Source: an uncultured Spartobacteria bacterium
GTDB lineage: Bacteria; Verrucomicrobiota; Verrucomicrobiia; Chthoniobacterales; Chthoniobacteraceae
Length of the DNA: 64,000 bases
Assembly (NCBI GenBank): GCA_903901425.1
Contig: CAIURC010000063.1
Coordinates: 62,001 to 126,000, forward strand
Direction of reading: 5' to 3'
Numbering within the stretch: position 1 is the stretch's first letter; each line of letters begins with the position of its first letter. The position numbers were made by a program, and so were the translations under genes. The notes beneath the pieces were generated by a model. The model was given only the letters and a program-made list of their open reading frames with translations. It did no database searches and had not been told where the DNA came from. This document shows, piece after piece, positions 1-64,000 of this stretch.

Positions 1-1
1 C

Positions 2-1159
2 GCTCCTGTGGTCCGGATCGTGAATCTGATTCTGGGCCAGGCCCTCAAGGAAAAGGCGTCGGACATCCATCTTGAACCCTTCGAGGACCGGCTCAAGTTG
101 CGGTACCGGGTGGACGGGAACCTGGTGGAAGCGAGTTCCCCTCCCAAGGCGTTGCAGTTGCCCATAGCGTCCCGCATCAAGATTCTGGCGGGATTGGACA
201 TCTCCGAGAGGCGCCTGCCGCAGGACGGCCGGTTCAGGATGCGCGTGACGGGGCGGGAGGTGGATCTGCGCGTTTCGATTCTCCCCACGGTTTTCGGGGA
301 GAAAATCGTGATCCGGCTTCTGGACCGGGCAAGTTTAAGCGGGAGCATTGACCAGTTGGGAATGGACGCAGCGACCCTGAGCGTTTTTCGGCGGGCGGTG
401 GATGCGCCGCATGGGATGATTCTGATGACGGGCCCGACCGGTTCGGGCAAGACCACAACCCTGTACTCCGTCCTCAACGAGCTCAACCATCCCGAATACA
501 ACATCGTCACCGTCGAGGATCCGGTCGAGTACCAGCTGGCCGGCGTCAATCAGGTGGCTGCCAACCCCGGGATCGGGCTCGGGTTCGCCGATGCGCTCCG
601 GTCCATCCTCCGGCAGGACCCTGACATCGTCATGATCGGTGAAATCCGGGACCGTGAAACAGCCGACATTGCGGTGAAGGCGGCGCTGACCGGACACCAG
701 GTGTTATCCACCCTGCACACCAACGACGCTGCAGGCGCCATGACCCGACTCGATGACATGGGCATTGAGCCTTTCCTGATCGCGTCCTCGGTCATTCTGG
801 CCTGCGCCCAAAGGTTGGTGCGCCGGGTGTGCCCCAACTGCAGGGAGGAAATCACCCCGGGTTCGGAGTTGCGCGAAAAACTTGGCCTGCTGCCTGAGGA
901 CGGTTCGGTGTTCTTTCATGGCACTGGTTGTGCCCGATGCAAGGGAACGGGCTATGCCGGTCGGGCTGCCATTCTTGAGGTGTTGCCTGTGACAGAGGAA
1001 ATTCGCCGACTCATCATCCAGAGGGCATCTTCGGCAGTGATCAAGGAGGCGGCTGTCCACGGCGGAATGCGGACACTGCGCAGATCTGGTCTGGACAAGG
1101 CGGCGCAGGGGGTGACCAGTCTGGAGGAGGTTCTCCGGATCACCTCGGAGGATCATTAA
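2..1159 (+). CDS. Type II secretion / type IV pilus assembly ATPase GspE/PilB, 5' end missing
   Basis: Cytoplasmic hexameric ATPase that powers a type II secretion pseudopilus or a type IV pilus. The frame is open to the left edge (residues AP precede the track start), and the N-terminal domain lies outside the window. Visible in order: the conserved SDIHLEP stretch, Walker A GPTGSGKTTT near residue 141, the Walker B/Asp-box region GEIRDRETADIA near 210, the LTGH.V.STLHTNDA histidine box, then a four-cysteine zinc motif (CPNC near 275, CARC near 308). The stop is five bases before the radical SAM gene, so the two are probably co-transcribed. GspE and PilB cannot be told apart from this fragment. 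The matching inner-membrane protein GspF/PilC lies at 38-39 kb, so the system is scattered. Confidence 0.93.
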   Translation, partial: APVVRIVNLILGQALKEKASDIHLEPFEDRLKLRYRVDGNLVEASSPPKALQLPIASRIKILAGLDISERRLPQDGRFRMRVTGREVDLRVSILPTVFGEKIVIRLLDRASLSGSIDQLGMDAATLSVFRRAVDAPHGMILMTGPTGSGKTTTLYSVLNELNHPEYNIVTVEDPVEYQLAGVNQVAANPGIGLGFADALRSILRQDPDIVMIGEIRDRETADIAVKAALTGHQVLSTLHTNDAAGAMTRLDDMGIEPFLIASSVILACAQRLVRRVCPNCREEITPGSELREKLGLLPEDGSVFFHGTGCARCKGTGYAGRAAILEVLPVTEEIRRLIIQRASSAVIKEAAVHGGMRTLRRSGLDKAAQGVTSLEEVLRITSEDH

Positions 1160-1164
1160 GGCCG

Positions 1165-2559
1165 ATGAACACGTTTGATCTCCGCGGTCCGCTGCAGCTG
1201 CCTTTTTTCCTCAAGGGTGAGCCGGGCGAGCTTTTGAAGCAGACGCGGTCTCGCTGTCCGGTATGCGAGATTGGATTGCCAGCGGAAGTCTGGCGGGCGC
1301 GCAACCAAGTCTGGTTGCGGCGGCGTTGTCCCGAACATGGGGAACAGACCACCTGCATTGCCTCCGATGCCCGGTTTTACTGGGTGTCGCGGGGGAGCAG
1401 CAGCGGGGACTGCTGTGGCGGCAGCGCCTGCAGGGCTTCTGACGGCGGTGTGGCGGGTGTTCTTGGGGGAAATGCGGGGCTGGCCGGAGGCGACATGGAC
1501 CGGCTTTCCACCTGTGTGGCTCTGATTGAGGTGGTCAACTCCTGCAACCTCGCCTGCCCCACGTGTTACGCCGATTCTCCTGCCGGAGCGGGACGCGTGG
1601 ATGCGGTGCCAGTTGAAGAGTTGAAAACCCGGATTTCCGGGGTTCTGGAGCGAAAGGGCGAGATTGATATCCTGCAGTTATCCGGAGGCGAACCCACGTT
1701 GCACCCGGACCTTTCTGAGCTGCTGGACTGGCTGCGCGGCGAGTCCCGGATCAAATACGTTTTATTGAACACCAATGGGGTCCGGTTGGCGCGCGAGCCT
1801 GGTTTTGCGGAGCGTTTGATCCAATCCACCGAGCCGGGCCGTTTCCAGATCTACCTCCAGTACGATGGACCTCAGGAAGCGGGCCAGCGCACACTCCGGG
1901 GCGCAGACTTGCGCAGCCTCCGGGAAGGCTGTCTGGATGTCTGCGAACGACTCGGGATCCCGGTGACCCTGGCGATGACGGTGACCCGGGAGAATCTGGG
2001 CTGGATGTGGGCCGCGGTGGAGGCGGGTTTGAAGTGGAGGCGGGTCCGGGGAATCACCTTTCAGCCGGTGTTCGGGAGTGGCCGCGGGGGGATGGCGGCA
2101 CGAGAGGCGGCCTTGACGACGGCAGATGTGATATTGGGGTTGGTGGACCAGTCGGCGGGCATCCTGGGATTTGAGCATTTCACCCCGCTTCCCTGCGGGG
2201 ATCCAAATTGCGCGACGACCGGCTATCTTCTGAAGGTGGGAGACGGGGTGCGTTCAATCGGGGAGTGGGTCGATTTCCGGGCGTTGCAGGGTTTTCTGGC
2301 GGACCGGTTGCGGTACCAGGTGGAGGATCTGGCCCGGTGCGGCTGCGAGTCGGAACCGCTGGGCCAGGTGTTGAAGGAACTCGAATGGGATGCCAGCCAC
2401 ACGTTCCGGTTGCTGATCAAGCCGTTCATGGATGCCCGGAGTTGGGACGAGGACCGGATCGACCGCTGCTGCACCCATGTGATCCGGCCGGACGGCCGTC
2501 TGGACTCTTTCTGTCGCTATTATTCCGGATCAAATCCATCCCATGGAACCCGACCCTGA
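1165..2559 (+). CDS. Radical SAM protein of the tetraether synthase (Tes)-like / MJ0619-like family
   Basis: 464 aa. The radical SAM cluster motif CNLACPTC lies near residue 127, followed by the SGGEPTLHP glycine-rich SAM-binding segment. It has extra cysteines: CPVC near 31 and CPEHG near 56 in an N-terminal metal-binding part, CGDPNC near 345, CGC near 378, and a C-terminal RCCTHVIRPDGRLDSFC block. From memory, this arrangement (N-terminal CPxC..CPEHG, then PCxxPxC and CCxH..PFC-like blocks) marks the family that includes archaeal Tes, which joins lipid tails by C-C bonds. That assignment rests on recalled motifs, not a search. A Gly/Ser/Cys-rich insert near residues 70-105 is unusual. It follows the GspE/PilB gene by five bases and overlaps the next membrane protein by 17 bases. 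The substrate is unknown. Confidence 0.82.
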   Translation: MNTFDLRGPLQLPFFLKGEPGELLKQTRSRCPVCEIGLPAEVWRARNQVWLRRRCPEHGEQTTCIASDARFYWVSRGSSSGDCCGGSACRASDGGVAGVLGGNAGLAGGDMDRLSTCVALIEVVNSCNLACPTCYADSPAGAGRVDAVPVEELKTRISGVLERKGEIDILQLSGGEPTLHPDLSELLDWLRGESRIKYVLLNTNGVRLAREPGFAERLIQSTEPGRFQIYLQYDGPQEAGQRTLRGADLRSLREGCLDVCERLGIPVTLAMTVTRENLGWMWAAVEAGLKWRRVRGITFQPVFGSGRGGMAAREAALTTADVILGLVDQSAGILGFEHFTPLPCGDPNCATTGYLLKVGDGVRSIGEWVDFRALQGFLADRLRYQVEDLARCGCESEPLGQVLKELEWDASHTFRLLIKPFMDARSWDEDRIDRCCTHVIRPDGRLDSFCRYYSGSNPSHGTRP

Positions 2560-2851
2560 GAACCCGAAAATTCCCGCAGGAAAACCCTTGGGCACGGCAT
2601 TGTGCCTGGCCTTTGCCCCCGCTGCCCTGTTTCTCGTTTGCTGCTTGGTCTTCCGATTTTTTCTTCAACAACCCCCGCATTTTCTCGGTGCGCCATTTTT
2701 CGTCATCGGGATTCTGGGGTTTGTGACGAGCCTTTTTGCAGGCATCCGCCTTTCACCTGACAGCCGGCTGGGTGGGGTTCTGCTCGGGCTGGGACTCTGG
2801 TTTGTGAACCTGGCTGTCTCGGTGTTCGGATGCGGCCTGATCTCCCGGTGA
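2543..2851 (+). CDS. Small three-helix membrane protein of unknown function
   Basis: 102 aa. A short polar N-terminus with PDPENPKIPAGKP is followed by about three hydrophobic segments (near residues 18-41, 46-66 and 77-99). The overall look is like short DUF4190-type membrane proteins, but I do not recognise a diagnostic motif. Its start lies inside the end of the radical SAM gene (17-base overlap) and its end overlaps the start of the Lgt-like gene, so translational coupling of all three is likely. The conserved overlap and co-orientation support a real gene. A role alongside the two flanking lipid-type enzymes is inference only. Confidence 0.72.
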   Translation: MEPDPENPKIPAGKPLGTALCLAFAPAALFLVCCLVFRFFLQQPPHFLGAPFFVIGILGFVTSLFAGIRLSPDSRLGGVLLGLGLWFVNLAVSVFGCGLISR

Positions 2852-3558
2852 ACTCGGACTCGGCCTACGGCTGGATCGTCCTTGGCTTGGTCTTGCTCGG
2901 GCTTTGGAAGTGGTCCCGCGCGGCTCGAGGCGATGTGCGTCTGCTTCAAATTTATCTCTGGGGAATCATCGGGGCGTTTCTCGGGGCAAAAGTGGTCTAT
3001 GGATTTGCCGAGGGCTGGTGGATACCCGATGCCGGCCGGGTCTGGCTCCACTGGGTAGCTGGGAAGTCCATCCTGGGCGGACTGCTTGGGGGCTGGCTGG
3101 GAGTCGAGTGTGCCAAGCGTGCCACGGGTTTTACCGCACCCACGGGAGACCGGTTTGCGGTCATGGTCGCAGGCAGCACGTGCGTGGGGCGTGTGGGGTG
3201 TATGCTGCACGGGTGCTGTCTCGGCGTGCCGATGCAACGGTGCGCCTGGAGCGTGACCGATGCCTGCGGGATTGACCGATGGCCTGCTGCCGCCGCTGAA
3301 CTGGCATTCACTGGAGTCTGCTCGCTTCTGCTGCTGGTAATCCGGAACAGCGGGCATTTCCGGAACCAGCTTTTTCACCTTTACCTCATTGGATACGGTC
3401 TTTTCAGGGCATGGCACGAGACACTCCGGGACACGCCGCGGTGGGGGGGCGGCGTCAGCGGATACCAGATGGTGGCACTGTTCATGGCTGGGCTTGCAGC
3501 CGCAGCTTATGCGTTGCGAGCCCGGGGACAGGCGGCGGATTCCGAGGCCGGCGGTTGA
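2830..3558 (+). CDS. Divergent Lgt-like (prolipoprotein diacylglyceryl transferase family) membrane protein
   Basis: 242 aa polytopic membrane protein. It shows Lgt-family landmarks: GKSILGGLLGGWLGVE, the GRVGCMLHGCCLG block matching the GRxGxFxNxxxxG signature in its GCC variant, and a C-terminal FRAWHETLRDTP...SGYQ segment. The usual HPxQLYE motif is altered to RWPAAAAEL, keeping only P and E, so this is likely a paralogue with another acceptor or donor rather than the housekeeping Lgt. Real Lgt moves diacylglycerol from phosphatidylglycerol to a lipobox cysteine in the inner membrane. ATG 2830 gives a 22-base overlap with the previous gene. GTG 2848 would give a GTGA overlap and is an alternative start. 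Confidence 0.8.
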   Translation: MRPDLPVNSDSAYGWIVLGLVLLGLWKWSRAARGDVRLLQIYLWGIIGAFLGAKVVYGFAEGWWIPDAGRVWLHWVAGKSILGGLLGGWLGVECAKRATGFTAPTGDRFAVMVAGSTCVGRVGCMLHGCCLGVPMQRCAWSVTDACGIDRWPAAAAELAFTGVCSLLLLVIRNSGHFRNQLFHLYLIGYGLFRAWHETLRDTPRWGGGVSGYQMVALFMAGLAAAAYALRARGQAADSEAGG

Positions 3559-3652
3559 CCGGTTTTGAGGAGGGTTCACGGCGGACCGGATCCTCCAGTT
3601 GGCAGATGCCGGTGTCTGGCGGAGTGCTGCGGATGGGGTAGATTGTAGGACC

Positions 3653-5995
3653 ATGGAAAAAAAGGGTCAGTCCGACGAGGGGGCGGGCGAGTGGGTTTAC
3701 CGGGTGGACGGGATGCGCTGTGCTTCTTGCGTGGGCAACGTGGAACGGGTGGTCGGTTCGGTCCGGGGTGTGGAGCGTGTGGCGGTGGATTTGCTCGGGG
3801 GAACCGTCCGGGTGCGTCCCGGTGCGGAAACGGATCCCGGCGCAGTGGCGGACGCTCTGGCCCGGGCCGGGTATGGTGCGGAGCGGGTCTTTGGGGATCC
3901 ATGGCAGGATCGGGAGGCTTTGGAGGAGACGGCCGCTGCGCGGCGGGCATTTTTCCGGGCGGGGCTTCTGGCGTTGCCACTTTTGATTTGTGAACTTGGG
4001 ATGCACTTCCTGCCCGCAGTCCATCATGGATTGCGGGAGGTTCCCGGTTTGCCGTGGGTGCTTTTGGCGCTTTCCACTGGGATCCATGTGGGGCCCGGCC
4101 GCCAGTTTTATATTCAGGGCTGGGCAGCCTTTCGGAGGAGGGTTCCTGACATGAATTCCCTGGTGCTGCTCGGAGCCGGTGCCGCCTATCTTCAGGCATG
4201 GGCGGTCCTCCTTCTGCCAGGCATGAAACACGGCATGCTGGCAGGCGCGGGGGACAGCTCCGGGATTGTGGTTACGCTCGTTCTTCTGGGGCGCTGGATG
4301 GAGGGTGTGGCACGTGGAAAAACCGGGGATGCGGTCCGAAGTTTGCTGGAACTCCAGCCGAAGACGGCCCTCGTCAGGCGGGCGGGTGTTTTTGAAGTGG
4401 TGAATGCCGCCAGTTTACGGGTCGGGGACGAGTTTCTGGTCCGACCCGGAGAACGGTTTCCCGTGGATGGCGAGGTGTTGGAGGGGGTGTCGTCGATGGA
4501 TCGAAGTCTGGTGACCGGTGAGTCGGAGCCGGTTGTGTGTGTGCCTGGTGTCCGGGTCTTGGGCGGGGCGTTGAACGGTCATGGCGGGGTGGTTTGCCGG
4601 GCAACTCAGGTGGGTGGCGCCACAACACTGGCGCGGATTGCGGACATGGTCCGGCGTGCCCGGAGCACCAGACTCCCGGTGGAGGCGATGGTCGATCGGG
4701 TGACGGCGGTGTTTGTTCCCATGGTGCTCGGGATTGCTGGAGCCTCATTTCTGGGGTGGCTGTGGTCCGGGAGCGGTTTGGGTGTGGCATGGACACACGC
4801 GGCCTCGGTGATGATTGTCGCCTGTCCCTGCGCCATGGGATTGGCAGTGCCAACCTCGGTGCTGGTGGCTTCGGGGCGCGCGGCCCGGCTCGGCATCCTG
4901 TTCCGCAAGGGAGAAGCGTTGCAGCGCTTGGCAGGCATCCGTGTCCTGCTTTTCGACAAGACGGGCACGCTGACCTCTGGACATTTTCAGGTGGTGGATG
5001 TTTTGCCCGGCCCAAGTGTGGCTGGGGATTGGCTTCTGCGGTGCGCGGCATCGGTGGAAGCATTCTCGGAACACCCTGTGGCCGGGGCCTTGGTTCGGGC
5101 AGCCGCAGAACGCGGGCTTGAGCCGGGTAAGATCTCGGATTTCCAAGCCGTACCCGGGCGTGGTGTCAGTGGATGCTGGGCGGAGGATAGGCAGGAAGGA
5201 GTGCTGGCCGGCAGCATGGCTTTCATGAGGGATTCGGGAGTTTCGGGCACGGAGGGTACAGAAAGTGCGGCAGGTGCGGAGGCACCTTTGACGGAGGTGC
5301 ATGTGGCAATTGGTAGACGGTACCTTGGCCGGATCCGAGTCGGAGATGAGATTCGAGCGTCGGCACGGGATGCGGTGCGGGCGCTTGAGGCGATGGGGAT
5401 CCGGGTGGCGATGGTCACCGGAGACCGCCTTCAGAGCGCGGGGGCGGTGGCTCGAGCGCTGGGTATTAGGGAGGTGCGCGCGGAACTGGATCCGGGTGCG
5501 AAGATGCGGGAGGTGCGGGCATTTGGTGGAAGCGGGCCGGTGGGATTTGTCGGGGACGGGATCAACGATGCGCCTGCGTTGGTGGCGGCGGATGTGGGGA
5601 TTGCCATGGGCGGGGGCACGGATGTGGCGGCTGAGAGTGCGGGTGTGGTCTTGGTTGGCGGTGATTTGCGGCGGTTGCCGGATGCAGTTCGGTTGTCCCG
5701 GGCAACTGTGCGCAACCTGAGGGAGAACTTGGGCTGGGCGTTCGGATACAACGCGCTGTTGATCCCACTGGCTGCTGGCGTTTTTGAGCCGGTATGTGGC
5801 CTGAAATTGACTCCGGAGTTTTCAGGTCTGGCCATGGCGTTTTCGAGTGTCAGCGTGTTGCTGAACGCTCTTCGGTTGCGCAGGTTCCGGGCAGTTTTTC
5901 CGGAAGATGGGCGGACGGCGAAGGACAAAAACGGTTCTCCCCAAACGGATGGGGAAGCTATAAAGAGGGGCGATGAGCGGGTGCAGTCATCCTGA
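3653..5995 (+). CDS. copA: Cu(I)-exporting P1B-type ATPase
   Basis: 780 aa from ATG 3653. The track start at 3599 adds residues unlike the family, while MEKKGQ... leads straight into the metal-binding domain. Domains: one HMA domain with GMRCASC near residue 23, transmembrane helices, the CPC ion-binding motif near 390, phosphorylation motif DKTGTLT near 436, SEHP near 472, and GDGINDAPAL near 635. The C-terminal helices carry YN and MAFSSVSV, the residues expected of the Cu(I) P1B-1 subgroup. It pumps Cu(I) out of the cytoplasm, either for detoxification or cuproprotein supply. It ends 23 bases inside the following Fur-family gene, which suggests the regulator and pump are made together. The GC-rich, Gly/Val/Arg-rich coding matches its neighbours. 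Confidence 0.95.
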   Translation: MEKKGQSDEGAGEWVYRVDGMRCASCVGNVERVVGSVRGVERVAVDLLGGTVRVRPGAETDPGAVADALARAGYGAERVFGDPWQDREALEETAAARRAFFRAGLLALPLLICELGMHFLPAVHHGLREVPGLPWVLLALSTGIHVGPGRQFYIQGWAAFRRRVPDMNSLVLLGAGAAYLQAWAVLLLPGMKHGMLAGAGDSSGIVVTLVLLGRWMEGVARGKTGDAVRSLLELQPKTALVRRAGVFEVVNAASLRVGDEFLVRPGERFPVDGEVLEGVSSMDRSLVTGESEPVVCVPGVRVLGGALNGHGGVVCRATQVGGATTLARIADMVRRARSTRLPVEAMVDRVTAVFVPMVLGIAGASFLGWLWSGSGLGVAWTHAASVMIVACPCAMGLAVPTSVLVASGRAARLGILFRKGEALQRLAGIRVLLFDKTGTLTSGHFQVVDVLPGPSVAGDWLLRCAASVEAFSEHPVAGALVRAAAERGLEPGKISDFQAVPGRGVSGCWAEDRQEGVLAGSMAFMRDSGVSGTEGTESAAGAEAPLTEVHVAIGRRYLGRIRVGDEIRASARDAVRALEAMGIRVAMVTGDRLQSAGAVARALGIREVRAELDPGAKMREVRAFGGSGPVGFVGDGINDAPALVAADVGIAMGGGTDVAAESAGVVLVGGDLRRLPDAVRLSRATVRNLRENLGWAFGYNALLIPLAAGVFEPVCGLKLTPEFSGLAMAFSSVSVLLNALRLRRFRAVFPEDGRTAKDKNGSPQTDGEAIKRGDERVQSS

Positions 5996-6518
5996 AAATA
6001 TCAAGCCGGACCTTCTGCTGGAGGCGGCGGTTCAGGTGCTCCGGGAGCACCAGCACCGGGTGACGGTGCCGCGGCGCGCGATTCTTTCCGTATTGGTCCG
6101 GGAACACGGGCCATTCACCGCGGACGAGATCCACCGGCGGGTCGGGGGCGAAGTGTGCGATCTGGTGACGGTGTACCGGTGTCTTGGTGCGATGGAGGAG
6201 ATTGGACTGGTGCGCCGGTGCGATTTTGGCGACGGCTCCTACCGGTACGAGGTGAGCGTGGGTGGCGAGCACCACCACCACATCATCTGCCGGTCCTGTC
6301 ACTCTGTGGAAACTCTGGACCGTTGCATGGCAGAGGAGCTCGAAAGGCTCGCCCGAAGAATGGGGTACGTGGCGGTTTCGCACACGCTTGAAGTGTTTGG
6401 GGTCTGCACAAAATGTCAGCAGACCGCCTCCCAAGACGGACCCGCCACCCGAAGCGGGGTGGTTGTGGAACGGCTCCCCGGAGGATGTTGCCCGCCACCC
6501 AAGCAGCGTTCCCGGTAG
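5973..6518 (+). CDS. Fur-family metal-responsive transcriptional regulator
   Basis: 181 aa. An N-terminal winged helix is recognisable from RVTVPRRAILSVL, FTADEIHRRV and DLVTVYRCLGAMEEIGLV. The dimerisation domain has a histidine cluster EHHHHIICRSC, and the structural zinc site is formed by CRSC and CTKC. The track start overlaps copA by 23 bases, which I keep because the helix-turn-helix follows at the usual distance. The tail after residue 155 is longer than typical Fur and contains GGCCPPP, possibly an extra metal ligand. The family includes Fur (iron), Zur (zinc), PerR and others. Coupling to a copper ATPase is unusual, and the sensed metal cannot be assigned. Confidence 0.88.
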   Translation: MSGCSHPENIKPDLLLEAAVQVLREHQHRVTVPRRAILSVLVREHGPFTADEIHRRVGGEVCDLVTVYRCLGAMEEIGLVRRCDFGDGSYRYEVSVGGEHHHHIICRSCHSVETLDRCMAEELERLARRMGYVAVSHTLEVFGVCTKCQQTASQDGPATRSGVVVERLPGGCCPPPKQRSR

Positions 6519-6548
6519 CGTCCCATCGGTCGGGGCAGTTTCCAGATT

Positions 6549-7682
6549 TCAGTCTCCCTCGGCTCGGAACGGAACCAGCGGCACGGGAGTCGAGGGTACG
6601 GCGGCTGCTGCGGAACGTTTCTCTGCCAAAAGGAGCGTCGACTGCGGGGCCTGCCATCGGTAACCGAACCCGAAAGGAAGCGGGGCGAGATACACCCTCC
6701 GGTACAGCGATTCAAGCTCGGGTTGGTGGAATTGTTTGAAAAGTTCAATCGGTCCTGGATACGCCCCCAGTGCGCGGATCTGCCACGTCTCAGCGTCAAA
6801 GTAACGCAGAGGAATCCCGGAGTCGTCTTCCAGAATACGCTCCGCGTTCTGGAGAAGAAACTTCCGAACGGTGGAGAAATCCTCGGTATGCATGAGGTAG
6901 GAAGCGGATTTGACGAGCGCATCCGCAGGGCCAAGTGTCGCGCACCATTTCAAAAACCCGCTCCGCTCGACGGGCCCGCTGGAAAGGTCAGTGGAAAAAT
7001 AAAACAGGGTTTGCTCCGGGCTCGGCCCTCCTTCGGAGGAGCGTTGGAACCGGATTTCTACCCCATGAAAGGGGGGCGCGGATTTTCGGAGGGTGCCGTC
7101 TTTCTGGAGTCCAACGGGTTCAATGGACTGGATGCTGCAACCGTGGCGGGCGAGGAACAGGCAGAGAATCGGAAGTGTGCCCCGGAACGACGAGGCCTCG
7201 AAGTCGGTCCGCATGTTTTTGGTGATGAAAAAACTCCAGCTCAGGACCGAGCTCAGGGACTGGCGGAGTTGTCGCAGCCCGGCGGACCGCTGGGCGTCGT
7301 TCAGTGAGGCGATGTCCGGAAGCGTCCCCACGGGTTCGATCCCGCAGAGCACGTAGGTGGGGGCTTCCGGGAAGAAGGCGTGCGCGTAAAGGATGTCGGG
7401 GCCGCTGAAAAAATAGAGGAGCGGCCTGGCGGGGTCCGAGGGGAGAAGGGGGGGGCGCCAGGACCGAATCGGGCCCAGTTGCCGCTTTTCCAACTGGCTC
7501 CATGCGGCATCAAGTTCTGAGGAATGCGCGGTCCAGTCGGCCTGAGTGCACAGCGGGGCAAGCGCAGGGTCGCCGGTCGAAAGTCCTGCAATGAATCGGG
7601 CGATTTCATCCGGGGGGGAGGCCATCAACCGGGACGCAACGAGCAGAAGGCAGGCGAACCACCATGCGGGAAGAGTCGGCAT
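6549..7682 (-). CDS. Secreted conserved protein of unknown function
   Basis: 377 aa with an N-terminal hydrophobic segment (WWFACLLLVASRLMASPP) that reads as a cleavable signal peptide. Distinct stretches are LLYFFSGPDILYAHAFFP, YVLCGIEPVG and WSFFITKNMRTDF. I recall a family of exported proteins with 'SGPD.LYA..FFP' and '.GLEPVG' but know no function for it. It lies 59 bases downstream of the SGNH hydrolase on the same strand and converges with the Fur gene, with 30 bases between stops and no clear terminator. No catalytic motif is recognised. Confidence 0.75.
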   Translation of the reverse strand: MPTLPAWWFACLLLVASRLMASPPDEIARFIAGLSTGDPALAPLCTQADWTAHSSELDAAWSQLEKRQLGPIRSWRPPLLPSDPARPLLYFFSGPDILYAHAFFPEAPTYVLCGIEPVGTLPDIASLNDAQRSAGLRQLRQSLSSVLSWSFFITKNMRTDFEASSFRGTLPILCLFLARHGCSIQSIEPVGLQKDGTLRKSAPPFHGVEIRFQRSSEGGPSPEQTLFYFSTDLSSGPVERSGFLKWCATLGPADALVKSASYLMHTEDFSTVRKFLLQNAERILEDDSGIPLRYFDAETWQIRALGAYPGPIELFKQFHQPELESLYRRVYLAPLPFGFGYRWQAPQSTLLLAEKRSAAAAVPSTPVPLVPFRAEGD

Positions 7683-7741
7683 GGCTTGTTTCTGTACAAT
7701 AAAGCACCGGAAATCCAGCGCGGCCCGTTCCCGAAGTGGGG

Positions 7742-8608
7742 TCAGGGCGTGCCCAGCGCCTTTTGGATGGATTCCGCAACGCGGAGCCCGAGAAACTCAT
7801 ATCCGGCCGGATTGAAATGCACGTCGTTGGGGTTCTGCAATTCCGCTAGGTGCGGGGTGATTGCGGTGAACAAGTCGTCCACGGGCAATTGGTGTTTCTT
7901 GGCCAGTTCGGCGGCAGCGGCGTTGCGCTCTACAATCGATGCAGCAAACTGCTTTTTAGCCGGATCTTCGGGGATGGGCGTTGTCGTGGCCCAGACGACA
8001 TGACGGGCCCGTTTCTTCAGACGTTCAATGATGGATTCCAACCGGCTCTGGTAGTCTGGCAACGGCGTTGCGCGGTCGTGGATCCCGAAGTTGAAATGGA
8101 TGACGTCCCACTGGCCTTCCCCCAGCCAGATATCCAGTTTCTGGACGCCCGCAGCGGTCGGGCCGCAGTTGGCCGGGGCCCGGTGCACATTCGCTTTTCC
8201 TTCAAGTGCCTTGCGAGTTGCCTGCGTGTACCCCCGGGAAACCGAGTCACCAATCAGAAGCACACGCGGCAGCTTCGGGTCGTCTTTAACAAAGTCCCAG
8301 GCGGTAGAACGTCCCGCCACCTTGTCGGATTTGTGAATGGGCAGGTAGAAGCCGCCCAAGTTTTCCTGCAGGACCTTTTCCCACTGCTGCTCTTCAGGGG
8401 AAAGCTTTGAGACGAGTGCGGAATAGGCCTCCGAAACGCGTTTTTCGGCCTCCAGTTTTTTCGCTGCGGCCTGTTGTGCTGCGGCTTCAGCGGCGTTGGT
8501 CGGTTCTCCTTTTCGCGCATCTTCAGCGGCACGCAGCGGGAGCATCGGGGCTAGGAGTTGGGTGGAAAAAAGCAGCAGAGTGGCAGGGCGCAACAGGGAG
8601 TGGGGCAT
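7742..8608 (-). CDS. Secreted SGNH/GDSL-type esterase
   Basis: 288 aa from ATG 8608. The 11 extra track residues (MQPEGESPPKT) precede a good signal peptide, SLLRPATLLLFSTQLLAPMLPLRAAE. After an Ala/Glu/Lys-rich stretch that could form a coiled coil (residues about 30-65), the SGNH blocks appear: GDSVSRGY (block I Ser), the NCGPT region (block II Gly), FNFGIHD (block III Asn) and NDVHFNPAGYEFLG (block V Asp/His). Such enzymes deacylate sugars or polysaccharides outside the cytoplasm. Verrucomicrobial relatives are often found with polysaccharide-degradation genes, but none are adjacent here. It is the first gene of a likely two-gene unit with the unknown secreted protein. Confidence 0.88.
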   Translation of the reverse strand: MPHSLLRPATLLLFSTQLLAPMLPLRAAEDARKGEPTNAAEAAAQQAAAKKLEAEKRVSEAYSALVSKLSPEEQQWEKVLQENLGGFYLPIHKSDKVAGRSTAWDFVKDDPKLPRVLLIGDSVSRGYTQATRKALEGKANVHRAPANCGPTAAGVQKLDIWLGEGQWDVIHFNFGIHDRATPLPDYQSRLESIIERLKKRARHVVWATTTPIPEDPAKKQFAASIVERNAAAAELAKKHQLPVDDLFTAITPHLAELQNPNDVHFNPAGYEFLGLRVAESIQKALGTP

Positions 8609-8824
8609 GGTTTTGGGGGGTGATTCACCCTCAGGCTGCACACATTGAAAGCCATCCGCGATTCAAAAATTCCCCGGCCTCCGTGTCCACGTGATGCCCC
8701 GCGATTCAGGGGGTGAGGGTGGGGGGCGGGACATCCGCACCACGAAATACCTCAGATCCAGCCCGACACAGTGCAATTGAGTTGACGACAGCGCGGTGGT
8801 TCGGGAAGGGTCGCAAGGGTTCCG

Positions 8825-9217
8825 ATGGTTGCACTTTTCCGCCAAACTTTCCTCGTCCTCTGCGCCTGTTTGCTGGGTGGCACCCACTGGGCGGTGTTGC
8901 AGGTGGCGGCATGGACCAGCATGGCCATCGATTCCGCAGGGCGCGGTCCGGGAGTCTGGGGGGCGCGGGTGGGTGAGATTGTTTCAGGCCAAAGGCCTTG
9001 TCACCTCTGTCATGCGATTGATGCCGGTCGGAGGCAGGAACAGGGGGACGACCGGAATGCCCCTGCCGCTGTCAAAATTGTGGCGGCCAAATACTGTGTC
9101 CCCGACCAAGCCCCTGTGCCCACTGAGCCCGAGCAGGGTTTGGTGAAATGGTTTTCTGCGAATCTGTGTGCTGTGAGTCGTGTTCTGACTCCGCCGACTC
9201 CACCGCCTCGGGCCTGA
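8825..9217 (+). CDS. Small membrane-anchored protein with GGTHWAVLQ and CHLC motifs
   Basis: 130 aa. An N-terminal hydrophobic helix (VALFRQTFLVLCACLLGG) runs into THWAVLQVAAWTSMAID, then a PCHLCHAI CxxC site near residue 58, a further Cys near 90 and a low-complexity Pro/Thr tail. From memory, short bacterial proteins with 'HWA.LQ..AWT.M' and 'HPC.LC..I' recur in Proteobacteria and Verrucomicrobia next to TonB receptors or copper genes. Their function is not known to me. The CxxC could bind Cu(I) or be a redox site. The TonB-dependent receptor starts 333 bases downstream on the same strand. It is real judging by the signal-anchor and motif order, but its role is inference. Confidence 0.68.
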   Translation: MVALFRQTFLVLCACLLGGTHWAVLQVAAWTSMAIDSAGRGPGVWGARVGEIVSGQRPCHLCHAIDAGRRQEQGDDRNAPAAVKIVAAKYCVPDQAPVPTEPEQGLVKWFSANLCAVSRVLTPPTPPPRA

Positions 9218-9550
9218 GGTTCATGGGCGTTTTCTCTGGGAGCCCGTCCTCCGGTGTTTTATCCGGGGGATCCGAGGCCCGGACTCTCAAATAAACGTCC
9301 TTCAAGGCAGCAGGAGCGCGCCGTCCCCGGTGTGGGATGTGGTTGGTGAAAACGGGGTGCGCGTTGGATCGGGATGAGCCGGGATTGTTCAGTTCCGGGT
9401 CAGTCTGGGGAACCGATCTATGAACGGCTCACGGGCCGGATTCAAATGCTGCTGCTGTTTGCATGGAATGGATTCCGCAAACAGGTCCCCGGAGTTCACG
9501 CCGCCTGGCCGGGCGGCATTCTCCACTGAAACGCTCTTCGATTTGAACCG
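9218..9550. other. Intergenic stretch upstream of the TonB-dependent receptor
   Basis: 333 bases with no convincing gene. It is GC-rich with several short inverted segments such as CCTCCGG...ATCCGGGG. Start signals for the receptor must lie here or upstream, but no clear -35/-10 pair or terminator could be picked. A cobalamin-riboswitch reading was considered and dropped (see rejected items). Confidence 0.4.
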
Positions 9551-11722
9551 ATGAAAAACCCAGTCTTTGTCCGCGAAATTCTTGCCACCACAGTTGCCAG
9601 CCTGTTGCTCCCCAAATGTTCGATTTGCGCTGCTGAAACGCTCCCGCAGACCGAGGTGACCGCCCGCCCTTACTCCCTGACGAGCCCCGCACTGGAGGTC
9701 CTCCGTGCCGAGGCGTCCGCGGTGGCCGGGGGCGTCTCGGTGGTCGACGCCGAGGTTTACCGGCGCGGCCGTGCCACCACGCTCAAGGATGCCTTGGAGA
9801 GCGCCCCAGGCGTTTATGTCCAGCCGCGCTTCGGCAGCGAGGAAGCTCGGATCTCCATTCGCGGGTCCGGCCTCCAACGGACCTTTCATGGCCGCGGCTT
9901 GAAACTCCTCCAGGACGGTGTCCCCCTTAATCTTGCAGACGGAGGGTTTGACATGCAGGCGGTGGAACCGTTGTCGGCGAAGGCGGTGGAGGTGTACAGG
10001 GGCGCCAACGCGCTCGAGTTTGGGGCCACGACCCTCGGTGGCGCGATCAACTTCCGGGCGCCAACCGGGTATGATGCTCCGGCAGCGGCTCTCCGGGCGG
10101 AATACGGGAGTTTCGAAAGCTACCGGGCCCAGATTGCCACAGGCGGGGTCTGGGGGCCCCTGGACGGGTACCTGAGTTTTTCGCACGGATCGACGGACGG
10201 CTACCGGGAACACAGCCAGCAAAACAACCAGCGAGTCTTTGCGAACTTTGGCTGGCGGATTGCGCCGGACTGGGAGACGCGCTTTTACGTGACCTACGTG
10301 CAGAGCGACTCGGAGTTGCCCGGGGCAATCACCAAAGCCCAGTTGGAAACCGATCCGCGGGTGGCGCAGCGAAACCCGTTTTTTGCCCCGGTAGACGTGG
10401 TGGCCAGCAACTGGAAGCGCGACTATGAGATGCTGCGGATCGCAAACAAGACCACGTGGAAGGGACAGGACGAACAGGTTTCGATTGGTTCTTTTTGGTC
10501 CTACAAGGATTTGGATCACCCGATCCTTTTCTGGATCGATCAACTCTCGAATGACTTTGGTGTGAACGCCCGGTACGACAATTCCGCCGAGCTGTTCGGG
10601 CACAAAAACCACTTTGTTTTTGGGGTGGCTCCGGTCCTTGGGGTGGTGCAGGACAACCGGTTTGCGAATGTCCTTGGGAACCGGGGCAGCCGGCTCCAGC
10701 CGTCGCCCTTCGGCCCGAATGCGCCCAGTGACAGCTCCCAGACCTCGTTCAACCTCGATGTGTATGCGCAGGACCGGTTTTACTTTCTGCCTCAGTGGGC
10801 GCTTGTGGCAGGTGCCCAGATGACTTATGCGTCGCGGGACAATCAGGATGATTTCCCGGCAAATCCTGGAAATCCGGACAACAGCGAGGAGCAGAGCTGG
10901 ATGGGTTTTTCACCGAAGGTGGGCCTTCTTTGGGAGGCGGCACCGGACGTGCAGGGGTTTTTCAATGTGAGCAGAAGTTTTGAGCCGCCCAGCTTTGGTG
11001 AACTGATCAACGCCAACAACAGCCAGGCCGGGTTGATTGATCTCGATGCCCAGACGGCCACCACGATCGAGGTTGGAAGCCGGGGCCGGCGAGGACGTGT
11101 AGGGTGGGATATCGCTTTTTACCATGCGTGGCTGGACAACGAACTGCTCCAAGCGCAGGTGGCACCCGGCCTGAGCCAGACTGTGAATGCGGGCCGGACA
11201 ATCCACCAGGGCGTGGAGGCCGGGCTGGATCTGGATCTGTTCCGGAACCTTTTGGTGGCCGGAACTCCGCAATCCGAGGGAATTGGCGAGGCCGCCGGGG
11301 CCGCTGCCGGTGACCGCGTGGTGCTCCGCCAGACTTACCTCTGGAGCCATTTCAATTTCGATGGGGACCCTGTATTTGGAGACAACCAGTTGGCCGGGAT
11401 TCCCGAGCACTACTACCGCGCAGAGCTGATGTACGAACATCCCAGCGGCATTTACGCTGGCCCAAACCTCGAATGGTCCATGCAGAAGTACAATGTGGAT
11501 TTTGCTGAAACACTCTATGCAGATCCTTACGCTCTCGTCGGATTCCGCGTGGGATGGAGGACGCCGCGCGGTTTTTCCGTGTTTTTGGAGGGCAAGAACC
11601 TTGGCGACAAAAAGTACGCTGCCACCACCAACGTAATTGCCGACGCCCGCGGGATGGACTCCCAGCAGTTCTTTCCTGGGGACGGTCGCAGCTTTTACGC
11701 GGGACTCGAATGGAAATGGTAA
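9551..11722 (+). CDS. TonB-dependent outer membrane receptor
   Basis: 723 aa. A signal sequence (ILATTVASLLLPKCSICAAE) is followed by a possible TonB-box segment LPQTEVTAR. Next is the plug domain (TLKDALESAPGVYVQPRFGSE, ISIRGSGLQ, LLQDGVPLNLADGGF, VEVYRGANALEFGATTLGGAINF), then a long aromatic-rich beta-barrel ending in ...SFYAGLEWKW with the terminal aromatic residue of outer-membrane barrels. It imports a bound ligand using TonB energy. The plug resembles ferric-citrate-type or metal receptors, but the ligand cannot be read. The small CxxC membrane protein upstream and the CxCC protein that starts at its stop codon suggest a metal, perhaps copper. Confidence 0.92.
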   Translation: MKNPVFVREILATTVASLLLPKCSICAAETLPQTEVTARPYSLTSPALEVLRAEASAVAGGVSVVDAEVYRRGRATTLKDALESAPGVYVQPRFGSEEARISIRGSGLQRTFHGRGLKLLQDGVPLNLADGGFDMQAVEPLSAKAVEVYRGANALEFGATTLGGAINFRAPTGYDAPAAALRAEYGSFESYRAQIATGGVWGPLDGYLSFSHGSTDGYREHSQQNNQRVFANFGWRIAPDWETRFYVTYVQSDSELPGAITKAQLETDPRVAQRNPFFAPVDVVASNWKRDYEMLRIANKTTWKGQDEQVSIGSFWSYKDLDHPILFWIDQLSNDFGVNARYDNSAELFGHKNHFVFGVAPVLGVVQDNRFANVLGNRGSRLQPSPFGPNAPSDSSQTSFNLDVYAQDRFYFLPQWALVAGAQMTYASRDNQDDFPANPGNPDNSEEQSWMGFSPKVGLLWEAAPDVQGFFNVSRSFEPPSFGELINANNSQAGLIDLDAQTATTIEVGSRGRRGRVGWDIAFYHAWLDNELLQAQVAPGLSQTVNAGRTIHQGVEAGLDLDLFRNLLVAGTPQSEGIGEAAGAAAGDRVVLRQTYLWSHFNFDGDPVFGDNQLAGIPEHYYRAELMYEHPSGIYAGPNLEWSMQKYNVDFAETLYADPYALVGFRVGWRTPRGFSVFLEGKNLGDKKYAATTNVIADARGMDSQQFFPGDGRSFYAGLEWKW

Positions 11723-11724
11723 TC

Positions 11725-12915
11725 ATGCGAGTAGCGAAAATCATTGGCCTTTGCATTGTTCTGGGGGCGGTCCCGGGAGCGGTTTCCTTGGCTGAGCAAG
11801 CCCATCCCGCGCATGCCCCGGGTGCAGGCGTGCGTTCCATGGACGTGTGTTCGGACCGGGGGCGGTTGCACCAGGTTTACGGCCCAGCGGACGCTCCGGG
11901 GGGCGTGCTCGTGCACCGATCTTCTTCGGATGACGGCAGGACTTGGTCCGATCCCGTTCCGGTGGCACCAGCAGGTCCGCCCCCTCATGGGTTGCGGCGC
12001 GGAATGGATGCGCAGGTGGCTGCGCGGGGGGACCTTGTGTTCGCGGCGTGGATGACGCCGGGAAATGACCGTTGGGGGGGCGGTCCAATCGCCACGGCTG
12101 TTTCCACCGATGGCGGCGCCCACTGGCGGCCCGGGCCAAACCCCAGTGATGACGGGTCCACGGCCGGGCACGGGTTTCTGGATGCCGCATTCGACGGGAA
12201 CGGCGCGCTGCATCTGGTGTGGTTGGACAGCAGGGACGGCAGTCAAGGGCTTCGCGGGGCAGTTTCGCGGGATGGCGGCCAGACGTGGGAAGCAAACCAG
12301 ACCCTGAAGGCGGCCAGTTGCGAGTGCTGTGCCAACACGCTTGCGGCCGGGCCGGGTGCAGACATGGCAGCGCTGTTCCGGGACAGAAAACCCAGAGACA
12401 TGGGCGTGGTCGGTTATTGCGGTGGAAAATGGGGGGCGGCGGAGAAAGCAGCGCCTTTGGGGTGGGAACTGGAGGGCTGTCCGCACAGCGGCGGCGGACT
12501 TGCGTTTTCAACCGGTCAGGGCATGGGGGGCGAGGACGGTGTCTGGCGGTTGCACGCGGTGGTTTGGAACGGGCGCCCGGATTCTGCGGGCGTATACCGG
12601 GTTTCGCGGCGATGGGGGCCGGACCAGCCGTGGGGCAAGCCGGTGCAGATGGGAGGGGCAGGGGCGGTGCATCCCGATCTCGCTTCAAGCGGCAGGTTCC
12701 TCATGGCCGTGTGGTGCGAGCAGCTGGGCGCTGAGTTGCGCGGCGCGTTCTCCCGGAACGGCGGTTTAGACTGGAGCGACTGGACACCGCCAGGCCCACC
12801 CCGGCGCGGCGTGGATCATCCCCGCGTGGTGCCGGGACGGGAAGGTTTCTGCGTCTTCTGGACTGGGTCGGAGGCGGGCGAAAAAATCGGCAGTCTGCGC
12901 GTGCCTTGGGAATGA
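11725..12915 (+). CDS. Secreted BNR/sialidase-like beta-propeller protein with a CxCC motif
   Basis: 396 aa from ATG 11725; 11710 and 11716 are alternatives that overlap the receptor gene. After a signal peptide (IIGLCIVLGAVPGAVSLAE), repeated Asp-box-like elements appear: SSDDGRTWSDPV, STDGGAHW, SRDGGQTWE, SRNGGLDWSDW. These fit a BNR-type propeller. Near residue 199 is SCECCANTL, a cysteine cluster not expected in a true sialidase, and no sialidase Arg triad is evident. I infer a periplasmic metal- or haem-related protein rather than a glycosidase. It begins two bases after the receptor stop, so the genes are coupled. It converges with the DUF2126 gene, seven bases apart. Confidence 0.78.
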   Translation: MRVAKIIGLCIVLGAVPGAVSLAEQAHPAHAPGAGVRSMDVCSDRGRLHQVYGPADAPGGVLVHRSSSDDGRTWSDPVPVAPAGPPPHGLRRGMDAQVAARGDLVFAAWMTPGNDRWGGGPIATAVSTDGGAHWRPGPNPSDDGSTAGHGFLDAAFDGNGALHLVWLDSRDGSQGLRGAVSRDGGQTWEANQTLKAASCECCANTLAAGPGADMAALFRDRKPRDMGVVGYCGGKWGAAEKAAPLGWELEGCPHSGGGLAFSTGQGMGGEDGVWRLHAVVWNGRPDSAGVYRVSRRWGPDQPWGKPVQMGGAGAVHPDLASSGRFLMAVWCEQLGAELRGAFSRNGGLDWSDWTPPGPPRRGVDHPRVVPGREGFCVFWTGSEAGEKIGSLRVPWE

Positions 12916-12922
12916 GTGCGGT

Positions 12923-14944
12923 TCAGGGGAGCCGGAGATCGAACGTTTGGAGCGCCGGGTCGAGTTTCTTGCACGGGGGCAGTGCGCCCGGCTGCGAAGG
13001 GTCTTCCTGGTAGCAGGGTTCAAACAGGCGCCGGAACGGGTCGAGGCGGAACGTGACCGAGTTCTGTCCGCGCCGGATGGCGACACGGAGCGGCATTTGA
13101 GGGGGGATGCCCGGGTGGAGGGAGGGATGGAGGGCGGAGCGCCTGTACCGGAGGCCGGCGCCGGACTTGCCGCCTGGGAAAGGTTGGAGCGGGAGCGGGC
13201 GGCCGTTGACGGTGATCTTGTAGCGCCGGGCGAACTCGCGGTTGACGGAGAACTCGATCCGCTCGATGGAGGTATCCACGAAGCGGCTGGTGTTTCCGCC
13301 CTCCAGCGGGGTTTCGCAGAGCAGGGGCCAGCTTTCGAGGCCTTTGCGGATGGTGAGTGAGGCGCCCTTTTGTTGCCACTGGAGCATGGTGGGGAACCGC
13401 CATGCGTAGATTTGCCGGAAGACGTTCTCTTGCTGGGGCATTCCGGCGGAACGGAGATCCCGAAGGACTTTTCTCAAATCCTCCCAGAGATGGGAGGGCA
13501 GGAAGAACCTGTCATGGAGGGCCGCATTGAGGTTGACCAGAGGCTTGGTGAAAGGAGTCTCAAGAAGGTGTGCGGCCAGGCACCACCACAGTTGCGCAAT
13601 AGCCGACATCCAGTGAGCATGCGGCAGGGTTTCAACAGCACGGAACTCGATGAGCCCCCGGCAGCCCCCGTCAAACGAGGTGTTCCAGAACTTGTCGAAG
13701 CTGATTTCGCTGCGGTGCGTGTTGCCCGAGGTGTCCGTGTGCAGGTGCCGGAGTGTCTCTGAAATGAGTTGGCGATGGTCGCCGGGCCCCAAGTTTTCGA
13801 GGAACTGGTAGGCCATTTCCAGGTCGTACAATGCGCGCGCGGATTCATCCGGACGGGGCGCCTGAGACGAGGACCCCACATAGTGGCCCGTGAAAAAATA
13901 GGCCAGCGACGGGTGATGCTGCCAGTACCGGAGCAGGGACGTGATCCAGCGCGGATGGGTGAACCACCCGTTCTGGTCCAAGTCAGGTCCCCCGAACAGG
14001 AGGTGGTTGCCCCCCCCGGTGCCAGACTGTTCCTCGGGGCTGACCTGTTTGCGGGAGCACAGGCCGGCTGCGGCTCCGGCACTTTCCAGACGGCTCATCC
14101 ATTCGGCGTACTCGGCGGGCGAATGGCACGGCGGCAGGTTGATTTCGAGAACGCCCGGATCAGCCGCGATTGCAAGTTTCTCCCATGAACCTGCAACGTC
14201 CGATGGGACGTACCCTGAGAAAAGCAGGGGCGGGCATTGCGCCTCCCTGGCGGAGGTCAGAATGTGTCCTAGGAGCGCCACGAATCCTTCTTGGAGAAAC
14301 GGGGGGAGAAATACCTGGATCTGGTTGTCCTCCCACTCGACGGTGAGCGCGCGCCGGCTCATGCCCGGAGCCAGGCTCGAAAGCGGCAGTCTCAGTCCGG
14401 CCGGGCCGTCTGTGGCTACAAGAGAGACGGGTTCGGGAAGGTTCCAGCGTGCCGAACAGAATTTGCCTTCGGTGTGGTCGAGGGGCAGCGCCCATGCCAC
14501 GTGTTCTTCGCGCGAAGGATCCTTTGCCTCAAACCAGTGGTTGCGCACGCCGAGCTTTTTGTGCAGCTCCTTTCGGAATCGGGCCAGAGGATCAGAAGCC
14601 GAGGATCTGCGTGGCGCTTTCTCCGGGGTGGGTGTGTCAGGCGCGATCGGTGCACCATCGGTGCGCCAGACCAGAAAGATGGTCCACCGCGGGTTGACCT
14701 CACCAGGATAGAGTTTCCCGGGGCTGTGGATGGAAAGTGCGTTGGGAAGAAACTGGCGTGTCAGGTTTGAGGCAAGTGCCCTGGCATAGCTGAGTTTGGT
14801 GGGGCCCAGTGCCGTGATGCTCCACTCCGGACCATAGGGCTCGGTGGGCACGTACGTCGGTTCCCCCCCCATGGTGAGCCGGATGCCGTGTTTGCGAAGC
14901 ACGGTGTCGGCTTTCAAAGCGGAAACAGAGTCAGGATTTTTCAT
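12923..14944 (-). CDS. Stand-alone DUF2126 protein
   Basis: 673 aa. The conserved opening LTMGGEPTYV lies near residue 24, with LYPGEVNPRW and later GGNHLLFGGPD and HPSLAYFFTGHYVGSSSQAPRPDE. These are hallmarks of DUF2126. In many bacteria this region is the C-terminal part of a large (about 1100 aa) protein whose N-terminus is a transglutaminase-like domain. Here it is a separate gene that overlaps the end of a transglutaminase gene by 14 bases, so the two would be made together. The biochemical role is unknown. The family is often linked to circularly permuted ATP-grasp and alpha-E proteins in putative peptide-modifying clusters, none of which lie in this window. Confidence 0.85.
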   Translation of the reverse strand: MKNPDSVSALKADTVLRKHGIRLTMGGEPTYVPTEPYGPEWSITALGPTKLSYARALASNLTRQFLPNALSIHSPGKLYPGEVNPRWTIFLVWRTDGAPIAPDTPTPEKAPRRSSASDPLARFRKELHKKLGVRNHWFEAKDPSREEHVAWALPLDHTEGKFCSARWNLPEPVSLVATDGPAGLRLPLSSLAPGMSRRALTVEWEDNQIQVFLPPFLQEGFVALLGHILTSAREAQCPPLLFSGYVPSDVAGSWEKLAIAADPGVLEINLPPCHSPAEYAEWMSRLESAGAAAGLCSRKQVSPEEQSGTGGGNHLLFGGPDLDQNGWFTHPRWITSLLRYWQHHPSLAYFFTGHYVGSSSQAPRPDESARALYDLEMAYQFLENLGPGDHRQLISETLRHLHTDTSGNTHRSEISFDKFWNTSFDGGCRGLIEFRAVETLPHAHWMSAIAQLWWCLAAHLLETPFTKPLVNLNAALHDRFFLPSHLWEDLRKVLRDLRSAGMPQQENVFRQIYAWRFPTMLQWQQKGASLTIRKGLESWPLLCETPLEGGNTSRFVDTSIERIEFSVNREFARRYKITVNGRPLPLQPFPGGKSGAGLRYRRSALHPSLHPGIPPQMPLRVAIRRGQNSVTFRLDPFRRLFEPCYQEDPSQPGALPPCKKLDPALQTFDLRLP

Positions 14945-15779
14945 GGATGGAAAGCGAGGTGATCATTTGGGAGGGCAAAGACTCAGCGTGGAAGTAGTTC
15001 CCGGAGACCGGGGCGATGTCCCTTGGGGTGAGGCCCACGGCTGTCAGAATGTGGTGCTCGGCACAGAGCACGCCATTGGTGGGGTCGAGCCCGATCCAGC
15101 CGGCTCCGGGGAGATAGGCTTCCGTCCATGCATGGAGCGCGCCTTCCGCCCGTTTTTCTTCCGCATCGAACTCGCAGAGGAAACCGCTGGCCAGACGGGA
15201 GGCAATGCCCAGCGCCCGGAGTTCCCCCGCGAGGAGGACGGCAAAGTCTCTGCAGGCGCCCCGGCCCAAGGCCAGAGTTTCGTGCGCCGGCCGGGCATCG
15301 CCTTCCTCACGGCGTTCGTATTGGATTTCGCGGTGGATGACGCTGTTGAGTTCCACGAGCAGTTCCGTGCTGGGCCGGGGTTGGGCAGGACGTTTCCAGA
15401 ACGGGAGCACGGGCGGGGCGGCATCCGGGTTCCGGAGGTAGGCGGCCAGCATGTCGAGTTCCCGGGGATGATAGTCGAACGGGACTGCAAGCGCATGGGG
15501 CTCAAGAAGGAAGCCGAACGGGTTAAAGGGGTGGAGTTCCAGTTCGAGGTCCAGACGCGTTTCAAGCGAGGAATCCGGCTCGGGGTAGAAACAGCAGGCC
15601 ACCTCGTTGTCAAAGAGGTCCCGGCTCCGGTGTACGTTCGAGCCGGGCCGGGTGCTGAACTCCTGGTGACGGACCCGCAGCGATGCGGATGGTCGCGGGA
15701 AGAAGCGGAACGTGTGGGGCGAAAAACTGACCGGCTTTTCGTAAATGTAACGGGTCTCGTAATGAATGGAGACCCTCAT
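14931..15779 (-). CDS. Transglutaminase-like cysteine protease/transferase (upstream of DUF2126)
   Basis: 282 aa. The N-terminal bacterial transglutaminase-like beta domain (SIHYETRYIYEKPVSFSPHTFR) precedes a papain-like core with the full triad: Cys in GRGACRDFA near residue 176, His in ALHAWTEAYLP near 216 and Asp in GLDPTNG near 232. There is no signal peptide, so it acts in the cytoplasm. It starts inside the stop of the upstream transglutaminase (ATGA overlap) and overlaps DUF2126 downstream. The substrate is unknown. The intact triad argues for an active protease, amidase or transferase. Confidence 0.88.
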   Translation of the reverse strand: MRVSIHYETRYIYEKPVSFSPHTFRFFPRPSASLRVRHQEFSTRPGSNVHRSRDLFDNEVACCFYPEPDSSLETRLDLELELHPFNPFGFLLEPHALAVPFDYHPRELDMLAAYLRNPDAAPPVLPFWKRPAQPRPSTELLVELNSVIHREIQYERREEGDARPAHETLALGRGACRDFAVLLAGELRALGIASRLASGFLCEFDAEEKRAEGALHAWTEAYLPGAGWIGLDPTNGVLCAEHHILTAVGLTPRDIAPVSGNYFHAESLPSQMITSLSIHEKS

Positions 15780-16651
15780 GGCCGGTTTTTTTCAGGCACG
15801 CGTTTCATGGTGACCTGGACTTTGAGATCCTGGCGGCCGCCGCCCTTGAACGTTCCGCGGAACGGTGCGGCATCCCGGTAATCGCGGCCGTAGGCCACTG
15901 TGACATAGCGGTGGTTGACCCACTGCCGGTTGGTGGGATCAATGGCAGCCCAGCGCATGCCAGGCAGAAGCACCTCGATCCATGCGTGGGTGGCCACCGC
16001 CCCTGCGAGTTTGGATCCGTCTGCGGCAGCATCGGTCTCGATGTAGCCGCACACATACCGTGCGGGAAGCCCCGCCGAGCGCAGAACACTGAGGCCAATG
16101 TGTGCGAAATCCTGGCAAACGCCGGTCTTGGAGCGCCAGACCTCGGCCAGAGGGGTGCTGTTGGTGGTTGAGCCGCTCTGGTACTTGAACTCCGAATGGA
16201 TGGATTCGGTCAGGTGCTGGAGGGCGTCGCCGATTCTCGCCTTGCTGGGAAAAATCCTGCGGCTCCACTGGGAGGCCTCCCGGCTGGTGGACACCACTGC
16301 GGTCGGCTGGAGGAACGCAAACACGTCGGTCAATGCTGAACCCAAGATCTGGCGGGATTCCTGCACACAGAGTTCCAAGGCATCGACTGGCGGCGGAACG
16401 TCCCGGGTGCGCACCAGAGTCTGATTGGAGAGAGCCAAGTGCGTGTGTCGGAAGGGGAGCGAGAAGAATTCAACCCGGTTTCCAAAATGGTCGACGTAGG
16501 CGGAGCTGGGGGTTTCCGGGTCGATCAGCAGTTGGTGTTTGAGGACCGTTTGGGTCTCCAAGTTGGGTGGGGTCATCCGCATCTCGCCGTAGGCTTCGGC
16601 GGTGGGCGACCCGTACCGGTAACGGGTGGTATGAAGGATTTCAAAATCCAT
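15776..16651 (-). CDS. Transglutaminase-like protein, first gene of the operon
   Basis: 291 aa. The N-terminal domain begins ILHTTRYRYGSPTAEAYGEMRMTP, as usual for this family. The core triad is Cys in KTGVCQDFAH near residue 179, His in ATHAWIEVLLPG near 222 and Asp in AIDPTNRQWV near 238. The tail HRYVTVAYGRDYRDAAPFRGTFKGGG is typical of cytoplasmic transglutaminase-like proteins. It is the most upstream of three overlapping minus-strand genes (this one, a second transglutaminase, DUF2126). The upstream 199 bases face the sigma-fusion gene and must hold both promoters. Substrate unknown. Confidence 0.88.
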   Translation of the reverse strand: MDFEILHTTRYRYGSPTAEAYGEMRMTPPNLETQTVLKHQLLIDPETPSSAYVDHFGNRVEFFSLPFRHTHLALSNQTLVRTRDVPPPVDALELCVQESRQILGSALTDVFAFLQPTAVVSTSREASQWSRRIFPSKARIGDALQHLTESIHSEFKYQSGSTTNSTPLAEVWRSKTGVCQDFAHIGLSVLRSAGLPARYVCGYIETDAAADGSKLAGAVATHAWIEVLLPGMRWAAIDPTNRQWVNHRYVTVAYGRDYRDAAPFRGTFKGGGRQDLKVQVTMKRVPEKNRP

Positions 16652-16850
16652 GAGGCGGACGGTTGGGCGGACGGGAAGCCGGTGTCCGGCTTCTGCCTGC
16701 AGTTGACTCTAAAGAAAGCGGCAGGCGCCGTGGGCGCTTCAACCGTGCTTCATCTCAGGCAAACCCTGCGGATTTGCAAGCCAAGCGTGCGAAGAATGCA
16801 ACGACTCCGACCTTGAGTCCTGCCGGGGCTGCGGTTCAGGATGGAGACGC

Positions 16851-18032
16851 TTGACCCCCGCCAACGACCCCAGCCCCGCCCCGGTGTACCGCTTCGCGCT
16901 CCTCCTCACGGGAGGTCGCGCCCGCGCGCAAAGTCTCCTCCGGCAGACTCTGGAAGAGGAGGGCGAGCGGATTCACGAAATCCGCGATCCCCACAGGCTC
17001 GCGTGGCTGGTGTCGCGCCTGCGCGCCGTGGCCCGGAGTTGGGAGGAACCGGGCGCTGCTCTCCCTGAGCAGGAACTCTCCGAGGGGGAAGAAGAACTCC
17101 AGCGCTTGCTCGAGGCTGCGGGCACCCTGAACGAACCCCAGAGATGTGCCATGGCACTTTTTTATTCGGGTGGTTTTGAGGTGGAGCAGATTGCGGAAAT
17201 CATGGGCATGGACCTCGCAGGTCTGGGAGGCGTCCTGTTTAACGCCAGGGAAGGTTTGAGGGCCGCATGGGAGGACGGTTCGCGGCGGGAACCCATTCAG
17301 GTTTCAGAAACCGATGCACTCCTTGCCTGTCACCACGGAGGCTGGGACTCCCCGAGGGCCGTTCAAAAGATCGAAAACGCAGCAACCCGCGATCTCATTC
17401 TCGCCGAGCGGTTGCGAGCCCAGAACCGGGAGGACGAGAAGTGGGAGAAAGTGCTCACGGCTCTTGAGGTGCCGCCGGATTTTGATCCATGGAAGGGGGC
17501 GGCGGGAGACGGGAAAACGCGCCAGTGGCTTCATCCCGCTGTGCTTTCGGTTCTTGCCGGACTTTTCATGATCGCAGGCTGCCTGTGCTGGTTGTGGCTG
17601 GATAAACGCTCGGATTTTTCAGGGCGCCAGCTTCTCAGCGAAATGGTCGGAAGCGCCCGGGCCATGACGGGGGGCGAGTTGCAACCCACCCATTTGATGG
17701 TGGGTGAACTGGCGGACCTCCTCTACATGCGCGGGTTTGAGGGGTACAGGGTCCCGCCGGAATTGGCGCGGCAGCGGGCTGTGGGTTGCCGCGTGTTCAA
17801 ACTCCGCGGTGTTCCCGTGGCCCAGGTTGCGGTCGACGCCCGCAGCTCGCTCCTCTACCTGTTCCGGTCCTCCGAACTGGGGGTTCAACTCCCCGATCCC
17901 GCCAGATGGCAGGTTTTGGAGTGCGGCGAATTGACGGCTGCGGTAAGAGAGGAGTCGGGAGTCTGTCTGGTGCTTTCCCTGCGTGGAGGACGGCAGCAGA
18001 TGGAAGAATTCCTCAAAACCCTCAAACCATGA
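16851..18032 (+). CDS. Sigma-70-like protein fused to a membrane segment and C-terminal domain
   Basis: 393 aa from TTG 16851, which has GGAG eight bases upstream; GTG 16884 is an alternative. Residues 1-145 look like a sigma/ECF-type helical protein: LRQTLEEEGERIHEIRDPHRLAWLV and a region-4-like helix-turn-helix, LNEPQRCAMALFYSGGFEVEQIAEIMGM. After a polar linker, one transmembrane helix (about 226-249, AVLSVLAGLFMIAGCLCWLWL) leads to an anti-sigma-like extracytoplasmic part of about 140 residues. Sigma and anti-sigma parts in one chain suggest self-controlled or non-canonical action. The ATGA overlap with the following lipoprotein gene indicates coupling. Function inferred; I do not know a characterised homologue. 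Confidence 0.72.
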   Translation: MTPANDPSPAPVYRFALLLTGGRARAQSLLRQTLEEEGERIHEIRDPHRLAWLVSRLRAVARSWEEPGAALPEQELSEGEEELQRLLEAAGTLNEPQRCAMALFYSGGFEVEQIAEIMGMDLAGLGGVLFNAREGLRAAWEDGSRREPIQVSETDALLACHHGGWDSPRAVQKIENAATRDLILAERLRAQNREDEKWEKVLTALEVPPDFDPWKGAAGDGKTRQWLHPAVLSVLAGLFMIAGCLCWLWLDKRSDFSGRQLLSEMVGSARAMTGGELQPTHLMVGELADLLYMRGFEGYRVPPELARQRAVGCRVFKLRGVPVAQVAVDARSSLLYLFRSSELGVQLPDPARWQVLECGELTAAVREESGVCLVLSLRGGRQQMEEFLKTLKP

Positions 18033-18481
18033 ATTCGATCCGTCTGCTCAGCGTTTTTTTGGTTGGCCTTCTTTTTGCCGGATGCGCCTCATGGCCTCCT
18101 CCGGAGTTGGCCAGCAGGCTGCCCGGGAAAAGGGACCGCTTTGAGGGCTTTTGGGAAGGCCGCTGGGAGAGTTCGCGCCGGGCAAATTCAGGGGACCGGT
18201 TGCAGTGCCGGTTGCAGAAGGTGGAGTCCGGTCTGTACCGGGCCGATTTCCGGGCTTTCTGGCACGGTCTGAGCGGTGTTTATCCCGTGGACCTCACCAC
18301 CCGCGAGGAGAGGGGATGCCTCTATTTCGAGGGCACCCAGAAGCTGCCCAAGATCCAAGGCGGTCTCTACCGCTATGAGGGTTTTATTGCCGGAGACGAA
18401 CTCCGGGCATGGTACAATTCCAAGTACGATACGGGGGAGTTCCGACTCACCAAATCCAAGAATCCCGCCGGGGGTGGTTGA
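18029..18481 (+). CDS. Small lipoprotein of unknown function
   Basis: 150 aa from ATG 18029, which sits in an ATGA overlap with the sigma-fusion stop; the longer track ORF is an artefact. The signal peptide SIRLLSVFLVGLLFAGC ends in a lipobox LFAGC, so the mature protein is lipid-anchored. The body reads FEGFWEGRWESSRR...LQCRLQKVESGLYRADFRAFWHG, then EGTQKLPKIQGGLYRYEGFIAGDELRAWYNSKYDTGEFRL. This looks like a lipocalin-like beta fold with the 'G.W.G.W' opening common in small envelope proteins, but no function is known to me. It is probably an envelope partner or target of the upstream fusion protein. Confidence 0.8.
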   Translation: MNSIRLLSVFLVGLLFAGCASWPPPELASRLPGKRDRFEGFWEGRWESSRRANSGDRLQCRLQKVESGLYRADFRAFWHGLSGVYPVDLTTREERGCLYFEGTQKLPKIQGGLYRYEGFIAGDELRAWYNSKYDTGEFRLTKSKNPAGGG

Positions 18482-18578
18482 AATCCGCCAAGGCCAGTGC
18501 GCGGATTCTGAGAAAGCGGATCGGGGCAGGCGGAGAGAACAAATCCCGCTGCGGTATGGAACAGGCCTCCAACAGAGA

Positions 18579-18917
18579 CTAACCGGGAGGCCAGGAAAGC
18601 GGGCGTCCGGCCAGAAGATGGAGGTGCAGGTGTGGAACGGTTTCGCCCCCGTCCTGCCCATGGTTGATCACCACCCGGAAGCCTGACTGGTCGACCCCCA
18701 GTTTTCTGGCGACCTGTCCCACAGCCAGCAAAAGCTGGCCCAGAACACCGGCATCCTCCGGCAGGGCGGCTCCTACCCGGGCAATCGGACGGATGGGGAC
18801 AATCAAAACGTGTACCGGGGCTTGGGGCTGAATGTCGTGGAATGCGATCCAGTCCGGGGTACGGTCCACGATTTGGGCCGGGATCTGGCCGGCGGCAATT
18901 TTTTCAAACAGTGTCAT
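18579..18917 (-). CDS. HIT-family (HinT-type) nucleotide hydrolase
   Basis: 112 aa from ATG 18917, chosen because MTLFEKIAAGQIPAQIV is the standard HinT opening; the track adds 34 unrelated residues. The histidine triad HLHLHLLAGRPL is complete, with NHGQDGGETV before it. The family hydrolyses purine nucleoside phosphoramidates and related adenylated compounds in the cytosol. It starts in an ATGA overlap with the unknown gene upstream, forming nrdR-unknown-HIT on the minus strand. Confidence 0.93.
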   Translation of the reverse strand: MTLFEKIAAGQIPAQIVDRTPDWIAFHDIQPQAPVHVLIVPIRPIARVGAALPEDAGVLGQLLLAVGQVARKLGVDQSGFRVVINHGQDGGETVPHLHLHLLAGRPLSWPPG

Positions 18918-19474
18918 AGGAGTGAGAACCCAATTTCGCGGCCGCAAGCGCCCATCTCCACATGGTCCCGGGTGAACGCCACAATTTCGGAACGCAGCGC
19001 CTCGCAATCGCGACTCCATGCTTTCTTCGAACGGAGCAGTTTCACCGCGGGTTCAAGGCCGCAGAGGATGAAATGATGGGGGGAGTGCACGAGCAGATCC
19101 TGAATCTGCCGGGCGAGCAGGTCAAAAAATGCGAGCTCGTACCCTGACCCCGCCTGGCGGGCAAGTTGGAGCACTGAAATCTCGCGGGTGGGTGCCGTGA
19201 AACAGAACAGGCTGCCTACCTCGGAGTAGCCGATGCACTGAAGCACTGAGCGCACGGCACACTCCAAATCTGTGCAGGAAACCGAAGTGCCACGAAACTG
19301 GGTCCTCAGGTGGAGGGTCACGCTCTCAGTGACATGCTCGCACAACCACCATTTTGGGTATCCAGCGCGGCGTGCGGCAGATTCCAAGGAAACGAAAAGC
19401 CATTCTGGATCAAAAGCATGCGCCTGTCCGTCGTGCAGCGTGACCAGGGGCAGATCGTTCCTGAGGGCGATCAT
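18914..19474 (-). CDS. Conserved-looking protein of unknown function between nrdR and HIT
   Basis: 186 aa from ATG 19474, five bases after the nrdR stop; the longer track ORF runs back into nrdR antisense sequence. N-terminus MIALRNDLPLVTLHDGQAHAFDPEWL, then SLESAARRAGYPKWWLCEHVTESVTLHLR and a C-terminal part with LARQIQDLLVHSPHHFILCGLEPAVKLLRS. The segment 'HAFDPEWLFVSLESAARRAGY..WWL..HV' loosely recalls an ATP-cone/NrdR-like helical domain, but I cannot assign it. The tight spacing to NrdR and the ATGA overlap with HIT argue for a real gene linked to nucleotide metabolism or its control. No signal peptide or membrane segment. Confidence 0.72.
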   Translation of the reverse strand: MIALRNDLPLVTLHDGQAHAFDPEWLFVSLESAARRAGYPKWWLCEHVTESVTLHLRTQFRGTSVSCTDLECAVRSVLQCIGYSEVGSLFCFTAPTREISVLQLARQAGSGYELAFFDLLARQIQDLLVHSPHHFILCGLEPAVKLLRSKKAWSRDCEALRSEIVAFTRDHVEMGACGREIGFSLL

Positions 19475-19478
19475 GATC

Positions 19479-19991
19479 TCACTTGAAAAGTTCGGGTTGG
19501 GACGCGCTGCGTTTGTGGCGCTTCCCAAGGGACTGGATTTCCTCGATGAATTCTCCGATGTCCTGGAAGCTCCGGTAAACCGAGGCGTACCGGACATAGG
19601 CGACCTCGTCGAGCTGATGGAGGGCGTCCATCACTTTACCGCCGAGCAGATGAGAAGGGATTTCGCGGCTGAAATCCTGCTCGAAAGCCTGAAGGATGTC
19701 GGTGCAGGCGTTCTCGAGGGACTCCCGGGTGACTGGGCGTTTCTCGCAGGCTTTGAGCATTCCATTGAGGAGCTTGTGCCGGTCAAAAGGTTCACTGCGG
19801 CCGTCGCGTTTAATGACCCTCAGGTCCGCTCTCTCGATCTCCTCGTAGGTCGTGAATCGGGTGCCGCATGCCACACATTCCCGCCGGCGGCGAATGCTCC
19901 TTCCGTCCTTGGACAGGCGGGAGTCGATCACCTTGTCCTCCATGTTGCCGCATTTGGAACAGTGCATCTTGTGGTTCTGGGACGGTTCCAC
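19479..19991 (-). CDS. nrdR: Transcriptional repressor NrdR
   Basis: 170 aa. N-terminal zinc ribbon CSKC...CVACGTRFTTYEEIE, then an ATP-cone domain (VIKRDGRSEPFDRHKLLNGM...RPVT) and YVRYASVYRSFQDIGEFIEEI, all standard for NrdR. It represses ribonucleotide reductase operons in response to adenine nucleotides. The track start is GTG 19991; ATG 19967 would give MHCSKCG, closer to the usual NrdR start, so eight residues are uncertain. First gene of a minus-strand operon with an unknown protein and HIT. The tail SQPELFK is unremarkable. Confidence 0.95.
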   Translation of the reverse strand: MEPSQNHKMHCSKCGNMEDKVIDSRLSKDGRSIRRRRECVACGTRFTTYEEIERADLRVIKRDGRSEPFDRHKLLNGMLKACEKRPVTRESLENACTDILQAFEQDFSREIPSHLLGGKVMDALHQLDEVAYVRYASVYRSFQDIGEFIEEIQSLGKRHKRSASQPELFK

Positions 19992-20109
19992 CCCTGACTA
20001 ACCACAAGCCCTTGTGGTGTCAAGCCGTGGCGAAGCCGTCTCGGGTGCCGACTCCACCGGGCGAAAATACAGCATTGCGCGACAACCGCCCGGGCCTAAT
20101 GTGTCCGGG

Positions 20110-20634
20110 ATGCTGAGCGAGGACAGTTTCCAGTATGCGCTTGAAAACACCCAGGTTTTGCGCGCTCCGCAACAGCGGATACAGACGTTCGGCCAGACCA
20201 CATTCCGGTTTTTTCTGGTCACCGAACTCATGGACAGCGTCCACCAAGTGCGGGTCCGGGATGGGCGGTTTTACGCGGAACGACCCCAGATTGTGACGCC
20301 GGCCGGGTTTCAACAGACCTTGGCGGAGGGGTTCGGGGAGCGCGCGGAGGAGTTCATGGAGTGGCTGAAAAGGTTCGGTGGCGATTTGGCCGTGCTGCGC
20401 TACGGGTTCCAACTGCGCAAGACGCTGATTTCGGAGCAGGTGGTCCACAGCCGGATGGAAGACGTGGTGGCACGCTTGGAGGAGCGCGTGGATCGCGCGG
20501 AAGATCCGCTCAGCGCGATCATTCAGGGCGTGGACGAAGGCTGGGAGGTGTGCCTGCTGAAGTTTGCCATCGACCTGATTCAGAGCTCGGCCCCCGGCAA
20601 CGCCGATGATTTCCGCAGGCGCGGCCTGTTCTAG
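20110..20634 (+). CDS. Conserved protein of unknown function
   Basis: 174 aa from ATG 20110; GTG 20101 is possible and the track start is too early. The sequence has a structured look: TFRFFLVTELMDSVHQVRVRDGRFYAERPQIVTP, then EGFGERAEEFMEWLKRFGGDLAVLRYGFQL and a charged helical C-terminus. I recall similar sequences in other Verrucomicrobiota but no described function. No signal peptide. It is 118 bases from NrdR, transcribed divergently, and about 90 bases ahead of the LysM gene on the same strand. Confidence 0.7.
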   Translation: MLSEDSFQYALENTQVLRAPQQRIQTFGQTTFRFFLVTELMDSVHQVRVRDGRFYAERPQIVTPAGFQQTLAEGFGERAEEFMEWLKRFGGDLAVLRYGFQLRKTLISEQVVHSRMEDVVARLEERVDRAEDPLSAIIQGVDEGWEVCLLKFAIDLIQSSAPGNADDFRRRGLF

Positions 20635-20724
20635 AGCGGACATGGTTGAGCTTGGAAAATGGGGCCCTGACTTCGGGGCATTGACCGGAGGGCGCACCCG
20701 TTTCAGCCGGGCGTCTCGCACTCC

Positions 20725-21600
20725 ATGATCCGGGTATTGATCCTTGTGGGGCTGGCGGTGTTGGTTTTTGGGTCCGGTGCTTACTGGACCTACGAGTTGT
20801 TTCTGCGACCAACTCAGGATTTGAAAATGGAGAAGGAGTTGGGGGCGGCGGCGGTGCCCCCGGACCCCTCGTTGCCCGCATTTGAGCAGTGCGTGGCGTT
20901 GAAAAAACAGCTCAAGCTCCAGGAGGCACGGCAGGCATTCTCCCGGTTTTTGGAGCAGTACCCGGTATCCACTCGGCAGGAGGAAGCCCGGGAGCAACTG
21001 GGGGAACTCAACATTTCCATCTTCCTGAGTCCGGTGCCATCCGCGGAAAAAGATGAGTACGTCGTGAAGCCAGGGGACGTGCTGACCAAGGTTGCGGGCC
21101 GCTTGAAGACCACGCCCGAGTATCTCGTCCGTGCCAATCGATTGACCGGAACCATGCTCCGGATCGGCCAGCGCTTGGTGGTGGGCCGTGGAAGCTTCTC
21201 GCTGGTGGTCGACCGTGTTCAAGGCCGGGTCACACTTTTGAGGGATGGCAGGTTTTTTAAGCAATACACGATCCAGAGCGGGGCGGTTGGTGCCGCTGGA
21301 AGCTCAGGTCATGGGCGGAAGGCTCCCGTTCAAGTGCGAAAACAGGGCAGGGTGGGGGAGAAATCCGCATGGACTCCCGACGGGCGGAGGGTCACTCTGG
21401 CGGACAAGGAGTACCATGGTGCGGCGCACTGGATCGCGGTAGAAGGGGGCGGTGTCACACTCTATGCCCCGGTCGAGTCCGAGCCAGGAAAGCCCGCCCT
21501 CAAGCCTGCCGGTGGCTTGGTGTTGGGATTTCGAGACACCGAGGAACTCGCGGCCTTGCTCCGGAAAGGAGATCCGGTCACCATCATCACCCTGAATTGA
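20725..21600 (+). CDS. LysM protein with degenerate L,D-transpeptidase-like domain
   Basis: 291 aa. An N-terminal membrane anchor (VLILVGLAVLVFGSGAYWTYELFL) is followed by a helical TPR-like stretch (LKKQLKLQEARQAFSRFLEQYP), a LysM domain (YVVKPGDVLTKVAGRLKTTPEYLVRANRL...IGQRLVV) and a C-terminal region laid out like YkuD L,D-transpeptidases. The catalytic pieces are missing: where active enzymes have IHGT and SHGCIRM, this protein has TLYAP and PAGGLVLGF, although DTEELAALLRKGDPVTII keeps the family's tail. So it probably binds peptidoglycan without cross-linking it. It precedes accA by five bases. Confidence 0.82.
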   Translation: MIRVLILVGLAVLVFGSGAYWTYELFLRPTQDLKMEKELGAAAVPPDPSLPAFEQCVALKKQLKLQEARQAFSRFLEQYPVSTRQEEAREQLGELNISIFLSPVPSAEKDEYVVKPGDVLTKVAGRLKTTPEYLVRANRLTGTMLRIGQRLVVGRGSFSLVVDRVQGRVTLLRDGRFFKQYTIQSGAVGAAGSSGHGRKAPVQVRKQGRVGEKSAWTPDGRRVTLADKEYHGAAHWIAVEGGGVTLYAPVESEPGKPALKPAGGLVLGFRDTEELAALLRKGDPVTIITLN

Positions 21601-21605
21601 AACGC

Positions 21606-22568
21606 ATGAAACCGCAGATCCTGGAATTTGAGCGACCAATCGTGGAGTTGGAGGAAAAACTGGCCGAGTTGAAGCAGCACTCGCATGCCAACGACCTCAA
21701 TTTCGATGCGGAGGTTCGTCGGATGGAGGGCAAGATTGAGGAAACCAAGCGCCGGATTTACGAGAACCTGACTGCCTGGGAGCGGGTCCAGATCGCAAGG
21801 CATCCGGCGCGTCCCTACGCGTTGGATTACCTTCAACTGTCGTTCAATGGCTTTGTGGAGCTGCATGGAGACCGTCTTTTCTCCGAGGACCGTGCGATGC
21901 CCGGCGGTTTTGCCACTCTGGCGGGCCGCAAATGCGTCGTGGTCGGACATCAGAAAGGGCGGGAGTTGAAGGAGAACATCCGGCGCAATTTCGGATGTGC
22001 GAACCCGGAGGGATACCGCAAGGCGCTGAGGCTCATGAAGCTTGCTGAAAAGTTCAGGCTCCCGTTTGTTTCGCTGATCGACACTCCCGGGGCCTATCCC
22101 GGAATTGGAGCGGAAGAACGTCACATCTCAGAGGCGATCGCAGTGAACCTACGCGAAATGATGACCCTCAGGACGCCAACGGTGGCCGTGGTGATCGGCG
22201 AGGGCGGTTCCGGCGGCGCGCTGGGCATCGGAGTCGCTGACCGCGTGCTCATGCTCGAGAACTCTTACTACTCGGTCATCAGTCCGGAAGGATGCGCCGC
22301 AATTCTCTGGAAACACCGCAAACACGCCCCGGAAGCTGCCGCAGCCCTCAAATTGACGGCCAAGGACCTGCTGGATCTCGGGGTGATTGACGGCGTCATT
22401 CCCGAGCCCATGGGTGGCGCCCATCAGAACCACGAGGCCGCCATCGACAGCCTCAGGGACGCCGTGGCGCGCAACGTGGAGGAACTCTCCAAACTTCCGC
22501 TGGAGGATTTGCTGGCAAAACGGTACGAAAAATTCAGGCGGATCGGCGAGTTTGCCGGCGATAGCTGA
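21606..22568 (+). CDS. accA: Acetyl-CoA carboxylase carboxyltransferase subunit alpha
   Basis: 320 aa from ATG 21606; the track start at 21369 lies inside the LysM gene. Full-length AccA: coiled N-terminus FERPIVELEEKLAELK, ELHGDRLFSEDRAMPGGFA, IDTPGAYPGIGAEERHISEAIA, IGEGGSGGALGIGVAD and ISPEGCAAILWK. With AccD it transfers the carboxyl group from biotin to acetyl-CoA, the first step of fatty acid synthesis. It sits directly behind a cell-wall-binding protein, an arrangement I would not have predicted. accD is not in the window. Confidence 0.97.
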   Translation: MKPQILEFERPIVELEEKLAELKQHSHANDLNFDAEVRRMEGKIEETKRRIYENLTAWERVQIARHPARPYALDYLQLSFNGFVELHGDRLFSEDRAMPGGFATLAGRKCVVVGHQKGRELKENIRRNFGCANPEGYRKALRLMKLAEKFRLPFVSLIDTPGAYPGIGAEERHISEAIAVNLREMMTLRTPTVAVVIGEGGSGGALGIGVADRVLMLENSYYSVISPEGCAAILWKHRKHAPEAAAALKLTAKDLLDLGVIDGVIPEPMGGAHQNHEAAIDSLRDAVARNVEELSKLPLEDLLAKRYEKFRRIGEFAGDS

Positions 22569-22669
22569 CCCCGTACCAGATTGCCCCTCCGGAAACTTCT
22601 CCGGTCGCACCCAGTCCAGACTCGGAAACGGAGTCCAGTCTTTTGGGTGCCGGCCCAAGATCCTTCCCC

Positions 22670-23182
22670 ATGATCGAACGCGAGGAAACAGCGACGCTTC
22701 TCCTGTGTCAGCGGCTGCGTTTGGTGGCATACTACGCCCTTGTGACCGGGGATTCCGCCTCCGGTCTTGAGGTGTTCCGCGAGGTCTGCAGGCTTGCGGG
22801 TGACCGCTCGGAAGGGTTCGACTCGGAGCAGCATCTCTTCAACTGGTCGCGCATGGCAGGCAGAAACCTCGGAATCGAAAAGGTGCGCGCCCTGCATGGC
22901 GAATACGCGGGGATCAGTCCTGAGTGCCTTTCCCTGCTTGAAGGAGAGTGGATGGAAGGAGACGACGTGACCAGCGCCGAGGGTTTGGAAGCTCTCTCGC
23001 GATGTCTCGCAGAACAGCCCGCGGGTGACGCTGAGTTCCTGCGGATGTATTTTTTTGAGGAGCTCTCAGAGCACGAAATTGCGCGCCGAAAACAATTGAG
23101 CGTTCAGGAGGTGCGCAACCGGTTGGTTCTGGTGCAAAGAGAGGTGCTTGGCTGCGTGCGTCGGAGGCTTGCAAATGCGTGA
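22670..23182 (+). CDS. ECF-type RNA polymerase sigma factor-like protein
   Basis: 170 aa from ATG 22670 (MIEREETATLLLCQRLRLVAYY). Region-2-like sequence at the start (EVFREVCRLAGDRSEGFDSEQHLFNWSRMAGRNLGIEKVRA) and region-4-like sequence near the end (FLRMYFFEELSEHEIARRKQLSVQEVRNRLVLVQREVL) match the ECF sigma factors abundant in Planctomycetota and Verrucomicrobiota. The region-2 DNA-melting segment is poorly conserved. It overlaps the next gene, a FecR-like membrane protein, by eight bases, so the pair forms a sigma/anti-sigma-type module. Confidence 0.8.
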   Translation: MIEREETATLLLCQRLRLVAYYALVTGDSASGLEVFREVCRLAGDRSEGFDSEQHLFNWSRMAGRNLGIEKVRALHGEYAGISPECLSLLEGEWMEGDDVTSAEGLEALSRCLAEQPAGDAEFLRMYFFEELSEHEIARRKQLSVQEVRNRLVLVQREVLGCVRRRLANA

Positions 23183-23969
23183 AAACCCCGGAAGCAGCAC
23201 CCGCTCAGAGCGCGGCCAGAAGATGGCGGGGAAATGGATTGCCCGAGTTTCGTGGCCCGCCTGTTCTCGGCAGGAACTCGAAGAACTGCAAGTCGAACTG
23301 GCCGGTTCTGCCGAGTGCCGGCGCCAGTTCATTGAAGACCGGATTTTCGCACAATCCCTGCGTGAAGTTTTCCGGAGGCTCGATTCCCCGGGGCTTGCAG
23401 TGGTGCAGGTCTCACCCCATCCAACGCACGCTTCTCCGCCTGGCCCCAGAACCAAAGAGCCCAAGAAAATCACCTTTCTGCCCGGGAGCAAGGACAGCGT
23501 TCCCTCGCATTCCGAACCGAGTCGGAGGCTGAGTCTCTGGCAGGCGGTTGTCGTGGCGGGAATCGCGGGAGTTTTTCTCGGTTATTGCGGAGCCAGACTT
23601 GTCGGATCTCCCTCAACCGTCTCCAGATCCGAGGTCCGCCATCCAAAAGACGGACCTACTGCCAACTCAGTTGATGGAACGTTTGTGAACGCTGTTTTCC
23701 GGGGTACGGTGGTTTGGTCCGCTTCGCCAGAGCGGGTTTTCTCCGTCCAAGAGGGAGTGCTCGAGGTTGAGGCGCCGGCTCAAGCCCGGCCGTGGGGGGT
23801 TCTAGCGCCGACTGGAAAACTTCAAGTCGCGTCAGGTCAATCCTTGGTGCAATTCGAATCTGGTGCCGGCGTCCGGATCACAATCCGGAAAGGGGCAGCC
23901 TGCTGGGTGCCCACGGGGGGAGACCCTGTCGAACTCAAGGCCGGCTCGGAATACGTTCCTCCGAGGTGA
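23175..23969 (+). CDS. FecR-like anti-sigma/membrane sensor protein
   Basis: 264 aa from ATG 23175, inside the end of the sigma-like gene. A cytoplasmic N-terminal part (SRQELEELQVELAGSAECRRQFIED) precedes one transmembrane helix near residues 121-141 (WQAVVVAGIAGVFLGYCGARLV). The outside part carries a FecR-like beta region: VFSVQEGVLEVEAPAQARPWGVLAPTGKLQVASGQSLVQFESGAGVRITIRKGAACWV. This is the layout of anti-sigma factors that read an envelope signal. Target genes are not apparent nearby. It converges with the ThuA gene, with a small GC-rich inverted repeat (ACTTCCC..GGGGAAGT) between them but no T-run. Confidence 0.78.
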   Translation: MRENPGSSTRSERGQKMAGKWIARVSWPACSRQELEELQVELAGSAECRRQFIEDRIFAQSLREVFRRLDSPGLAVVQVSPHPTHASPPGPRTKEPKKITFLPGSKDSVPSHSEPSRRLSLWQAVVVAGIAGVFLGYCGARLVGSPSTVSRSEVRHPKDGPTANSVDGTFVNAVFRGTVVWSASPERVFSVQEGVLEVEAPAQARPWGVLAPTGKLQVASGQSLVQFESGAGVRITIRKGAACWVPTGGDPVELKAGSEYVPPR

Positions 23970-24027
23970 CTCCCCGCGGGGCCGGTGGATACTTCCCACT
24001 CGGGGAAGTCGCCGGAAAATCGGAGCC

Positions 24028-24924
24028 CTACTTCTTGGCGGGTTTTGGGTCCAGATTTGCCGTGAGGTCGGCTTCTGAAGGGGTGGACAGAACGCCGGTT
24101 TCAGGCACCTGTGCCTTGGCAGTCCAGAGAATCGCGTTCAGCACCAGTTTGCGCTGGTCTGGATTCGACCAGCCGGCGTGGTAATGGCCTCCTGTGAAAC
24201 CGAATCCCCGTCCGCCACCGGATCGCTCGCTCGCCCACGCCACATGCTGGGGCGTTTTTGCGGCAATCTCCGCGCGGACGGCAGGGTTGCCGGAATGGGG
24301 GCCATCGGCCCGGCTCATTGTGGAGTCCGGGGGGACGTCCGAAAGGACGGGGGTGACGCCCTGCATCTTTTCCCGGAACCGCATATGGAAATACCACTCG
24401 TCGTTGGAGCTAAAGGGAGTGACGCCCTGGCTGACCGGGTGCGCTGGCAGTGGCCGGAAGTTAGCCACCCAGTGCGGGTTCACGGACCAGTCGGTCTCAA
24501 AGTAGCCTCCCAACCATTCGAGGAACTCGCGTCCCCCGTTGTCCTTGGGGACTTCGACGGCGTAATGAAGGCAGACCAAGCCGCAGCCGCGTTTCATGGC
24601 CGCAGAGAGTTGTTCCAAGCGGCCTTCCTGCACGGCGGGGTGCCCCTTGCCGCCGTCCGCGTAGATCACAATGGTATCCGCAGCGTTGAGTTCGGCCTCA
24701 GAAGGCCATTCACCGTTCAGGTGCGGGTGAAGGTCCACCCGATCCGAAGCGCCTTGGGCCAGGCATTTGGCCAGCAGTTGAATGCCAGCATTGTGTTCAT
24801 GTTGACCTGGGCCATGGCTGGGTTTGCCCGCGATGAGCACAACCGATTTCTTTTCCGCCGCGCAAAGAGCCAGCGGCAATGCCATCAGAGCGGAGATCGA
24901 GCTGAGGAAGATGGGGATACGCAT
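24028..24924 (-). CDS. Secreted ThuA-domain protein (trehalose utilisation-like)
   Basis: 298 aa. Signal peptide IPIFLSSISALMALPLALCAAE, then the ThuA fold of class I glutamine-amidotransferase shape: VVLIAGKPSHGPGQHEH, DTIVIYADGGKGHP, GCGLVCLHYAVE, PLPAHPVSQGVTPF, DEWYFHMRF and GRGFGFTGGHYHAGW. These domains are widespread in Planctomycetota and Verrucomicrobiota, often beside DUF1080 genes, and are linked to sugar metabolism without a settled reaction. It lies 27 bases downstream of the DUF1080 gene in the same orientation, forming a two-gene unit that acts outside the cytoplasm. Confidence 0.88.
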   Translation of the reverse strand: MRIPIFLSSISALMALPLALCAAEKKSVVLIAGKPSHGPGQHEHNAGIQLLAKCLAQGASDRVDLHPHLNGEWPSEAELNAADTIVIYADGGKGHPAVQEGRLEQLSAAMKRGCGLVCLHYAVEVPKDNGGREFLEWLGGYFETDWSVNPHWVANFRPLPAHPVSQGVTPFSSNDEWYFHMRFREKMQGVTPVLSDVPPDSTMSRADGPHSGNPAVRAEIAAKTPQHVAWASERSGGGRGFGFTGGHYHAGWSNPDQRKLVLNAILWTAKAQVPETGVLSTPSEADLTANLDPKPAKK

Positions 24925-24951
24925 AACGCGGAGAGGTGGATTCGGTGCGGA

Positions 24952-25656
24952 TCAGGGGGTTTTCAAAACGATGTCCTTGAAGGAAACCTGCATTGGGGGA
25001 CCCGCGTGAATTTGGAGCGCAAGCACGCCGGCCTTGGCTCCCACCGCCGTCTCGTCCGTCACGTCGATGGTCTGTTTTCCGTTGATGAAATGCTGAAGGT
25101 GGTTCCCCCGGGCAACAATCTTGTACTCATTCCAGTCGTCGGCCTTGATAGTGGCCTGGATCTCGTCCGAATTGCCCACTTCGCCCGTGACCGTGAGCTT
25201 GGGCTTGCGGGGGTCTTCACCGTCGGAGACCACCACTTTCTGCCCCCGCTTGGCCAGAATCCCACGGCCTTTTTCCTCGTAAAGAATTCCACTGTAGGTT
25301 TTGCCGGCTTCAAAGTCTGCCTGATACCCGCTGACCACGAATCCGGCCGGATCCACGATCTTGCTCCTGTACTGGACACCGGAGTTGGCAAATCCCTTCT
25401 CGTTTCCGGCATGGGTCTTGTACTTGAACGAGAGTTCAAAGTCTGAAACCTCGCCATTTTTCCAGATCAGGAAGGAGTTGCCCTTGAGTGGGTTTTCCGC
25501 GGTGGTGGTTCCGACGATGGCCCCCTCCTTGACGCTCCAGAGATCCATGTTTCCCTCCCAGCCGGAAAGGTCCTTCCCGTTAAAGAGTGGTTGTTCACCC
25601 GCAAGAACGGGGGTGGCAGCGAGGGCGAACAGGCAGAGAGCGCGTAGGGGATTCAT
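24952..25656 (-). CDS. Secreted DUF1080 (3-keto-disaccharide hydrolase-like) protein
   Basis: 234 aa. Signal peptide LRALCLFALAATPVLAGE, then LFNGKDLSGWEGN, the opening signature of DUF1080, with NSGVQYRSKI, GYQADFEAGKTYSGILYEE, WNEYKIVARGNHLQHFINGK and GVLALQIHAGPPMQVSFKDIVLK. The domain is a concanavalin-like beta sandwich; some members hydrolyse 3-keto-glycosides. It is upstream of, and likely co-transcribed with, the ThuA gene. Together they point to extracytoplasmic sugar processing. Confidence 0.93.
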   Translation of the reverse strand: MNPLRALCLFALAATPVLAGEQPLFNGKDLSGWEGNMDLWSVKEGAIVGTTTAENPLKGNSFLIWKNGEVSDFELSFKYKTHAGNEKGFANSGVQYRSKIVDPAGFVVSGYQADFEAGKTYSGILYEEKGRGILAKRGQKVVVSDGEDPRKPKLTVTGEVGNSDEIQATIKADDWNEYKIVARGNHLQHFINGKQTIDVTDETAVGAKAGVLALQIHAGPPMQVSFKDIVLKTP

Positions 25657-25713
25657 GGTGCAGTTAAGTCGGATCGGGACTGTTTTCTTAGAGGGCAGGG
25701 CAGGGGTGCGTAA

Positions 25714-25749
25714 ATAAAAAGCGCCGGGAGGGCAGAACCCTCCCGGCGC
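25714..25749 (-). terminator. Rho-independent terminator of the outer-membrane protein gene
   Basis: Perfect 12-bp stem GCGCCGGGAGGG / CCCTCCCGGCGC with a five-base loop. On the minus strand it is followed by TTTTTATTTA. It sits 14 bases past the stop of the beta-barrel gene. Confidence 0.92.
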
Positions 25750-25762
25750 AAAAGGTCAGAGA

Positions 25763-26290
25763 TTAGAATACAACGCGTATGCCGATCCGGGCCTGGGAAG
25801 CGTCGAAGTCAGCGCCACCCCATGTGTAACGGCCTTCGCCGAACACGCCGAACTGGTCTGTGGCGCGCCATTCCAAGCCGCCCCCAACCAGCCACGTGCC
25901 ATTGGTCACTCCATTGGCCTGAACGCCGCCGCCACCGAAAACGTAGGGGGCGAGGCAGAAGCTGCCCAGTTCGAGCGGGTACCGGGCGATGAGGCGGGCG
26001 GTGACATCAAACACCCCCTGAACCCCGCCGTTGTAGACGTTGCCGTCAACCCCAACACCGAAATGGCGCTGGAAGAAATAGTTCACCCCAATGCCGCCGC
26101 CAAAACCGTCATCGTGAGCGCTGCCGCTGCTCGGGGCCGTGAACGAACCAAACAGGTCCACCTGGAGTTCGGTGTCCTTGAAGCAGGGTTCGGCCACCTG
26201 CTTGATTTCTTTTCCGCTGACTTCATGTCCCGCAAACGCGCTGGAGGAGGCGAGTGCAAGGCCGGCAAGGACGAGGAGGTTTTTATTCAT
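25763..26290 (-). CDS. Small outer-membrane beta-barrel protein
   Basis: 175 aa. Signal peptide KNLLVLAGLALASSSAFAGHE, then alternating-residue strands with many Gly and aromatic residues: DGFGGGIGVNYFFQRHFGVGVDG, YVFGGGGVQANGV, WLVGGGLEWRATDQFGVFGEGRYTW. The final strand, SQARIGIRVVF, ends in Phe as needed for outer-membrane insertion. The length suits an eight-stranded OmpA-like or OmpW-like barrel. It has its own terminator and a 278-base divergent upstream region shared with prs, suggesting a single-gene transcript. Confidence 0.85.
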   Translation of the reverse strand: MNKNLLVLAGLALASSSAFAGHEVSGKEIKQVAEPCFKDTELQVDLFGSFTAPSSGSAHDDGFGGGIGVNYFFQRHFGVGVDGNVYNGGVQGVFDVTARLIARYPLELGSFCLAPYVFGGGGVQANGVTNGTWLVGGGLEWRATDQFGVFGEGRYTWGGADFDASQARIGIRVVF

Positions 26291-26568
26291 GAGGAATTGG
26301 GTCTTTTCTTAGTTGGCGATCCAGAGCTTCGCTGCCTCCGCTTTTGGGAATGGCAGAGCTCAGCCCAGGTGCGCCGAAGTCCACTATGGAGATCCCGAAA
26401 GCCTGTAAAGGCTAAATTAACCCATCCGGGGTGGCGCCTGATGCCCCTTGTGGTGAAAAAGCAACAGGGTCTCACCCCCGGGAAGAGAGGGGTGCTCCCA
26501 CAGATTTCGCTTTTTCCATTTGTGTTTCCCGTCGCGATCCCTATTGTCACCGTCCCGCTTTTCCAAAA

Positions 26569-27534
26569 ATGCTGCGCGAAAGGTCAGAACTGAAGATATT
26601 TGCCGGATCGGCACACCGAGAGCTTGCCCGGCGAATCTGTGCGTGCGTCGGTAAGGAACTGGGCCAAGCCACGGTCACGTCCTTCCCAGATGGTGAGACG
26701 TACGTGAAGTACGACGAAAACATTCGCGGTCGCGACGTGTTCATCGTCCAACCGACCTGTCCTCCCACCAACCAGAACCTCATGGAGCTGCTGATCATGG
26801 TGGACGCCGCCAGGCGGGCCAGCGCCGCGCGGATCACCGCGGTCATTCCATTTTTCGGGTATGCCCGGCAGGACCGGAAGGATCAACCGCGGGTGCCGAT
26901 CACGGCCAAACTCGTGGCCAATCTCCTGACGGCCGCCGGCGTGAGCCGGGTGTTGACCATGGATCTGCATGCCCAGCAGGTGGCTGGATTTTTTGATATC
27001 CCGGTGGATCACCTTTTTGCGGCGCCGGTTCTCATCAGGCACCTTTTGGGGCGGGATTTGAATGATTTGATTGTTGTCTCGCCGGATGTCGGTGGTTTGA
27101 AGATGGCGTCTGCCTATTCCCAGGCTTTGAAGACGGGGCTCGCGATCGTGGCCAAGCGCAGGAAAAGCCCAACGGAGATTGAGGCAATGAACGTGATCGG
27201 GGATGTTGAGGGGCGCCGGGTGCTCTTGGTGGACGACCTCACGGAGACTGCGGGCACGCTGACCAGCGCGGCCAAGATCCTCAGGGAACGTGGTGCGGCG
27301 ACGGTGATGGCGGCGGTTTCCCACGCGGTGCTCTCGGATCTGGCCATTGAACGGCTCAAAGCCTCCGAGATCAGCGAGTTGATCACGACCAACAGCGTTC
27401 CTGTGCGTGACGGGGAGGGCTTCCCAATCCGTGAATTGTGCATTGCGGAACTGCTGGCTGAGGGGATCCAGCGGATTCACTGCGACGAGTCGGTCTCCGA
27501 CCTGTTCAAAATCAGCGAGCACCAGAAAGTTTAG
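26569..27534 (+). CDS. prs: Ribose-phosphate pyrophosphokinase
   Basis: 321 aa from ATG 26569 (MLRERSELKIFAGSAHRELA), which matches the family opening; the track ORF starts too early. Motifs: SFPDGETYVKYDENIRGRDVFIVQPT, the FFGYARQDRKDQPRVPI ATP-binding flexible loop, TMDLHAQQVAGFFDIPVDH, and the PRPP-binding loop DDLTETAGTL (usually DDxxDTxGT, here with Glu replacing one Asp). It makes PRPP from ribose 5-phosphate and ATP for nucleotide and amino-acid synthesis. It heads a run prs-rplY-pth-rpsF-ssb on the plus strand; prs-rplY-pth is a widespread arrangement. Confidence 0.96.
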   Translation: MLRERSELKIFAGSAHRELARRICACVGKELGQATVTSFPDGETYVKYDENIRGRDVFIVQPTCPPTNQNLMELLIMVDAARRASAARITAVIPFFGYARQDRKDQPRVPITAKLVANLLTAAGVSRVLTMDLHAQQVAGFFDIPVDHLFAAPVLIRHLLGRDLNDLIVVSPDVGGLKMASAYSQALKTGLAIVAKRRKSPTEIEAMNVIGDVEGRRVLLVDDLTETAGTLTSAAKILRERGAATVMAAVSHAVLSDLAIERLKASEISELITTNSVPVRDGEGFPIRELCIAELLAEGIQRIHCDESVSDLFKISEHQKV

Positions 27535-27593
27535 CAGACCCTCTCCAAGCACAGCCGACCCGGATTCAGTTTTACAAAAACACCACTCAAATT

Positions 27594-28241
27594 ATGGCCA
27601 AACAAATCAAGTTGAATGTTCAGACCCGCTCCGAGACAGGGCGCAATGCGGTCAAGAAAATCAAAGGCGCCGGTTTCGTTCCTGCGGTCATCTACGGGAA
27701 ACGCGAGACCCCTGTGAACCTGCAGGTTTCTGCCCGTGAAATTGAAGACCTCCTCAACCATGCCACCGGTGAAAACGTGCTGGTTGAACTCGAAATGGGC
27801 GGAGCTGGACAGAGCCGTCTGGCCCTGATTCAGGAAGTTCAGCACCATCCGGTGCGCCGGAACGTCCTTCATGTGGATTTCCACGCGGTCAATCCGAACG
27901 AGGCCCTGCACGCTCATGTCCCGATTGAAGTCCGCGGCGAGCCCACTGGCGTGAAGAACCGTGGCGGCCTGCTCGAGGTGAGCCTCCATTCGCTCGAGGT
28001 GGAGTGCCTGCCCAAGGATCTGCCCGAATGCATCGTGGTCGACGTCTCTGCGTTGGACCTCGGAGAAGCTGTTCACATCTCCCAGCTTCAGTTGCCCGCA
28101 GGCGTTGTTGCACGCGGGAACCCGGAACAGACGGTCCTTCACGTTTCCGCTCCGAAGACCGATTCGGGTGCTGAGGCCGGCGGTCCCACCCAGCCCGAAG
28201 TTTTGAAGGAAAAGAAACCTGCGGCTGCAGCCAAGAAGTAG
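27594..28241 (+). CDS. rplY: 50S ribosomal protein L25, long CTC form
   Basis: 215 aa. The N-terminal L25 domain (LNVQTRSETGRNAVKKIKGAGFVPAVIYG) binds 5S rRNA. The C-terminal TL5/CTC-type extension (VPIEVRGEPTGVKNRGGLLEVSLHSLEVECLPKDLPECIVVDVSAL) matches the general-stress form, followed by a Lys/Ala/Pro-rich tail. It is in the standard prs-rplY-pth order. Confidence 0.96.
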   Translation: MAKQIKLNVQTRSETGRNAVKKIKGAGFVPAVIYGKRETPVNLQVSAREIEDLLNHATGENVLVELEMGGAGQSRLALIQEVQHHPVRRNVLHVDFHAVNPNEALHAHVPIEVRGEPTGVKNRGGLLEVSLHSLEVECLPKDLPECIVVDVSALDLGEAVHISQLQLPAGVVARGNPEQTVLHVSAPKTDSGAEAGGPTQPEVLKEKKPAAAAKK

Positions 28242-28301
28242 CCCGGCACCTGTGCGGAATTCTTCCCTGCAACCGGCGAGTCATGAGTCCAGTTGGGATC
28301 C

Positions 28302-28874
28302 ATGGATGTTCGATTGATTGTGGGGCTTGGAAATCCGGGGTCGGAATACAGCAGGACGCGGCATAACGTGGGATTCATGATTTTGGATCATCTGGCTGAA
28401 TCGCAGGGCACAACTTTCCGGGCTGAAAAAGCTTGGAAAGCCCATGCCGCCCGTGCGGGTGGCCTGCAACTGCTGAAGCCCCAGACTTACATGAATCTGA
28501 GCGGGGAGTCGGTCCAAGCGGCCGCGCGTTTTTACAAGGTCGATCCGCAGCAGGTTCTCGTGGTTCTTGACGACCTCTCTTTGCCCCTCGGGAAGCTCCG
28601 CTTCAGGACCGGAGGCGGTTCAGGCGGTCACAGAGGTCTGCAGTCGATCCTCGAGTGCCTCGGAACCCACTCGGTTCCTCGACTGCGGGTCGGAATTGGC
28701 GAGCCCGTTTGCAACTCCGGTTCAGACCGGGACGCCCGGGTGGTGGACCATGTTCTGGGAAAGTTTTCCGCTGAAGAAGATGAGGCGCTGCCCGCAATTT
28801 TGAAGAACGCAAAGGAAGCGATTGAATGTGCGTGTCAGCAGGGGCTGACGGTCGCCATGAACCAATACAATTAA
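28302..28874 (+). CDS. pth: Peptidyl-tRNA hydrolase
   Basis: 190 aa from ATG 28302 (MDVRLIVGLGNPGSEY); the track's TTG adds three residues. It has the active-site region GLGNPGSEYSRTRHNVGF with the catalytic His, LLKPQTYMNLSGESV with the substrate-binding Asn, and the DDLSLPLGKLRFRTGGGSGGHRGLQSI block. It releases tRNA from dropped-off peptidyl-tRNA. It lies 60 bases after rplY. Confidence 0.97.
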   Translation: MDVRLIVGLGNPGSEYSRTRHNVGFMILDHLAESQGTTFRAEKAWKAHAARAGGLQLLKPQTYMNLSGESVQAAARFYKVDPQQVLVVLDDLSLPLGKLRFRTGGGSGGHRGLQSILECLGTHSVPRLRVGIGEPVCNSGSDRDARVVDHVLGKFSAEEDEALPAILKNAKEAIECACQQGLTVAMNQYN

Positions 28875-28905
28875 CCCCTGATCAAGAATCCAAACTAATC
28901 CATCC

Positions 28906-29214
28906 ATGAAAAACCGATACGAAGGACTGTTCATTTTGAACGTCAAAGGAAGCGAAGAAACCGCCAAGGACATGGTTGAGCGCATCGAGAAGGATTTCGC
29001 CAAGGAAGGCGCCCAGATCGAAACCGTTCAGCGTCTCGAGCGCCGCAGGTTCAGTTATGCCGCCGGGACCCTGGACAGCGGCTATTACGTCAATTTCATT
29101 TTCCGCGCCGAACCGGCTTCGATCGGTAAACTCAGGGCTCGCTTTAAGCTGGATGAGGAAGTGTATCGTCAGCACTACAAGAAGCTCGAAGCCAAGGCCG
29201 CTGCAGCGGCCTAA
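28906..29214 (+). CDS. rpsF: 30S ribosomal protein S6
   Basis: 102 aa. MKNRYEGLFILNVKGSEE, RRFSYAAGTLDSGYYVNFIFRAEP and the closing LDEEVYRQHYKKLE are S6 features. It binds S18 on the 30S platform. It is followed by ssb as in many bacteria. The usual downstream rpsR (S18) and rplI (L9) are not in this cluster. Confidence 0.96.
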   Translation: MKNRYEGLFILNVKGSEETAKDMVERIEKDFAKEGAQIETVQRLERRRFSYAAGTLDSGYYVNFIFRAEPASIGKLRARFKLDEEVYRQHYKKLEAKAAAAA

Positions 29215-29287
29215 GCTCCAGATCCCGCCCCGGGGCCTTCAACACCGCAAGGGACCGGCAACGGATTCCCAATAAGCCCACTGAACT

Positions 29288-29749
29288 ATGGCCAGTCTGA
29301 ACAAAGTCATGTTGATCGGGAACCTCACCCGGGATCCCGAGATCAAGTACACGCCAAAGGGCACCGCGATCGCGCAGATCGGTCTGGCCGTCAATCGGAC
29401 GTGGAGTAACGAGGCGGGCCAGAAACAGGAGGAAACCACATTTGTCGATATTGAGTTCTTCGGACGCAATGCCGAGATCGCTGGTGAGTACCTCAAAAAA
29501 GGCCGTCCCGCTTACATTGAGGGTCGACTGAAACTCGACAGCTGGGAGGACAAACAGTCCGGTCAGAAGCGCAGCCGGTTGAAAGTCATTGGGGAGAGCC
29601 TGCTTCTTCTTGGAAGTCGCGAGGGCGGCGGCTCCGGAGGTCAGGACGAGCCGAGGCCGCGTTCTCAGGGGGCACCGAATCGGATGCCTCCTCCTAAGAC
29701 AGCACCAGATCCCGACTTGGACGCTGCGGATGATGACATTCCGTTCTGA
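29288..29749 (+). CDS. ssb: Single-stranded DNA-binding protein
   Basis: 153 aa. The OB-fold begins MASLNKVMLIGNLTRDPEIKYTPKGTAIAQIGLAVNR and includes TTFVDIEFFGRNAEIAGEYLKKG. A Gly/Pro-rich linker leads to the acidic tip DAADDDIPF that recruits replication and repair partners. A strong terminator follows. Confidence 0.97.
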   Translation: MASLNKVMLIGNLTRDPEIKYTPKGTAIAQIGLAVNRTWSNEAGQKQEETTFVDIEFFGRNAEIAGEYLKKGRPAYIEGRLKLDSWEDKQSGQKRSRLKVIGESLLLLGSREGGGSGGQDEPRPRSQGAPNRMPPPKTAPDPDLDAADDDIPF

Positions 29750-29805
29750 GTCTTCCGGGTGCCGCGCATCGGCCAGTTGGACTGAGAGCTATCATTGAAA
29801 ATGTG

Positions 29806-29838
29806 AATCCGGCCGTTCCTTGAGGGAACGGCCGGATT
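29806..29838 (+). terminator. Bidirectional terminator between ssb and the opcA-like gene
   Basis: Stem AATCCGGCCGTTCC / GGGAACGGCCGGATT with loop TTGA, followed by TTACTTTC on the plus strand and by a T-containing run on the minus strand. It lies between convergent genes and can serve both. Confidence 0.85.
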
Positions 29839-29870
29839 TACTTTCAACTGATTGTGTGGCCGGGTGGGCC

Positions 29871-30929
29871 TTAAAGGTAGGCCTCGCAGGCCGCCAGAGC
29901 CTTCAGATAAACCCGGTGCGGTCCACCGGACCCAATCTCCTCCAGCAGCAGCCGCGCAGTGGCGTTGTCGCCGGCGGGCAGCAGGTGGTGATAATGGCGG
30001 TCCAGACGGTCCAAACGGACTTCAATCCGGAAAAAGTCGCCAGCATGATCCCTCTGGCAGAGAATCGCGCCTCCTGCGGAGTGAAGCTCGCAACGACTGA
30101 TGGAGCGGCCTGTTTCCTCCCGGACATCAAACTGGATTCTACGCCCCTGCGGGGATACAAAGGTGAAGCCGTCGGCGCTTTCCCGAACCGGTTCGAGGCG
30201 GAGTTGAGCGGTGAACCACCCCAGCAAGAGCAGCGCCGTGGATCGGAACTCCGCGGAGTGCGCAATGACAATCGTGTGCAGGTCTTCCAATAGCGCCAAG
30301 TTGGCCGGATGGTCGAGCATTTGCGCCATGGCCTGTCTGAGATGGAGCGTTCTGGTCCAGTTGAGGTCACAGAGCACCGTGCGACACCGGGTAGTGCTCA
30401 GCGCCGCCCGGATTCTGCCGATCTGGATCCGCGGCTCGAGCCAAAGATGGCTGTCAAAAATGAGTCGGTCCACCCATGCTAGGAGCTCCGAATTTACAGG
30501 TTCGGGGAATTCCCCCTGCCACCACAGGAACAAAGGCAGGTCGCTGTCCAGGCTGGTGTACAGAATGTTTGGAATCCGGTTTCCAGTGTTCCCTTCAAAG
30601 TAAAATGACACCTGCTCGCAGCAGACCTGCTTTGAGCCCGCCCTCGAAAGGTGGCAGTGCGCGTTGATCCATGCACGGATCTGGTCTGGCCCAGTCCCGG
30701 GATTCGACCCGATGAGCAGCGCCCGGCATGCATGCGTCCGGGTGAACTCCATGAGGAGTTCTGTGTTGGCGCGCATCGCTGTCTCACCCTGACAGAGTAC
30801 CGCAAAGTTCATCAGAGACGCGCGGGTGCTGATCCCTGCGTCACGGTCCCAGAGTTTCTTCAGTTCCCTTGAGATCTGGGCAGGATCCACCGGCGATCCA
30901 AGCGGGATGGATTCAATGGCGTCGCCCAT
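29871..30929 (-). CDS. OpcA-like glucose-6-phosphate dehydrogenase assembly protein
   Basis: 352 aa from ATG 30929. A near-perfect Shine-Dalgarno AGGAGGA just upstream and the adjoining zwf stop (one base before) fix this start; the track ORF begins 64 residues too early. N-terminal helical part SRELKKLWDRDAGISTRASLMNFAVLC, then THACRALLIGSNPG, HCHLSRAGSKQVCCEQVSFYFEGN, SLDSDLPLFLWWQGEFPEPVNSELLAWVDRLIFDS. This is the layout of OpcA/SubI proteins known from cyanobacteria and actinobacteria to activate or assemble Zwf. Coupling to zwf supports the call. Confidence 0.85.
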   Translation of the reverse strand: MGDAIESIPLGSPVDPAQISRELKKLWDRDAGISTRASLMNFAVLCQGETAMRANTELLMEFTRTHACRALLIGSNPGTGPDQIRAWINAHCHLSRAGSKQVCCEQVSFYFEGNTGNRIPNILYTSLDSDLPLFLWWQGEFPEPVNSELLAWVDRLIFDSHLWLEPRIQIGRIRAALSTTRCRTVLCDLNWTRTLHLRQAMAQMLDHPANLALLEDLHTIVIAHSAEFRSTALLLLGWFTAQLRLEPVRESADGFTFVSPQGRRIQFDVREETGRSISRCELHSAGGAILCQRDHAGDFFRIEVRLDRLDRHYHHLLPAGDNATARLLLEEIGSGGPHRVYLKALAACEAYL

Positions 30930-30930
30930 C

Positions 30931-32472
30931 TCACATCCTCCTCCAGGAGCGTCCATCTCGTTCGAGCAGGGCGTCTGCTTCTGGCGGGCCCCAAGAACCG
31001 GAAGCATAGGCACAGAGGGGAGGGGGAGTCGGGTGCTGGTGCCAGGCAGCCTCGATCCGGTCCACAAACTCCCATGCCCCCTCGACCTCGTCGCGCCGGG
31101 CAAAAAGCGTGGCATCCCCACTCATGGCGTCAAGAAGCAGCCTTTCGTAGGCCTCTGGCGAAGCCTTCCCAAAGCTGGTCCCATAGTGGAAATCCATCTT
31201 CACAGGTTCCACTTTGACCGAGGCCCCCGGATGCTTGGCCTGAATCCGGAGCGAAATTCCTTCATCAGGCTGGATTCGAATGACCAAGACATTCGGGCCC
31301 ACTGACAAGTCCCGGTTGAACAGGACACCGGGCACGTTTTTAAACTGCACGGCGATTTCCGTCCCTCCCTTGGCCAAGCGTTTGCCGACCCGGACATAGA
31401 ACGGCACTCCCGCCCAGCGCCAGTTGTCCACATGGACTTTCAGGGCGACATAGGTCTCGGTCATCGACTCCGGTGAAACGCGGTCCTCGGAACGGTAGGC
31501 TGGGACTTCGCGGCCCTGGATGGAGCCGGCCGCATACTGTCCGCGGACCACATCCTGCGCGACAGCCTCGGGGGAGAGTGGGCGCAAAGCGCGAACCACC
31601 TTCACTTTTTCATCGCGGACACTGTCTGCTGCGAGGTCGGTGGGGGGTTCCATGGCAACCAGACAGAGCAGCTGCAGAAGATGGTTCTGGACCATGTCCC
31701 GGAGTGCTCCTGAACTTTCGTAGTAGGGGCCCCTGCCTTCCACACCCAGCGGTTCCGCGGCAGTGATCTGGACATGGTCGATATAGCGGTTGTTCCAGAG
31801 GGGTTCGAAGATCGCGTTGGCGAACCGGAGCACCATGATGTTCTGGGCGGTTTCCTTGCCCAAATAATGGTCTATCCGGTAGGTGTCCTTCTCACTGAAG
31901 ACATTGTTCACCACTTCGTTCAGGGAGCGTGCCGAAGGGAGATCTGTCCCAAACGGCTTTTCCACAATGACCCGGGCCCACGAACCCGGGCCGGCTTGAT
32001 TGAGGCCGACGGCTGCCAGTTTCTCCAAGATCCCCCCGAATTCGCCGGGCGCAACCGACAGGTAAAAAAGGCGGTTGCCTCGCGTGTTCCGTTCCCGGTC
32101 GAGTTGGTCCAGTCGTTCCGCAAGGCGCTGGTAACCCTCCAAGTCACCAAACTCGCTGCGGTGGTAAAAAATCCGGTCAGCAAAGCTCTGCCAGAGCTCC
32201 TCGTTCAAGCCCTGCCGCGAGAATTTCCGGGTCGCTTCCTCCAATTCAGAACGGAAGGAGGCATCCGACTTTTCCCGGCGGGCAAAGCCAACCACTGAGA
32301 GTGCCGCAGGAAGATCGCCGTCTGCCGCAATGTTGTAGAGCGCGGGGATTAGTTTCCGATAGGTCAGGTCGCCGGAGGCACCAAAGATGACCACCGTGCA
32401 GGGTTGCGGCATGGGGCGGTTGGAAAGGCCCTCCCGCAGCGGGTTGGAAGAACGTTCAGGGTGCGTGCTCAT
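30931..32472 (-). CDS. zwf: Glucose-6-phosphate 1-dehydrogenase
   Basis: 513 aa from ATG 32472 (MSTHPERSS); GTG 32502 would add ten residues. NAD(P) site GASGDLTYRKLIPAL, substrate and catalytic motif RIDHYLGKE, ILEKLAAVGLNQ..., VIVEKPFGTDLPSA and PYYESSGALRDMVQNHLLQ are all conserved. It oxidises glucose 6-phosphate to 6-phosphogluconolactone and makes NADPH, the entry to the oxidative pentose phosphate or Entner-Doudoroff route. The opcA-like gene follows after one base. Confidence 0.97.
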   Translation of the reverse strand: MSTHPERSSNPLREGLSNRPMPQPCTVVIFGASGDLTYRKLIPALYNIAADGDLPAALSVVGFARREKSDASFRSELEEATRKFSRQGLNEELWQSFADRIFYHRSEFGDLEGYQRLAERLDQLDRERNTRGNRLFYLSVAPGEFGGILEKLAAVGLNQAGPGSWARVIVEKPFGTDLPSARSLNEVVNNVFSEKDTYRIDHYLGKETAQNIMVLRFANAIFEPLWNNRYIDHVQITAAEPLGVEGRGPYYESSGALRDMVQNHLLQLLCLVAMEPPTDLAADSVRDEKVKVVRALRPLSPEAVAQDVVRGQYAAGSIQGREVPAYRSEDRVSPESMTETYVALKVHVDNWRWAGVPFYVRVGKRLAKGGTEIAVQFKNVPGVLFNRDLSVGPNVLVIRIQPDEGISLRIQAKHPGASVKVEPVKMDFHYGTSFGKASPEAYERLLLDAMSGDATLFARRDEVEGAWEFVDRIEAAWHQHPTPPPLCAYASGSWGPPEADALLERDGRSWRRM

Positions 32473-32557
32473 GGGCTGGAAATGAAAGGGTTTCGCCGAC
32501 ACTGCGCGGGAAGGGCGGTGGATTTCAAGCCGAGTCTGGTGCCAGACCCGGACAGCG

Positions 32558-33577
32558 TCACCATTGGATGACGGAACTGGCCCACGTCAGGCCGCCGCCA
32601 AACACCACGAGCAACACGTATTCGCCCACCTGCATCCGGCCCGTCCGGTTTGCCTCATCCAGTGCGATCGCGACCGCCGCAGCGCTTGTGTTCCCGAAGC
32701 GGTCCAAGTTGATCATGAATTTCTCAAGAGGCAGTTTCATCCGGTCGGCGATTGCCTCGATGATCCGAAGGTTGGCTTGGTGGGGGATGATACAGGCGAG
32801 GTCCTCGAACCGGAGCCCTGATTCCTCCAAAACCGCTTGGGCCGCTGAAAGCATGGCCGTCACCGCCTGCTTGTAGGTTTCCTTTCCGTTCATCCGGATC
32901 GTGTTCAGGCGCTGATCAAAATTCTGGCTCGTCACCGGATTCAGGCAGCCGCCGCCCGGGATATGCAGGATGTCTGCGAGGTTGCCGTTGCTTCCCATGT
33001 GTGTGGCAACAACGCCGTGTCCGCCCGCTCGGTGGCGGAGCACGGCTGCACCGGCCCCGTCCCCAAACAGCACACAGGTGTTGCGGTCCTTCCAATCGAC
33101 AATGGAGGAGAGTTTGTCAGCTCCAATGACCAGAATGGTGGAATAGGTGTGGGAGGTGATGAACTGCTGGGCCACCTCCAGCGCGTAAAGAAAACCGGAG
33201 CAGGCCGCGCTCAGGTCAAAGCACGCCGCACGGGTCGCGCCAATCTTGGCTTGGACGAAGCACGCAGTGCTCGGAAAAAACATGTCGGGGGTGACAGTTG
33301 CCACCAGGATGAGGTCGATTTCCTCCGCTCCAATTCCCGCGTTCTCAAGGGCCGCCATCGCTGCCTTGGCCGCCATCTCGCTGGTGGTTTCCTCAGGACC
33401 CGCAATCCGGCGCTCTCGGATCCCAGTGCGTGTGACGATCCACTCGTCACTGGTTTCGACCATCTTCTCCAGTTCGGCGTTGGTCAGGACGCGCTCCGGG
33501 ACGTGACTCCCGGTGCCGATGATGGAGACGGTGCGTTTAGGCAGGTGTTGCCGTGTGCGGGGCAGGGGAGCGTTCAT
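32558..33577 (-). CDS. fabH: 3-oxoacyl-ACP synthase III
   Basis: 339 aa from ATG 33577, which overlaps the end of plsX by 41 bases; the typical family start would be near SIIGTGSHVPERVLTNAELEKMV. Catalytic Cys in FDLSAACSGFLYALEVA, His in IIPHQANLRIIEA, Asn in FGNTSAAAVAIAL, and the C-terminal FGGGLTWASSVIQW. It condenses acetyl-CoA with malonyl-ACP to start fatty acid synthesis. The rpmF-plsX-fabH order is common in bacteria. Confidence 0.96.
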   Translation of the reverse strand: MNAPLPRTRQHLPKRTVSIIGTGSHVPERVLTNAELEKMVETSDEWIVTRTGIRERRIAGPEETTSEMAAKAAMAALENAGIGAEEIDLILVATVTPDMFFPSTACFVQAKIGATRAACFDLSAACSGFLYALEVAQQFITSHTYSTILVIGADKLSSIVDWKDRNTCVLFGDGAGAAVLRHRAGGHGVVATHMGSNGNLADILHIPGGGCLNPVTSQNFDQRLNTIRMNGKETYKQAVTAMLSAAQAVLEESGLRFEDLACIIPHQANLRIIEAIADRMKLPLEKFMINLDRFGNTSAAAVAIALDEANRTGRMQVGEYVLLVVFGGGLTWASSVIQW

Positions 33578-34571
33578 GATAACGTTGCACGGCTTCGACA
33601 ATGTGGGGGTTCACCTGGTGCCGGATGCTGTCGGCAGCCATCCGGATCGCATTCTTTACCGCCACGGGGGAGCTGCCGCCGTGTGCGATGATGCAGACGC
33701 CATTGACCCCCAGAAGGGGCATCCCGCCGTACTCGTCCGCGCTGGTCTTGCGGCGGATGGTTTGGAATGCGGGTTTTGCCAGCAGCCCGCCCAGCCGATA
33801 GACCGGGCTCTTGTAAATCTCATGCTTGAGCCATGCGAACACCGCATGGGCAAGCGCTTCGCTCGTCTTAAGGACCACGTTGCCGGTGAATCCATCAGCG
33901 ACCACCACTTCCACCGGGTTGCCAAACAGGTCATGGCCCTCGACATTGCCGCGGAAATTCAAGCCGCTCGACTTGAGCAACTCAAAGGATTGGCGCGTAA
34001 AATCGTTGCCCTTCTCGTCCTCGGTTCCGATCGACATCAAACCGACCGACGGATTCGCGTATCCGAGCACATGACGCGAGTACACCGAACCCATGATTGC
34101 GTTGTGCAGCATCTGAGTCGGGGTTGGCTCCGTGTTTGCGCCCGCGTCGATCAGCACGAACAGGTTGGTCTGGGTCGGCATCGTGGCCGCGATCCCCGGA
34201 CGCTCAATCCCTTGCAGCGTGCGCAGTTTAATGGTCGATGCCGCCACGGCTGCCCCGGTGTGTCCAGCGCTCACCACGGCTTCCGCGGCGCCTGACTTGA
34301 CCAAGTCGACCGCCCGGCTCACGGAGGAATCCTTTTTCTTCCGCACCGCATCAATGGCCGAGTCTTCCATCTCCACCACCTGCGTGCAGTGCACCAGTTC
34401 AATCCGGCCATCGGTGCAGCCGATCTTGGAAAGCTCGGACTCCAACGTCGAGGAGTCGCCCGTCAGATACAGCCGGGAGATTTCCGGGAACTCCCGAAGC
34501 GCCAAGGCGGCGCCTGCCACAAGTTTGGCAGGGCCTTCGTCATGGCCCATGGCATCCAGCGCAATTTTCAT
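33537..34571 (-). CDS. plsX: Phosphate acyltransferase PlsX
   Basis: 344 aa. MKIALDAMGHDEGPAKLVAGA, EAVVSAGHTGAAVAAS, ANTEPTPTQMLHNAIMGSVYS, GNVEGHDLFGNPVEVVVADGFTGNVVLKTSE and LLGVNGVCIIAHGGSS are PlsX motifs. It converts acyl-ACP to acyl-phosphate for membrane phospholipid synthesis. It lies between rpmF and fabH; a hairpin with a T-run in the 88-base rpmF-plsX gap may attenuate read-through from rpmF. Confidence 0.97.
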   Translation of the reverse strand: MKIALDAMGHDEGPAKLVAGAALALREFPEISRLYLTGDSSTLESELSKIGCTDGRIELVHCTQVVEMEDSAIDAVRKKKDSSVSRAVDLVKSGAAEAVVSAGHTGAAVAASTIKLRTLQGIERPGIAATMPTQTNLFVLIDAGANTEPTPTQMLHNAIMGSVYSRHVLGYANPSVGLMSIGTEDEKGNDFTRQSFELLKSSGLNFRGNVEGHDLFGNPVEVVVADGFTGNVVLKTSEALAHAVFAWLKHEIYKSPVYRLGGLLAKPAFQTIRRKTSADEYGGMPLLGVNGVCIIAHGGSSPVAVKNAIRMAADSIRHQVNPHIVEAVQRYHERSPAPHTATPA

Positions 34572-34597
34572 CAGGGCAGAAAAGGAATCCGCGCGGT

Positions 34598-34637
34598 GGA
34601 AAAAGATACAGCCGCCGGGGATGGATCCAGGCGGCTG
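34598..34637 (-). terminator. Possible attenuator/terminator between rpmF and plsX
   Basis: Eight-bp stem CAGCCGCC / GGCGGCTG with a 13-base loop, followed on the minus strand by TATCTTTTTCC. Since plsX and fabH continue downstream, it likely lowers rather than ends transcription from the ribosomal protein gene. Confidence 0.6.
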
Positions 34638-34659
34638 CGTCGGAATCGGCGAGTCCGGA

Positions 34660-34842
34660 TCAGGCGCCGGCGATGGTCAGAACCTGACGACCCTTGTAGT
34701 ACCCGCAGGAGGGGCAGGCCGTGTGGGCCGGAAGGCTGCTGCCGCACTGGCCGCACTTCGCGAGAACCGGGGCGTGCCAGCGGTTGGCGGCTTTCCGGGT
34801 GCGCAGGCGCATCTTGGACATTTTGCGTTTTGGAACTCCCAT
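34660..34842 (-). CDS. rpmF: 50S ribosomal protein L32
   Basis: 60 aa. MGVPKRKMSKMRLRTRKAANR is the L32 opening. A zinc ribbon CGQC...CPSCGYYKGRQV follows, so this is the zinc-binding (C+) form. It sits 65 bases after the DUF177 gene, in the widespread DUF177-rpmF-plsX-fabH order. Confidence 0.97.
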   Translation of the reverse strand: MGVPKRKMSKMRLRTRKAANRWHAPVLAKCGQCGSSLPAHTACPSCGYYKGRQVLTIAGA

Positions 34843-34907
34843 AAGATTGTTTTCGGTTTAATTGTGGAAATCTGACTGATTCGCAGCAGCCCCAGAGAGG
34901 CCGCAGA

Positions 34908-35387
34908 CTACTCTTTCTCGAAATTTAGTTGGTCCAACTGGCCCCACACTGCGGAAGTGCGATTTCCATCCTGTGGGTTTGGGGACGGCTCGGAACCCCG
35001 GTTCAAAAGGCCTCCAACAGGCGCCTCGCAAGGTTTCTGACCATCCCAATCGCAGTGCGGATGGGCTGGAAGGGCGAGGAGAATGTCTTCCCGGGCCAAA
35101 GGTGTCAAGTCCACCGTTTCATTTCCTGTGAGTTCAACCTGACACGCGAAATCCCGGATCCGAACAGGGAACGGGAACTCGTCCAAGCATCGGACGCAGC
35201 GGAGTCGGAGGTCCAATTCGAGAGAGCCTGTCGCGAACAGCCCTCCCTCGCTGATTCCAACGTCCAGCGAATAGCGAACCGGGGACTCCGGGACGATGTA
35301 CGGTTCGGACAACTCTAGAATGGCGGGATTCGCTTCGCCCTCAAAGTGTTTTCCCTCGTCTGGTATTTGTTGGAGGTGGATTTTCAT
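34908..35387 (-). CDS. DUF177 (YceD-like) protein
   Basis: 159 aa from ATG 35387 (MKIHLQQIPDEGKHFEG); the track start is too early. The core motif LRCVRCLDEFPFPV with two cysteines, then VDLTPLAREDILLALPAHPHC and CDWDGQKPCEAP, defines the family. YceD-type proteins are linked to rRNA maturation and always lie next to rpmF, as here. The tail PNPQDGNRTSAVWGQLDQL resembles the usual ending '.DPR...LA.L..L'. Confidence 0.9.
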   Translation of the reverse strand: MKIHLQQIPDEGKHFEGEANPAILELSEPYIVPESPVRYSLDVGISEGGLFATGSLELDLRLRCVRCLDEFPFPVRIRDFACQVELTGNETVDLTPLAREDILLALPAHPHCDWDGQKPCEAPVGGLLNRGSEPSPNPQDGNRTSAVWGQLDQLNFEKE

Positions 35388-35433
35388 TTTTTCGGTCTGC
35401 CGTAGGTTGCCAAACAACCTTCGGCTGGAGACT

Positions 35434-35928
35434 TCAGGCTGAACCAAATTTTTTTGCGAGGCTTTCCAGCACCGGCGCCGGAACAAACGGGGCAACCTGC
35501 CCACCCAGTTGCGCGATTTCTTTGACCACCCGTGAGCTCAGTGAAGTGTACTCCTCCCGCGGCATCAGGAACAGCGTTTCGAGGGTTGGCTCAAGTTTCC
35601 GGTTCATCAACGCCATCTGAAACTCAAACTCAAAGTCGGAGATTGCCCGCAGTCCGCGCACCACGGCCGATGCGCCCTGTTCCTTGGCAAAGTTCACCAA
35701 AAGCCCCTGAAAGGACGCCACCCGCACCTTTTCGAGGTGCGCTGTGGACTGCCGCAGCAATTCCATCCGCTCCTCCGTGGAAAAAAGCGCCCGTTTTTCC
35801 GCGTTTCGAGCCACGGCCACAATGACCTCGTCAAAAATGGTGGCGGCACGCTGGATGACATCCAGGTGACCATTGGTCACCGGGTCAAAGCTGCCGGGAT
35901 AAACGACGCGTTTCAGGGCGGAATGCAT
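35434..35928 (-). CDS. coaD: Phosphopantetheine adenylyltransferase
   Basis: 164 aa from ATG 35928 (MHSALKRVVYPGSFDPVTNGHLDVI). The nucleotidyltransferase motif GSFDPVTNGH, VRGLRAISDFEFEFQMALMNRKL and the SSRVVKEIAQLGG end-motif are conserved. It catalyses the fourth step of coenzyme A synthesis. It is upstream of DUF177 by 46 bases and diverges from miaB. Confidence 0.97.
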   Translation of the reverse strand: MHSALKRVVYPGSFDPVTNGHLDVIQRAATIFDEVIVAVARNAEKRALFSTEERMELLRQSTAHLEKVRVASFQGLLVNFAKEQGASAVVRGLRAISDFEFEFQMALMNRKLEPTLETLFLMPREEYTSLSSRVVKEIAQLGGQVAPFVPAPVLESLAKKFGSA

Positions 35929-36182
35929 GACGTCCCTACGTTGGAGCGCCAAAGCCGGCGAGTCAAACCAGTCGTCGCACGGCTGCCAATGCAGGAACGG
36001 GATCCGCCCTCTGTCCGTCTATGTCTCCTTTCAGACGGATTGTGGCAGGTGTTCTCCAGTTTCATGCGGCGGGGGAGGGCGCCCCTCCCCCCCTTTCGAT
36101 GCTCTGTCTGGGCGAGGATTCTGTGCCGTGGACGGCTTTTTGCTTTGGAGCCGCTCTCGTTTTGGCTAGGGATCCCGGTTGC

Positions 36183-37553
36183 ATGGCCAAGGTTTTTTTG
36201 AAGACGTACGGGTGCCAGATGAACGAGCGCGACAGCGAACAGGTGGCGCGGATGCTCGTCGCGCGCGGATATGAGATGACCGCGAAGGAGAAGGAGGCGG
36301 ATGTCGTGCTGATCAACACCTGCTCGGTCCGCGACATGGCGGAGCAGAAAGCTCTGGGCAAGATGGGCCTGCTCGGCCGACTCCGCGCAAAGAAGCCCGA
36401 GATGGTTTTTGGTTTCCTGGGATGCATGGCGCAAAGCCGGGGGGGCGAATTGGTCAAAGACCTCGGGCACGTCGATCTGGTGGTCGGGACCCAGAAGTTC
36501 CACAAGGTTGCCGAGTACGTGGACGAACTGGTTCGCCGCAAACGCGACCTTGCCGAACGCCTCATGGAGGATGTCCGGTACTCGATTGTCGATGTGGAGG
36601 AAGAGGCCGGTTCTCAAGGCGAAATCCGCGAGCATCTTCTCAGGGAAAAGCAGGCCACGGCTTTTGTCTCCATCATGCAGGGCTGCAACATGCACTGCAC
36701 ATTCTGCATTGTTCCATCCACGCGCGGATCCGAGCGTTCCCGCCCAATCTCCGAGATCGTGGAGGAGGTCCGGCAACTGGTGGACCGTGGCGTGCGCGAG
36801 GTGACGCTGCTGGGCCAGATCGTCAACCTCTATGGCCGGCATGAGTGGCCGCGGGTGGGGGACAAAAGCCCGTTTGTCCAACTTCTGGAGGCGGTGCATG
36901 AAGTGGAGGGCCTTGCGAGGCTCCGATTCACTTCGCCCCACCCAATCGGCTTCAAGTCGGATCTGGTGGCCGCTTTTGGCAGGCTGCCCAAACTCATGCC
37001 GCATGTTCATCTCCCTCTGCAGTCCGGCAGCGACAGGATTTTGAAGGCGATGCACCGGGCGTATACCGCCGAAAAGTACCTGCGCTTGGTGGAGCAGTTG
37101 CGTTCGGTGCGTCCAGAAATCGCTTTGACCACCGACATCATCGTGGGGTTTCCGGGAGAGTCGGATGCGGATTACGAAGCCACCCGTGAACTGGTCAAAA
37201 CCGTGGAATTCGACAACGCGTTTGTCTTCCGGTACTCGCCCCGGCGCGAAACGCCTGCGGCAGAAATGGCGGATCAGGTGCCAGAGGACGTTAAAGAGGC
37301 GAGGAACCAAGAATTGCTGGGTGTTGTGGATGATCTGGCGCGGCGCAAAGGGGAGGAGTTGGTGGGCCGCCGGGTGGAGGTTTTGTGCGAGGGACCCAGC
37401 AAGACGAATGCGGAAAAGCTCATGGGCCGTTCTCCGGGGAACAAGGTGGTGATTTTTGACGGCGGCGACCGGCACATCGGTCAGGTATTTGAGGTGGCCG
37501 TGACGCGCTCGAGCGGGTTCAGCCTGTACGGGGATCCTGCTTTCCTAGGCTGA
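36183..37553 (+). CDS. miaB: tRNA-2-methylthio-N6-dimethylallyladenosine synthase
   Basis: 456 aa from ATG 36183 (MAKVFLKTYGCQMNERDSE); the 54 extra track residues are not family-like. UPF0004 domain with three cluster cysteines (YGCQMN, INTCSVRD, GCMAQ), radical SAM CNMHCTFCIVPSTRG, HVHLPLQSGSD and GFPGESDADYEATREL, and a C-terminal TRAM domain VEVLCEGPSKTNAEKLMGRSPGNKVVIF. It thiomethylates i6A37 in tRNA. It diverges from coaD with a 254-base gap. Confidence 0.97.
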   Translation: MAKVFLKTYGCQMNERDSEQVARMLVARGYEMTAKEKEADVVLINTCSVRDMAEQKALGKMGLLGRLRAKKPEMVFGFLGCMAQSRGGELVKDLGHVDLVVGTQKFHKVAEYVDELVRRKRDLAERLMEDVRYSIVDVEEEAGSQGEIREHLLREKQATAFVSIMQGCNMHCTFCIVPSTRGSERSRPISEIVEEVRQLVDRGVREVTLLGQIVNLYGRHEWPRVGDKSPFVQLLEAVHEVEGLARLRFTSPHPIGFKSDLVAAFGRLPKLMPHVHLPLQSGSDRILKAMHRAYTAEKYLRLVEQLRSVRPEIALTTDIIVGFPGESDADYEATRELVKTVEFDNAFVFRYSPRRETPAAEMADQVPEDVKEARNQELLGVVDDLARRKGEELVGRRVEVLCEGPSKTNAEKLMGRSPGNKVVIFDGGDRHIGQVFEVAVTRSSGFSLYGDPAFLG

Positions 37554-37654
37554 GTCCGACTGCAAACTGGCCTCGCTCCCGTTCCTGTCTGCCGGAGATG
37601 GGCATCGGAATTGGCTTGTTGCGCGGGGATGGTCCATTTTTCATCCGGCCTGTC

Positions 37655-38212
37655 ATGATTTATTCCCTCGATTTGAAGACGGCTTTTTTTGTGCTCGGAG
37701 GCGTTCTGCTCGGGGGTGGGCTGGCAATCGGGGCCGGGGGCGGGGCGGCGGCGCGGTGGATGGAAAGGTTTCCTCGGTCCAAAGGTTGGGGGGCCGCAAT
37801 CCTCGGGGCGGTGGCGCTTTGGGCTTGGCTCCTCATCTCGAAAATCGATCTCGGCGAGTTTTCCGGATGGCGTTCCCGGTTGCTCGTGATTATCCCGGTC
37901 ATGGCGGTGCTGGGCCTGTTTTTTGTCGAGGAATTTTTGGCGGTGCGTGCGTTGGGAATGCTGGTGTTGCTCGGCGCGAAGCCGTTGCTGGAGGCTGCAT
38001 GGATGCAGCCCGAGCAGTCCCGGTTGGTCTTGGTCTCGGTCACCTACTTGGGGATCACCCTGAGCCTGTTCTGGATCGGGATGCCGTACACGCTCCGGGA
38101 CCAGATCCACTGGTTTACCCGTGGCGGTGCCGGCCGGCTCCGTGCTCTGGCCGGTGGCTTGGCCGGGGCGGGGGCCCTTCTCCTCACCCTCGGGCTGACA
38201 CTACATCGCTGA
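37655..38212 (+). CDS. Multi-pass membrane protein of unknown function
   Basis: 185 aa from ATG 37655 (MIYSLDLKTAFFVLGGVLLGGG). About five to six hydrophobic segments: AFFVLGGVLLGGGLAI, GWGAAILGAVALWAWLLI, LLVIIPVMAVLGLFFVEEFL, LGMLVLLGAKPLLEAAW, LVLVSVTYLGITLSLFW and a C-terminal GGLAGAGALLLTLGLTL. A cytoplasmic DQIHWFTRGGAGRLR loop lies before the last helix. Not recognised. Its 3' end overlaps the end of gspF on the other strand by 29 bases. Confidence 0.72.
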   Translation: MIYSLDLKTAFFVLGGVLLGGGLAIGAGGGAAARWMERFPRSKGWGAAILGAVALWAWLLISKIDLGEFSGWRSRLLVIIPVMAVLGLFFVEEFLAVRALGMLVLLGAKPLLEAAWMQPEQSRLVLVSVTYLGITLSLFWIGMPYTLRDQIHWFTRGGAGRLRALAGGLAGAGALLLTLGLTLHR

Positions 38213-39401
38213 GTTTGAAGATGGGCAGGAACATCGCAATCACGATCCCGCCCACAATCACTCCGAGGAAAACGATCAGCAGCGGTTCAATCAGAGAGGT
38301 CAACGCGTCCAACGTGGCCTCGATTTCTGTGTCCCAGAAGTCCGCCATTTTATCCAGCATCTCGTCAATTTTCCCGGTGGCTTCCCCGGCGGAGACCATC
38401 CGGACCATCATGGGTGGAAAGATTTTCTGCCGGGCAAGCGCGGCCGCAAGGTGATCCCCGCGCTCCACCGCCGCGGTTACCTCTTTGAGCGCCGATTCCA
38501 CCATCCAGTTCCCTGCTGTCTCGCCCACAATGTCCAGCACCTCCAGGATGGGAACCCCGCTTCGGATCAGCTGCGCAAAGGTCCTTGCGAATCGGGTCAT
38601 GCAGATTTTGTGGATCAGCGGGCCAAACACCGGCAGCTGAAGCTTCATCCGGTCCCAGAGCCGGCTCCCGTCCCGGGTCCGGAGAAAACTGCGGAGTCCG
38701 AATCCGGTGGCGGCCATGGATCCCAGGAGGAGGATCCACTGGGAGCGGACAAAGTCGCTCAGATCGATCAGGAGTTGGGTGGGTGCGGGGAGTTTCGCCC
38801 CGAAATCGGTGAAGATTGTGGCGAAGGTTGGGACCACCTTGACGATCAGGAACGTGGTGATGCAGAAGGCGATCAGCACGACGATCACCGGGTACGTCAT
38901 TGCCGATTTCACCTTTTTCCGGAGTCGGGCCGTGGATTCAAGAAATGTGGAGAGCCGGTCGAGGATCTCGGACAGCAGCCCCCCGGCTTCCCCCGCCTTG
39001 ACCATCGAGACGTAGAGCCGGGAAAAATGGCGCGTTTGTTTGCCAAGCGCCTCGTGAAAAGAGTCGCCCTGTTGGAGCAGGGCCACCAAGTCGCCGGATA
39101 CGCGCCGGAGGGCCCCTTGTTTGCGGGGGTCGGTTTGTTCGTAAAGTGCGGTGAGCGCTGTGACGAGGGGGAGGCCGGCGGCCACCATGGTGGCCAGTTG
39201 CCGCGTGAACAAAACCAGGTCCGATTCCGGGATCCGGCCTTTGGGAGCTCTCAGCCGGCCGGTGCCGCGCTGTTGGATGCTGAGCACCAGCAGTCCCCGG
39301 GACATCAGAGTCTGGACGGCGTTGTCCTCGTTGAGGGCCTCCTGAATCCCGGAAATTGTTTTTCCAGCGGGGTCACGGGCTTCGTAGGCGAATGTGTTCA
39401 T
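38184..39401 (-). CDS. Type II secretion / type IV pilus inner-membrane protein GspF/PilC
   Basis: 405 aa from ATG 39401 (MNTFAYEARDPAGKTISG). Two repeated T2SF domains, each with LFTRQLATMVAAGLPLVTAL / RFARTFAQLIRSGVPILEVL and SMVKAGEAGGLLSEIL / RMVSAGEATGKIDEML, and three membrane segments including IVVLIAFCITTFLIVKVVP and LLIVFLGVIVGGIVIAMFLPIF. This is the platform protein that couples the GspE/PilB ATPase to pilin addition. It stands alone, far from the ATPase gene at the left edge. Confidence 0.94.
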   Translation of the reverse strand: MNTFAYEARDPAGKTISGIQEALNEDNAVQTLMSRGLLVLSIQQRGTGRLRAPKGRIPESDLVLFTRQLATMVAAGLPLVTALTALYEQTDPRKQGALRRVSGDLVALLQQGDSFHEALGKQTRHFSRLYVSMVKAGEAGGLLSEILDRLSTFLESTARLRKKVKSAMTYPVIVVLIAFCITTFLIVKVVPTFATIFTDFGAKLPAPTQLLIDLSDFVRSQWILLLGSMAATGFGLRSFLRTRDGSRLWDRMKLQLPVFGPLIHKICMTRFARTFAQLIRSGVPILEVLDIVGETAGNWMVESALKEVTAAVERGDHLAAALARQKIFPPMMVRMVSAGEATGKIDEMLDKMADFWDTEIEATLDALTSLIEPLLIVFLGVIVGGIVIAMFLPIFKLSDVVSARG

Positions 39402-39581
39402 GGGACTTGGTGCAGCGAAGGTCAGGCGATCATAGAGCAAGATATTTGCCTGCCCGGTTCGGAAATGCCGGGAAGCTCAGGTCTTGAACTTTTGCTGAAA
39501 AGACTTGCAAAAGCGATCAGGGTTGGGGAGGGTCGGAAGCTAGATAAGACACTTTGAGAATTACAGGGAGCGATTTTTGAT

Positions 39582-39836
39582 ATGACAGACACTCAGGAGA
39601 TTCAGGCGTTGCGGATGCACGACAAGGACACGGGCAGCGCGGACGTGCAGGTGGCGTTGCTTTCTCAGCGCATCAACCATCTTACCGAACATTTGAAGGG
39701 CCACGTGAAGGATCACCATTCCCGTCGCGGCCTTCTGAAGATGGTTTCCCGCCGTCGCAAACTGCTCGATTACCTCAAGCGCACCTCTTCTGACCGCTAC
39801 AAGGTCGTGATCGAGAAGCTCAGCCTGAGGAAGTAA
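39582..39836 (+). CDS. rpsO: 30S ribosomal protein S15
   Basis: 84 aa, slightly short. [51 protein letters not shown] is the S15 core. It binds 16S rRNA helices 20-22. It is followed by a strong terminator and then pnp, the classic rpsO-pnp neighbourhood. Confidence 0.97.
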
Positions 39837-39843
39837 CCACTTT

Positions 39844-39894
39844 GCCCGCGGAACTGCCTCCCGGAAAACGGGGGGCGGTTCCCGTGGGCTTTTC
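39844..39894 (+). terminator. Rho-independent terminator after rpsO
   Basis: Long stem GCCCGCGGAACTGCCTCCCG / CGGGGGGCGGTTCCCGTGGGC with one bulge and G-U pairs, then CTTTTCC. It starts seven bases past the stop. Confidence 0.88.
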
Positions 39895-39980
39895 CACGCC
39901 CCCCAGCCCGGTTGGAACACCGGCTCGGGGGCATTTTAACAACCGCACATCGGCGCGCGTCTGTTTTTCGGTTCTGGATT

Positions 39981-40063
39981 TAGCCCCGGCCTCTTCGGTC
40001 TCCCTCGCGCACTCGCGTCGGGAGTTCATCCCGGCTACCGCGTCCCCTGAGGGGCCGGGGCTA
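39981..40063. repeat. REP-like imperfect inverted repeat between rpsO and pnp
   Basis: Left arm TAGCCCCGGCCTC and right arm GAGGGGCCGGGGCTA pair apart from a two-base insertion. The interior contains further hairpins, CTCCCTCGCG..CGCGTCGGGAG and CCCCTGAGGGG. It encodes nothing and may be a mobile REP-type element or an RNA structure in the pnp leader. Confidence 0.55.
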
Positions 40064-40115
40064 CAGCCAGAAAATCCGGTCAGACGCCGCTGGGGTGCAT
40101 TTCAGAAACCCCAAA

Positions 40116-42248
40116 ATGATACACAACATCACGAGCCAAGTCGGCTCACACGAAATCACCATTGAAACGGGCAAGATGGGTCGCCTCGCCGATGGCGCCG
40201 TCACCGTCCGTTCCGGAGACACCATCGTCATGGTCTCCGCCGTCTCCGCCACCACCGTCAAGGAAGGTCAGGATTTCTTCCCGCTCACCGTGGATTACCG
40301 TGAAAAAGCCGCTGCAGTCGGCAAGTTCCCGGGCGGATATTTCAAGCGCGAAGGGCGCCCCTCCGAGAAGGAAATCCTCACGGCCCGGATGACCGACCGT
40401 CCGCTCCGGCCCCTGTTCCCAAAGGGATACTTCTACGACACGCAGATCATCTCCATTCTGCTGAGCGCAGACGGCCAGATCGATCCGGACATCCTTTCCA
40501 TCAACGGCGCAAGTGCCGCTCTGATGGTTTCCGACATTCCTTTTGACGGACCCGTGGCCGCCGTCCGCGTGGGGCGCGTTGGAGGCGAATTCGTGGTCAA
40601 CCCAACGCACGACGAGCGCGCCAGCAGCGATCTGGACCTCGTTTATGTCGGGAACCGCACCGACGTCATCATGATCGAAGGCAGCGCCTCTGAATTGCCC
40701 GAAGAGGAGTTCATCCGCGCCCTTGAGTTTGCCCAGAAACATGTGGAGGTGCTGGTCAAGGCGCAGTCTGAACTGGCTGCAAAGGCCGGAAAAACCAAGC
40801 GCGTTGCTCCGCTGATGCTCACCAAGGAGGAACTCTTGGAAGTCGCCTACCATGTCGCCGGCGACCGGATCGAAGCCGCTTTGTACACCCCAGGCAAGGT
40901 CGCCCGAGGCAAGGCCGTGGACGCTCTTAAGTCCGAGGTCAAGGAGGCGATCCTCGCCAAATTCCCCGGCGCAACCCCGTTCGAAATCAGTCAGGCCTTC
41001 GATTATCTTCAGAAAAAGGCGTTCCGAGTCAGCATTCTTGACAAGCGGGTCCGCTGCGACGGCCGCCAGCTTGGCGAACTGCGGCCCCTCTCCGGCGAGG
41101 TGGGGTTGATCCCACGCTCCCACGGGAGCGGGTTGTTCCAGCGCGGCGAAACCCAGGCACTCGCCTTGGCAACCTTGGCCCCCATGGAGGAAGCCCAGGT
41201 GCTCGACGGGTATACCGGCGGCGAAACCACCAAGCGGTTCATCCTGCACTACAACTTCCCGCCCTTCAGCGTGGGCGAAACCGGCCGCACCGGCAGCCCC
41301 GGGCGCCGCGAAATCGGCCACGGCGCACTCGCCGAACGTTCGATCGATGCCGTCATTCCCCCGGTGGAAAAGTTCCCTTACGCGCTCCGCGTCAGCAGCG
41401 AGGTGATGGAATCCAACGGGTCCACCTCCATGGCCTCGGTGTGTGCCGGTGTCCTGGCCCTCATGGATGCAGGCGTTCCCATCAAGCAGCCCGTGGCCGG
41501 CATCAGCGTCGGTCTGGTCACCGAGTACAGCGCCGACGGACGTCTGGCCCGGTACACCACCCTGGCTGACATCATCGGCAGCGAAGATCACTTCGGGGAC
41601 ATGGACTTCAAGCTCTGTGGCACCCACACGGGTGTCACGGGCTTCCAGCTCGACCTCAAGCTGCCCGGCATCAGCCATGCCATCATGTCAGAAGCCATCT
41701 ACCAGGCCCGCGACCTCCGGATGAAGGTCCTCGATGTCATGAGCGCTGCCCTCGCCGCGCCGCGTCAGGAACTGAGCCGGTTCGCCCCGCGGATCGAGAC
41801 CCTCAAGATCAACCCCGACAAGATTGGCCTCCTCATCGGGCCCGGCGGCAAGACCATCAAGGGCATCGTCGCCGAAACCGGTTGCGAAGTGAACATCGAT
41901 GACGATGGCACCGTGCGCCTCTACTCCAACAACCCCGAAGGCATGGAGCGCGCCAAGCAGATCATCGGCGGAATGACCCGCGAACTCGAGGTCGGCGCTC
42001 TCTACCAGGGCCGCGTCGTCACCATCAAGGAGTTCGGGTGCTTCGTCGAAGTGATGCCCGGCAAGGACGGCCTCTGTCACATCAGCGAACTGGCTGATTT
42101 CCGCGTCAACAAGGTCGAAGATGTCGTCAAAATGGGCGATATCATCTGGGTCAAGTGCCTCGGCGTTGACGAAAAAGGCCGCATCAAGCTCAGCCGGAAG
42201 GCCGCCATGAAGGAGCGGAACGAATCCGAGCAGGCTGCCAAGGCCTGA
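40116..42248 (+). CDS. pnp: Polyribonucleotide nucleotidyltransferase (PNPase)
   Basis: 710 aa from ATG 40116 (MIHNITSQVGSHEITIETGKMGRLADGAVTV); GTG 40095 is too early. Two RNase PH domains (DYREKAAAVGKFPGGYFKREGRPSEKEIL; GGETTKRFILHYNFPPFSVGE...SNGSTSMASVC...DHFGDMDFK), a KH domain (INPDKIGLLIGPGGKTIKGI) and an S1 domain (GALYQGRVVTIKEFGCFVEVMPGKDGL). It degrades RNA 3'-5' with phosphate in the degradosome. A terminator follows. Confidence 0.98.
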   Translation: MIHNITSQVGSHEITIETGKMGRLADGAVTVRSGDTIVMVSAVSATTVKEGQDFFPLTVDYREKAAAVGKFPGGYFKREGRPSEKEILTARMTDRPLRPLFPKGYFYDTQIISILLSADGQIDPDILSINGASAALMVSDIPFDGPVAAVRVGRVGGEFVVNPTHDERASSDLDLVYVGNRTDVIMIEGSASELPEEEFIRALEFAQKHVEVLVKAQSELAAKAGKTKRVAPLMLTKEELLEVAYHVAGDRIEAALYTPGKVARGKAVDALKSEVKEAILAKFPGATPFEISQAFDYLQKKAFRVSILDKRVRCDGRQLGELRPLSGEVGLIPRSHGSGLFQRGETQALALATLAPMEEAQVLDGYTGGETTKRFILHYNFPPFSVGETGRTGSPGRREIGHGALAERSIDAVIPPVEKFPYALRVSSEVMESNGSTSMASVCAGVLALMDAGVPIKQPVAGISVGLVTEYSADGRLARYTTLADIIGSEDHFGDMDFKLCGTHTGVTGFQLDLKLPGISHAIMSEAIYQARDLRMKVLDVMSAALAAPRQELSRFAPRIETLKINPDKIGLLIGPGGKTIKGIVAETGCEVNIDDDGTVRLYSNNPEGMERAKQIIGGMTRELEVGALYQGRVVTIKEFGCFVEVMPGKDGLCHISELADFRVNKVEDVVKMGDIIWVKCLGVDEKGRIKLSRKAAMKERNESEQAAKA

Positions 42249-42312
42249 TTCCAACCCGGTTTTTCGCCATCGGGATTTTCTGCCCGATACGGAATATAAC
42301 CGGGTCAGTTTG

Positions 42313-42347
42313 AAAAGCCGCCGTCCGAAAGGACGGCGGCTTTTTCT
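42313..42347 (+). terminator. Rho-independent terminator after pnp
   Basis: Ten-bp stem GCCGCCGTCC / GGACGGCGGC with GAAA tetraloop, followed by TTTTTCTTTG and preceded by AAAA. A textbook intrinsic terminator 64 bases past the stop. Confidence 0.93.
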
Positions 42348-42473
42348 TTGCGCGCCTGGAAGGCCGCATCCAGTCCCAAAGGTCCGAACAAGCAGCCCGG
42401 CATCAACAGCGTGCGCCAATTGGATCAACCGTGCGCTGGAAGCGCCCGGTTAGACCGGGTAACCTCACCGGGT

Positions 42474-44447
42474 ATGAAGCTCTCCCGGTGGTTCCTGATC
42501 CTGCTCTGGCTGTGCGGCGTGCGTTCCTGGGCCAGTGAACCTCTCTGGCTGGCCCATTACATGCCGTGGTATGGCACCAGGGAGGCTCGCGGCCAGTGGG
42601 GCTGGCACTGGACCATGAATCACTTTGATCCGGACAGGATCAAGGGGGATGGCGAGCGCGAGATCGCCTCCCACGATTACCCGCTGATGGGTGTCTACGA
42701 TTCCGGGGACCCGGCCGCGCTGGAGTGCCAGGTCCTGCTCATGAAGTTTGCGGGCATCGATGGCGTGATTGTGGATTGGTACGGCACCGGTACCGGCTTG
42801 GATTTCCCTGCCAATCATGAGAACTCCCAAATACTGGGCGTCTGGTTGAAGCGGGCAGGGTTAAAGCTGGCGGTCTGCTATGAGGACCAGGCGCTGGGGC
42901 AGGCAATCAAGGCGGGTGTGCTCCGTCCCGATGAGGTTGTCCCGCAGGCCGTCCGGGACTTCAAGTGGCTCGAAAAGAATTGGTTTTCTGAGCCGAACTA
43001 CGTGCAGATCAATGGTCGGCCAGTGGTGCTGGTTTTCGGTCCCCAGCACCTCCAGCGCGCTCAGTGGGGCACTGTCCTTGGCGGCCTCCAGCAGCGCCCA
43101 TGGTTGTATGGTCTGCCCCATCTGGCCGCAGAGACCGGCATGGACGGAATCTTCGGATGGCCTCCCGTGGAGGGCGGCAAGGTCGTACCCCCCGAGCGCT
43201 GGAAACGGGAACTTGAGGAACTCCATGGGCGCGCCTCAAAAGGCGAAAAGGTCGTGCCACCCGTGTTTCCGGGGTTTAAGGACATTTATCAGCGCGCCGG
43301 TGTGCACGACAGTTACGGAACCATCTCGGCGCGCAATGGCGCGACCCTCGCGGAAACCGCCGGGCTCGCCGCAAAAAGCACTGCGCCGATCATCCAGATC
43401 GCCACTTGGAACGATTACGGTGAGGGCACCGTCATCGAGCCCACGCGGAGCCGCGGATACCGTTCTCTGGAGCTTCTCCAGCGCCAGCGCGGTGTCCGCC
43501 AGTATGGCCCCGCGGATCTGCGACTCCCCGTGATGCTCTGCCAGTTGCGTCGGCGCGCAGCTCCAGTCGAGTTGCTCGACAAGGCCTCGGAATTGCTTTT
43601 CAACGGGAAATGCATCGAGGCAGAGGCGCTTCTGGCCAAGGCTGCCGCCCAGTTGGGCAAGGTGCCCGCCAAATTTCCCGATTCAGACGCTGCACCCGAT
43701 CCGGATTACCGTTTGGTCAGCGAGGTGTTGTACCGGGAGGAACCCGGCATTTCCGGGGTCCAGAATCAGCGCTGCAGGCTTGACCTCTATTTTCCGGTCA
43801 AACACCAGCCGTACAGCACCGTGGTCTGGTTTCATGGAGGCGGCCTCACTGCCGGGGAACGATCTGTTCCGACCGCACTCCAACGCAGGGGAATCGCCGT
43901 TGCGGCCGTCAATTACCGGCTCGCTCCCGAAGCCAAGTCCCCCGAGTACCTTGAGGACGCTGCTGCTGCCGTCGCATGGGTCCTCAAAAATGTGGCCGGG
44001 TTCGGCGGCGACAAAAACCGGGTTTTTGTTGCGGGCCATTCCGCTGGCGCTTACCTGACGCTCATGCTCGGACTGGACCGCCGCTGGTTGAATGCGCGGG
44101 GGGCAGATCCAGACACCCTGGCTGGTTTGATTCCGCTCAGCCCGCAGGTCATCACCCATTTCGCCATCCGCGAGGAGCGCGGAGGGGACGAAAAACAGCC
44201 TGTCGTCGATGAACTCGCACCCCTTTTCCATGTGAAAAAAGAGGCGCCGCCGATCCTGCTCGTCACTGGGGACCGGGAAAAGGAGCTGCTCGGCCGGTAC
44301 GAAGAGAACGCCTATTTCTGGCGGATGATGAAGGTTGCCGGCCATAAAAACATCCAACTGCGCGAACTCCAGGGGTTTGACCACAGCCGGATGGCGGATC
44401 CCGCCATGCCGCTTCTCTTGGAGTTTGTGAAAGAGTCGCGCCGGTAA
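42474..44447 (+). CDS. Secreted GH99-like glycosidase domain fused to an alpha/beta-hydrolase esterase
   Basis: 657 aa from ATG 42474, which begins a signal peptide (LSRWFLILLWLCGVRSWASE). Residues about 22-365 read as a glycoside hydrolase 71/99-like domain: LAHYMPWYGTREARGQWGWHW, FAGIDGVIVDWYGTG, YVQINGRPVVLVFGPQHL and IIQIATWNDYGEGTVIEPTRSRGY. After a helical linker, residues about 430-657 are an esterase with oxyanion HGGGL, nucleophile GHSAG, and a His in FDHSRMADP. The two activities in one chain suggest removal of acyl groups and cleavage of the same polysaccharide. The substrate is not known. It follows the pnp terminator, so it has its own promoter. Confidence 0.82.
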   Translation: MKLSRWFLILLWLCGVRSWASEPLWLAHYMPWYGTREARGQWGWHWTMNHFDPDRIKGDGEREIASHDYPLMGVYDSGDPAALECQVLLMKFAGIDGVIVDWYGTGTGLDFPANHENSQILGVWLKRAGLKLAVCYEDQALGQAIKAGVLRPDEVVPQAVRDFKWLEKNWFSEPNYVQINGRPVVLVFGPQHLQRAQWGTVLGGLQQRPWLYGLPHLAAETGMDGIFGWPPVEGGKVVPPERWKRELEELHGRASKGEKVVPPVFPGFKDIYQRAGVHDSYGTISARNGATLAETAGLAAKSTAPIIQIATWNDYGEGTVIEPTRSRGYRSLELLQRQRGVRQYGPADLRLPVMLCQLRRRAAPVELLDKASELLFNGKCIEAEALLAKAAAQLGKVPAKFPDSDAAPDPDYRLVSEVLYREEPGISGVQNQRCRLDLYFPVKHQPYSTVVWFHGGGLTAGERSVPTALQRRGIAVAAVNYRLAPEAKSPEYLEDAAAAVAWVLKNVAGFGGDKNRVFVAGHSAGAYLTLMLGLDRRWLNARGADPDTLAGLIPLSPQVITHFAIREERGGDEKQPVVDELAPLFHVKKEAPPILLVTGDREKELLGRYEENAYFWRMMKVAGHKNIQLRELQGFDHSRMADPAMPLLLEFVKESRR

Positions 44448-44555
44448 CAGTGCCGGCAGGATGCCGTTTGGAACCGGTGAGTTTTTGGATTCCGGGTTTG
44501 GTGCCGGTAATCCCTCTGCGTGGAGGAAACAGAGATTTGCTGCTGTTCCTTTCGC

Positions 44556-45545
44556 TCAGGTCTTCCGGTGAAGGGTCCTGAGAAAGTGTTCCACCGATTC
44601 CGACCGCAACGCGGAATCCAAAAGGCTTTCGAGAAGTGTTGAAGAGCCAATCGATTCAAGTTCTTCCTGAATGCCAGATGGGATGTTGCCATGGCGGATC
44701 CGAAGCGCTTGAAGAACGGCTTTCCGCAGGGCAGACCGTTCGCCCTCGGCACGGCCTTGGGTGAGGCCTTCTGCATGGATTTGCTCGGTAATGGTCATAA
44801 GCGCAGATTCGAGTTTTTTGGACGGGACATTGCGGATCCAGTGGTAGATCTCCTCGCGGCTTGAATGTCTGTCCAAAGCATAGCGCAGAAACCATTCAAG
44901 TGCATCTCCGGAAACGGCTTCCAGAAGCGCAGGGTCCCAGAGTGGCGCGGAAAGGAGTTCGCCCACGGGATCGGCCTTGAGGGCTCGAAGTGTAAGCACG
45001 CCCTCGGGCGTCCCCCGGAGCTGGTCGTATGGAATCTTGAGGAGCTCAACGAGGCGGAACTCGAGCTTGGGCTGCAGCGGCCTGAGCAATTCCTCCAGAG
45101 GCGCGGGGATGTCAATGAGTGCGTCCAAAGAAAGTGGTGATTTCCACGGAGAACGATTCTGCGCCAGCACCAGACCCATCACGGCGGGGAGCCGTTGAGC
45201 ACGCGGATTTTCGAGGCGGAACGCCTGCCAGATCTGCAGGGTGTAATAAAGGAGCCGAAAAGCCATCATGGTGTCTTCCTCGCTCTGGTGCTCAAAGAGG
45301 AGGTAGAGGACCGCCGCATGGTCCTTGTAGCTCACTTGAAAGACCAGGTCGCTCTCGGAACTCAAAAACCGGGGATCAATGAACGAAGAGGGGATCTGCC
45401 GGAGCGATTCCCAATCAAAAAAGCCGACAAGAGCTTCCGGGAGATAGTTTTTAAAAAACGCCGCCGCGTTTTCCGTTTTGGAAAAAGTAGATTTGAGCAG
45501 CTTGTCGTGGGGCTGGTGAATCGACGGGGGCGGCATTTCCGGCAT
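44556..45545 (-). CDS. Rpn-family recombination-promoting nuclease / putative transposase
   Basis: 329 aa from ATG 45545 (MPEMPPPSIHQPHDKLLKSTF), just after GTTGGG; the track start is upstream. The family signature HDKLLKSTFSKTENAAAFFKNYLPEALVGFFDWESL, SFIDPRFLSSESDLVFQV, AAVLYLLFEHQSEEDTMMAFRLLYYTLQIW is clear and contains the PD-(D/E)XK residues (ESDLVF, LLFEHQS). Family members cut DNA and promote RecA-independent recombination in E. coli. Genes of this kind spread horizontally and sit alone, as here. It converges with the GH99/esterase gene. Confidence 0.9.
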   Translation of the reverse strand: MPEMPPPSIHQPHDKLLKSTFSKTENAAAFFKNYLPEALVGFFDWESLRQIPSSFIDPRFLSSESDLVFQVSYKDHAAVLYLLFEHQSEEDTMMAFRLLYYTLQIWQAFRLENPRAQRLPAVMGLVLAQNRSPWKSPLSLDALIDIPAPLEELLRPLQPKLEFRLVELLKIPYDQLRGTPEGVLTLRALKADPVGELLSAPLWDPALLEAVSGDALEWFLRYALDRHSSREEIYHWIRNVPSKKLESALMTITEQIHAEGLTQGRAEGERSALRKAVLQALRIRHGNIPSGIQEELESIGSSTLLESLLDSALRSESVEHFLRTLHRKT

Positions 45546-45734
45546 CCCAACGGGAAACTGGAATTTCTGGCAGCCGGGCACGGCCCCGGGAAAAACCTCC
45601 GGGTGCAGTGCGGTGCCAGTCAGAACGCGCATACGGACTGGCCGACGTCGGATGGCCCTCAGACGGGACAAGGGGGGGGGATACAGGGCGAGAATTCTGC
45701 GGCTGAAGGCGGCCCGTCAGATGGAGCGGGGCTT

Positions 45735-46697
45735 TCAACCAACCGGACGCTCCGATCCCGCCACAAAAAAACCGCGCACCAGCGTCCGGTACACCTCCGG
45801 TCGCCGCACCTTCACGCGTACGGGGGAGAGCAGGGGAGGGGTTGCCTCAATCAAATCCAGCGTCTGACGCGCAAGATCCCATGGAAGATAGCACGCCATC
45901 CGCAGCCGCATCGGCCGGGTCGCGTCGATGTATCGGCCCCCGCTTTCAAGCAATTGACGCGCACGCCCCACCCAGCGCTCCGCCACAGGCAACGCCGGTT
46001 CCGGACGCGCCAACAGTTCGTCCGGGCGGATCCCGGCTTCCGCCAACTCCACCCGCGGCAGGTAACAGCGGCCCCCGCGCAGATCCTTGGGCAGGTCCCG
46101 CAGAATGTTCACCAGTTGCAGCGCCTTGCCAAAGTCCCGCGCCAGCGGGAGCAACTCCGTCAGCGCAACGCGTGAATGCCCCGGCAGACAATCCGCACAG
46201 GCCGCCGCCCAGAACTCCCCAACACAGCCCGCCACCAAATACGCGTATTCCTCCAGCTCAGCGGCGGTTTCCAGTGACAACACTCCGGCGTTTCCGCCAA
46301 ACCGGGCCAGATCCAGATCCTGGCCGTGGATGATCCGTGCGAGCACCTCCCGGATTAGGCTGCGGCGCGTTTCCGGCACTTCCCCAAGCCAATCCAAACA
46401 CGCCCCCACGTGCTCCAGCAGGAGCTTTTCTCCCGCATGGGAGGGATGCACTTCCCGCGCAAAACGCTTCAAGTCGGTTGAACGCGGCTCCCGGATCAAC
46501 GTCGCAAAGTCTGCCAGAAGTTCCCGCCGCAGCGCCGCCGGGCACGTCTCCGTATCCGCCAGTGTATCGCTGGTTCGCGCCAGGAGGTAGGCGAGTCCGA
46601 TCACTTCCCGCAACGGGCCAGGCAGAATCCGGATGCTGAGGTAAAAGGAACGCGACACAGACGCCAGGAGCCCGCCGCCCAGTTGGGATTTTGTCAT
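45735..46697 (-). CDS. Squalene/phytoene synthase-family protein
   Basis: 320 aa from ATG 46697, in an ATGA overlap with the DUF362 gene; the 40 extra track residues lie in that gene. It begins LLASVSRSFYLSIRILPGPLREVIGLAYLLAR. First Asp-rich motif SDTLADTE; second motif LQLVNILRDLPKDLRGGRCYLP. This is closest to squalene-synthase-type enzymes that join two farnesyl diphosphates head to head. No hopanoid or carotenoid genes are nearby, so the product is uncertain. Confidence 0.9.
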   Translation of the reverse strand: MTKSQLGGGLLASVSRSFYLSIRILPGPLREVIGLAYLLARTSDTLADTETCPAALRRELLADFATLIREPRSTDLKRFAREVHPSHAGEKLLLEHVGACLDWLGEVPETRRSLIREVLARIIHGQDLDLARFGGNAGVLSLETAAELEEYAYLVAGCVGEFWAAACADCLPGHSRVALTELLPLARDFGKALQLVNILRDLPKDLRGGRCYLPRVELAEAGIRPDELLARPEPALPVAERWVGRARQLLESGGRYIDATRPMRLRMACYLPWDLARQTLDLIEATPPLLSPVRVKVRRPEVYRTLVRGFFVAGSERPVG

Positions 46698-47773
46698 TGA
46701 GAAAGAGTCAAAAGATCGATGCGCTCCGGATCGGCAACCCCCAGCCCTGACGACTGTGCCGTCTGCAGCCATGCACCCTGGCGACCGAGCGGTGGGAGCT
46801 TTGCCGGCACGCGCCATGCGTCAATCTCGCGGAACGCCAGGCTGTCCAGCGCCACCGGGTCCCGGCTGGCCCAGATACAGCCCGGCTGCGCAAGGTAATG
46901 CGGGTCGCCCTGTGGTCCCCCGGCGAACTGGGCGGTCCAGCAGTCCATGATGTGCAGCACCACTTTTGGTCCCAGAGCCGGCTGCGAATAGGCCCACGCA
47001 ATCGATTCCGCCCCGGAACCGTCCGGTTGCACAAAACGCCGCCAGTTGTCCAGGTTCGGCACGGTCATGTTGTAAAGCGCCCCGGCAATCCCGCAGGACG
47101 ATTCCTCACAGAGCACCGGCATGTTGATCACCTTGTCCACACGCCGCGCCAAAACCTCCGCCAGATGGCTGTTCGAACTCAATTCGTCTCCCAACGGAAC
47201 CTCGCCCGGCAGCCCCTTCGGCAGGGTCCTATCAAACAGCACGTCCCCCCACACCAGTTTCCCAATCACCGGGGCCGTGACGAACGTTTTGCGGTCGTAT
47301 CCGGTGAACGGCGGCACAGATCCCACCCGATAGCCGCCCGGCCGCTGTTTGAACCCCGCCGCCTCCAGTCTCTCCCGGTCCCGGTCCCACACCCAGACCG
47401 CGTTCCTTGGGATTCCGGCCGATTCAAGCCCCCGGAGCACGGCTTCCACCAACGGCACGTGCGTGGCGAGAATTGGGCTCCCGGCGGCGCTCACTTTGAT
47501 CCCGACCCGGTCCTTGGGGTTCACCAAACTCTTCCACGCCTCCGCCGCTGTGGGTTTGCCCGTCACGGCCATCACGAGGCGCTCCACCACCGCCGCGGCC
47601 ACCGGTTCGCTCAAGGGGCGTCCCGCACGGCCGTCCGGAGGATTCACGCTGTACACCGTCGCCCGGGGGCGCTGCGGGGCGGACGGTTTTTCCGTGTTCC
47701 CGGCCTTCTCTGCCTGAAGCGGTGCAACCGCCAGAAGCAGGGTCCAAAAAAACAGGGGGATCCGGATTTGCAT
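46694..47773 (-). CDS. Secreted DUF362-domain protein
   Basis: 359 aa. Signal peptide IRIPLFFWTLLLAVAPLQAE. Body with LVNPKDRVGIKVSAAGSPILATHVPLVEAVLRGLESAGI and WVWDRDRERLEAAGF, typical of DUF362, then VDKVINMPVLCEESSCGIAGALYNMTVPNLDNWRRF. The cysteines in CEESSC do not match a ferredoxin set, so the iron-sulfur part seen in some relatives is absent. It overlaps the squalene-synthase-like gene by four bases and follows an unknown gene by six bases. Its role in that setting is unknown. Confidence 0.82.
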   Translation of the reverse strand: MQIRIPLFFWTLLLAVAPLQAEKAGNTEKPSAPQRPRATVYSVNPPDGRAGRPLSEPVAAAVVERLVMAVTGKPTAAEAWKSLVNPKDRVGIKVSAAGSPILATHVPLVEAVLRGLESAGIPRNAVWVWDRDRERLEAAGFKQRPGGYRVGSVPPFTGYDRKTFVTAPVIGKLVWGDVLFDRTLPKGLPGEVPLGDELSSNSHLAEVLARRVDKVINMPVLCEESSCGIAGALYNMTVPNLDNWRRFVQPDGSGAESIAWAYSQPALGPKVVLHIMDCWTAQFAGGPQGDPHYLAQPGCIWASRDPVALDSLAFREIDAWRVPAKLPPLGRQGAWLQTAQSSGLGVADPERIDLLTLSQ

Positions 47774-47779
47774 GGGGCG

Positions 47780-48211
47780 TCAGATCCAACGGTTTCCAAA
47801 CAATTCCCCGGTTTCCTGCAACTCCGCGGGAAGCGGGATCCGAAAAAGCTCCTCGACTGCGGTGCATTCGGAAATCAGCGGCATCCTGGGATGTTCAAAC
47901 CGCGCGAATTCCTCCGGCGAAGCGGCGCGGGTCACCACCTTCAGCAGGCCGCTGGATTCGATAAAAATGCCGCAGACCGCGCTGCCCGTGGGCACGGATT
48001 CCCAGACCAGCTGGCGGGTCCGGTCGGAGCGTTCGGCAAACTGGTGGGCGGGGATCTCGGCTAGAACCGCTCCCTGCGAAACCCACCATGCCCGGGATTC
48101 GGCCCGAGCAAATCCGGCCCAGGGTGCGGTGCGGGCATGGTGCGCAGACCGGAACGGAAGGGGTTTTCCGGGCCGGAAAATTCTTGAACCGATCTGGAGT
48201 GCAGCGCACAT
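47780..48211 (-). CDS. Protein of unknown function upstream of the DUF362 gene
   Basis: 143 aa from ATG 48211, with AGAGGA about ten bases upstream; TTG 48238 would add nine residues. MCAALQIGSRIFRPGKPLPFRS, then AWWVSQGAVLAEIPAHQFAERSDRTRQLVWESVPTGSAVCGIFIESSGLLKVVTRAASP. No signal peptide or membrane segment. The six-base gap to the DUF362 gene suggests one operon with the squalene-synthase-like gene. Not recognised, possibly a small regulatory or chaperone-like protein. Confidence 0.6.
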   Translation of the reverse strand: MCAALQIGSRIFRPGKPLPFRSAHHARTAPWAGFARAESRAWWVSQGAVLAEIPAHQFAERSDRTRQLVWESVPTGSAVCGIFIESSGLLKVVTRAASPEEFARFEHPRMPLISECTAVEELFRIPLPAELQETGELFGNRWI

Positions 48212-48377
48212 GGCTCTGGAATCCTCTGGCGGAGTCAAACCCGGGGCAAGTCCGGAGAGGTGGCCGGGTAGGGGAGAGCCAAGGGGGCAGATTTTCCGCA
48301 GGAAGCACTGGACAACGGCGACGTGAATCGGCTTAAACGGGAGGCCGGTCGGGTTCTTTCCCGCCCTCCGGCATTTT

Positions 48378-48451
48378 GCGGGTGTAGTTCAATGGTAGAA
48401 CGGCAGCTTCCCAAGCTGCATACGAGGGTTCGATTCCCTTCACCCGCTCCA
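48378..48451 (+). tRNA. tRNA-Gly (anticodon CCC)
   Basis: Acceptor stem GCGGGTG / CACCCGC, D arm GTTC-AATGGTA-GAAC, anticodon arm GCAGC-TTCCCAA-GCTGC with CCC at 34-36, T arm GAGGG-TTCGATT-CCCTT and encoded CCA. A terminator follows. Confidence 0.96.
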
Positions 48452-48461
48452 AAACAACGCA

Positions 48462-48486
48462 AACCCCTCCCGCAGAGGGGTTTTTG
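48462..48486 (+). terminator. Rho-independent terminator after tRNA-Gly
   Basis: Stem AACCCCTC / GAGGGGTT with loop CCGCA, then TTTTTG, eleven bases after the tRNA. Confidence 0.88.
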
Positions 48487-48934
48487 AATTTCAAGGGGTC
48501 TCACCAGGGGACGGAAAAGGGCCGAGTGAGAAAAGATGTCAGAAAAAGGCTTTGGTTTTCCAGCGCGGTTCGCGGATTTCCAGAGTGGACCGTACGCCCT
48601 TTCAATGCGGGAAAGGGCAAACAAATGTGCAAACACTTCCCCGAAATCCAGCGTCATCCAACGGCATTTTTCAGGGTCTAATCGTTCAAGATTTCGGTGT
48701 CGCGCGCGAACTGGGCGGCGCCGGGGGGATGGCATGCCCCCGCGCTTACCTAAGCGAGACCTGTAAATAGCCCTCTTTTGTGCGCATGGGGTCAAATTTT
48801 GAAGAATGAAAAACCGGCCTTGGGGGCTAGATATCGAATAGCAAAAGGTCATTCCGAGGCTTCTCCAATGGACCGGGGGAGCTAAACGTGCTCGCGGGCC
48901 ATCTTCACGCCAGCTATCATTCCTCTCCCTCGCG
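48487..48934. other. Non-coding stretch between tRNA-Gly and DUF167
   Basis: 448 bases. Short ORFs here lack start signals and family-like sequence. Locally more A/T-rich around TCAAATTTTGAAGAATGAAAAA, which may be promoter or degraded sequence. I see no gene. Confidence 0.45.
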
Positions 48935-49228
48935 ATGAAAACGCTTCCGCCTACTGCCCGTCTGCTTCTTCGCATCGTGCCGAATGCCAAGCGCAGCGAA
49001 TTTGTGGGACGTCAAGGCAACGCGCTGAAGGTGAAAATCGCAGCGCCTGCACTCGAGGGGCGTGCGAATGAAGAAGTGGTCAAGTTTCTCGCCGAAGCTC
49101 TCAGTGTCGGGCGTCGCGATGTGACGCTGCTGCGAGGCGAAAAGTCGCGTGACAAGTTCGTTCAGATCGTCGGCTTGGATGAAGCCGATGCGTTTGTGCG
49201 GCTAGGGTGTTCGGCGGGCGGCCCTTAG
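48935..49228 (+). CDS. DUF167 (YggU-like) protein
   Basis: 97 aa. LLLRIVPNAKRSEFVGRQGNALKVKIAAPALEGRANEEVVKFLAEALSVGRRDVTLLRGEKSRDKFVQI is the complete DUF167 core, including the 'V.P.A..... G...L.V...A.P..G.AN..L...LA' pattern and the 'G..SR.K...I' end. Function is unknown. It stands alone between two non-coding stretches downstream of the tRNA. Confidence 0.88.
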   Translation: MKTLPPTARLLLRIVPNAKRSEFVGRQGNALKVKIAAPALEGRANEEVVKFLAEALSVGRRDVTLLRGEKSRDKFVQIVGLDEADAFVRLGCSAGGP

Positions 49229-49548
49229 TTGTATCTGGTCGTGGAGTTTACGCCCGGGCGCTTCGCTTTGCTCTTCCCCTGTGAGGCTCGCTTGGTAGGC
49301 GCTGAGACTGCCGACCAACCGCATCAAACGAAAGCGCCCCCCAAGGGGATCCTCGCAACGCCGAACGAGCCCGAAGATCCCGATCCTCGTATCCCAGCTT
49401 CCCAGATCAGTTGTCCCTAGGGAGCCTCTCGGTGGGCGGCGGGCAGTGACCAGATAAAAGCCTCCCAAATTCATCGATTCCTGAGGGCGGGTATTGCATA
49501 AATCCGAGGCGGTTCGGCATCAGCCGGACTGCGACATCCCTGCCCTCT
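49229..49548. other. Non-coding stretch upstream of the sialate O-acetylesterase
   Basis: 320 bases without a convincing gene on either strand. The minus ORF over it has no family-like features. It probably holds the esterase promoter; no clear element was picked. Confidence 0.4.
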
Positions 49549-51183
49549 ATGCGCCACTTCCTCTTTTTCCCGTTGGGCCTCCTGGCCGTCGGCATCTCCC
49601 GTCACGCTTTTGCCGACATCACCCTGCCGCCGGTGATCGCAGACCAGATGGTGCTCCAACGCGATTCCGTCATTCCGATTTGGGGAAAGGCGGATCCTGG
49701 TGAAAAAGTCACGGTGGAATTCGCAGGCCAATCCCATGACGCCACCGCCGATGCTTCCGGGAAATGGATGGTCCGCCTGACGCCGCTCCATGCGAATTCC
49801 GAGCCGGCCCAGATGGTGATCCGCGGGAAAAACAGGGTCACGCTTTCCGATGTTCTGGTGGGGGAAGTCTGGCTCGCGTCGGGCCAGTCCAACATGGCTT
49901 TCCCTCTGGGCTCGGCGCACAACGGTGCAGACGAACTCCCATCCGCCCGCGATCCGTTGCTCCGGTTTCTGACGGTCAAAACGGCCACTTCCCCCGAGCC
50001 GTTGGCGGAGTCGGCGGCCAGTTGGAAGGCCTCTGATCCGAACACGGCAAAAGGGTTCTCCGCAGTGGCTTACTTTTTCGCGAAGGAACTGCGGAAGACG
50101 CTCGGGTGCCCAGTCGGGATCCTGCACGCGTCGTGGGGAGGCACCGGAGCAAAATCCTGGACGAGCATTGAGGCGCTCAAAAAAGAACCGGCCTTTACGA
50201 CCCACATTCGGGGATGGGAGGACGCACTTCAGGCCCACCGCGAAGTTCTCCAAAACCCGCAGCGTGTCGAGGACTACAAAGCTGCGCTCAAGGAATGGCA
50301 GGTTGAGGTGGAGCCAGCGTTCAAGGAGGCGCTCAAGGCGCACGCTGTAGCGGGGAGCACCGGGCCGAAACCGGTTCCTTCTGTTCCCGAACCCAAGAAC
50401 CCGGATCCGACGGGGATGCCCAGCCCGGGAGCGCGCCCGAATGTTGCGGCGATCATATTCAACGCGATGATCCATCCTCTGATCCCTTATGCGATCCGGG
50501 GGACGATTTGGTACCAAGGCGAGGCGAATGCCAGTCAGGCTCTGGAATACCGGACGCTCCTCCCGCGTCTGATTGGCGACTGGAGAGAGCGTTGGGGCAG
50601 CGATTTCCCTTTCCTGATTGTGCAGCTTGCAAACTGGGATTTCGAACCCACCAGGCCCGAGTGGGAGCACCAGTATCCGCTGTTGCGCGAAGCGCAGGCG
50701 ATGGCGCTTTCCCTGCCGAAAACCGGGCTCGCAACCGCCATCGACATCGGCAATCCGAAGGATGTCCATCCTCGGAACAAGCGTGATGTCGGGCTGCGCC
50801 TTGCTCTGGCCGCACGACGCGTGGCGTACGGCGAGGCGATTGTGTCTTCGGGTCCTGTGTACAAGGAACACACCATCCGCGGTGGTGAAGTGCGGGTGCG
50901 GTTTACCGAGACGGGGGGCGGGTTGGTGATCGGCAAAGCTCCATGGCTCGCCGAGGGGGCGACGCCGGTTCCACAGGATGAACTGCTCGGATTCATCATA
51001 CGCGGAGACCAGGGGAAATGGGTTCCGGCAAAAGCGAGAATCGATGGGGATTCTGTGATTGTCAGCAGCCCGGAAGTTCCCGCGCCGAAGGCCATCCGCT
51101 ACGCCTGGGCGAATTCTCCGCGCTGCAATCTTTACAACCGGGGGGGGCTTCCCGCGCTGCCCTTCAGGACGGACGTTGACTAA
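49549..51183 (+). CDS. Secreted sialate O-acetylesterase-like protein
   Basis: 544 aa. Signal peptide FLFFPLGLLAVGISRHAFADI, then ITLPPVIADQMVLQRDSVIPIWGKADPGEKVTVEF, the standard N-terminal beta domain. The SGNH core shows GEVWLASGQSNM (nucleophile Ser), GILHASWGGTGAKSW, GTIWYQGEANA and a C-terminal DVHPRNKRDVGLRLALAARR with the catalytic Asp/His. The family removes O-acetyl groups from sialic acid or plant polysaccharides. An insert with PVPSVPEPKNPDPTGMPSP separates core parts. It is expressed alone or with the histidine phosphatase 21 bases downstream. Confidence 0.93.
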   Translation: MRHFLFFPLGLLAVGISRHAFADITLPPVIADQMVLQRDSVIPIWGKADPGEKVTVEFAGQSHDATADASGKWMVRLTPLHANSEPAQMVIRGKNRVTLSDVLVGEVWLASGQSNMAFPLGSAHNGADELPSARDPLLRFLTVKTATSPEPLAESAASWKASDPNTAKGFSAVAYFFAKELRKTLGCPVGILHASWGGTGAKSWTSIEALKKEPAFTTHIRGWEDALQAHREVLQNPQRVEDYKAALKEWQVEVEPAFKEALKAHAVAGSTGPKPVPSVPEPKNPDPTGMPSPGARPNVAAIIFNAMIHPLIPYAIRGTIWYQGEANASQALEYRTLLPRLIGDWRERWGSDFPFLIVQLANWDFEPTRPEWEHQYPLLREAQAMALSLPKTGLATAIDIGNPKDVHPRNKRDVGLRLALAARRVAYGEAIVSSGPVYKEHTIRGGEVRVRFTETGGGLVIGKAPWLAEGATPVPQDELLGFIIRGDQGKWVPAKARIDGDSVIVSSPEVPAPKAIRYAWANSPRCNLYNRGGLPALPFRTDVD

Positions 51184-51204
51184 CCTTTACCCAGACGCGC
51201 TCCC

Positions 51205-51912
51205 ATGAAATCAAGTGTTCCAAGGCACCCCACGCGGATTTACTTCATCCGACACGGCGAAGTAGAAACGTGTTTCCACCAAATCTTTGGCGGGAGCCGG
51301 ATCGATATGGATCTCTCCCCTCTGGGCTACCAGCACGCAGAGGAACTTGCGAACTGGATGGGGGACTGTCCAATTGACACGGTTTATTCGAGTCCGATGC
51401 TGCGTGCCCGCATGACCGCAGAACCGATGCTCAAACGCAGGGCATTGGCGCCCGTCATTTTGGAGGACCTGCGGGAGGTGGATTTCGGCGATTGGACCGG
51501 GTTCCGCTGGCGCGAGATCCAGGAGCGTTTTGGCGTTGCTGCCTACGACTGGCTTGAAATCATGGAGCAGTCCGGGATTCCAAACGGGGAATCTGCGGCA
51601 GCAGTAAAGGCCCGGGTGCAGCCGTGTTTGCAACGCATCCTCGACGAGAGCGCGAACAGGAATGTGGCCGTGGTTTGCCACGGGGGAATTGTCCGGGTCG
51701 CACTGTGTTTGCTCTTGGAGATCCCGTTTGCGCACATGGCCCATTTCAACGTGGATTACGGGAGCGTCACTGTCATCGAGCTTCAGCCCCACAAAAAGCA
51801 CGCGCTTGAGATTGAGTTGCTCAATTTCTGCCCGATCACCGATCGCCACGGCGCGCGTCCTCAGTTCAACGAGAGATCCGAACTCCAAGGCGCCCCGAAT
51901 CGGGTTCGTTGA
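51205..51912 (+). CDS. Histidine phosphatase (phosphoglycerate mutase-like)
   Basis: 235 aa. Catalytic RHG in TRIYFIRHGEVE, then DLSPLGYQHAEELANWM, VYSSPMLRARMTAEPM, LREVDFGDWTGFRWREIQ and the second histidine in VAVVCHGGIVRVALCLLLEIP. The layout matches small broad-specificity or alpha-ribazole-type phosphatases. No cobalamin genes are adjacent, so the substrate is unknown. No signal peptide; 21 bases after the sialate esterase. Confidence 0.92.
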   Translation: MKSSVPRHPTRIYFIRHGEVETCFHQIFGGSRIDMDLSPLGYQHAEELANWMGDCPIDTVYSSPMLRARMTAEPMLKRRALAPVILEDLREVDFGDWTGFRWREIQERFGVAAYDWLEIMEQSGIPNGESAAAVKARVQPCLQRILDESANRNVAVVCHGGIVRVALCLLLEIPFAHMAHFNVDYGSVTVIELQPHKKHALEIELLNFCPITDRHGARPQFNERSELQGAPNRVR

Positions 51913-52072
51913 AATTCTGGACCGACTTTTGGCGCCGGATCACCCAAGGGCAGGGCCGGTGAAGGTTAAATCAAAAACACCCGTGGTCTGGGGACGCATT
52001 GCAGAAAGAGTTTCCAGAATGCGTTTGAGGAACGGTTTGTGCCCGGGATGGATCCGGGACTAGGCATTGTTG

Positions 52073-52399
52073 ATGAAACCTTCCGAATGTCCCGAATGCA
52101 GCATGCCTGAGATTCTTGAACACCCTGGTGCATGGGAGTGTGTGACCTGTGGGCATGAATGGGAGAAGCAGGAGGCGGTGGAGGGACCGCGCGTGGTCCG
52201 CGATGCGCACGGGGTGGTGTTGGTCGACGGGGACTCCGTCACGCTCATCAAAGACCTGAAGCTTAAGGGATCCTCCCAGGTGATCAAGGGTGGCACCAAG
52301 GCCAAGAACATCCGGTTGGTGGACGGTGATCATGAGATTTCCTGCAAGATCGAGGGGAGCGCCATCGGCTTGAAAGCCTGCTTTGTGAGAAAGGCCTGA
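52073..52399 (+). CDS. PhnA/YjdM-family zinc-ribbon protein
   Basis: 108 aa from ATG 52073; two TTG codons precede it in frame. Zinc ribbon CPECSMPEILEHPGAWECVTCGHEW, then VVRDAHGVVLVDGDSVTLIKDLKLKGSSQVIKGGTKAKNIRLVDGDHEISCKIEG, the PhnA core. The name came from the E. coli phosphonate region, but the family has no proven role in phosphonate use, and no phn genes are nearby. Confidence 0.93.
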   Translation: MKPSECPECSMPEILEHPGAWECVTCGHEWEKQEAVEGPRVVRDAHGVVLVDGDSVTLIKDLKLKGSSQVIKGGTKAKNIRLVDGDHEISCKIEGSAIGLKACFVRKA

Positions 52400-52491
52400 C
52401 GGGCTTCTGCGAGCCGCTGGATCGCACGCGCCACCACCGGTCTGCGCATGGAGTGTGGGCTGTTCTTGCCCGGACACCACAGGGAGGGCAG

Positions 52492-52749
52492 TTAGAGTTC
52501 TTCGACGGTACTTTCTACTGCGGCAAAAATCGCGGGATTGCAGAGTGCAGAAATGGCGCTGATGAGGGCCTCGTCTTCCTTCTCGCGTTGCATGGCAGAG
52601 GTCATTTGAAGGATGGCGCTGATCCGGAGGTTTTCTGGGAAAACGCGCAAGCCGTTGAACCACTTTCTGATGTTCGGTTCCTGTTCAATGAGAAGACAGA
52701 CGAGTTCGAGTGCCTCTTGTTGTTGTCTGGTCAGCGAATTGGAAGCCAT
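52492..52749 (-). CDS. Short hypothetical protein
   Basis: 85 aa from ATG 52749; TTG 52764 is an alternative. SLTRQQQEALELVCLLIEQEPNIRKWFNGL, LRISAILQMTSAMQREKEDEALISAISALCNPAIFAAVESTVEEL. Amphipathic helices and balanced composition suggest a folded protein rather than a shadow ORF. No Shine-Dalgarno and no recognised family. Confidence 0.5.
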   Translation of the reverse strand: MASNSLTRQQQEALELVCLLIEQEPNIRKWFNGLRVFPENLRISAILQMTSAMQREKEDEALISAISALCNPAIFAAVESTVEEL

Positions 52750-53021
52750 GGGCGGGTTTTTCAAAGGATGGAGTCGCGAAGCCTGAGAGTATCAGGACAC
52801 GTCGAATCGGCACAACAAATGGGCGGCACTCGTTTTGATCAATGCCGTTTTTCGTATTCAGGCGCGGCCTTTGCGGCAGAAGGGTGGCAAATCACCCTCA
52901 ACGCCAGTGAATCGAGGTCGTGGACTAGTCCAGGTTTGATGGAGCTGTGGGTGGAACCGTGGATGAAGAGCCCGTTCCTGTTCAGTGGTGGCGACTCCAG
53001 TGCGGAAGACGGGACGCGTGA

Positions 53022-55382
53022 TTATCGCATTCTCATGAGTTTACCAGTGGCGAGGGCACTGACCATGTCGTTGAGGCGGAACCCGTTCTTGGCGGCTTGT
53101 TCTGTGAGTTCCTCGACGGATTTCAAATCGGAGGCCTCGAGTTTGCGGCCCTTGGCGTATTCGGCGAGCCGGACGATGAGATTGCGGGCGAATGGACGAA
53201 TCTGGGTGAGCATCGTTTTTTTCAGGCCCGTGACGTCATCAAACTGCACGCCTTTATATTCTCCCTCGGTGCTGACGCGCATGGACTTGGAGTATGCGGT
53301 GCGGAAGCGGCCAATCGGATCATAGGCTTCCAGCGCGAAGCCGGGAGGATCGATCTGGCGATGGCACTCCATACAGGCGGAGTCGTTGCGGTGTTTTTCG
53401 AGGAGTTCACGGATGGTCTTGGCTCCATTGAGGTCGGGGACGAGCGCTGGGACTTCTTTGGGCGGCCGGGGAGGTGGCGTGCCGAGGAGATTCCTCAGCA
53501 CCCAGACACCGCGCACAACGGGGGAGGTGTCGACGCCGTTCGCCGACAGGGTTAGGACGCTGGCGTGGCCCATCAAGCCACCCCGGTGGGCTTCGGGTGG
53601 AAAAGTGACGCGGACAAACTCGTCTTTGTTCCCCGCGAAGGGAATGTGGTAGAGGTCTGCGAGTCCGGAATTGACGAACGAGTAATCCGAGTCAATGAAG
53701 TCACGCACGCTGCAATTCTCACGCAGGACATGGCGGAAATACCGGTGCGTTTCTTCGCGCATGGCGGGTTCGAGGCGCGCTTTGTAGTAGATGCGGTAGT
53801 CGGTGTTCTTCGAGTCTGGAGGCATGCTGCCCAGTTTCACGAGGTCAAGCCATTGGTCCGTGAAGCTGTCGGCGAACCGATCTGAGCGGGCGTCTGCAAG
53901 CATGCGGGCCACTTGTGCCTTCAGAACCGCTGGGTCTTTGATCCTGCCGGACTGAGCAAGTGCAAAGAGTTCCGCATCAGGCATCGTACTCCACAGGAAG
54001 TACGAGAGTCGGCTGGCGAGCGCGTGTGCATCGAGTTCGCCGCCCTCCTCGCGCAAGTAAAGGAAATCCAAGGATGCCATCATTGCAGCAAAGGTACGGA
54101 TGACCGACGCGTTCCAGTCCTTGGTTTCCGCGTGCTGTTGGTCAAGGTAGCGGAGGTAGGGGGCCAGTTCTTCATCTGTCACCGGCCGTCGAAAGGCGCG
54201 GGTGGCGAATCGCAAAACAGTCTGTTTGCGAACAGCCGCATTGCTAAGATCTGGAATCTCAGGGGAGTCGAATGTGGCGCGATAGGACTCGGGGGGCCAT
54301 TCATCGAAGAACGGGCCTTCGATCTTGAAGGCGCTCACCCGCACTGCCGGGCCAACATAGGGCTCGCTCAGCGCCGAAGGCGGCAGTGTTCCGTGTCGAA
54401 TCGCGGACCGGATCTGAGTGATGGGTTTTCCATGGCCATTCTCAAAGGAGAAATAGGGGAAGTAGCCTTTGTCGATCCAAGCGTCGAATGTGAATGTTTG
54501 GTCGACATTGTCTTTCAGTGCGAACGTTCTTTGGATTTTGCCGACACGAGCCAACGATTCAGCACTGTCTGAAAGGACACCAAAGCCGAGGATAATCGGC
54601 CCCTCCTCGGGGGCAAACTTCACTGGGTAGCGATCTCGGTCAACACCGGCTGCGGTGACGGTGATGGTGTACCGGCCCGGCGCAGTCATGGTCCGGGTCT
54701 GTGGGGAGGCGTAGATTTTACCCGTTTCTCCGCTGCGCAGGAGCACATGATTTCTGCTCGCGATGACGTATCGACTGCCTCCGATGCCCTGCATCTTGCG
54801 AAGGTCCACGGTGATCTCGCGCGCTTGAGGCTGCGAAGAGTCGGTCGTGAAAATGGCCTGATTCAGGCTCTTTTCAGCCGAGTTGAGGTACTCTAGAAGC
54901 AACTCATTCGAGATCACCAACGCCTTGGCCTGGGTATCGAAGCCTTCTGTGACCTCGTCTTTGTAAATGTATTCGCTTGGATCGAAGGTGCCCTTCCGGA
55001 GTCCCAGTAGATCACGGACCGTATGGCCATACTCGCGTTGATTGAGCCGCCGAAAGCCTGGTCCCGTGATTGCACCGGCCTTCGTTGCCTCAAGGAGCGC
55101 GTGCTCCATCAGAGTCTTCCGTTCCTCATCGTCCGGTTGCGGTTTGGTGTCCGGCGGCATTTCTGCGCTGGCCAACTGATCGAAGATTTTTTTCCACAGT
55201 CCGGCGTCGATTTTTGTGACGTCATCAAGGCGGACGTCACCCTTCTGTTTTTCCGCCCCATGGCACTGGGTGCAGTAATTCTTGAGGAGCGCAGGATTTG
55301 ATGTCGTCTCGTGAGCGGCATGGAGTCCGGCCGGGATTGCCAGGCCGATCAGGAGTGGAACAAGTTTCATGGTGCGTCTCAT
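53022..55382 (-). CDS. Secreted cytochrome-like DUF1587/DUF1595/DUF1592/DUF1588/DUF1585 protein
   Basis: 786 aa from ATG 55382, fixed by an ATGA overlap with the DUF1552 gene. Signal peptide LVPLLIGLAIPAGLHAAHE. A haem-binding CTQCHGAEKQKGDVRLDD site lies near residue 37, as in planctomycete cytochrome domains. DUF1587 (RRLNQREYGHTVRDLLGL), DUF1595 (FATRAFRRPVTDEEL), DUF1592 (LDFLYLREEGGELDAHALASRLSYFLWSTMPD), DUF1588 (RVTFPPEAHRGGLMGHASVLTLSANGVDTSPVVRGVWVLRNLLG) and DUF1585 (LEAYDPIGRFRTAY) follow. Very common in Planctomycetota and Verrucomicrobiota; role not established, thought to be extracytoplasmic oxidation. Always paired with DUF1552, as here. Confidence 0.95.
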   Translation of the reverse strand: MRRTMKLVPLLIGLAIPAGLHAAHETTSNPALLKNYCTQCHGAEKQKGDVRLDDVTKIDAGLWKKIFDQLASAEMPPDTKPQPDDEERKTLMEHALLEATKAGAITGPGFRRLNQREYGHTVRDLLGLRKGTFDPSEYIYKDEVTEGFDTQAKALVISNELLLEYLNSAEKSLNQAIFTTDSSQPQAREITVDLRKMQGIGGSRYVIASRNHVLLRSGETGKIYASPQTRTMTAPGRYTITVTAAGVDRDRYPVKFAPEEGPIILGFGVLSDSAESLARVGKIQRTFALKDNVDQTFTFDAWIDKGYFPYFSFENGHGKPITQIRSAIRHGTLPPSALSEPYVGPAVRVSAFKIEGPFFDEWPPESYRATFDSPEIPDLSNAAVRKQTVLRFATRAFRRPVTDEELAPYLRYLDQQHAETKDWNASVIRTFAAMMASLDFLYLREEGGELDAHALASRLSYFLWSTMPDAELFALAQSGRIKDPAVLKAQVARMLADARSDRFADSFTDQWLDLVKLGSMPPDSKNTDYRIYYKARLEPAMREETHRYFRHVLRENCSVRDFIDSDYSFVNSGLADLYHIPFAGNKDEFVRVTFPPEAHRGGLMGHASVLTLSANGVDTSPVVRGVWVLRNLLGTPPPRPPKEVPALVPDLNGAKTIRELLEKHRNDSACMECHRQIDPPGFALEAYDPIGRFRTAYSKSMRVSTEGEYKGVQFDDVTGLKKTMLTQIRPFARNLIVRLAEYAKGRKLEASDLKSVEELTEQAAKNGFRLNDMVSALATGKLMRMR

Positions 55383-56647
55383 GCTTTCAACTGGTTCATG
55401 GTGCCCGTGGCGTTGTTGAAGCGGTCGGTCTCAACGCCGAAGTTTTGAAGCATCGTCGTGAAGAGATTGTTGAGGGGTGTCTGGCGGCCGTCCGGCCGTG
55501 CGCAATCCAGATGTGCTCCGTGCTTGAGGCCGCCGCCGGCAAGGATCAGGGGTAGATCTCGATTTGAGTGGCGGGCAGCATCGCCGAGACCGCTGCCGAA
55601 GAAGATCATCGTCTCATCGAGCAGGTGACCGTGTTGGGTACGAGCGGCCTTGAGTTTATCCATGAACCGGGCCATCTGAGCGATGTAGAATGTCTCGATG
55701 ATCCGGAGTTGTTTCAGCTTTTCTTCAAGATTTCCGTGGTGCGAAAGGTTGTGATAGCCCTCTTTGACCCCATCGAGTTCGATCACGAGATTGTGCATCC
55801 CAAAGCCAGCGGTGAAAACGCGGCTTGTATCGGATTGAATCGCGAGGAACAACAAGTCGAACATCAAGGGTGAAAGCGTTTCGTAGTCGACACTGCTATG
55901 GGCGTGTTCGTGCTCGTTAAATTTCACCTTTGCCTTCGGCATATCCTCCCAGCGTTTCATGCCTTGGATCTTCATTTCCGCCTCACGGACGGCGGTGAGA
56001 TATTCATCCAGTTTGGCACGGTCAGGCGGGTTGACGTTGCGTTCAAAGCGCTTCGCCTGTTCCCGGACCAGATCCAACACGCTGCCCTTCCGCATGAGCT
56101 CCATCCGGTGCGCTTCCTTTGCGGCGGCCGTGTCATTCACAAAGAGCTTTCGAAAAAGCACAAACGGATCGCCTTCCTCGCGCATCTTAATGCCCGAGCT
56201 GCTCCAGGAACTTCCTTGGCTGCCCGCGAGCGAAATATGCACAGAGGGAAAACGCGTCTGATAACCTACATGGGACGCTGCGACCTGGTCCACGGACACG
56301 TTTTTCCCGGGAACTGTTTGATTGGCATCGACTCCGCTGAGGAGGGAGTTCATTGCATCGTGCTTTGTGAAAATGCCTGGGTGGTCCATGTGCGAGAAGA
56401 CGGTGAAGTCATCCCGCAATCGCTCCAACGGTGACAGGACAGGGGAAAGTTGGTAGCCGGGGCCGAAGGATTTTGGGAAGAACGACTCGGGATTCATTCC
56501 CAAGGCGCTGCAGATGCAAACCATGCGCATGGGCGGTTTGGCGGGGAATTTTTGTCCGAGCGACTCAAAAACGGGAAGGGCGATGGAAATGCCTGCAGCC
56601 CTTAGGAAGGAACGACGGGAGAGAGGTGAGGAATGAAGAGGTTGCAT
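55379..56647 (-). CDS. DUF1552 protein with Tat-type signal
   Basis: 422 aa. Twin-arginine signal SRRSFLRAAGISIALPVFESL. DUF1552 features: MVCICSALGMNPESFFP, LSPLERLRDDFTVFSHMDHPG, GQKFPAKPP, GHLLDETMIFFGSGLGDAARHSNRDLPLILAGGG and a C-terminal LNNLFTTMLQNFGVETDRFNNATG. The fold is phosphatase/sulfatase-like. It is the upstream partner of the cytochrome-like gene, overlapping it by four bases. The pair is a hallmark of Planctomycetota and Verrucomicrobiota and acts in the periplasm. Confidence 0.95.
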   Translation of the reverse strand: MQPLHSSPLSRRSFLRAAGISIALPVFESLGQKFPAKPPMRMVCICSALGMNPESFFPKSFGPGYQLSPVLSPLERLRDDFTVFSHMDHPGIFTKHDAMNSLLSGVDANQTVPGKNVSVDQVAASHVGYQTRFPSVHISLAGSQGSSWSSSGIKMREEGDPFVLFRKLFVNDTAAAKEAHRMELMRKGSVLDLVREQAKRFERNVNPPDRAKLDEYLTAVREAEMKIQGMKRWEDMPKAKVKFNEHEHAHSSVDYETLSPLMFDLLFLAIQSDTSRVFTAGFGMHNLVIELDGVKEGYHNLSHHGNLEEKLKQLRIIETFYIAQMARFMDKLKAARTQHGHLLDETMIFFGSGLGDAARHSNRDLPLILAGGGLKHGAHLDCARPDGRQTPLNNLFTTMLQNFGVETDRFNNATGTMNQLKA

Positions 56648-57081
56648 GATGGAGGAACGGCGCGGTTGGGATGGTGCGGGTGTGTTCTAGAAATGGCGTT
56701 GGTGCGGGGATTGGAGGGGGTGCGATTTGGCTTTGAGAAAGGGACAGGTACGCGCTTTAGAGAGGGGGGCGTTGATTCCGCTACGATGTGGAAAGGGACG
56801 GGGGCATTGGCTTTCGTAAAAGAGAGAACACCGGTTTCCTTACACGGGTTGCATGTCTGGAGACCCCGCGAACGCGGGCACCTGTTCTGAGGAAAAGCTG
56901 TCGCGGAAAAATGCTCCCGGAGTGTGGAGGGAGGAGGCTCCTCATGTCACGGCATGCCACTTTTCCGGAGAAATCGGTCGGGTCGGAGAGAGAACTCTTG
57001 GAGGCCGAGGCGCAGGATACTGAGTGCGGGTGGCAATTTCGCGGATGGCGGGAGCTCGGGATCGGGTTATTCTGGGCCACG
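56648..57081. other. Divergent intergenic region between DUF1552 and the beta-helix gene
   Basis: 434 bases. The track ORF across it lacks family-like sequence. It must hold promoters for both directions. A small palindrome GAGGAGGCTCCTC is present, but no firm promoter was picked. Confidence 0.4.
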
Positions 57082-58983
57082 ATGCGTACCGTGATTTTTT
57101 GGCTCGCGATGGGTCTGCCGGCAATGGCTGCCGAGTATTTTGTGGCCACGTCGGGTGCGGACACGAACGCGGGTTCTGCGGCGGCGCCGTGGCGGACCAT
57201 CCAGAAAGCCGCCAACACGGTTGCGCCCGGGGATACGGTAAACGTGGTAGCGGGTGTCTATGCCGAGCGCGTGACGATCTCGGGAAAGCGCGGGACGGCG
57301 GTGCAACCGATTGTTTTTCGGACCCGGCCAGGCGACTCGATGGCGGTGCTGGATCAGACGGGTGTCACTCCTCCGGCGGGTTCGAGCGCGGTTCTGTCGA
57401 TGGTCGACTGCGACCATGTGACCATTCAGAACCTTGAGATCCGAAACTACAAGACGACCTCCGACACGCGGATTCCGATGGGGATCTGGGTCCGGGGTGC
57501 GGGAAACGGTGTGCGGATTGTTTCGTGCAAGGTGCACGACATCTGGCAGAGCAATGCGACCGTGGGAAACTTCAACGCGAACGGGTTCGGGATCCTCGTG
57601 GCAGGCGATGCGGCACAGCCCATTCAGGATTTGGTGATTGATGGGTGCGAGGTTTACGGGTTGCGAACGGGCGCAAGCGAGTCCGTGGCGATCAATGGGA
57701 ACGTGAGTGGCATTCAAGTCACAAACAACCGGGTGCATGACTGCAACAACATCGGGATTGATTTCATTGGGTTTGAAGGCACGGCGCCTGCAGGGACCAT
57801 GGACCAGGCCCGGAACGCGCTGTGTTCCGGGAACACGGTTTGGAACATCGACTCGAGGTTCAATCCCGCCTACGGGGGCAACTTTGACGCGGGTGGGAGC
57901 GACTCGACCCGCTCTGCCCCTGGGTTGTACGTGGACGGCGGTCGGGACGTGGTCATGGAGCGTAACCATGTGTACGCGTGCAACTTTGGCGTCTCGATTG
58001 GAAGCGAACACTTTGGACGCGTGTCTTCCCATGTGATTCTTCGCAACAACCTGATCCACCATTGCCATGTGGGCGGGGTCGTTCTGGGCGGTTCCGATCC
58101 CACGCAGAACGGCGGCGCCACCGGGTGCTCTGTCTTGCACAACACGCTCTACGAGAATGATACCACGGGCTTTGGAGGCGGGCAGGTGAGTATCCAGAAT
58201 TTTGTGGGCAGCACCACGCTCCGGCACAATCTCATGGTCTGCAACTCGTCGACCGCGCAGTTTGTGCTCAAGGACAACACCACCGGTTCTTTTTCCCCGA
58301 ATGACATCGACTGGAACCTCTACAGTGGCGCTTCGGCAACGGCTGTGGAGTTCATCTGGGATGGAACCTCGCGTGCGACATTCGCGGCATGGCGGACGGA
58401 TTCCCTGCAGGATGCCAATTCGTTTTTTGCGGCAACTCCGGGCCTTGTGGGGCCGTCCCTGAACGCTTTGGCGCCGGCGGCGAATTTTAAACTGACTGCC
58501 TCTTCAGCCGCGTTGAATGCCGGCAATCCCGCATTCGTGCCGCAACCGAGCGAACGCGATCTGGAGGGTCAAAGCCGGGTGGTAGGCGGGCTGGTGGATA
58601 TCGGGTGCGACGAGTGGCTCTCGCCGTGGCAGGCGTGGAGAGATTCTTATTTCTCCCTTCCGGACGGCGGTCCTGGGGCGGAACCGATGGACGATCCGGA
58701 TGCCGATGGAGTGACGAATTTCATGGAGTATGCGCTGGGATCCTCACCCGTCTCTGGGGGCGCGTCGCGGCTTCCGGTAGTGACTCGGGCCGGAGCCGGG
58801 TATCGGTTTTCGTATCGGAAAGACGGGGCTGGTTTAGTCTATGGGGTTGAGAAATCCACGATGCCTGGCGGCGGATGGGTGCCGGTAGTGGAGGCGGAGC
58901 AGACGGATGGAAACGGGAACTTCTGGAGAGATGTGCCGCTGTCAGCGCCTCTTTTTATGCGACTCAAAGTCGCTTGGCCTTAG
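57082..58983 (+). CDS. Secreted right-handed parallel beta-helix protein with C-terminal EYALG module
   Basis: 633 aa from ATG 57082, which gives a signal peptide (RTVIFWLAMGLPAMAAEYF); the 98 extra track residues are not coding-like. DUF1565-type opening VATSGADTNAGSAAAPWRTIQKAANTVAPGDTVNVVAGVYAERVTI, then repeated coils with VRIVSCKVHDIW, GCEVYGLRTG, NNRVHDCNN, RNNLIHHCHVGG, SVLHNTLYEN. A verrucomicrobial-style tail PDADGVTNFMEYALGSSP ends in a small beta region (RLPVVTRAGAGYRFSYR). Likely binds or cleaves an extracellular polysaccharide. No lyase catalytic residues are confidently seen. Confidence 0.85.
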   Translation: MRTVIFWLAMGLPAMAAEYFVATSGADTNAGSAAAPWRTIQKAANTVAPGDTVNVVAGVYAERVTISGKRGTAVQPIVFRTRPGDSMAVLDQTGVTPPAGSSAVLSMVDCDHVTIQNLEIRNYKTTSDTRIPMGIWVRGAGNGVRIVSCKVHDIWQSNATVGNFNANGFGILVAGDAAQPIQDLVIDGCEVYGLRTGASESVAINGNVSGIQVTNNRVHDCNNIGIDFIGFEGTAPAGTMDQARNALCSGNTVWNIDSRFNPAYGGNFDAGGSDSTRSAPGLYVDGGRDVVMERNHVYACNFGVSIGSEHFGRVSSHVILRNNLIHHCHVGGVVLGGSDPTQNGGATGCSVLHNTLYENDTTGFGGGQVSIQNFVGSTTLRHNLMVCNSSTAQFVLKDNTTGSFSPNDIDWNLYSGASATAVEFIWDGTSRATFAAWRTDSLQDANSFFAATPGLVGPSLNALAPAANFKLTASSAALNAGNPAFVPQPSERDLEGQSRVVGGLVDIGCDEWLSPWQAWRDSYFSLPDGGPGAEPMDDPDADGVTNFMEYALGSSPVSGGASRLPVVTRAGAGYRFSYRKDGAGLVYGVEKSTMPGGGWVPVVEAEQTDGNGNFWRDVPLSAPLFMRLKVAWP

Positions 58984-59344
58984 CTGTTCGAGCGCTGTCT
59001 CCGTTTTTTGACACGGCGACCCATTGCCAGCGGTTGAGGCTGGCGTCTTGGGGGCGCCGCTTTCGTTGACCTGTGTCTGCGTGGACGCGCCGGACTTCGC
59101 GCTCCGTGCGGTGCCGCGGACCGGTGTGGAATCCAGAGGCGTTGTGTGAACCGGGTACACGAAGCGACCCATGGGGCCGACCTCACATGCCAGAGTTGGA
59201 GGAAAACCAGGCTTCCTGCAGCGTGCACCGCTCCGGTTACCATGCGCCGTCCCTCCACCTGTTCCATGGTAAAGATGCCGGGTGTGTTTGGATACCCGAA
59301 GCCTTTGGGCGACACGGATGCGGACTCCGGATTCGGCAACCACC
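58984..59344. other. Gap between convergent beta-helix and TPM-domain genes
   Basis: 361 bases. Short ORFs on both strands show no family-like sequence. No T-run terminator found. I see no gene. Confidence 0.4.
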
Positions 59345-60472
59345 TCACCAGGAGCCGGAACTGCCCCCGCCGGAGGAGGAGCCGCCTCCGGAACCGGATG
59401 AGCTGGATGAGGGTGATACGCGCGGGATGATGCGCTGGTAAGTGCGCTTGTGACTGCAGAGGGAACAGCTCTCGGTCAATTCGGCAAGTCCGGTGGAGTA
59501 TTCTGTGGCAGGCGTGATGGTGCGCGAGTTGGTGCGCAGGGTGCGATATCGACACGTGCCGCACTTTGAATAGTGCGTGAATATTGCGCCCCAACGGGTC
59601 TTGAGGGTTTCGCCACAGGACGGGCATGACCAGATGTCATAGTTGACTGAACCAATCTGTTCCTCTTTGACTTCGCCCGGTTCGAGGTGCTTGTCCTCTT
59701 CCTGCTCGCACAGACGCCCCATGGGTACCTTGCAGCGGGAGCATTTCCGAGGACGGCGGCGGAGGATTTGCCGGAGCGCAACGCCCAGACAGCCAAACGC
59801 GCCCAACCGTGCCATCCAGACGGCGATGGGGTGTTCGTTCCCGGGGGTTCCTGACACAGGGTTCTCGGGGTCAGCGTGTTCATCGCGGGGGATTGCAGGG
59901 ATGGACGAGGATGCCTGTGCCGTGAGGCCCCAAGGGACAACCCGGTCCGCGATGGATTGTGCGCCTTGGAGCAATGCGTTCCGGGGGTTGCCGGCTTTGA
60001 AGTGGTGGACCACCACGCCGTTCATGACGGCGTCGGTCGCTGTGGTGATTCCCGCCGGGAATCCGTTGCCCACCACGATCTCAGCCTTCCGATCGGCCAG
60101 CGCTGCCATCAGGAGAACGCCCCGGTTTCGACGGCGCGTATCGAGAGCGAATTGGTTGAACAACCGCGTGGTCCATTCCCGCGGGTTTTTGCCGTCGGTG
60201 GACTGAACCACCACCACCATCAATTCGCCATGCGCGGAGGCCCGCCGTGCGGATGCGTCGATGGCCGCCACGTCATTGGGTGCCAGGGTTCCTGTGAGGT
60301 CGACAACGTGATGGGCGGGGCGCGGATCTGGGATCGATTGGGGGGCCTCTGCGAGAGCCGTGCTTGTGGAGTCCGTCATCAGGAGCCCAAGAAGAAGGAG
60401 GATGATGACGGGAAGAATCCCCCCAAATTTCTGGCGGCATATCGAATGGAACCGGCGGGTGATTCGAGGCAT
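59345..60472 (-). CDS. TPM-domain (YgcG-like) membrane protein with zinc ribbons
   Basis: 375 aa. An N-terminal hydrophobic segment (GGILPVIILLLLGLLM) serves as signal or anchor. TPM domain: HHVVDLTGTLAPNDVAAIDASARRASAHGELMVVVVQST, NRGVLLMAALADRKAEIVVGNGFPAGI, DAVMNGVVVHHFKAGNPRNALLQGA. After a second hydrophobic stretch (VWMARLGAFGCLGVALRQIL) come three CxxC groups, CSRC, CPSC and CGTC, then CSLC, and a Ser/Gly-rich tail SSSGSGGGSSSGG. TPM proteins include photosystem II repair and cell-envelope members; the exact role here is unknown. The zinc-ribbon half is an uncommon extra. Confidence 0.82.
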   Translation of the reverse strand: MPRITRRFHSICRQKFGGILPVIILLLLGLLMTDSTSTALAEAPQSIPDPRPAHHVVDLTGTLAPNDVAAIDASARRASAHGELMVVVVQSTDGKNPREWTTRLFNQFALDTRRRNRGVLLMAALADRKAEIVVGNGFPAGITTATDAVMNGVVVHHFKAGNPRNALLQGAQSIADRVVPWGLTAQASSSIPAIPRDEHADPENPVSGTPGNEHPIAVWMARLGAFGCLGVALRQILRRRPRKCSRCKVPMGRLCEQEEDKHLEPGEVKEEQIGSVNYDIWSCPSCGETLKTRWGAIFTHYSKCGTCRYRTLRTNSRTITPATEYSTGLAELTESCSLCSHKRTYQRIIPRVSPSSSSSGSGGGSSSGGGSSGSW

Positions 60473-60583
60473 GGCAATGGGTGTGCCGGACTGGGGGGGG
60501 GAGGGCGATGGTGCAAAAGTCTGCCGGTTTCTGGCGCAAGGAGTGGTCTTGGACCGGAATCGGCGGGATCAGCGGACCGCAGA

Positions 60584-61606
60584 TTACTGGGCGGTTTGAT
60601 TCATGGTGCAATCGGCATCCATGGGAACCGCCGGGCCTGTCTGATCTACCGGATGGGTGAAGAGGTAGCGGAAGACGTCATCGTACACCCACTGGCCCAT
60701 GGCGTCTTTTCCTCCGGGGACAACGATGGTGTGAGCGCGGCGGCCGTCGTTGTTGACGTCGAAGTTGGTGATCAGTCGGCGGGTGTTGCCGTAGGGGGGC
60801 TTGGCGGTGTCGATGTTTACGATGGGGCCGTGTTGATGCATTTTGAGGAGCTGCCAGGAGCGGCAGTAGTGATCGGCAACCCATCCGCCATCGAGCACAT
60901 GGGAGAATCCGAAGAAACGGTTTGCGGGGGTTGCTGAGGTCTCTCCCTGCCAGGTTTGGGTGTTGTCGCGTGGGCCGGAGAACATGACCACCCGATCCAC
61001 GCGTTGGTGCATGGCGAAGCGTGCTGCGGTGGTGCTGCCGTGGGAAATGCCGCTGAGGATCACCTTTTCCCAGCGCAGATCCTGACCGGATTCATGGATG
61101 AACTGTTCCCATTTGCCCTCCGGGTTTTCCTGGGCGAGCCACTTGAGGAACTGCAGGGAGCGTTCCTTCATGCCATCGGGTTTGGGGATGTTCACCAGAG
61201 GGCTGAAATCCTCTCCGGTGGCGGCTTCGAGGCGGATATTGCCGAGCGCTTTGCCGTCCCCGCCCTCATACTGGTCGCGGGTGACGCCGGCAAACCAACC
61301 GGTGGAGTAGTGTGGTTGGATGCCGTGATATCCGTAGCTGGAGATGCGCTCAAAAAGGCCTTGGTTGTGGCCCATGAGCCAGATCACAAGCTTTCCCTGG
61401 GAGGGCACCCGCGTGTCGACGATGGCGTGCTGCAGATCGGCAGGTTTGCCTTTGTCGTCCGTGAAGGTGAATTTGATCTCGGGGTGTTCCTTTGCGCGGG
61501 GATCGATTTCGGACGCCCGTTTGGCGAACTCCAACCGCTCTGGGGGCGCAGCAAAGAGCGTGGATGCAAATAGAAGGGGGGTGAGGAATCTGGGGAGGGT
61601 GAACAT
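60584..61606 (-). CDS. Secreted alpha/beta-hydrolase of unknown substrate
   Basis: 340 aa. Signal peptide TLPRFLTPLLFASTLFAAPP. LVIWLMGHNQG near the start of the hydrolase fold, nucleophile elbow SGISHGSTTAARFA, VVMFSGPRDNTQTW, and a late THTIVVPGG/HTIVV segment with candidate acid and His. The 'GPRDNTQTW' region recalls BPSS1187-type secreted hydrolases (from memory). The substrate is unknown. It lies about 110 bases upstream of the TPM gene on the same strand. Confidence 0.78.
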   Translation of the reverse strand: MFTLPRFLTPLLFASTLFAAPPERLEFAKRASEIDPRAKEHPEIKFTFTDDKGKPADLQHAIVDTRVPSQGKLVIWLMGHNQGLFERISSYGYHGIQPHYSTGWFAGVTRDQYEGGDGKALGNIRLEAATGEDFSPLVNIPKPDGMKERSLQFLKWLAQENPEGKWEQFIHESGQDLRWEKVILSGISHGSTTAARFAMHQRVDRVVMFSGPRDNTQTWQGETSATPANRFFGFSHVLDGGWVADHYCRSWQLLKMHQHGPIVNIDTAKPPYGNTRRLITNFDVNNDGRRAHTIVVPGGKDAMGQWVYDDVFRYLFTHPVDQTGPAVPMDADCTMNQTAQ

Positions 61607-61952
61607 GGTGAAAGAGGGGGGTGCCAGAGAATGGCTACCGTGTGGACGAAACGATGCAATCCGATGTTTTTGGAAATGATTCCGGCGCCCGGCGCTCTTT
61701 TATCCCGGGCAGGCCTCTTTCTGAGGTGCTATGAACGTACCTTGTGCGTCGATGCGTGGGTACTTCAAACGAGTGGCGGCGCGGGGGGCACGCCGAGGAT
61801 CTATCCGGGCGCGGTTGGCCTTGCGGTTGTGGAATGCAAAATGGGGCGGAGGGGACGTTCAGCGGCATTGTTTTTCTCAATCCGCGGATTCCGAGATTCG
61901 ATTAGGCGATTTTGAGCCAACCGTGCAGGATTGTGAGCGTAATTTCTTGTGA
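61607..61952. other. Divergent intergenic region upstream of the DUF2157 gene
   Basis: 346 bases. No gene seen. It should contain promoters for the hydrolase (minus) and the DUF2157 pair (plus); none picked with confidence. A partial inverted segment GGCGCCCGGCGC lies near 61685. Confidence 0.4.
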
Positions 61953-63257
61953 ATGGATACGAATCATCGGTGGCTTTTGGAGCAACTTCCCGAGTGGGAG
62001 CGTGAAGGTCTGATCAGTAGGGAGGCGGCGTGCACGTTGCGCGATCGGCATCAGGCCCTTCAGGCCGCGAGTGACTCGCACCCTGGTGCGGCTCAGATTG
62101 TTTTGGGTTGGCTTGGGGCGCTGCTGGTCGGTCTGGGGTTGATTGCCGTGATTGGTTACAACTGGGATCACTTCTCGCGGTCGGTGCGGCTGCTTTTTGC
62201 CTTTATCCCGCTGTTGTGCACGCAGGCTGCCTCTTTCCGTGTGATTCGGGGGAGCGCCGCGGTTTGGGTGTGCGAGTCGGCAGCGCTTCTTCAGGCGCTG
62301 GCCACCGGGGCCTGCATTGCCATTGTTTCTCAGATTTACAATCTGGGCGGAGAATGGACAGGGTTTCTGTTCTGGTGGATGCTGTTGAGCCTGCCGCTGG
62401 TGTGGCTGATGCGTTCGAATGCGGTTGCGGTTTTTTATCTGTTGGCGATAGCGACATGGAGTTGCGGCAGGACTGAAGCGGGTCTGGCCTTCCATGACAG
62501 CCCAATGATGTACCCGGTTCTGCTGCTGGGGGTGGTCCCTTGGTGGCCAGGGTGGCCGCTGAAGCCACGATTGTCGGTGCCCTTGCGCTGGGTGATGACG
62601 GTAAGCGCTTTTTGCGGGTTTTTCAGTGCGGCGGCTTTTGTGTGCCGTGATGCGGGGCGTTTTTCTGCGACAGATTTTGGGTCTGCATTTTGGCTTACAA
62701 CGCTTACCGGGGCGGTGTTGGTGCTTTTTCCGCTGAACGAATCGGGGATTGGGGAGTCGATATCGAGGAAACCGCAGGTTGTGCTCGGGACGTTGTGGCT
62801 GTTTGGATACGGGCTGGCGGCAACGTTCGACTCGTTGGGGAAAGGCATTGCCAAGTGTGTTGAGCGCTCGGTGAGTCTTCCGTGGAGCTGGGGTTTGCTT
62901 GCTGTGCTCGCGGTGTTTGTGTTTCTGGGAGTGAAAAAACGCCGATGGGCAGTGCTGGCCGTTGCCTCGATCGGGTTGCTGCCGCTGGTGGCTTTTCCAT
63001 TCGGGCAGCTCGTTCCTTGGATTTTCACGCTCCACATTGGGGCAATCGGTCTCACGCTGGTCCTGCTGGATTTTTGCGGCAGACGGGGGGCGCCGCGGTT
63101 CGGGGCACTGCTGCTGTCCGTATTGATTATTTTGCGCATGGCGGACAGCCATTTTTCCCTGCTCGCAAAGGGGGTTGGATTTATCGTCGTTGGTGTGGCC
63201 TTTCTCGCTTTCAACCTGCTGATGAGCCGCCGAAGGCATGTCGTTCGATCCGTATGA
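61953..63257 (+). CDS. DUF2157 polytopic membrane protein
   Basis: 434 aa. A soluble N-terminus (LLEQLPEWEREGLISREAACTLRDRHQ) and then GAAQIVLGWLGALLVGLGLIAVIGYNWDHFSRSVRLLFAF are the DUF2157 opening. About twelve to thirteen membrane helices follow. Function unknown. It ends in an ATGA overlap with the next gene, a GDYXXLXY-type protein, a pairing seen widely in bacteria, so the two probably form a membrane complex. Confidence 0.9.
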   Translation: MDTNHRWLLEQLPEWEREGLISREAACTLRDRHQALQAASDSHPGAAQIVLGWLGALLVGLGLIAVIGYNWDHFSRSVRLLFAFIPLLCTQAASFRVIRGSAAVWVCESAALLQALATGACIAIVSQIYNLGGEWTGFLFWWMLLSLPLVWLMRSNAVAVFYLLAIATWSCGRTEAGLAFHDSPMMYPVLLLGVVPWWPGWPLKPRLSVPLRWVMTVSAFCGFFSAAAFVCRDAGRFSATDFGSAFWLTTLTGAVLVLFPLNESGIGESISRKPQVVLGTLWLFGYGLAATFDSLGKGIAKCVERSVSLPWSWGLLAVLAVFVFLGVKKRRWAVLAVASIGLLPLVAFPFGQLVPWIFTLHIGAIGLTLVLLDFCGRRGAPRFGALLLSVLIILRMADSHFSLLAKGVGFIVVGVAFLAFNLLMSRRRHVVRSV

Positions 63258-63808
63258 AAATGGTACCTTTGATTCTCTTCGGCCTTACTGTGGTAGGCCA
63301 ATGGGCTGTGCCGCTGGCTCAGATCCGGGCGCACGAGCAGATCCTCGCCCGAGGCGCTCTCATTCGGTTGAAATGTTCCGCACCCGATCCCTACGACCCT
63401 TTGCGAGGTCGTTATCTCGCCGTCAGGCCTGAGCAGGGTATGGCACCTGTTCTGGAGGGACAGGAAATCCGGAAGGGCGGGCAGGGGTATGCCGTTCTCG
63501 AGACTGGAAACGACGGATTGGCAAGAGTGTTGGCGCTGAGTTCATTCTTACCTGCCAGCGGTGATTTTATCCGCGTAAAAGCCGGTTGGCGGGGTGACCG
63601 GAACGAGCAGGCGATCCTGTGGCCCTTTGACCGGTTTTATATCAACGAAAAACTCGCTCCGGAGGCGGACGAATGGTTCCGGGAAAACGTTCGGGGAGAG
63701 CAGGCGATTGTGGCTGAGGTGCGTGTGTTGGAGGGGCGTGCGGTGCTTGCGGACCTGACGTGTGGAGGAAGGTCCTTCCGCGAAATTTTGAAGGAACGCG
63801 TCAGGTGA
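63254..63808 (+). CDS. GDYXXLXY-domain-like membrane-anchored protein
   Basis: 184 aa from ATG 63254, in the ATGA overlap with DUF2157; the long track ORF is out of place. N-terminal anchor VPLILFGLTVVGQWAVPLAQIRAHEQILARG, then APDPYDPLRGRYLAVRPEQG, a variant of the PRDPYDPLRGDYLxLxY motif with Arg replacing Asp. RFYINEKLAPEADEWFREN is also family-like. These proteins always accompany DUF2157 or DUF4401 proteins. Function unknown. Confidence 0.88.
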   Translation: MKMVPLILFGLTVVGQWAVPLAQIRAHEQILARGALIRLKCSAPDPYDPLRGRYLAVRPEQGMAPVLEGQEIRKGGQGYAVLETGNDGLARVLALSSFLPASGDFIRVKAGWRGDRNEQAILWPFDRFYINEKLAPEADEWFRENVRGEQAIVAEVRVLEGRAVLADLTCGGRSFREILKERVR

Positions 63809-63901
63809 GTGAACGGGTGGGGCTTCTGAAAGCGGGTTTGTTTTGGAGGGATTCAAGGGCTTGCCGCGGCGGTCGGTGCGTGGCATAAGCGAGGCACCCC
63901 C

Positions 63902-64000
63902 ATGAGAGCGTCCCGGCCGCTGTTTGTTTCGGCGTTGCTGCGTTGCGCGGCGCCGTTGTTTGTCTTGTGGGTGTCAGGATGGTCTGGGTTTGCGGAGATC
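63902..64000 (+). CDS. Start of a secreted protein, 3' end beyond the window
   Basis: ATG 63902 opens a frame to the right edge giving 33 residues. MRASRPLFVSALLRCAAPLFVLWVSGWSGFAEI is a signal-peptide-like sequence with an FAE cleavage region. It is too short for the ORF track, and nothing can be said of the mature protein. Confidence 0.55.
   Translation, partial: MRASRPLFVSALLRCAAPLFVLWVSGWSGFAEI

Follow-up and report, generated by a model that had tools for sequence, protein, structure and literature searches.

A Tes-like radical SAM protein, an altered Lgt paralogue and small cysteine-ended membrane proteins form a conserved genetic unit in Verrucomicrobiota that may attach lipid to protein

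Results

Three overlapping genes in an uncultured Spartobacteria bacterium

The stretch of DNA analysed here, referred to as the window, comprises 64,000 nucleotides of the 5.1-Mb, 96% complete genome of an uncultured Spartobacteria bacterium (G000). Three genes on its + strand encode a Tes-like radical SAM enzyme of 464 residues (hereafter rSAM; 1165..2559), a small three-helix membrane protein of 102 residues that ends ...NLAVSVFGC-GLISR and is a putative lipid acceptor (2543..2851), and a 242-residue paralogue of Lgt, which we call LgtL (2830..3558). The assignment of rSAM draws on Pfam and NCBIfam models, a match to PDB entry 7TOL and cysteine conservation; that of LgtL draws on Pfam LGT, alignments, an AF2 model and a PDB match. 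The first-pass annotation had described these as successively overlapping open reading frames, and the same coordinates, strand and overlaps of exactly 17 and 22 bp were re-found. Within the second overlap, the codon for Cys97 of the small protein (2831..2833, +), a conserved cysteine predicted to face outward, overlaps the LgtL start codon (2830-2832). The flanking genes were rejected as parts of the unit. A gspE-type gene stops 5 bases before the rSAM start, and GspE was found near only a single relative, ~4.6 kb off and on the opposite strand. Downstream, positions 3653-6518 encode a copper-type (CopA-type) P-type ATPase (TIGR01511, 500 bits) and, after and overlapping it, a regulator of the Fur family; a homologue of either was present at 0 of 28 related loci screened.

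The radical SAM protein is related to Tes

Tes, the tetraether lipid synthase, joins archaeal lipid tails through an sp3-sp3 C-C bond. The rSAM protein carries the Pfam domains Zn_ribbon_HMPTM and Radical_SAM, and a Pfam search of the genome returned no second Zn_ribbon_HMPTM protein. Its RS cluster motif, CX3CX2C (C127/C131/C134), is invariant in alignment A1, and its rubredoxin-type site, C31-X2-C34-X20-C55-X2-H58, has ligand spacing identical to that of MJ0619/Tes, C9X2C12X20C33X2H36 (PMC9433317). Cysteines of the auxiliary-cluster type (C435/C436/C450) lie at the C-terminus, where the RCC...FC cluster region is common to both proteins. The kinship with Tes that had been proposed from this cysteine layout was borne out over the full length: MJ0619/Tes (PDB 7TOL) was matched with E 3e-37 from the single sequence and with E 1.5e-69 from a profile built from 19 sequences, and is the only strong relative of solved structure; the alignment is colinear throughout, starting at the rubredoxin domain and reaching the C-terminal cluster domain. 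Family membership does not follow, since the protein scored 159 bits against the NCBIfam Tes model NF045702 (cut-off 450) and 214 bits against the TrsS model NF045646 (cut-off 490). TrsS, its best-scoring named family, is an uncharacterised radical SAM (seleno)protein whose model covers residues 26-454, whereas the window reading frame has no internal TGA/Sec codon. An identity as the anti-phage protein viperin was rejected because only the shared radical SAM core scores (30 bits). Its nearest kin are Tes and TrsS, and it does not fall in a characterised nonlipid family.

Several features set the two proteins apart. The N-terminal auxiliary cluster of Tes, C73-X3-C77-X2-C80 plus His, has no counterpart in the window protein (CCGGSAC); it is kept only in L054-type relatives (CPYDCGLC) and lost in the close rSAM family. 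Moreover, Met439 and Tyr459 of Tes, reported to be completely conserved among archaeal homologues (PMC9433317), are changed (the corresponding segments read IKPFMDA and RCCTHV), and Tes chemistry therefore cannot be assumed. Tes (GDGT-MAS) also lacks the LgtL partnership that the window protein has. In a tree of 26 rSAMs all LgtL-partnered proteins fall on one side of a branch and Tes among the others, with support of 88/89, which is not decisive. Judged by its sequence, rSAM is a relative of Tes and not Tes itself.

LgtL is an Lgt paralogue with an altered active-site signature

Lgt is the phosphatidylglycerol:prolipoprotein diacylglyceryl transferase. LgtL scored 73 bits against Pfam LGT (PF01790; cut-off 24.9) and 34.9 bits against the Lgt equivalog TIGR00544, below its cut-off of 118.9. 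When its AF2 model (pLDDT 91.6) was compared with the PDB, E. coli Lgt (5AZB; E 9.3e-6, TM 0.63) was the only significant match; a profile of 23 sequences, two of them canonical Lgts, also recovered this entry. LgtL thus shares the Lgt fold, but it is a second copy in the genome and is linked to small proteins with a C-terminal cysteine. A canonical Lgt lies elsewhere in the same genome (at C170, 206.8 bits) and is the only other PF01790 protein there, which makes LgtL a paralogue and rules out the possibility that it is simply the lgt of this organism. No match to the window LgtL was found in the plasmid collection.

Arg143, Glu202, Arg239, Glu243 and Arg246 of E. coli Lgt are kept as R121, E157, R193, E197 and R200, and the counterparts of the essential Arg143 and Arg239, R121 and R193, are invariant in alignment A2. 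As the first reading of the sequence had noted, most of the HPxQLYE motif is gone, with HPSQLYE replaced by WPAAAAE, and the Lgt signature GRLGNFINGE has become GRVGCMLHGCC. In the close family K79, C124, C129 and C130 are invariant; C124 occupies the position of Lgt N146, and C129/C130 lie near that of E151. His103 (HGGL) of Lgt is absent from the whole LgtL group, the window protein having GKSILGG in its place, and for the E. coli residue none of five substitutions complemented (PMC4728403). The transfer chemistry may accordingly differ or be absent, and the absence of His103, as seen in the alignments, is the chief warning against reading LgtL as a lipid transferase.

Small membrane proteins with a C-terminal cysteine recur at the cassette

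The AF2 model of the small protein agrees with the three helices claimed for it (residues 16-40, 45-70 and 75-101), at modest confidence (pLDDT 77.8). P26, N89, G96 and C97 are invariant in its subfamily (alignment A4), and Cys97 lies 5 residues from the C-terminus. A profile search of the genome gave no second clear member of this family (next match E 0.28), the 2543-2851 frame is the only one in the 64-kb window that passes a [GAST]C screen, and no Pfam or NCBIfam model exceeded its cut-off with the small proteins tested. Across related loci, such proteins, which are divergent among themselves, are encoded between rSAM and LgtL and/or directly upstream of rSAM, at some loci as arrays of two to about five copies; at L043, L109 and L112, three to five tandem, divergent three-helix genes lie between the two enzyme genes. 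Of 94 distinct close loci, 81 yielded a small protein in a strict screen, which gives a lower bound; four of the 13 loci with no match have single-helix versions. Some single-helix versions carry an N-terminal zinc ribbon.

Small genes occur at 28.9 per 100 kb within the cassette and at 1.8 per 100 kb in the flanking DNA, and many of the flanking matches are further tandem copies; because this screen required a cysteine, the density taken alone is partly circular. A less circular comparison, of ORFs with a C-terminal TM helix and no cysteine requirement, found a cysteine within the last 16 residues in 129 of 145 cassette ORFs (89%) versus 94 of 202 outside (47%; p 5e-17), the outside background including many spurious ORFs. 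These proteins, which the first-pass annotation had overlooked as a group, are a repeated class and not incidental.

The cysteine has a consistent setting. It is preceded by Gly at -1 in 57% of cases and by Phe at -3 in 50%, and is followed by 0-15 residues, so that a typical protein ends in F-x-G-C and a short tail. The helix that bears it is the final, sometimes the only and rarely the first TM helix, and is predicted to run from inside to outside. K/R outnumber D/E by 351 to 74 ahead of the last helix and by 72 to 23 in the tail, and the basic residues that precede the helix place the cysteine, by prediction, outside. As in lipobox substrates, an in-to-out TM helix is followed by a small residue and a cysteine (TM3 and G96-C97 in the window protein, the charge bias supporting this topology). 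Unlike them, the protein has no N-terminal signal peptide and the cysteine is not the mature N-terminus; moreover, the classical lipobox prefers Leu at -3, whereas the small proteins prefer Phe.

The three components form a conserved unit

A close rSAM (~54-65% identity) was found in 21 of 286 Verrucomicrobiae genomes, the window's own included, spread over about a dozen families. Strong LgtL matches (E <= 2e-45) occurred in 20 of the 286, all of them among these 21, and in the remaining genome (G154) a distant LgtL adjoins the rSAM gene; the genomes in this count are not independent samples. The next-best LgtL matches came from four genomes with distant rSAMs (29-34% identity), and in each the two genes are adjacent. 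We also examined 80 named loci, almost all labelled Verrucomicrobiota, that came from a genome-wide scan; given enough flank, LgtL nearly always follows rSAM on the same strand. Seven loci at which LgtL was not seen beside rSAM were checked; for six of these it lies elsewhere in the same genome, and the seventh rSAM locus is on a 4.5-kb contig. Within families the distribution is uneven: rSAM and LgtL are both missing from the one further genome sampled in the window's own genus and from most sampled members of its family, although one member has both. Cultured carriers include Chthoniobacter flavus, Luteolibacter, Haloferula and Roseibacillus.

Thus the three-gene set does recur elsewhere, with a small protein in at least 81 of the 94 close loci; an arrangement found in dozens of genomes is beyond chance, and rSAM, LgtL and the small proteins constitute a conserved genetic unit.

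Distant versions keep the cysteine

More distant versions occur inside and outside the phylum. Three Verrucomicrobiota genomes encode an rSAM of 29-31% identity, LgtL and a three-helix protein ending [SA]C... In Persicobacter (Bacteroidota), overlapping LgtL and rSAM genes are accompanied by a 59-residue protein ending GICGSLLS. Mycobacterium branderi, M. avium and Nonomuraea have LgtL, a related rSAM and one or two small proteins, whose tails in Mycobacterium and Nonomuraea read xC-TG[LI]NP... (CTG[LI]NP); a tblastn search of the plasmid collection with one such actinomycetotal protein returned only records from M. branderi, M. avium and Nonomuraea. The mycobacterial cassette lies on plasmids near transposase genes (L147, L150) and may be mobile, and that of M. 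branderi adjoins DUF3558 genes. At L058 and L181 it is the first helix whose outer end carries the cysteine. This placement suggests that what the versions share is an in-to-out helix with a cysteine after it.

These versions bear on the possibility that the small protein serves LgtL as a structural or redox partner in one membrane complex, where its outer cysteine would pair with C124/C129/C130 of LgtL (through a disulfide, a metal site or a thioester relay) and accept no lipid. The LgtL cysteines are invariant at the active-site signature, and the small-protein cysteine is predicted to lie on the same membrane face. However, the CC pair is absent from the LgtLs of Actinomycetota and Bacteroidota and from L054-type LgtLs, whereas their small proteins keep the cysteine, and we regard this arrangement as distinctly improbable.

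In two of the three distant Verrucomicrobiota genomes a gene for a PEMT/ICMT-family methyltransferase (43-48 bits) lies between rSAM and LgtL (L177, 4853-5455; L178, 5090-5671). This family comprises phospholipid or isoprenylcysteine carboxyl methyltransferases, whose substrates are phospholipids or lipidated cysteines. Enzymes of the Tes/TrsS-like superfamily also occur in other settings. On haloarchaeal plasmids and one Mycolicibacterium plasmid, a Tes/TrsS-like rSAM gene stands immediately before one for a methyltransferase, and no LgtL is nearby (L146, 5980-8143; L148, 6007-8117; L144, 5968-8336), and these loci represent another partner set for the superfamily. In L059, L060 and L061 (family f14), two very divergent Tes/TrsS-like rSAM genes stand in tandem without LgtL.

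Discussion

The Lgt fold of LgtL, the homology of rSAM to Tes, the position and predicted topology of the small-protein cysteine and the co-occurrence of all three components are observations from which a function can be proposed. Lgt works at the outer leaflet on a cysteine that follows an in-to-out helix. Partners that are multicopy and variable, and that hold one residue constant, look like substrates, as the tandem arrays suggest; combined with a cysteine that Lgt could reach, they lead us to infer lipidation by LgtL and lipid tailoring by rSAM. Our favoured explanation, to which we give a little less than an even chance, is that the cassette encodes a dedicated pathway that attaches lipid to small membrane proteins. 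The in-to-out helix, ending in a lipobox-like F-x-G-C and a short tail, would present the cysteine at the outer face; LgtL would move a glycerolipid group onto its thiol; and rSAM, on the cytosolic side, would activate an unreactive C-H of a lipid chain and so make or alter the lipid used, most likely by chain joining or branching, as Tes does. The methyltransferase at two loci, the retention of the catalytic arginines of Lgt and the full-length alignment of rSAM with Tes also count for this pathway. Confidence differs among its parts: a lipid is somewhat favoured as the rSAM substrate, the small-protein cysteine is evenly poised as the lipid acceptor, and chain coupling specifically is doubtful.

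The first-pass annotation had suggested that the two enzymes act together on a lipid, and a joint lipid role fits the data presented here. In that model they remodel bulk membrane lipid into glycerolipids that are branched or have joined tails, while the small protein acts as a membrane scaffold or subunit. The full-length homology of rSAM to Tes and the arginines kept in LgtL, which handle the diacylglyceryl group, are as expected if this were so, and bacterial Tes homologues have been proposed, without confirmation, as the source of brGDGTs (PMC8941075, PMC11868695). However, one would expect a scaffold to be present in a single copy and to be better conserved, and the model leaves unexplained the variable, multicopy small proteins, each with its terminal Gly-Cys. 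This conserved, outward-facing C-terminal Gly-Cys points to protein lipidation rather than bulk-lipid synthesis, and we consider the bulk-lipid model unlikely.

The tandem arrays, with their short and variable tails, resemble precursors, and so raise peptide-type maturation as another alternative: rSAM would modify one residue in the small protein, for instance near N89-G96-C97, and LgtL would then lipidate the product, as in a lipidated RiPP, after which LspA may cut before the cysteine and free a short lipopeptide. The DAG-RiPPs show that such hybrids exist (PMC12636315), combining a modifying enzyme with Lgt-type lipidation of a small protein as proposed here, but they use a canonical N-terminal lipobox, the host Lgt and an MNIO, where the cassette has a radical SAM enzyme. 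Against this alternative, no leader peptide or recognition domain is seen, the nearest relatives of rSAM are Tes and TrsS and not peptide maturases, and the target lies at the outer face while rSAM is expected in the cytosol; we judge it highly improbable.

Dedicated lipid attachment, our preferred reading, has a parallel in the MYXO-CTERM proteins, in which an invariant cysteine near a C-terminal TM helix is proposed to be lipidated, with Lgt as candidate enzyme (PMC11980579). In the MYXO-CTERM/myxosortase system, however, the protein is outside and its cysteine comes before the helix, whereas here the cysteine comes after it and the predicted location of the N-terminus is inside. In the literature searched we found no description of the rSAM–Lgt pairing or of the cassette. 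The enzyme superfamilies are already known; their pairing with small proteins would be a new variation on lipoprotein-type modification, and there is a real chance that it represents a new kind. In its fullest form, a new type of protein lipidation in which LgtL acts on a lipobox at the C-terminal end of membrane proteins and draws on, or feeds, a lipid tailored by rSAM, possibly a tail-joined, bilayer-spanning anchor, the proposal is speculative and rather unlikely.

No bacterial Tes homologue has been confirmed as a maker of brGDGTs, the role proposed for them (PMC11868695), and a survey in which each homologue is scored as a gene for membrane-spanning lipids may therefore mislead. For the LgtL-partnered subfamily, the specific partner set suggests a job other than making a membrane-spanning lipid. 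Since the cassette occurs in cultured strains, its function is directly testable. To our knowledge, no dedicated bacterial enzyme for lipidation of a C-terminal cysteine was known before; lipidation of the small proteins would make LgtL the first such enzyme in bacteria. If true, this would also bear on the lipidating enzyme proposed for MYXO-CTERM proteins.
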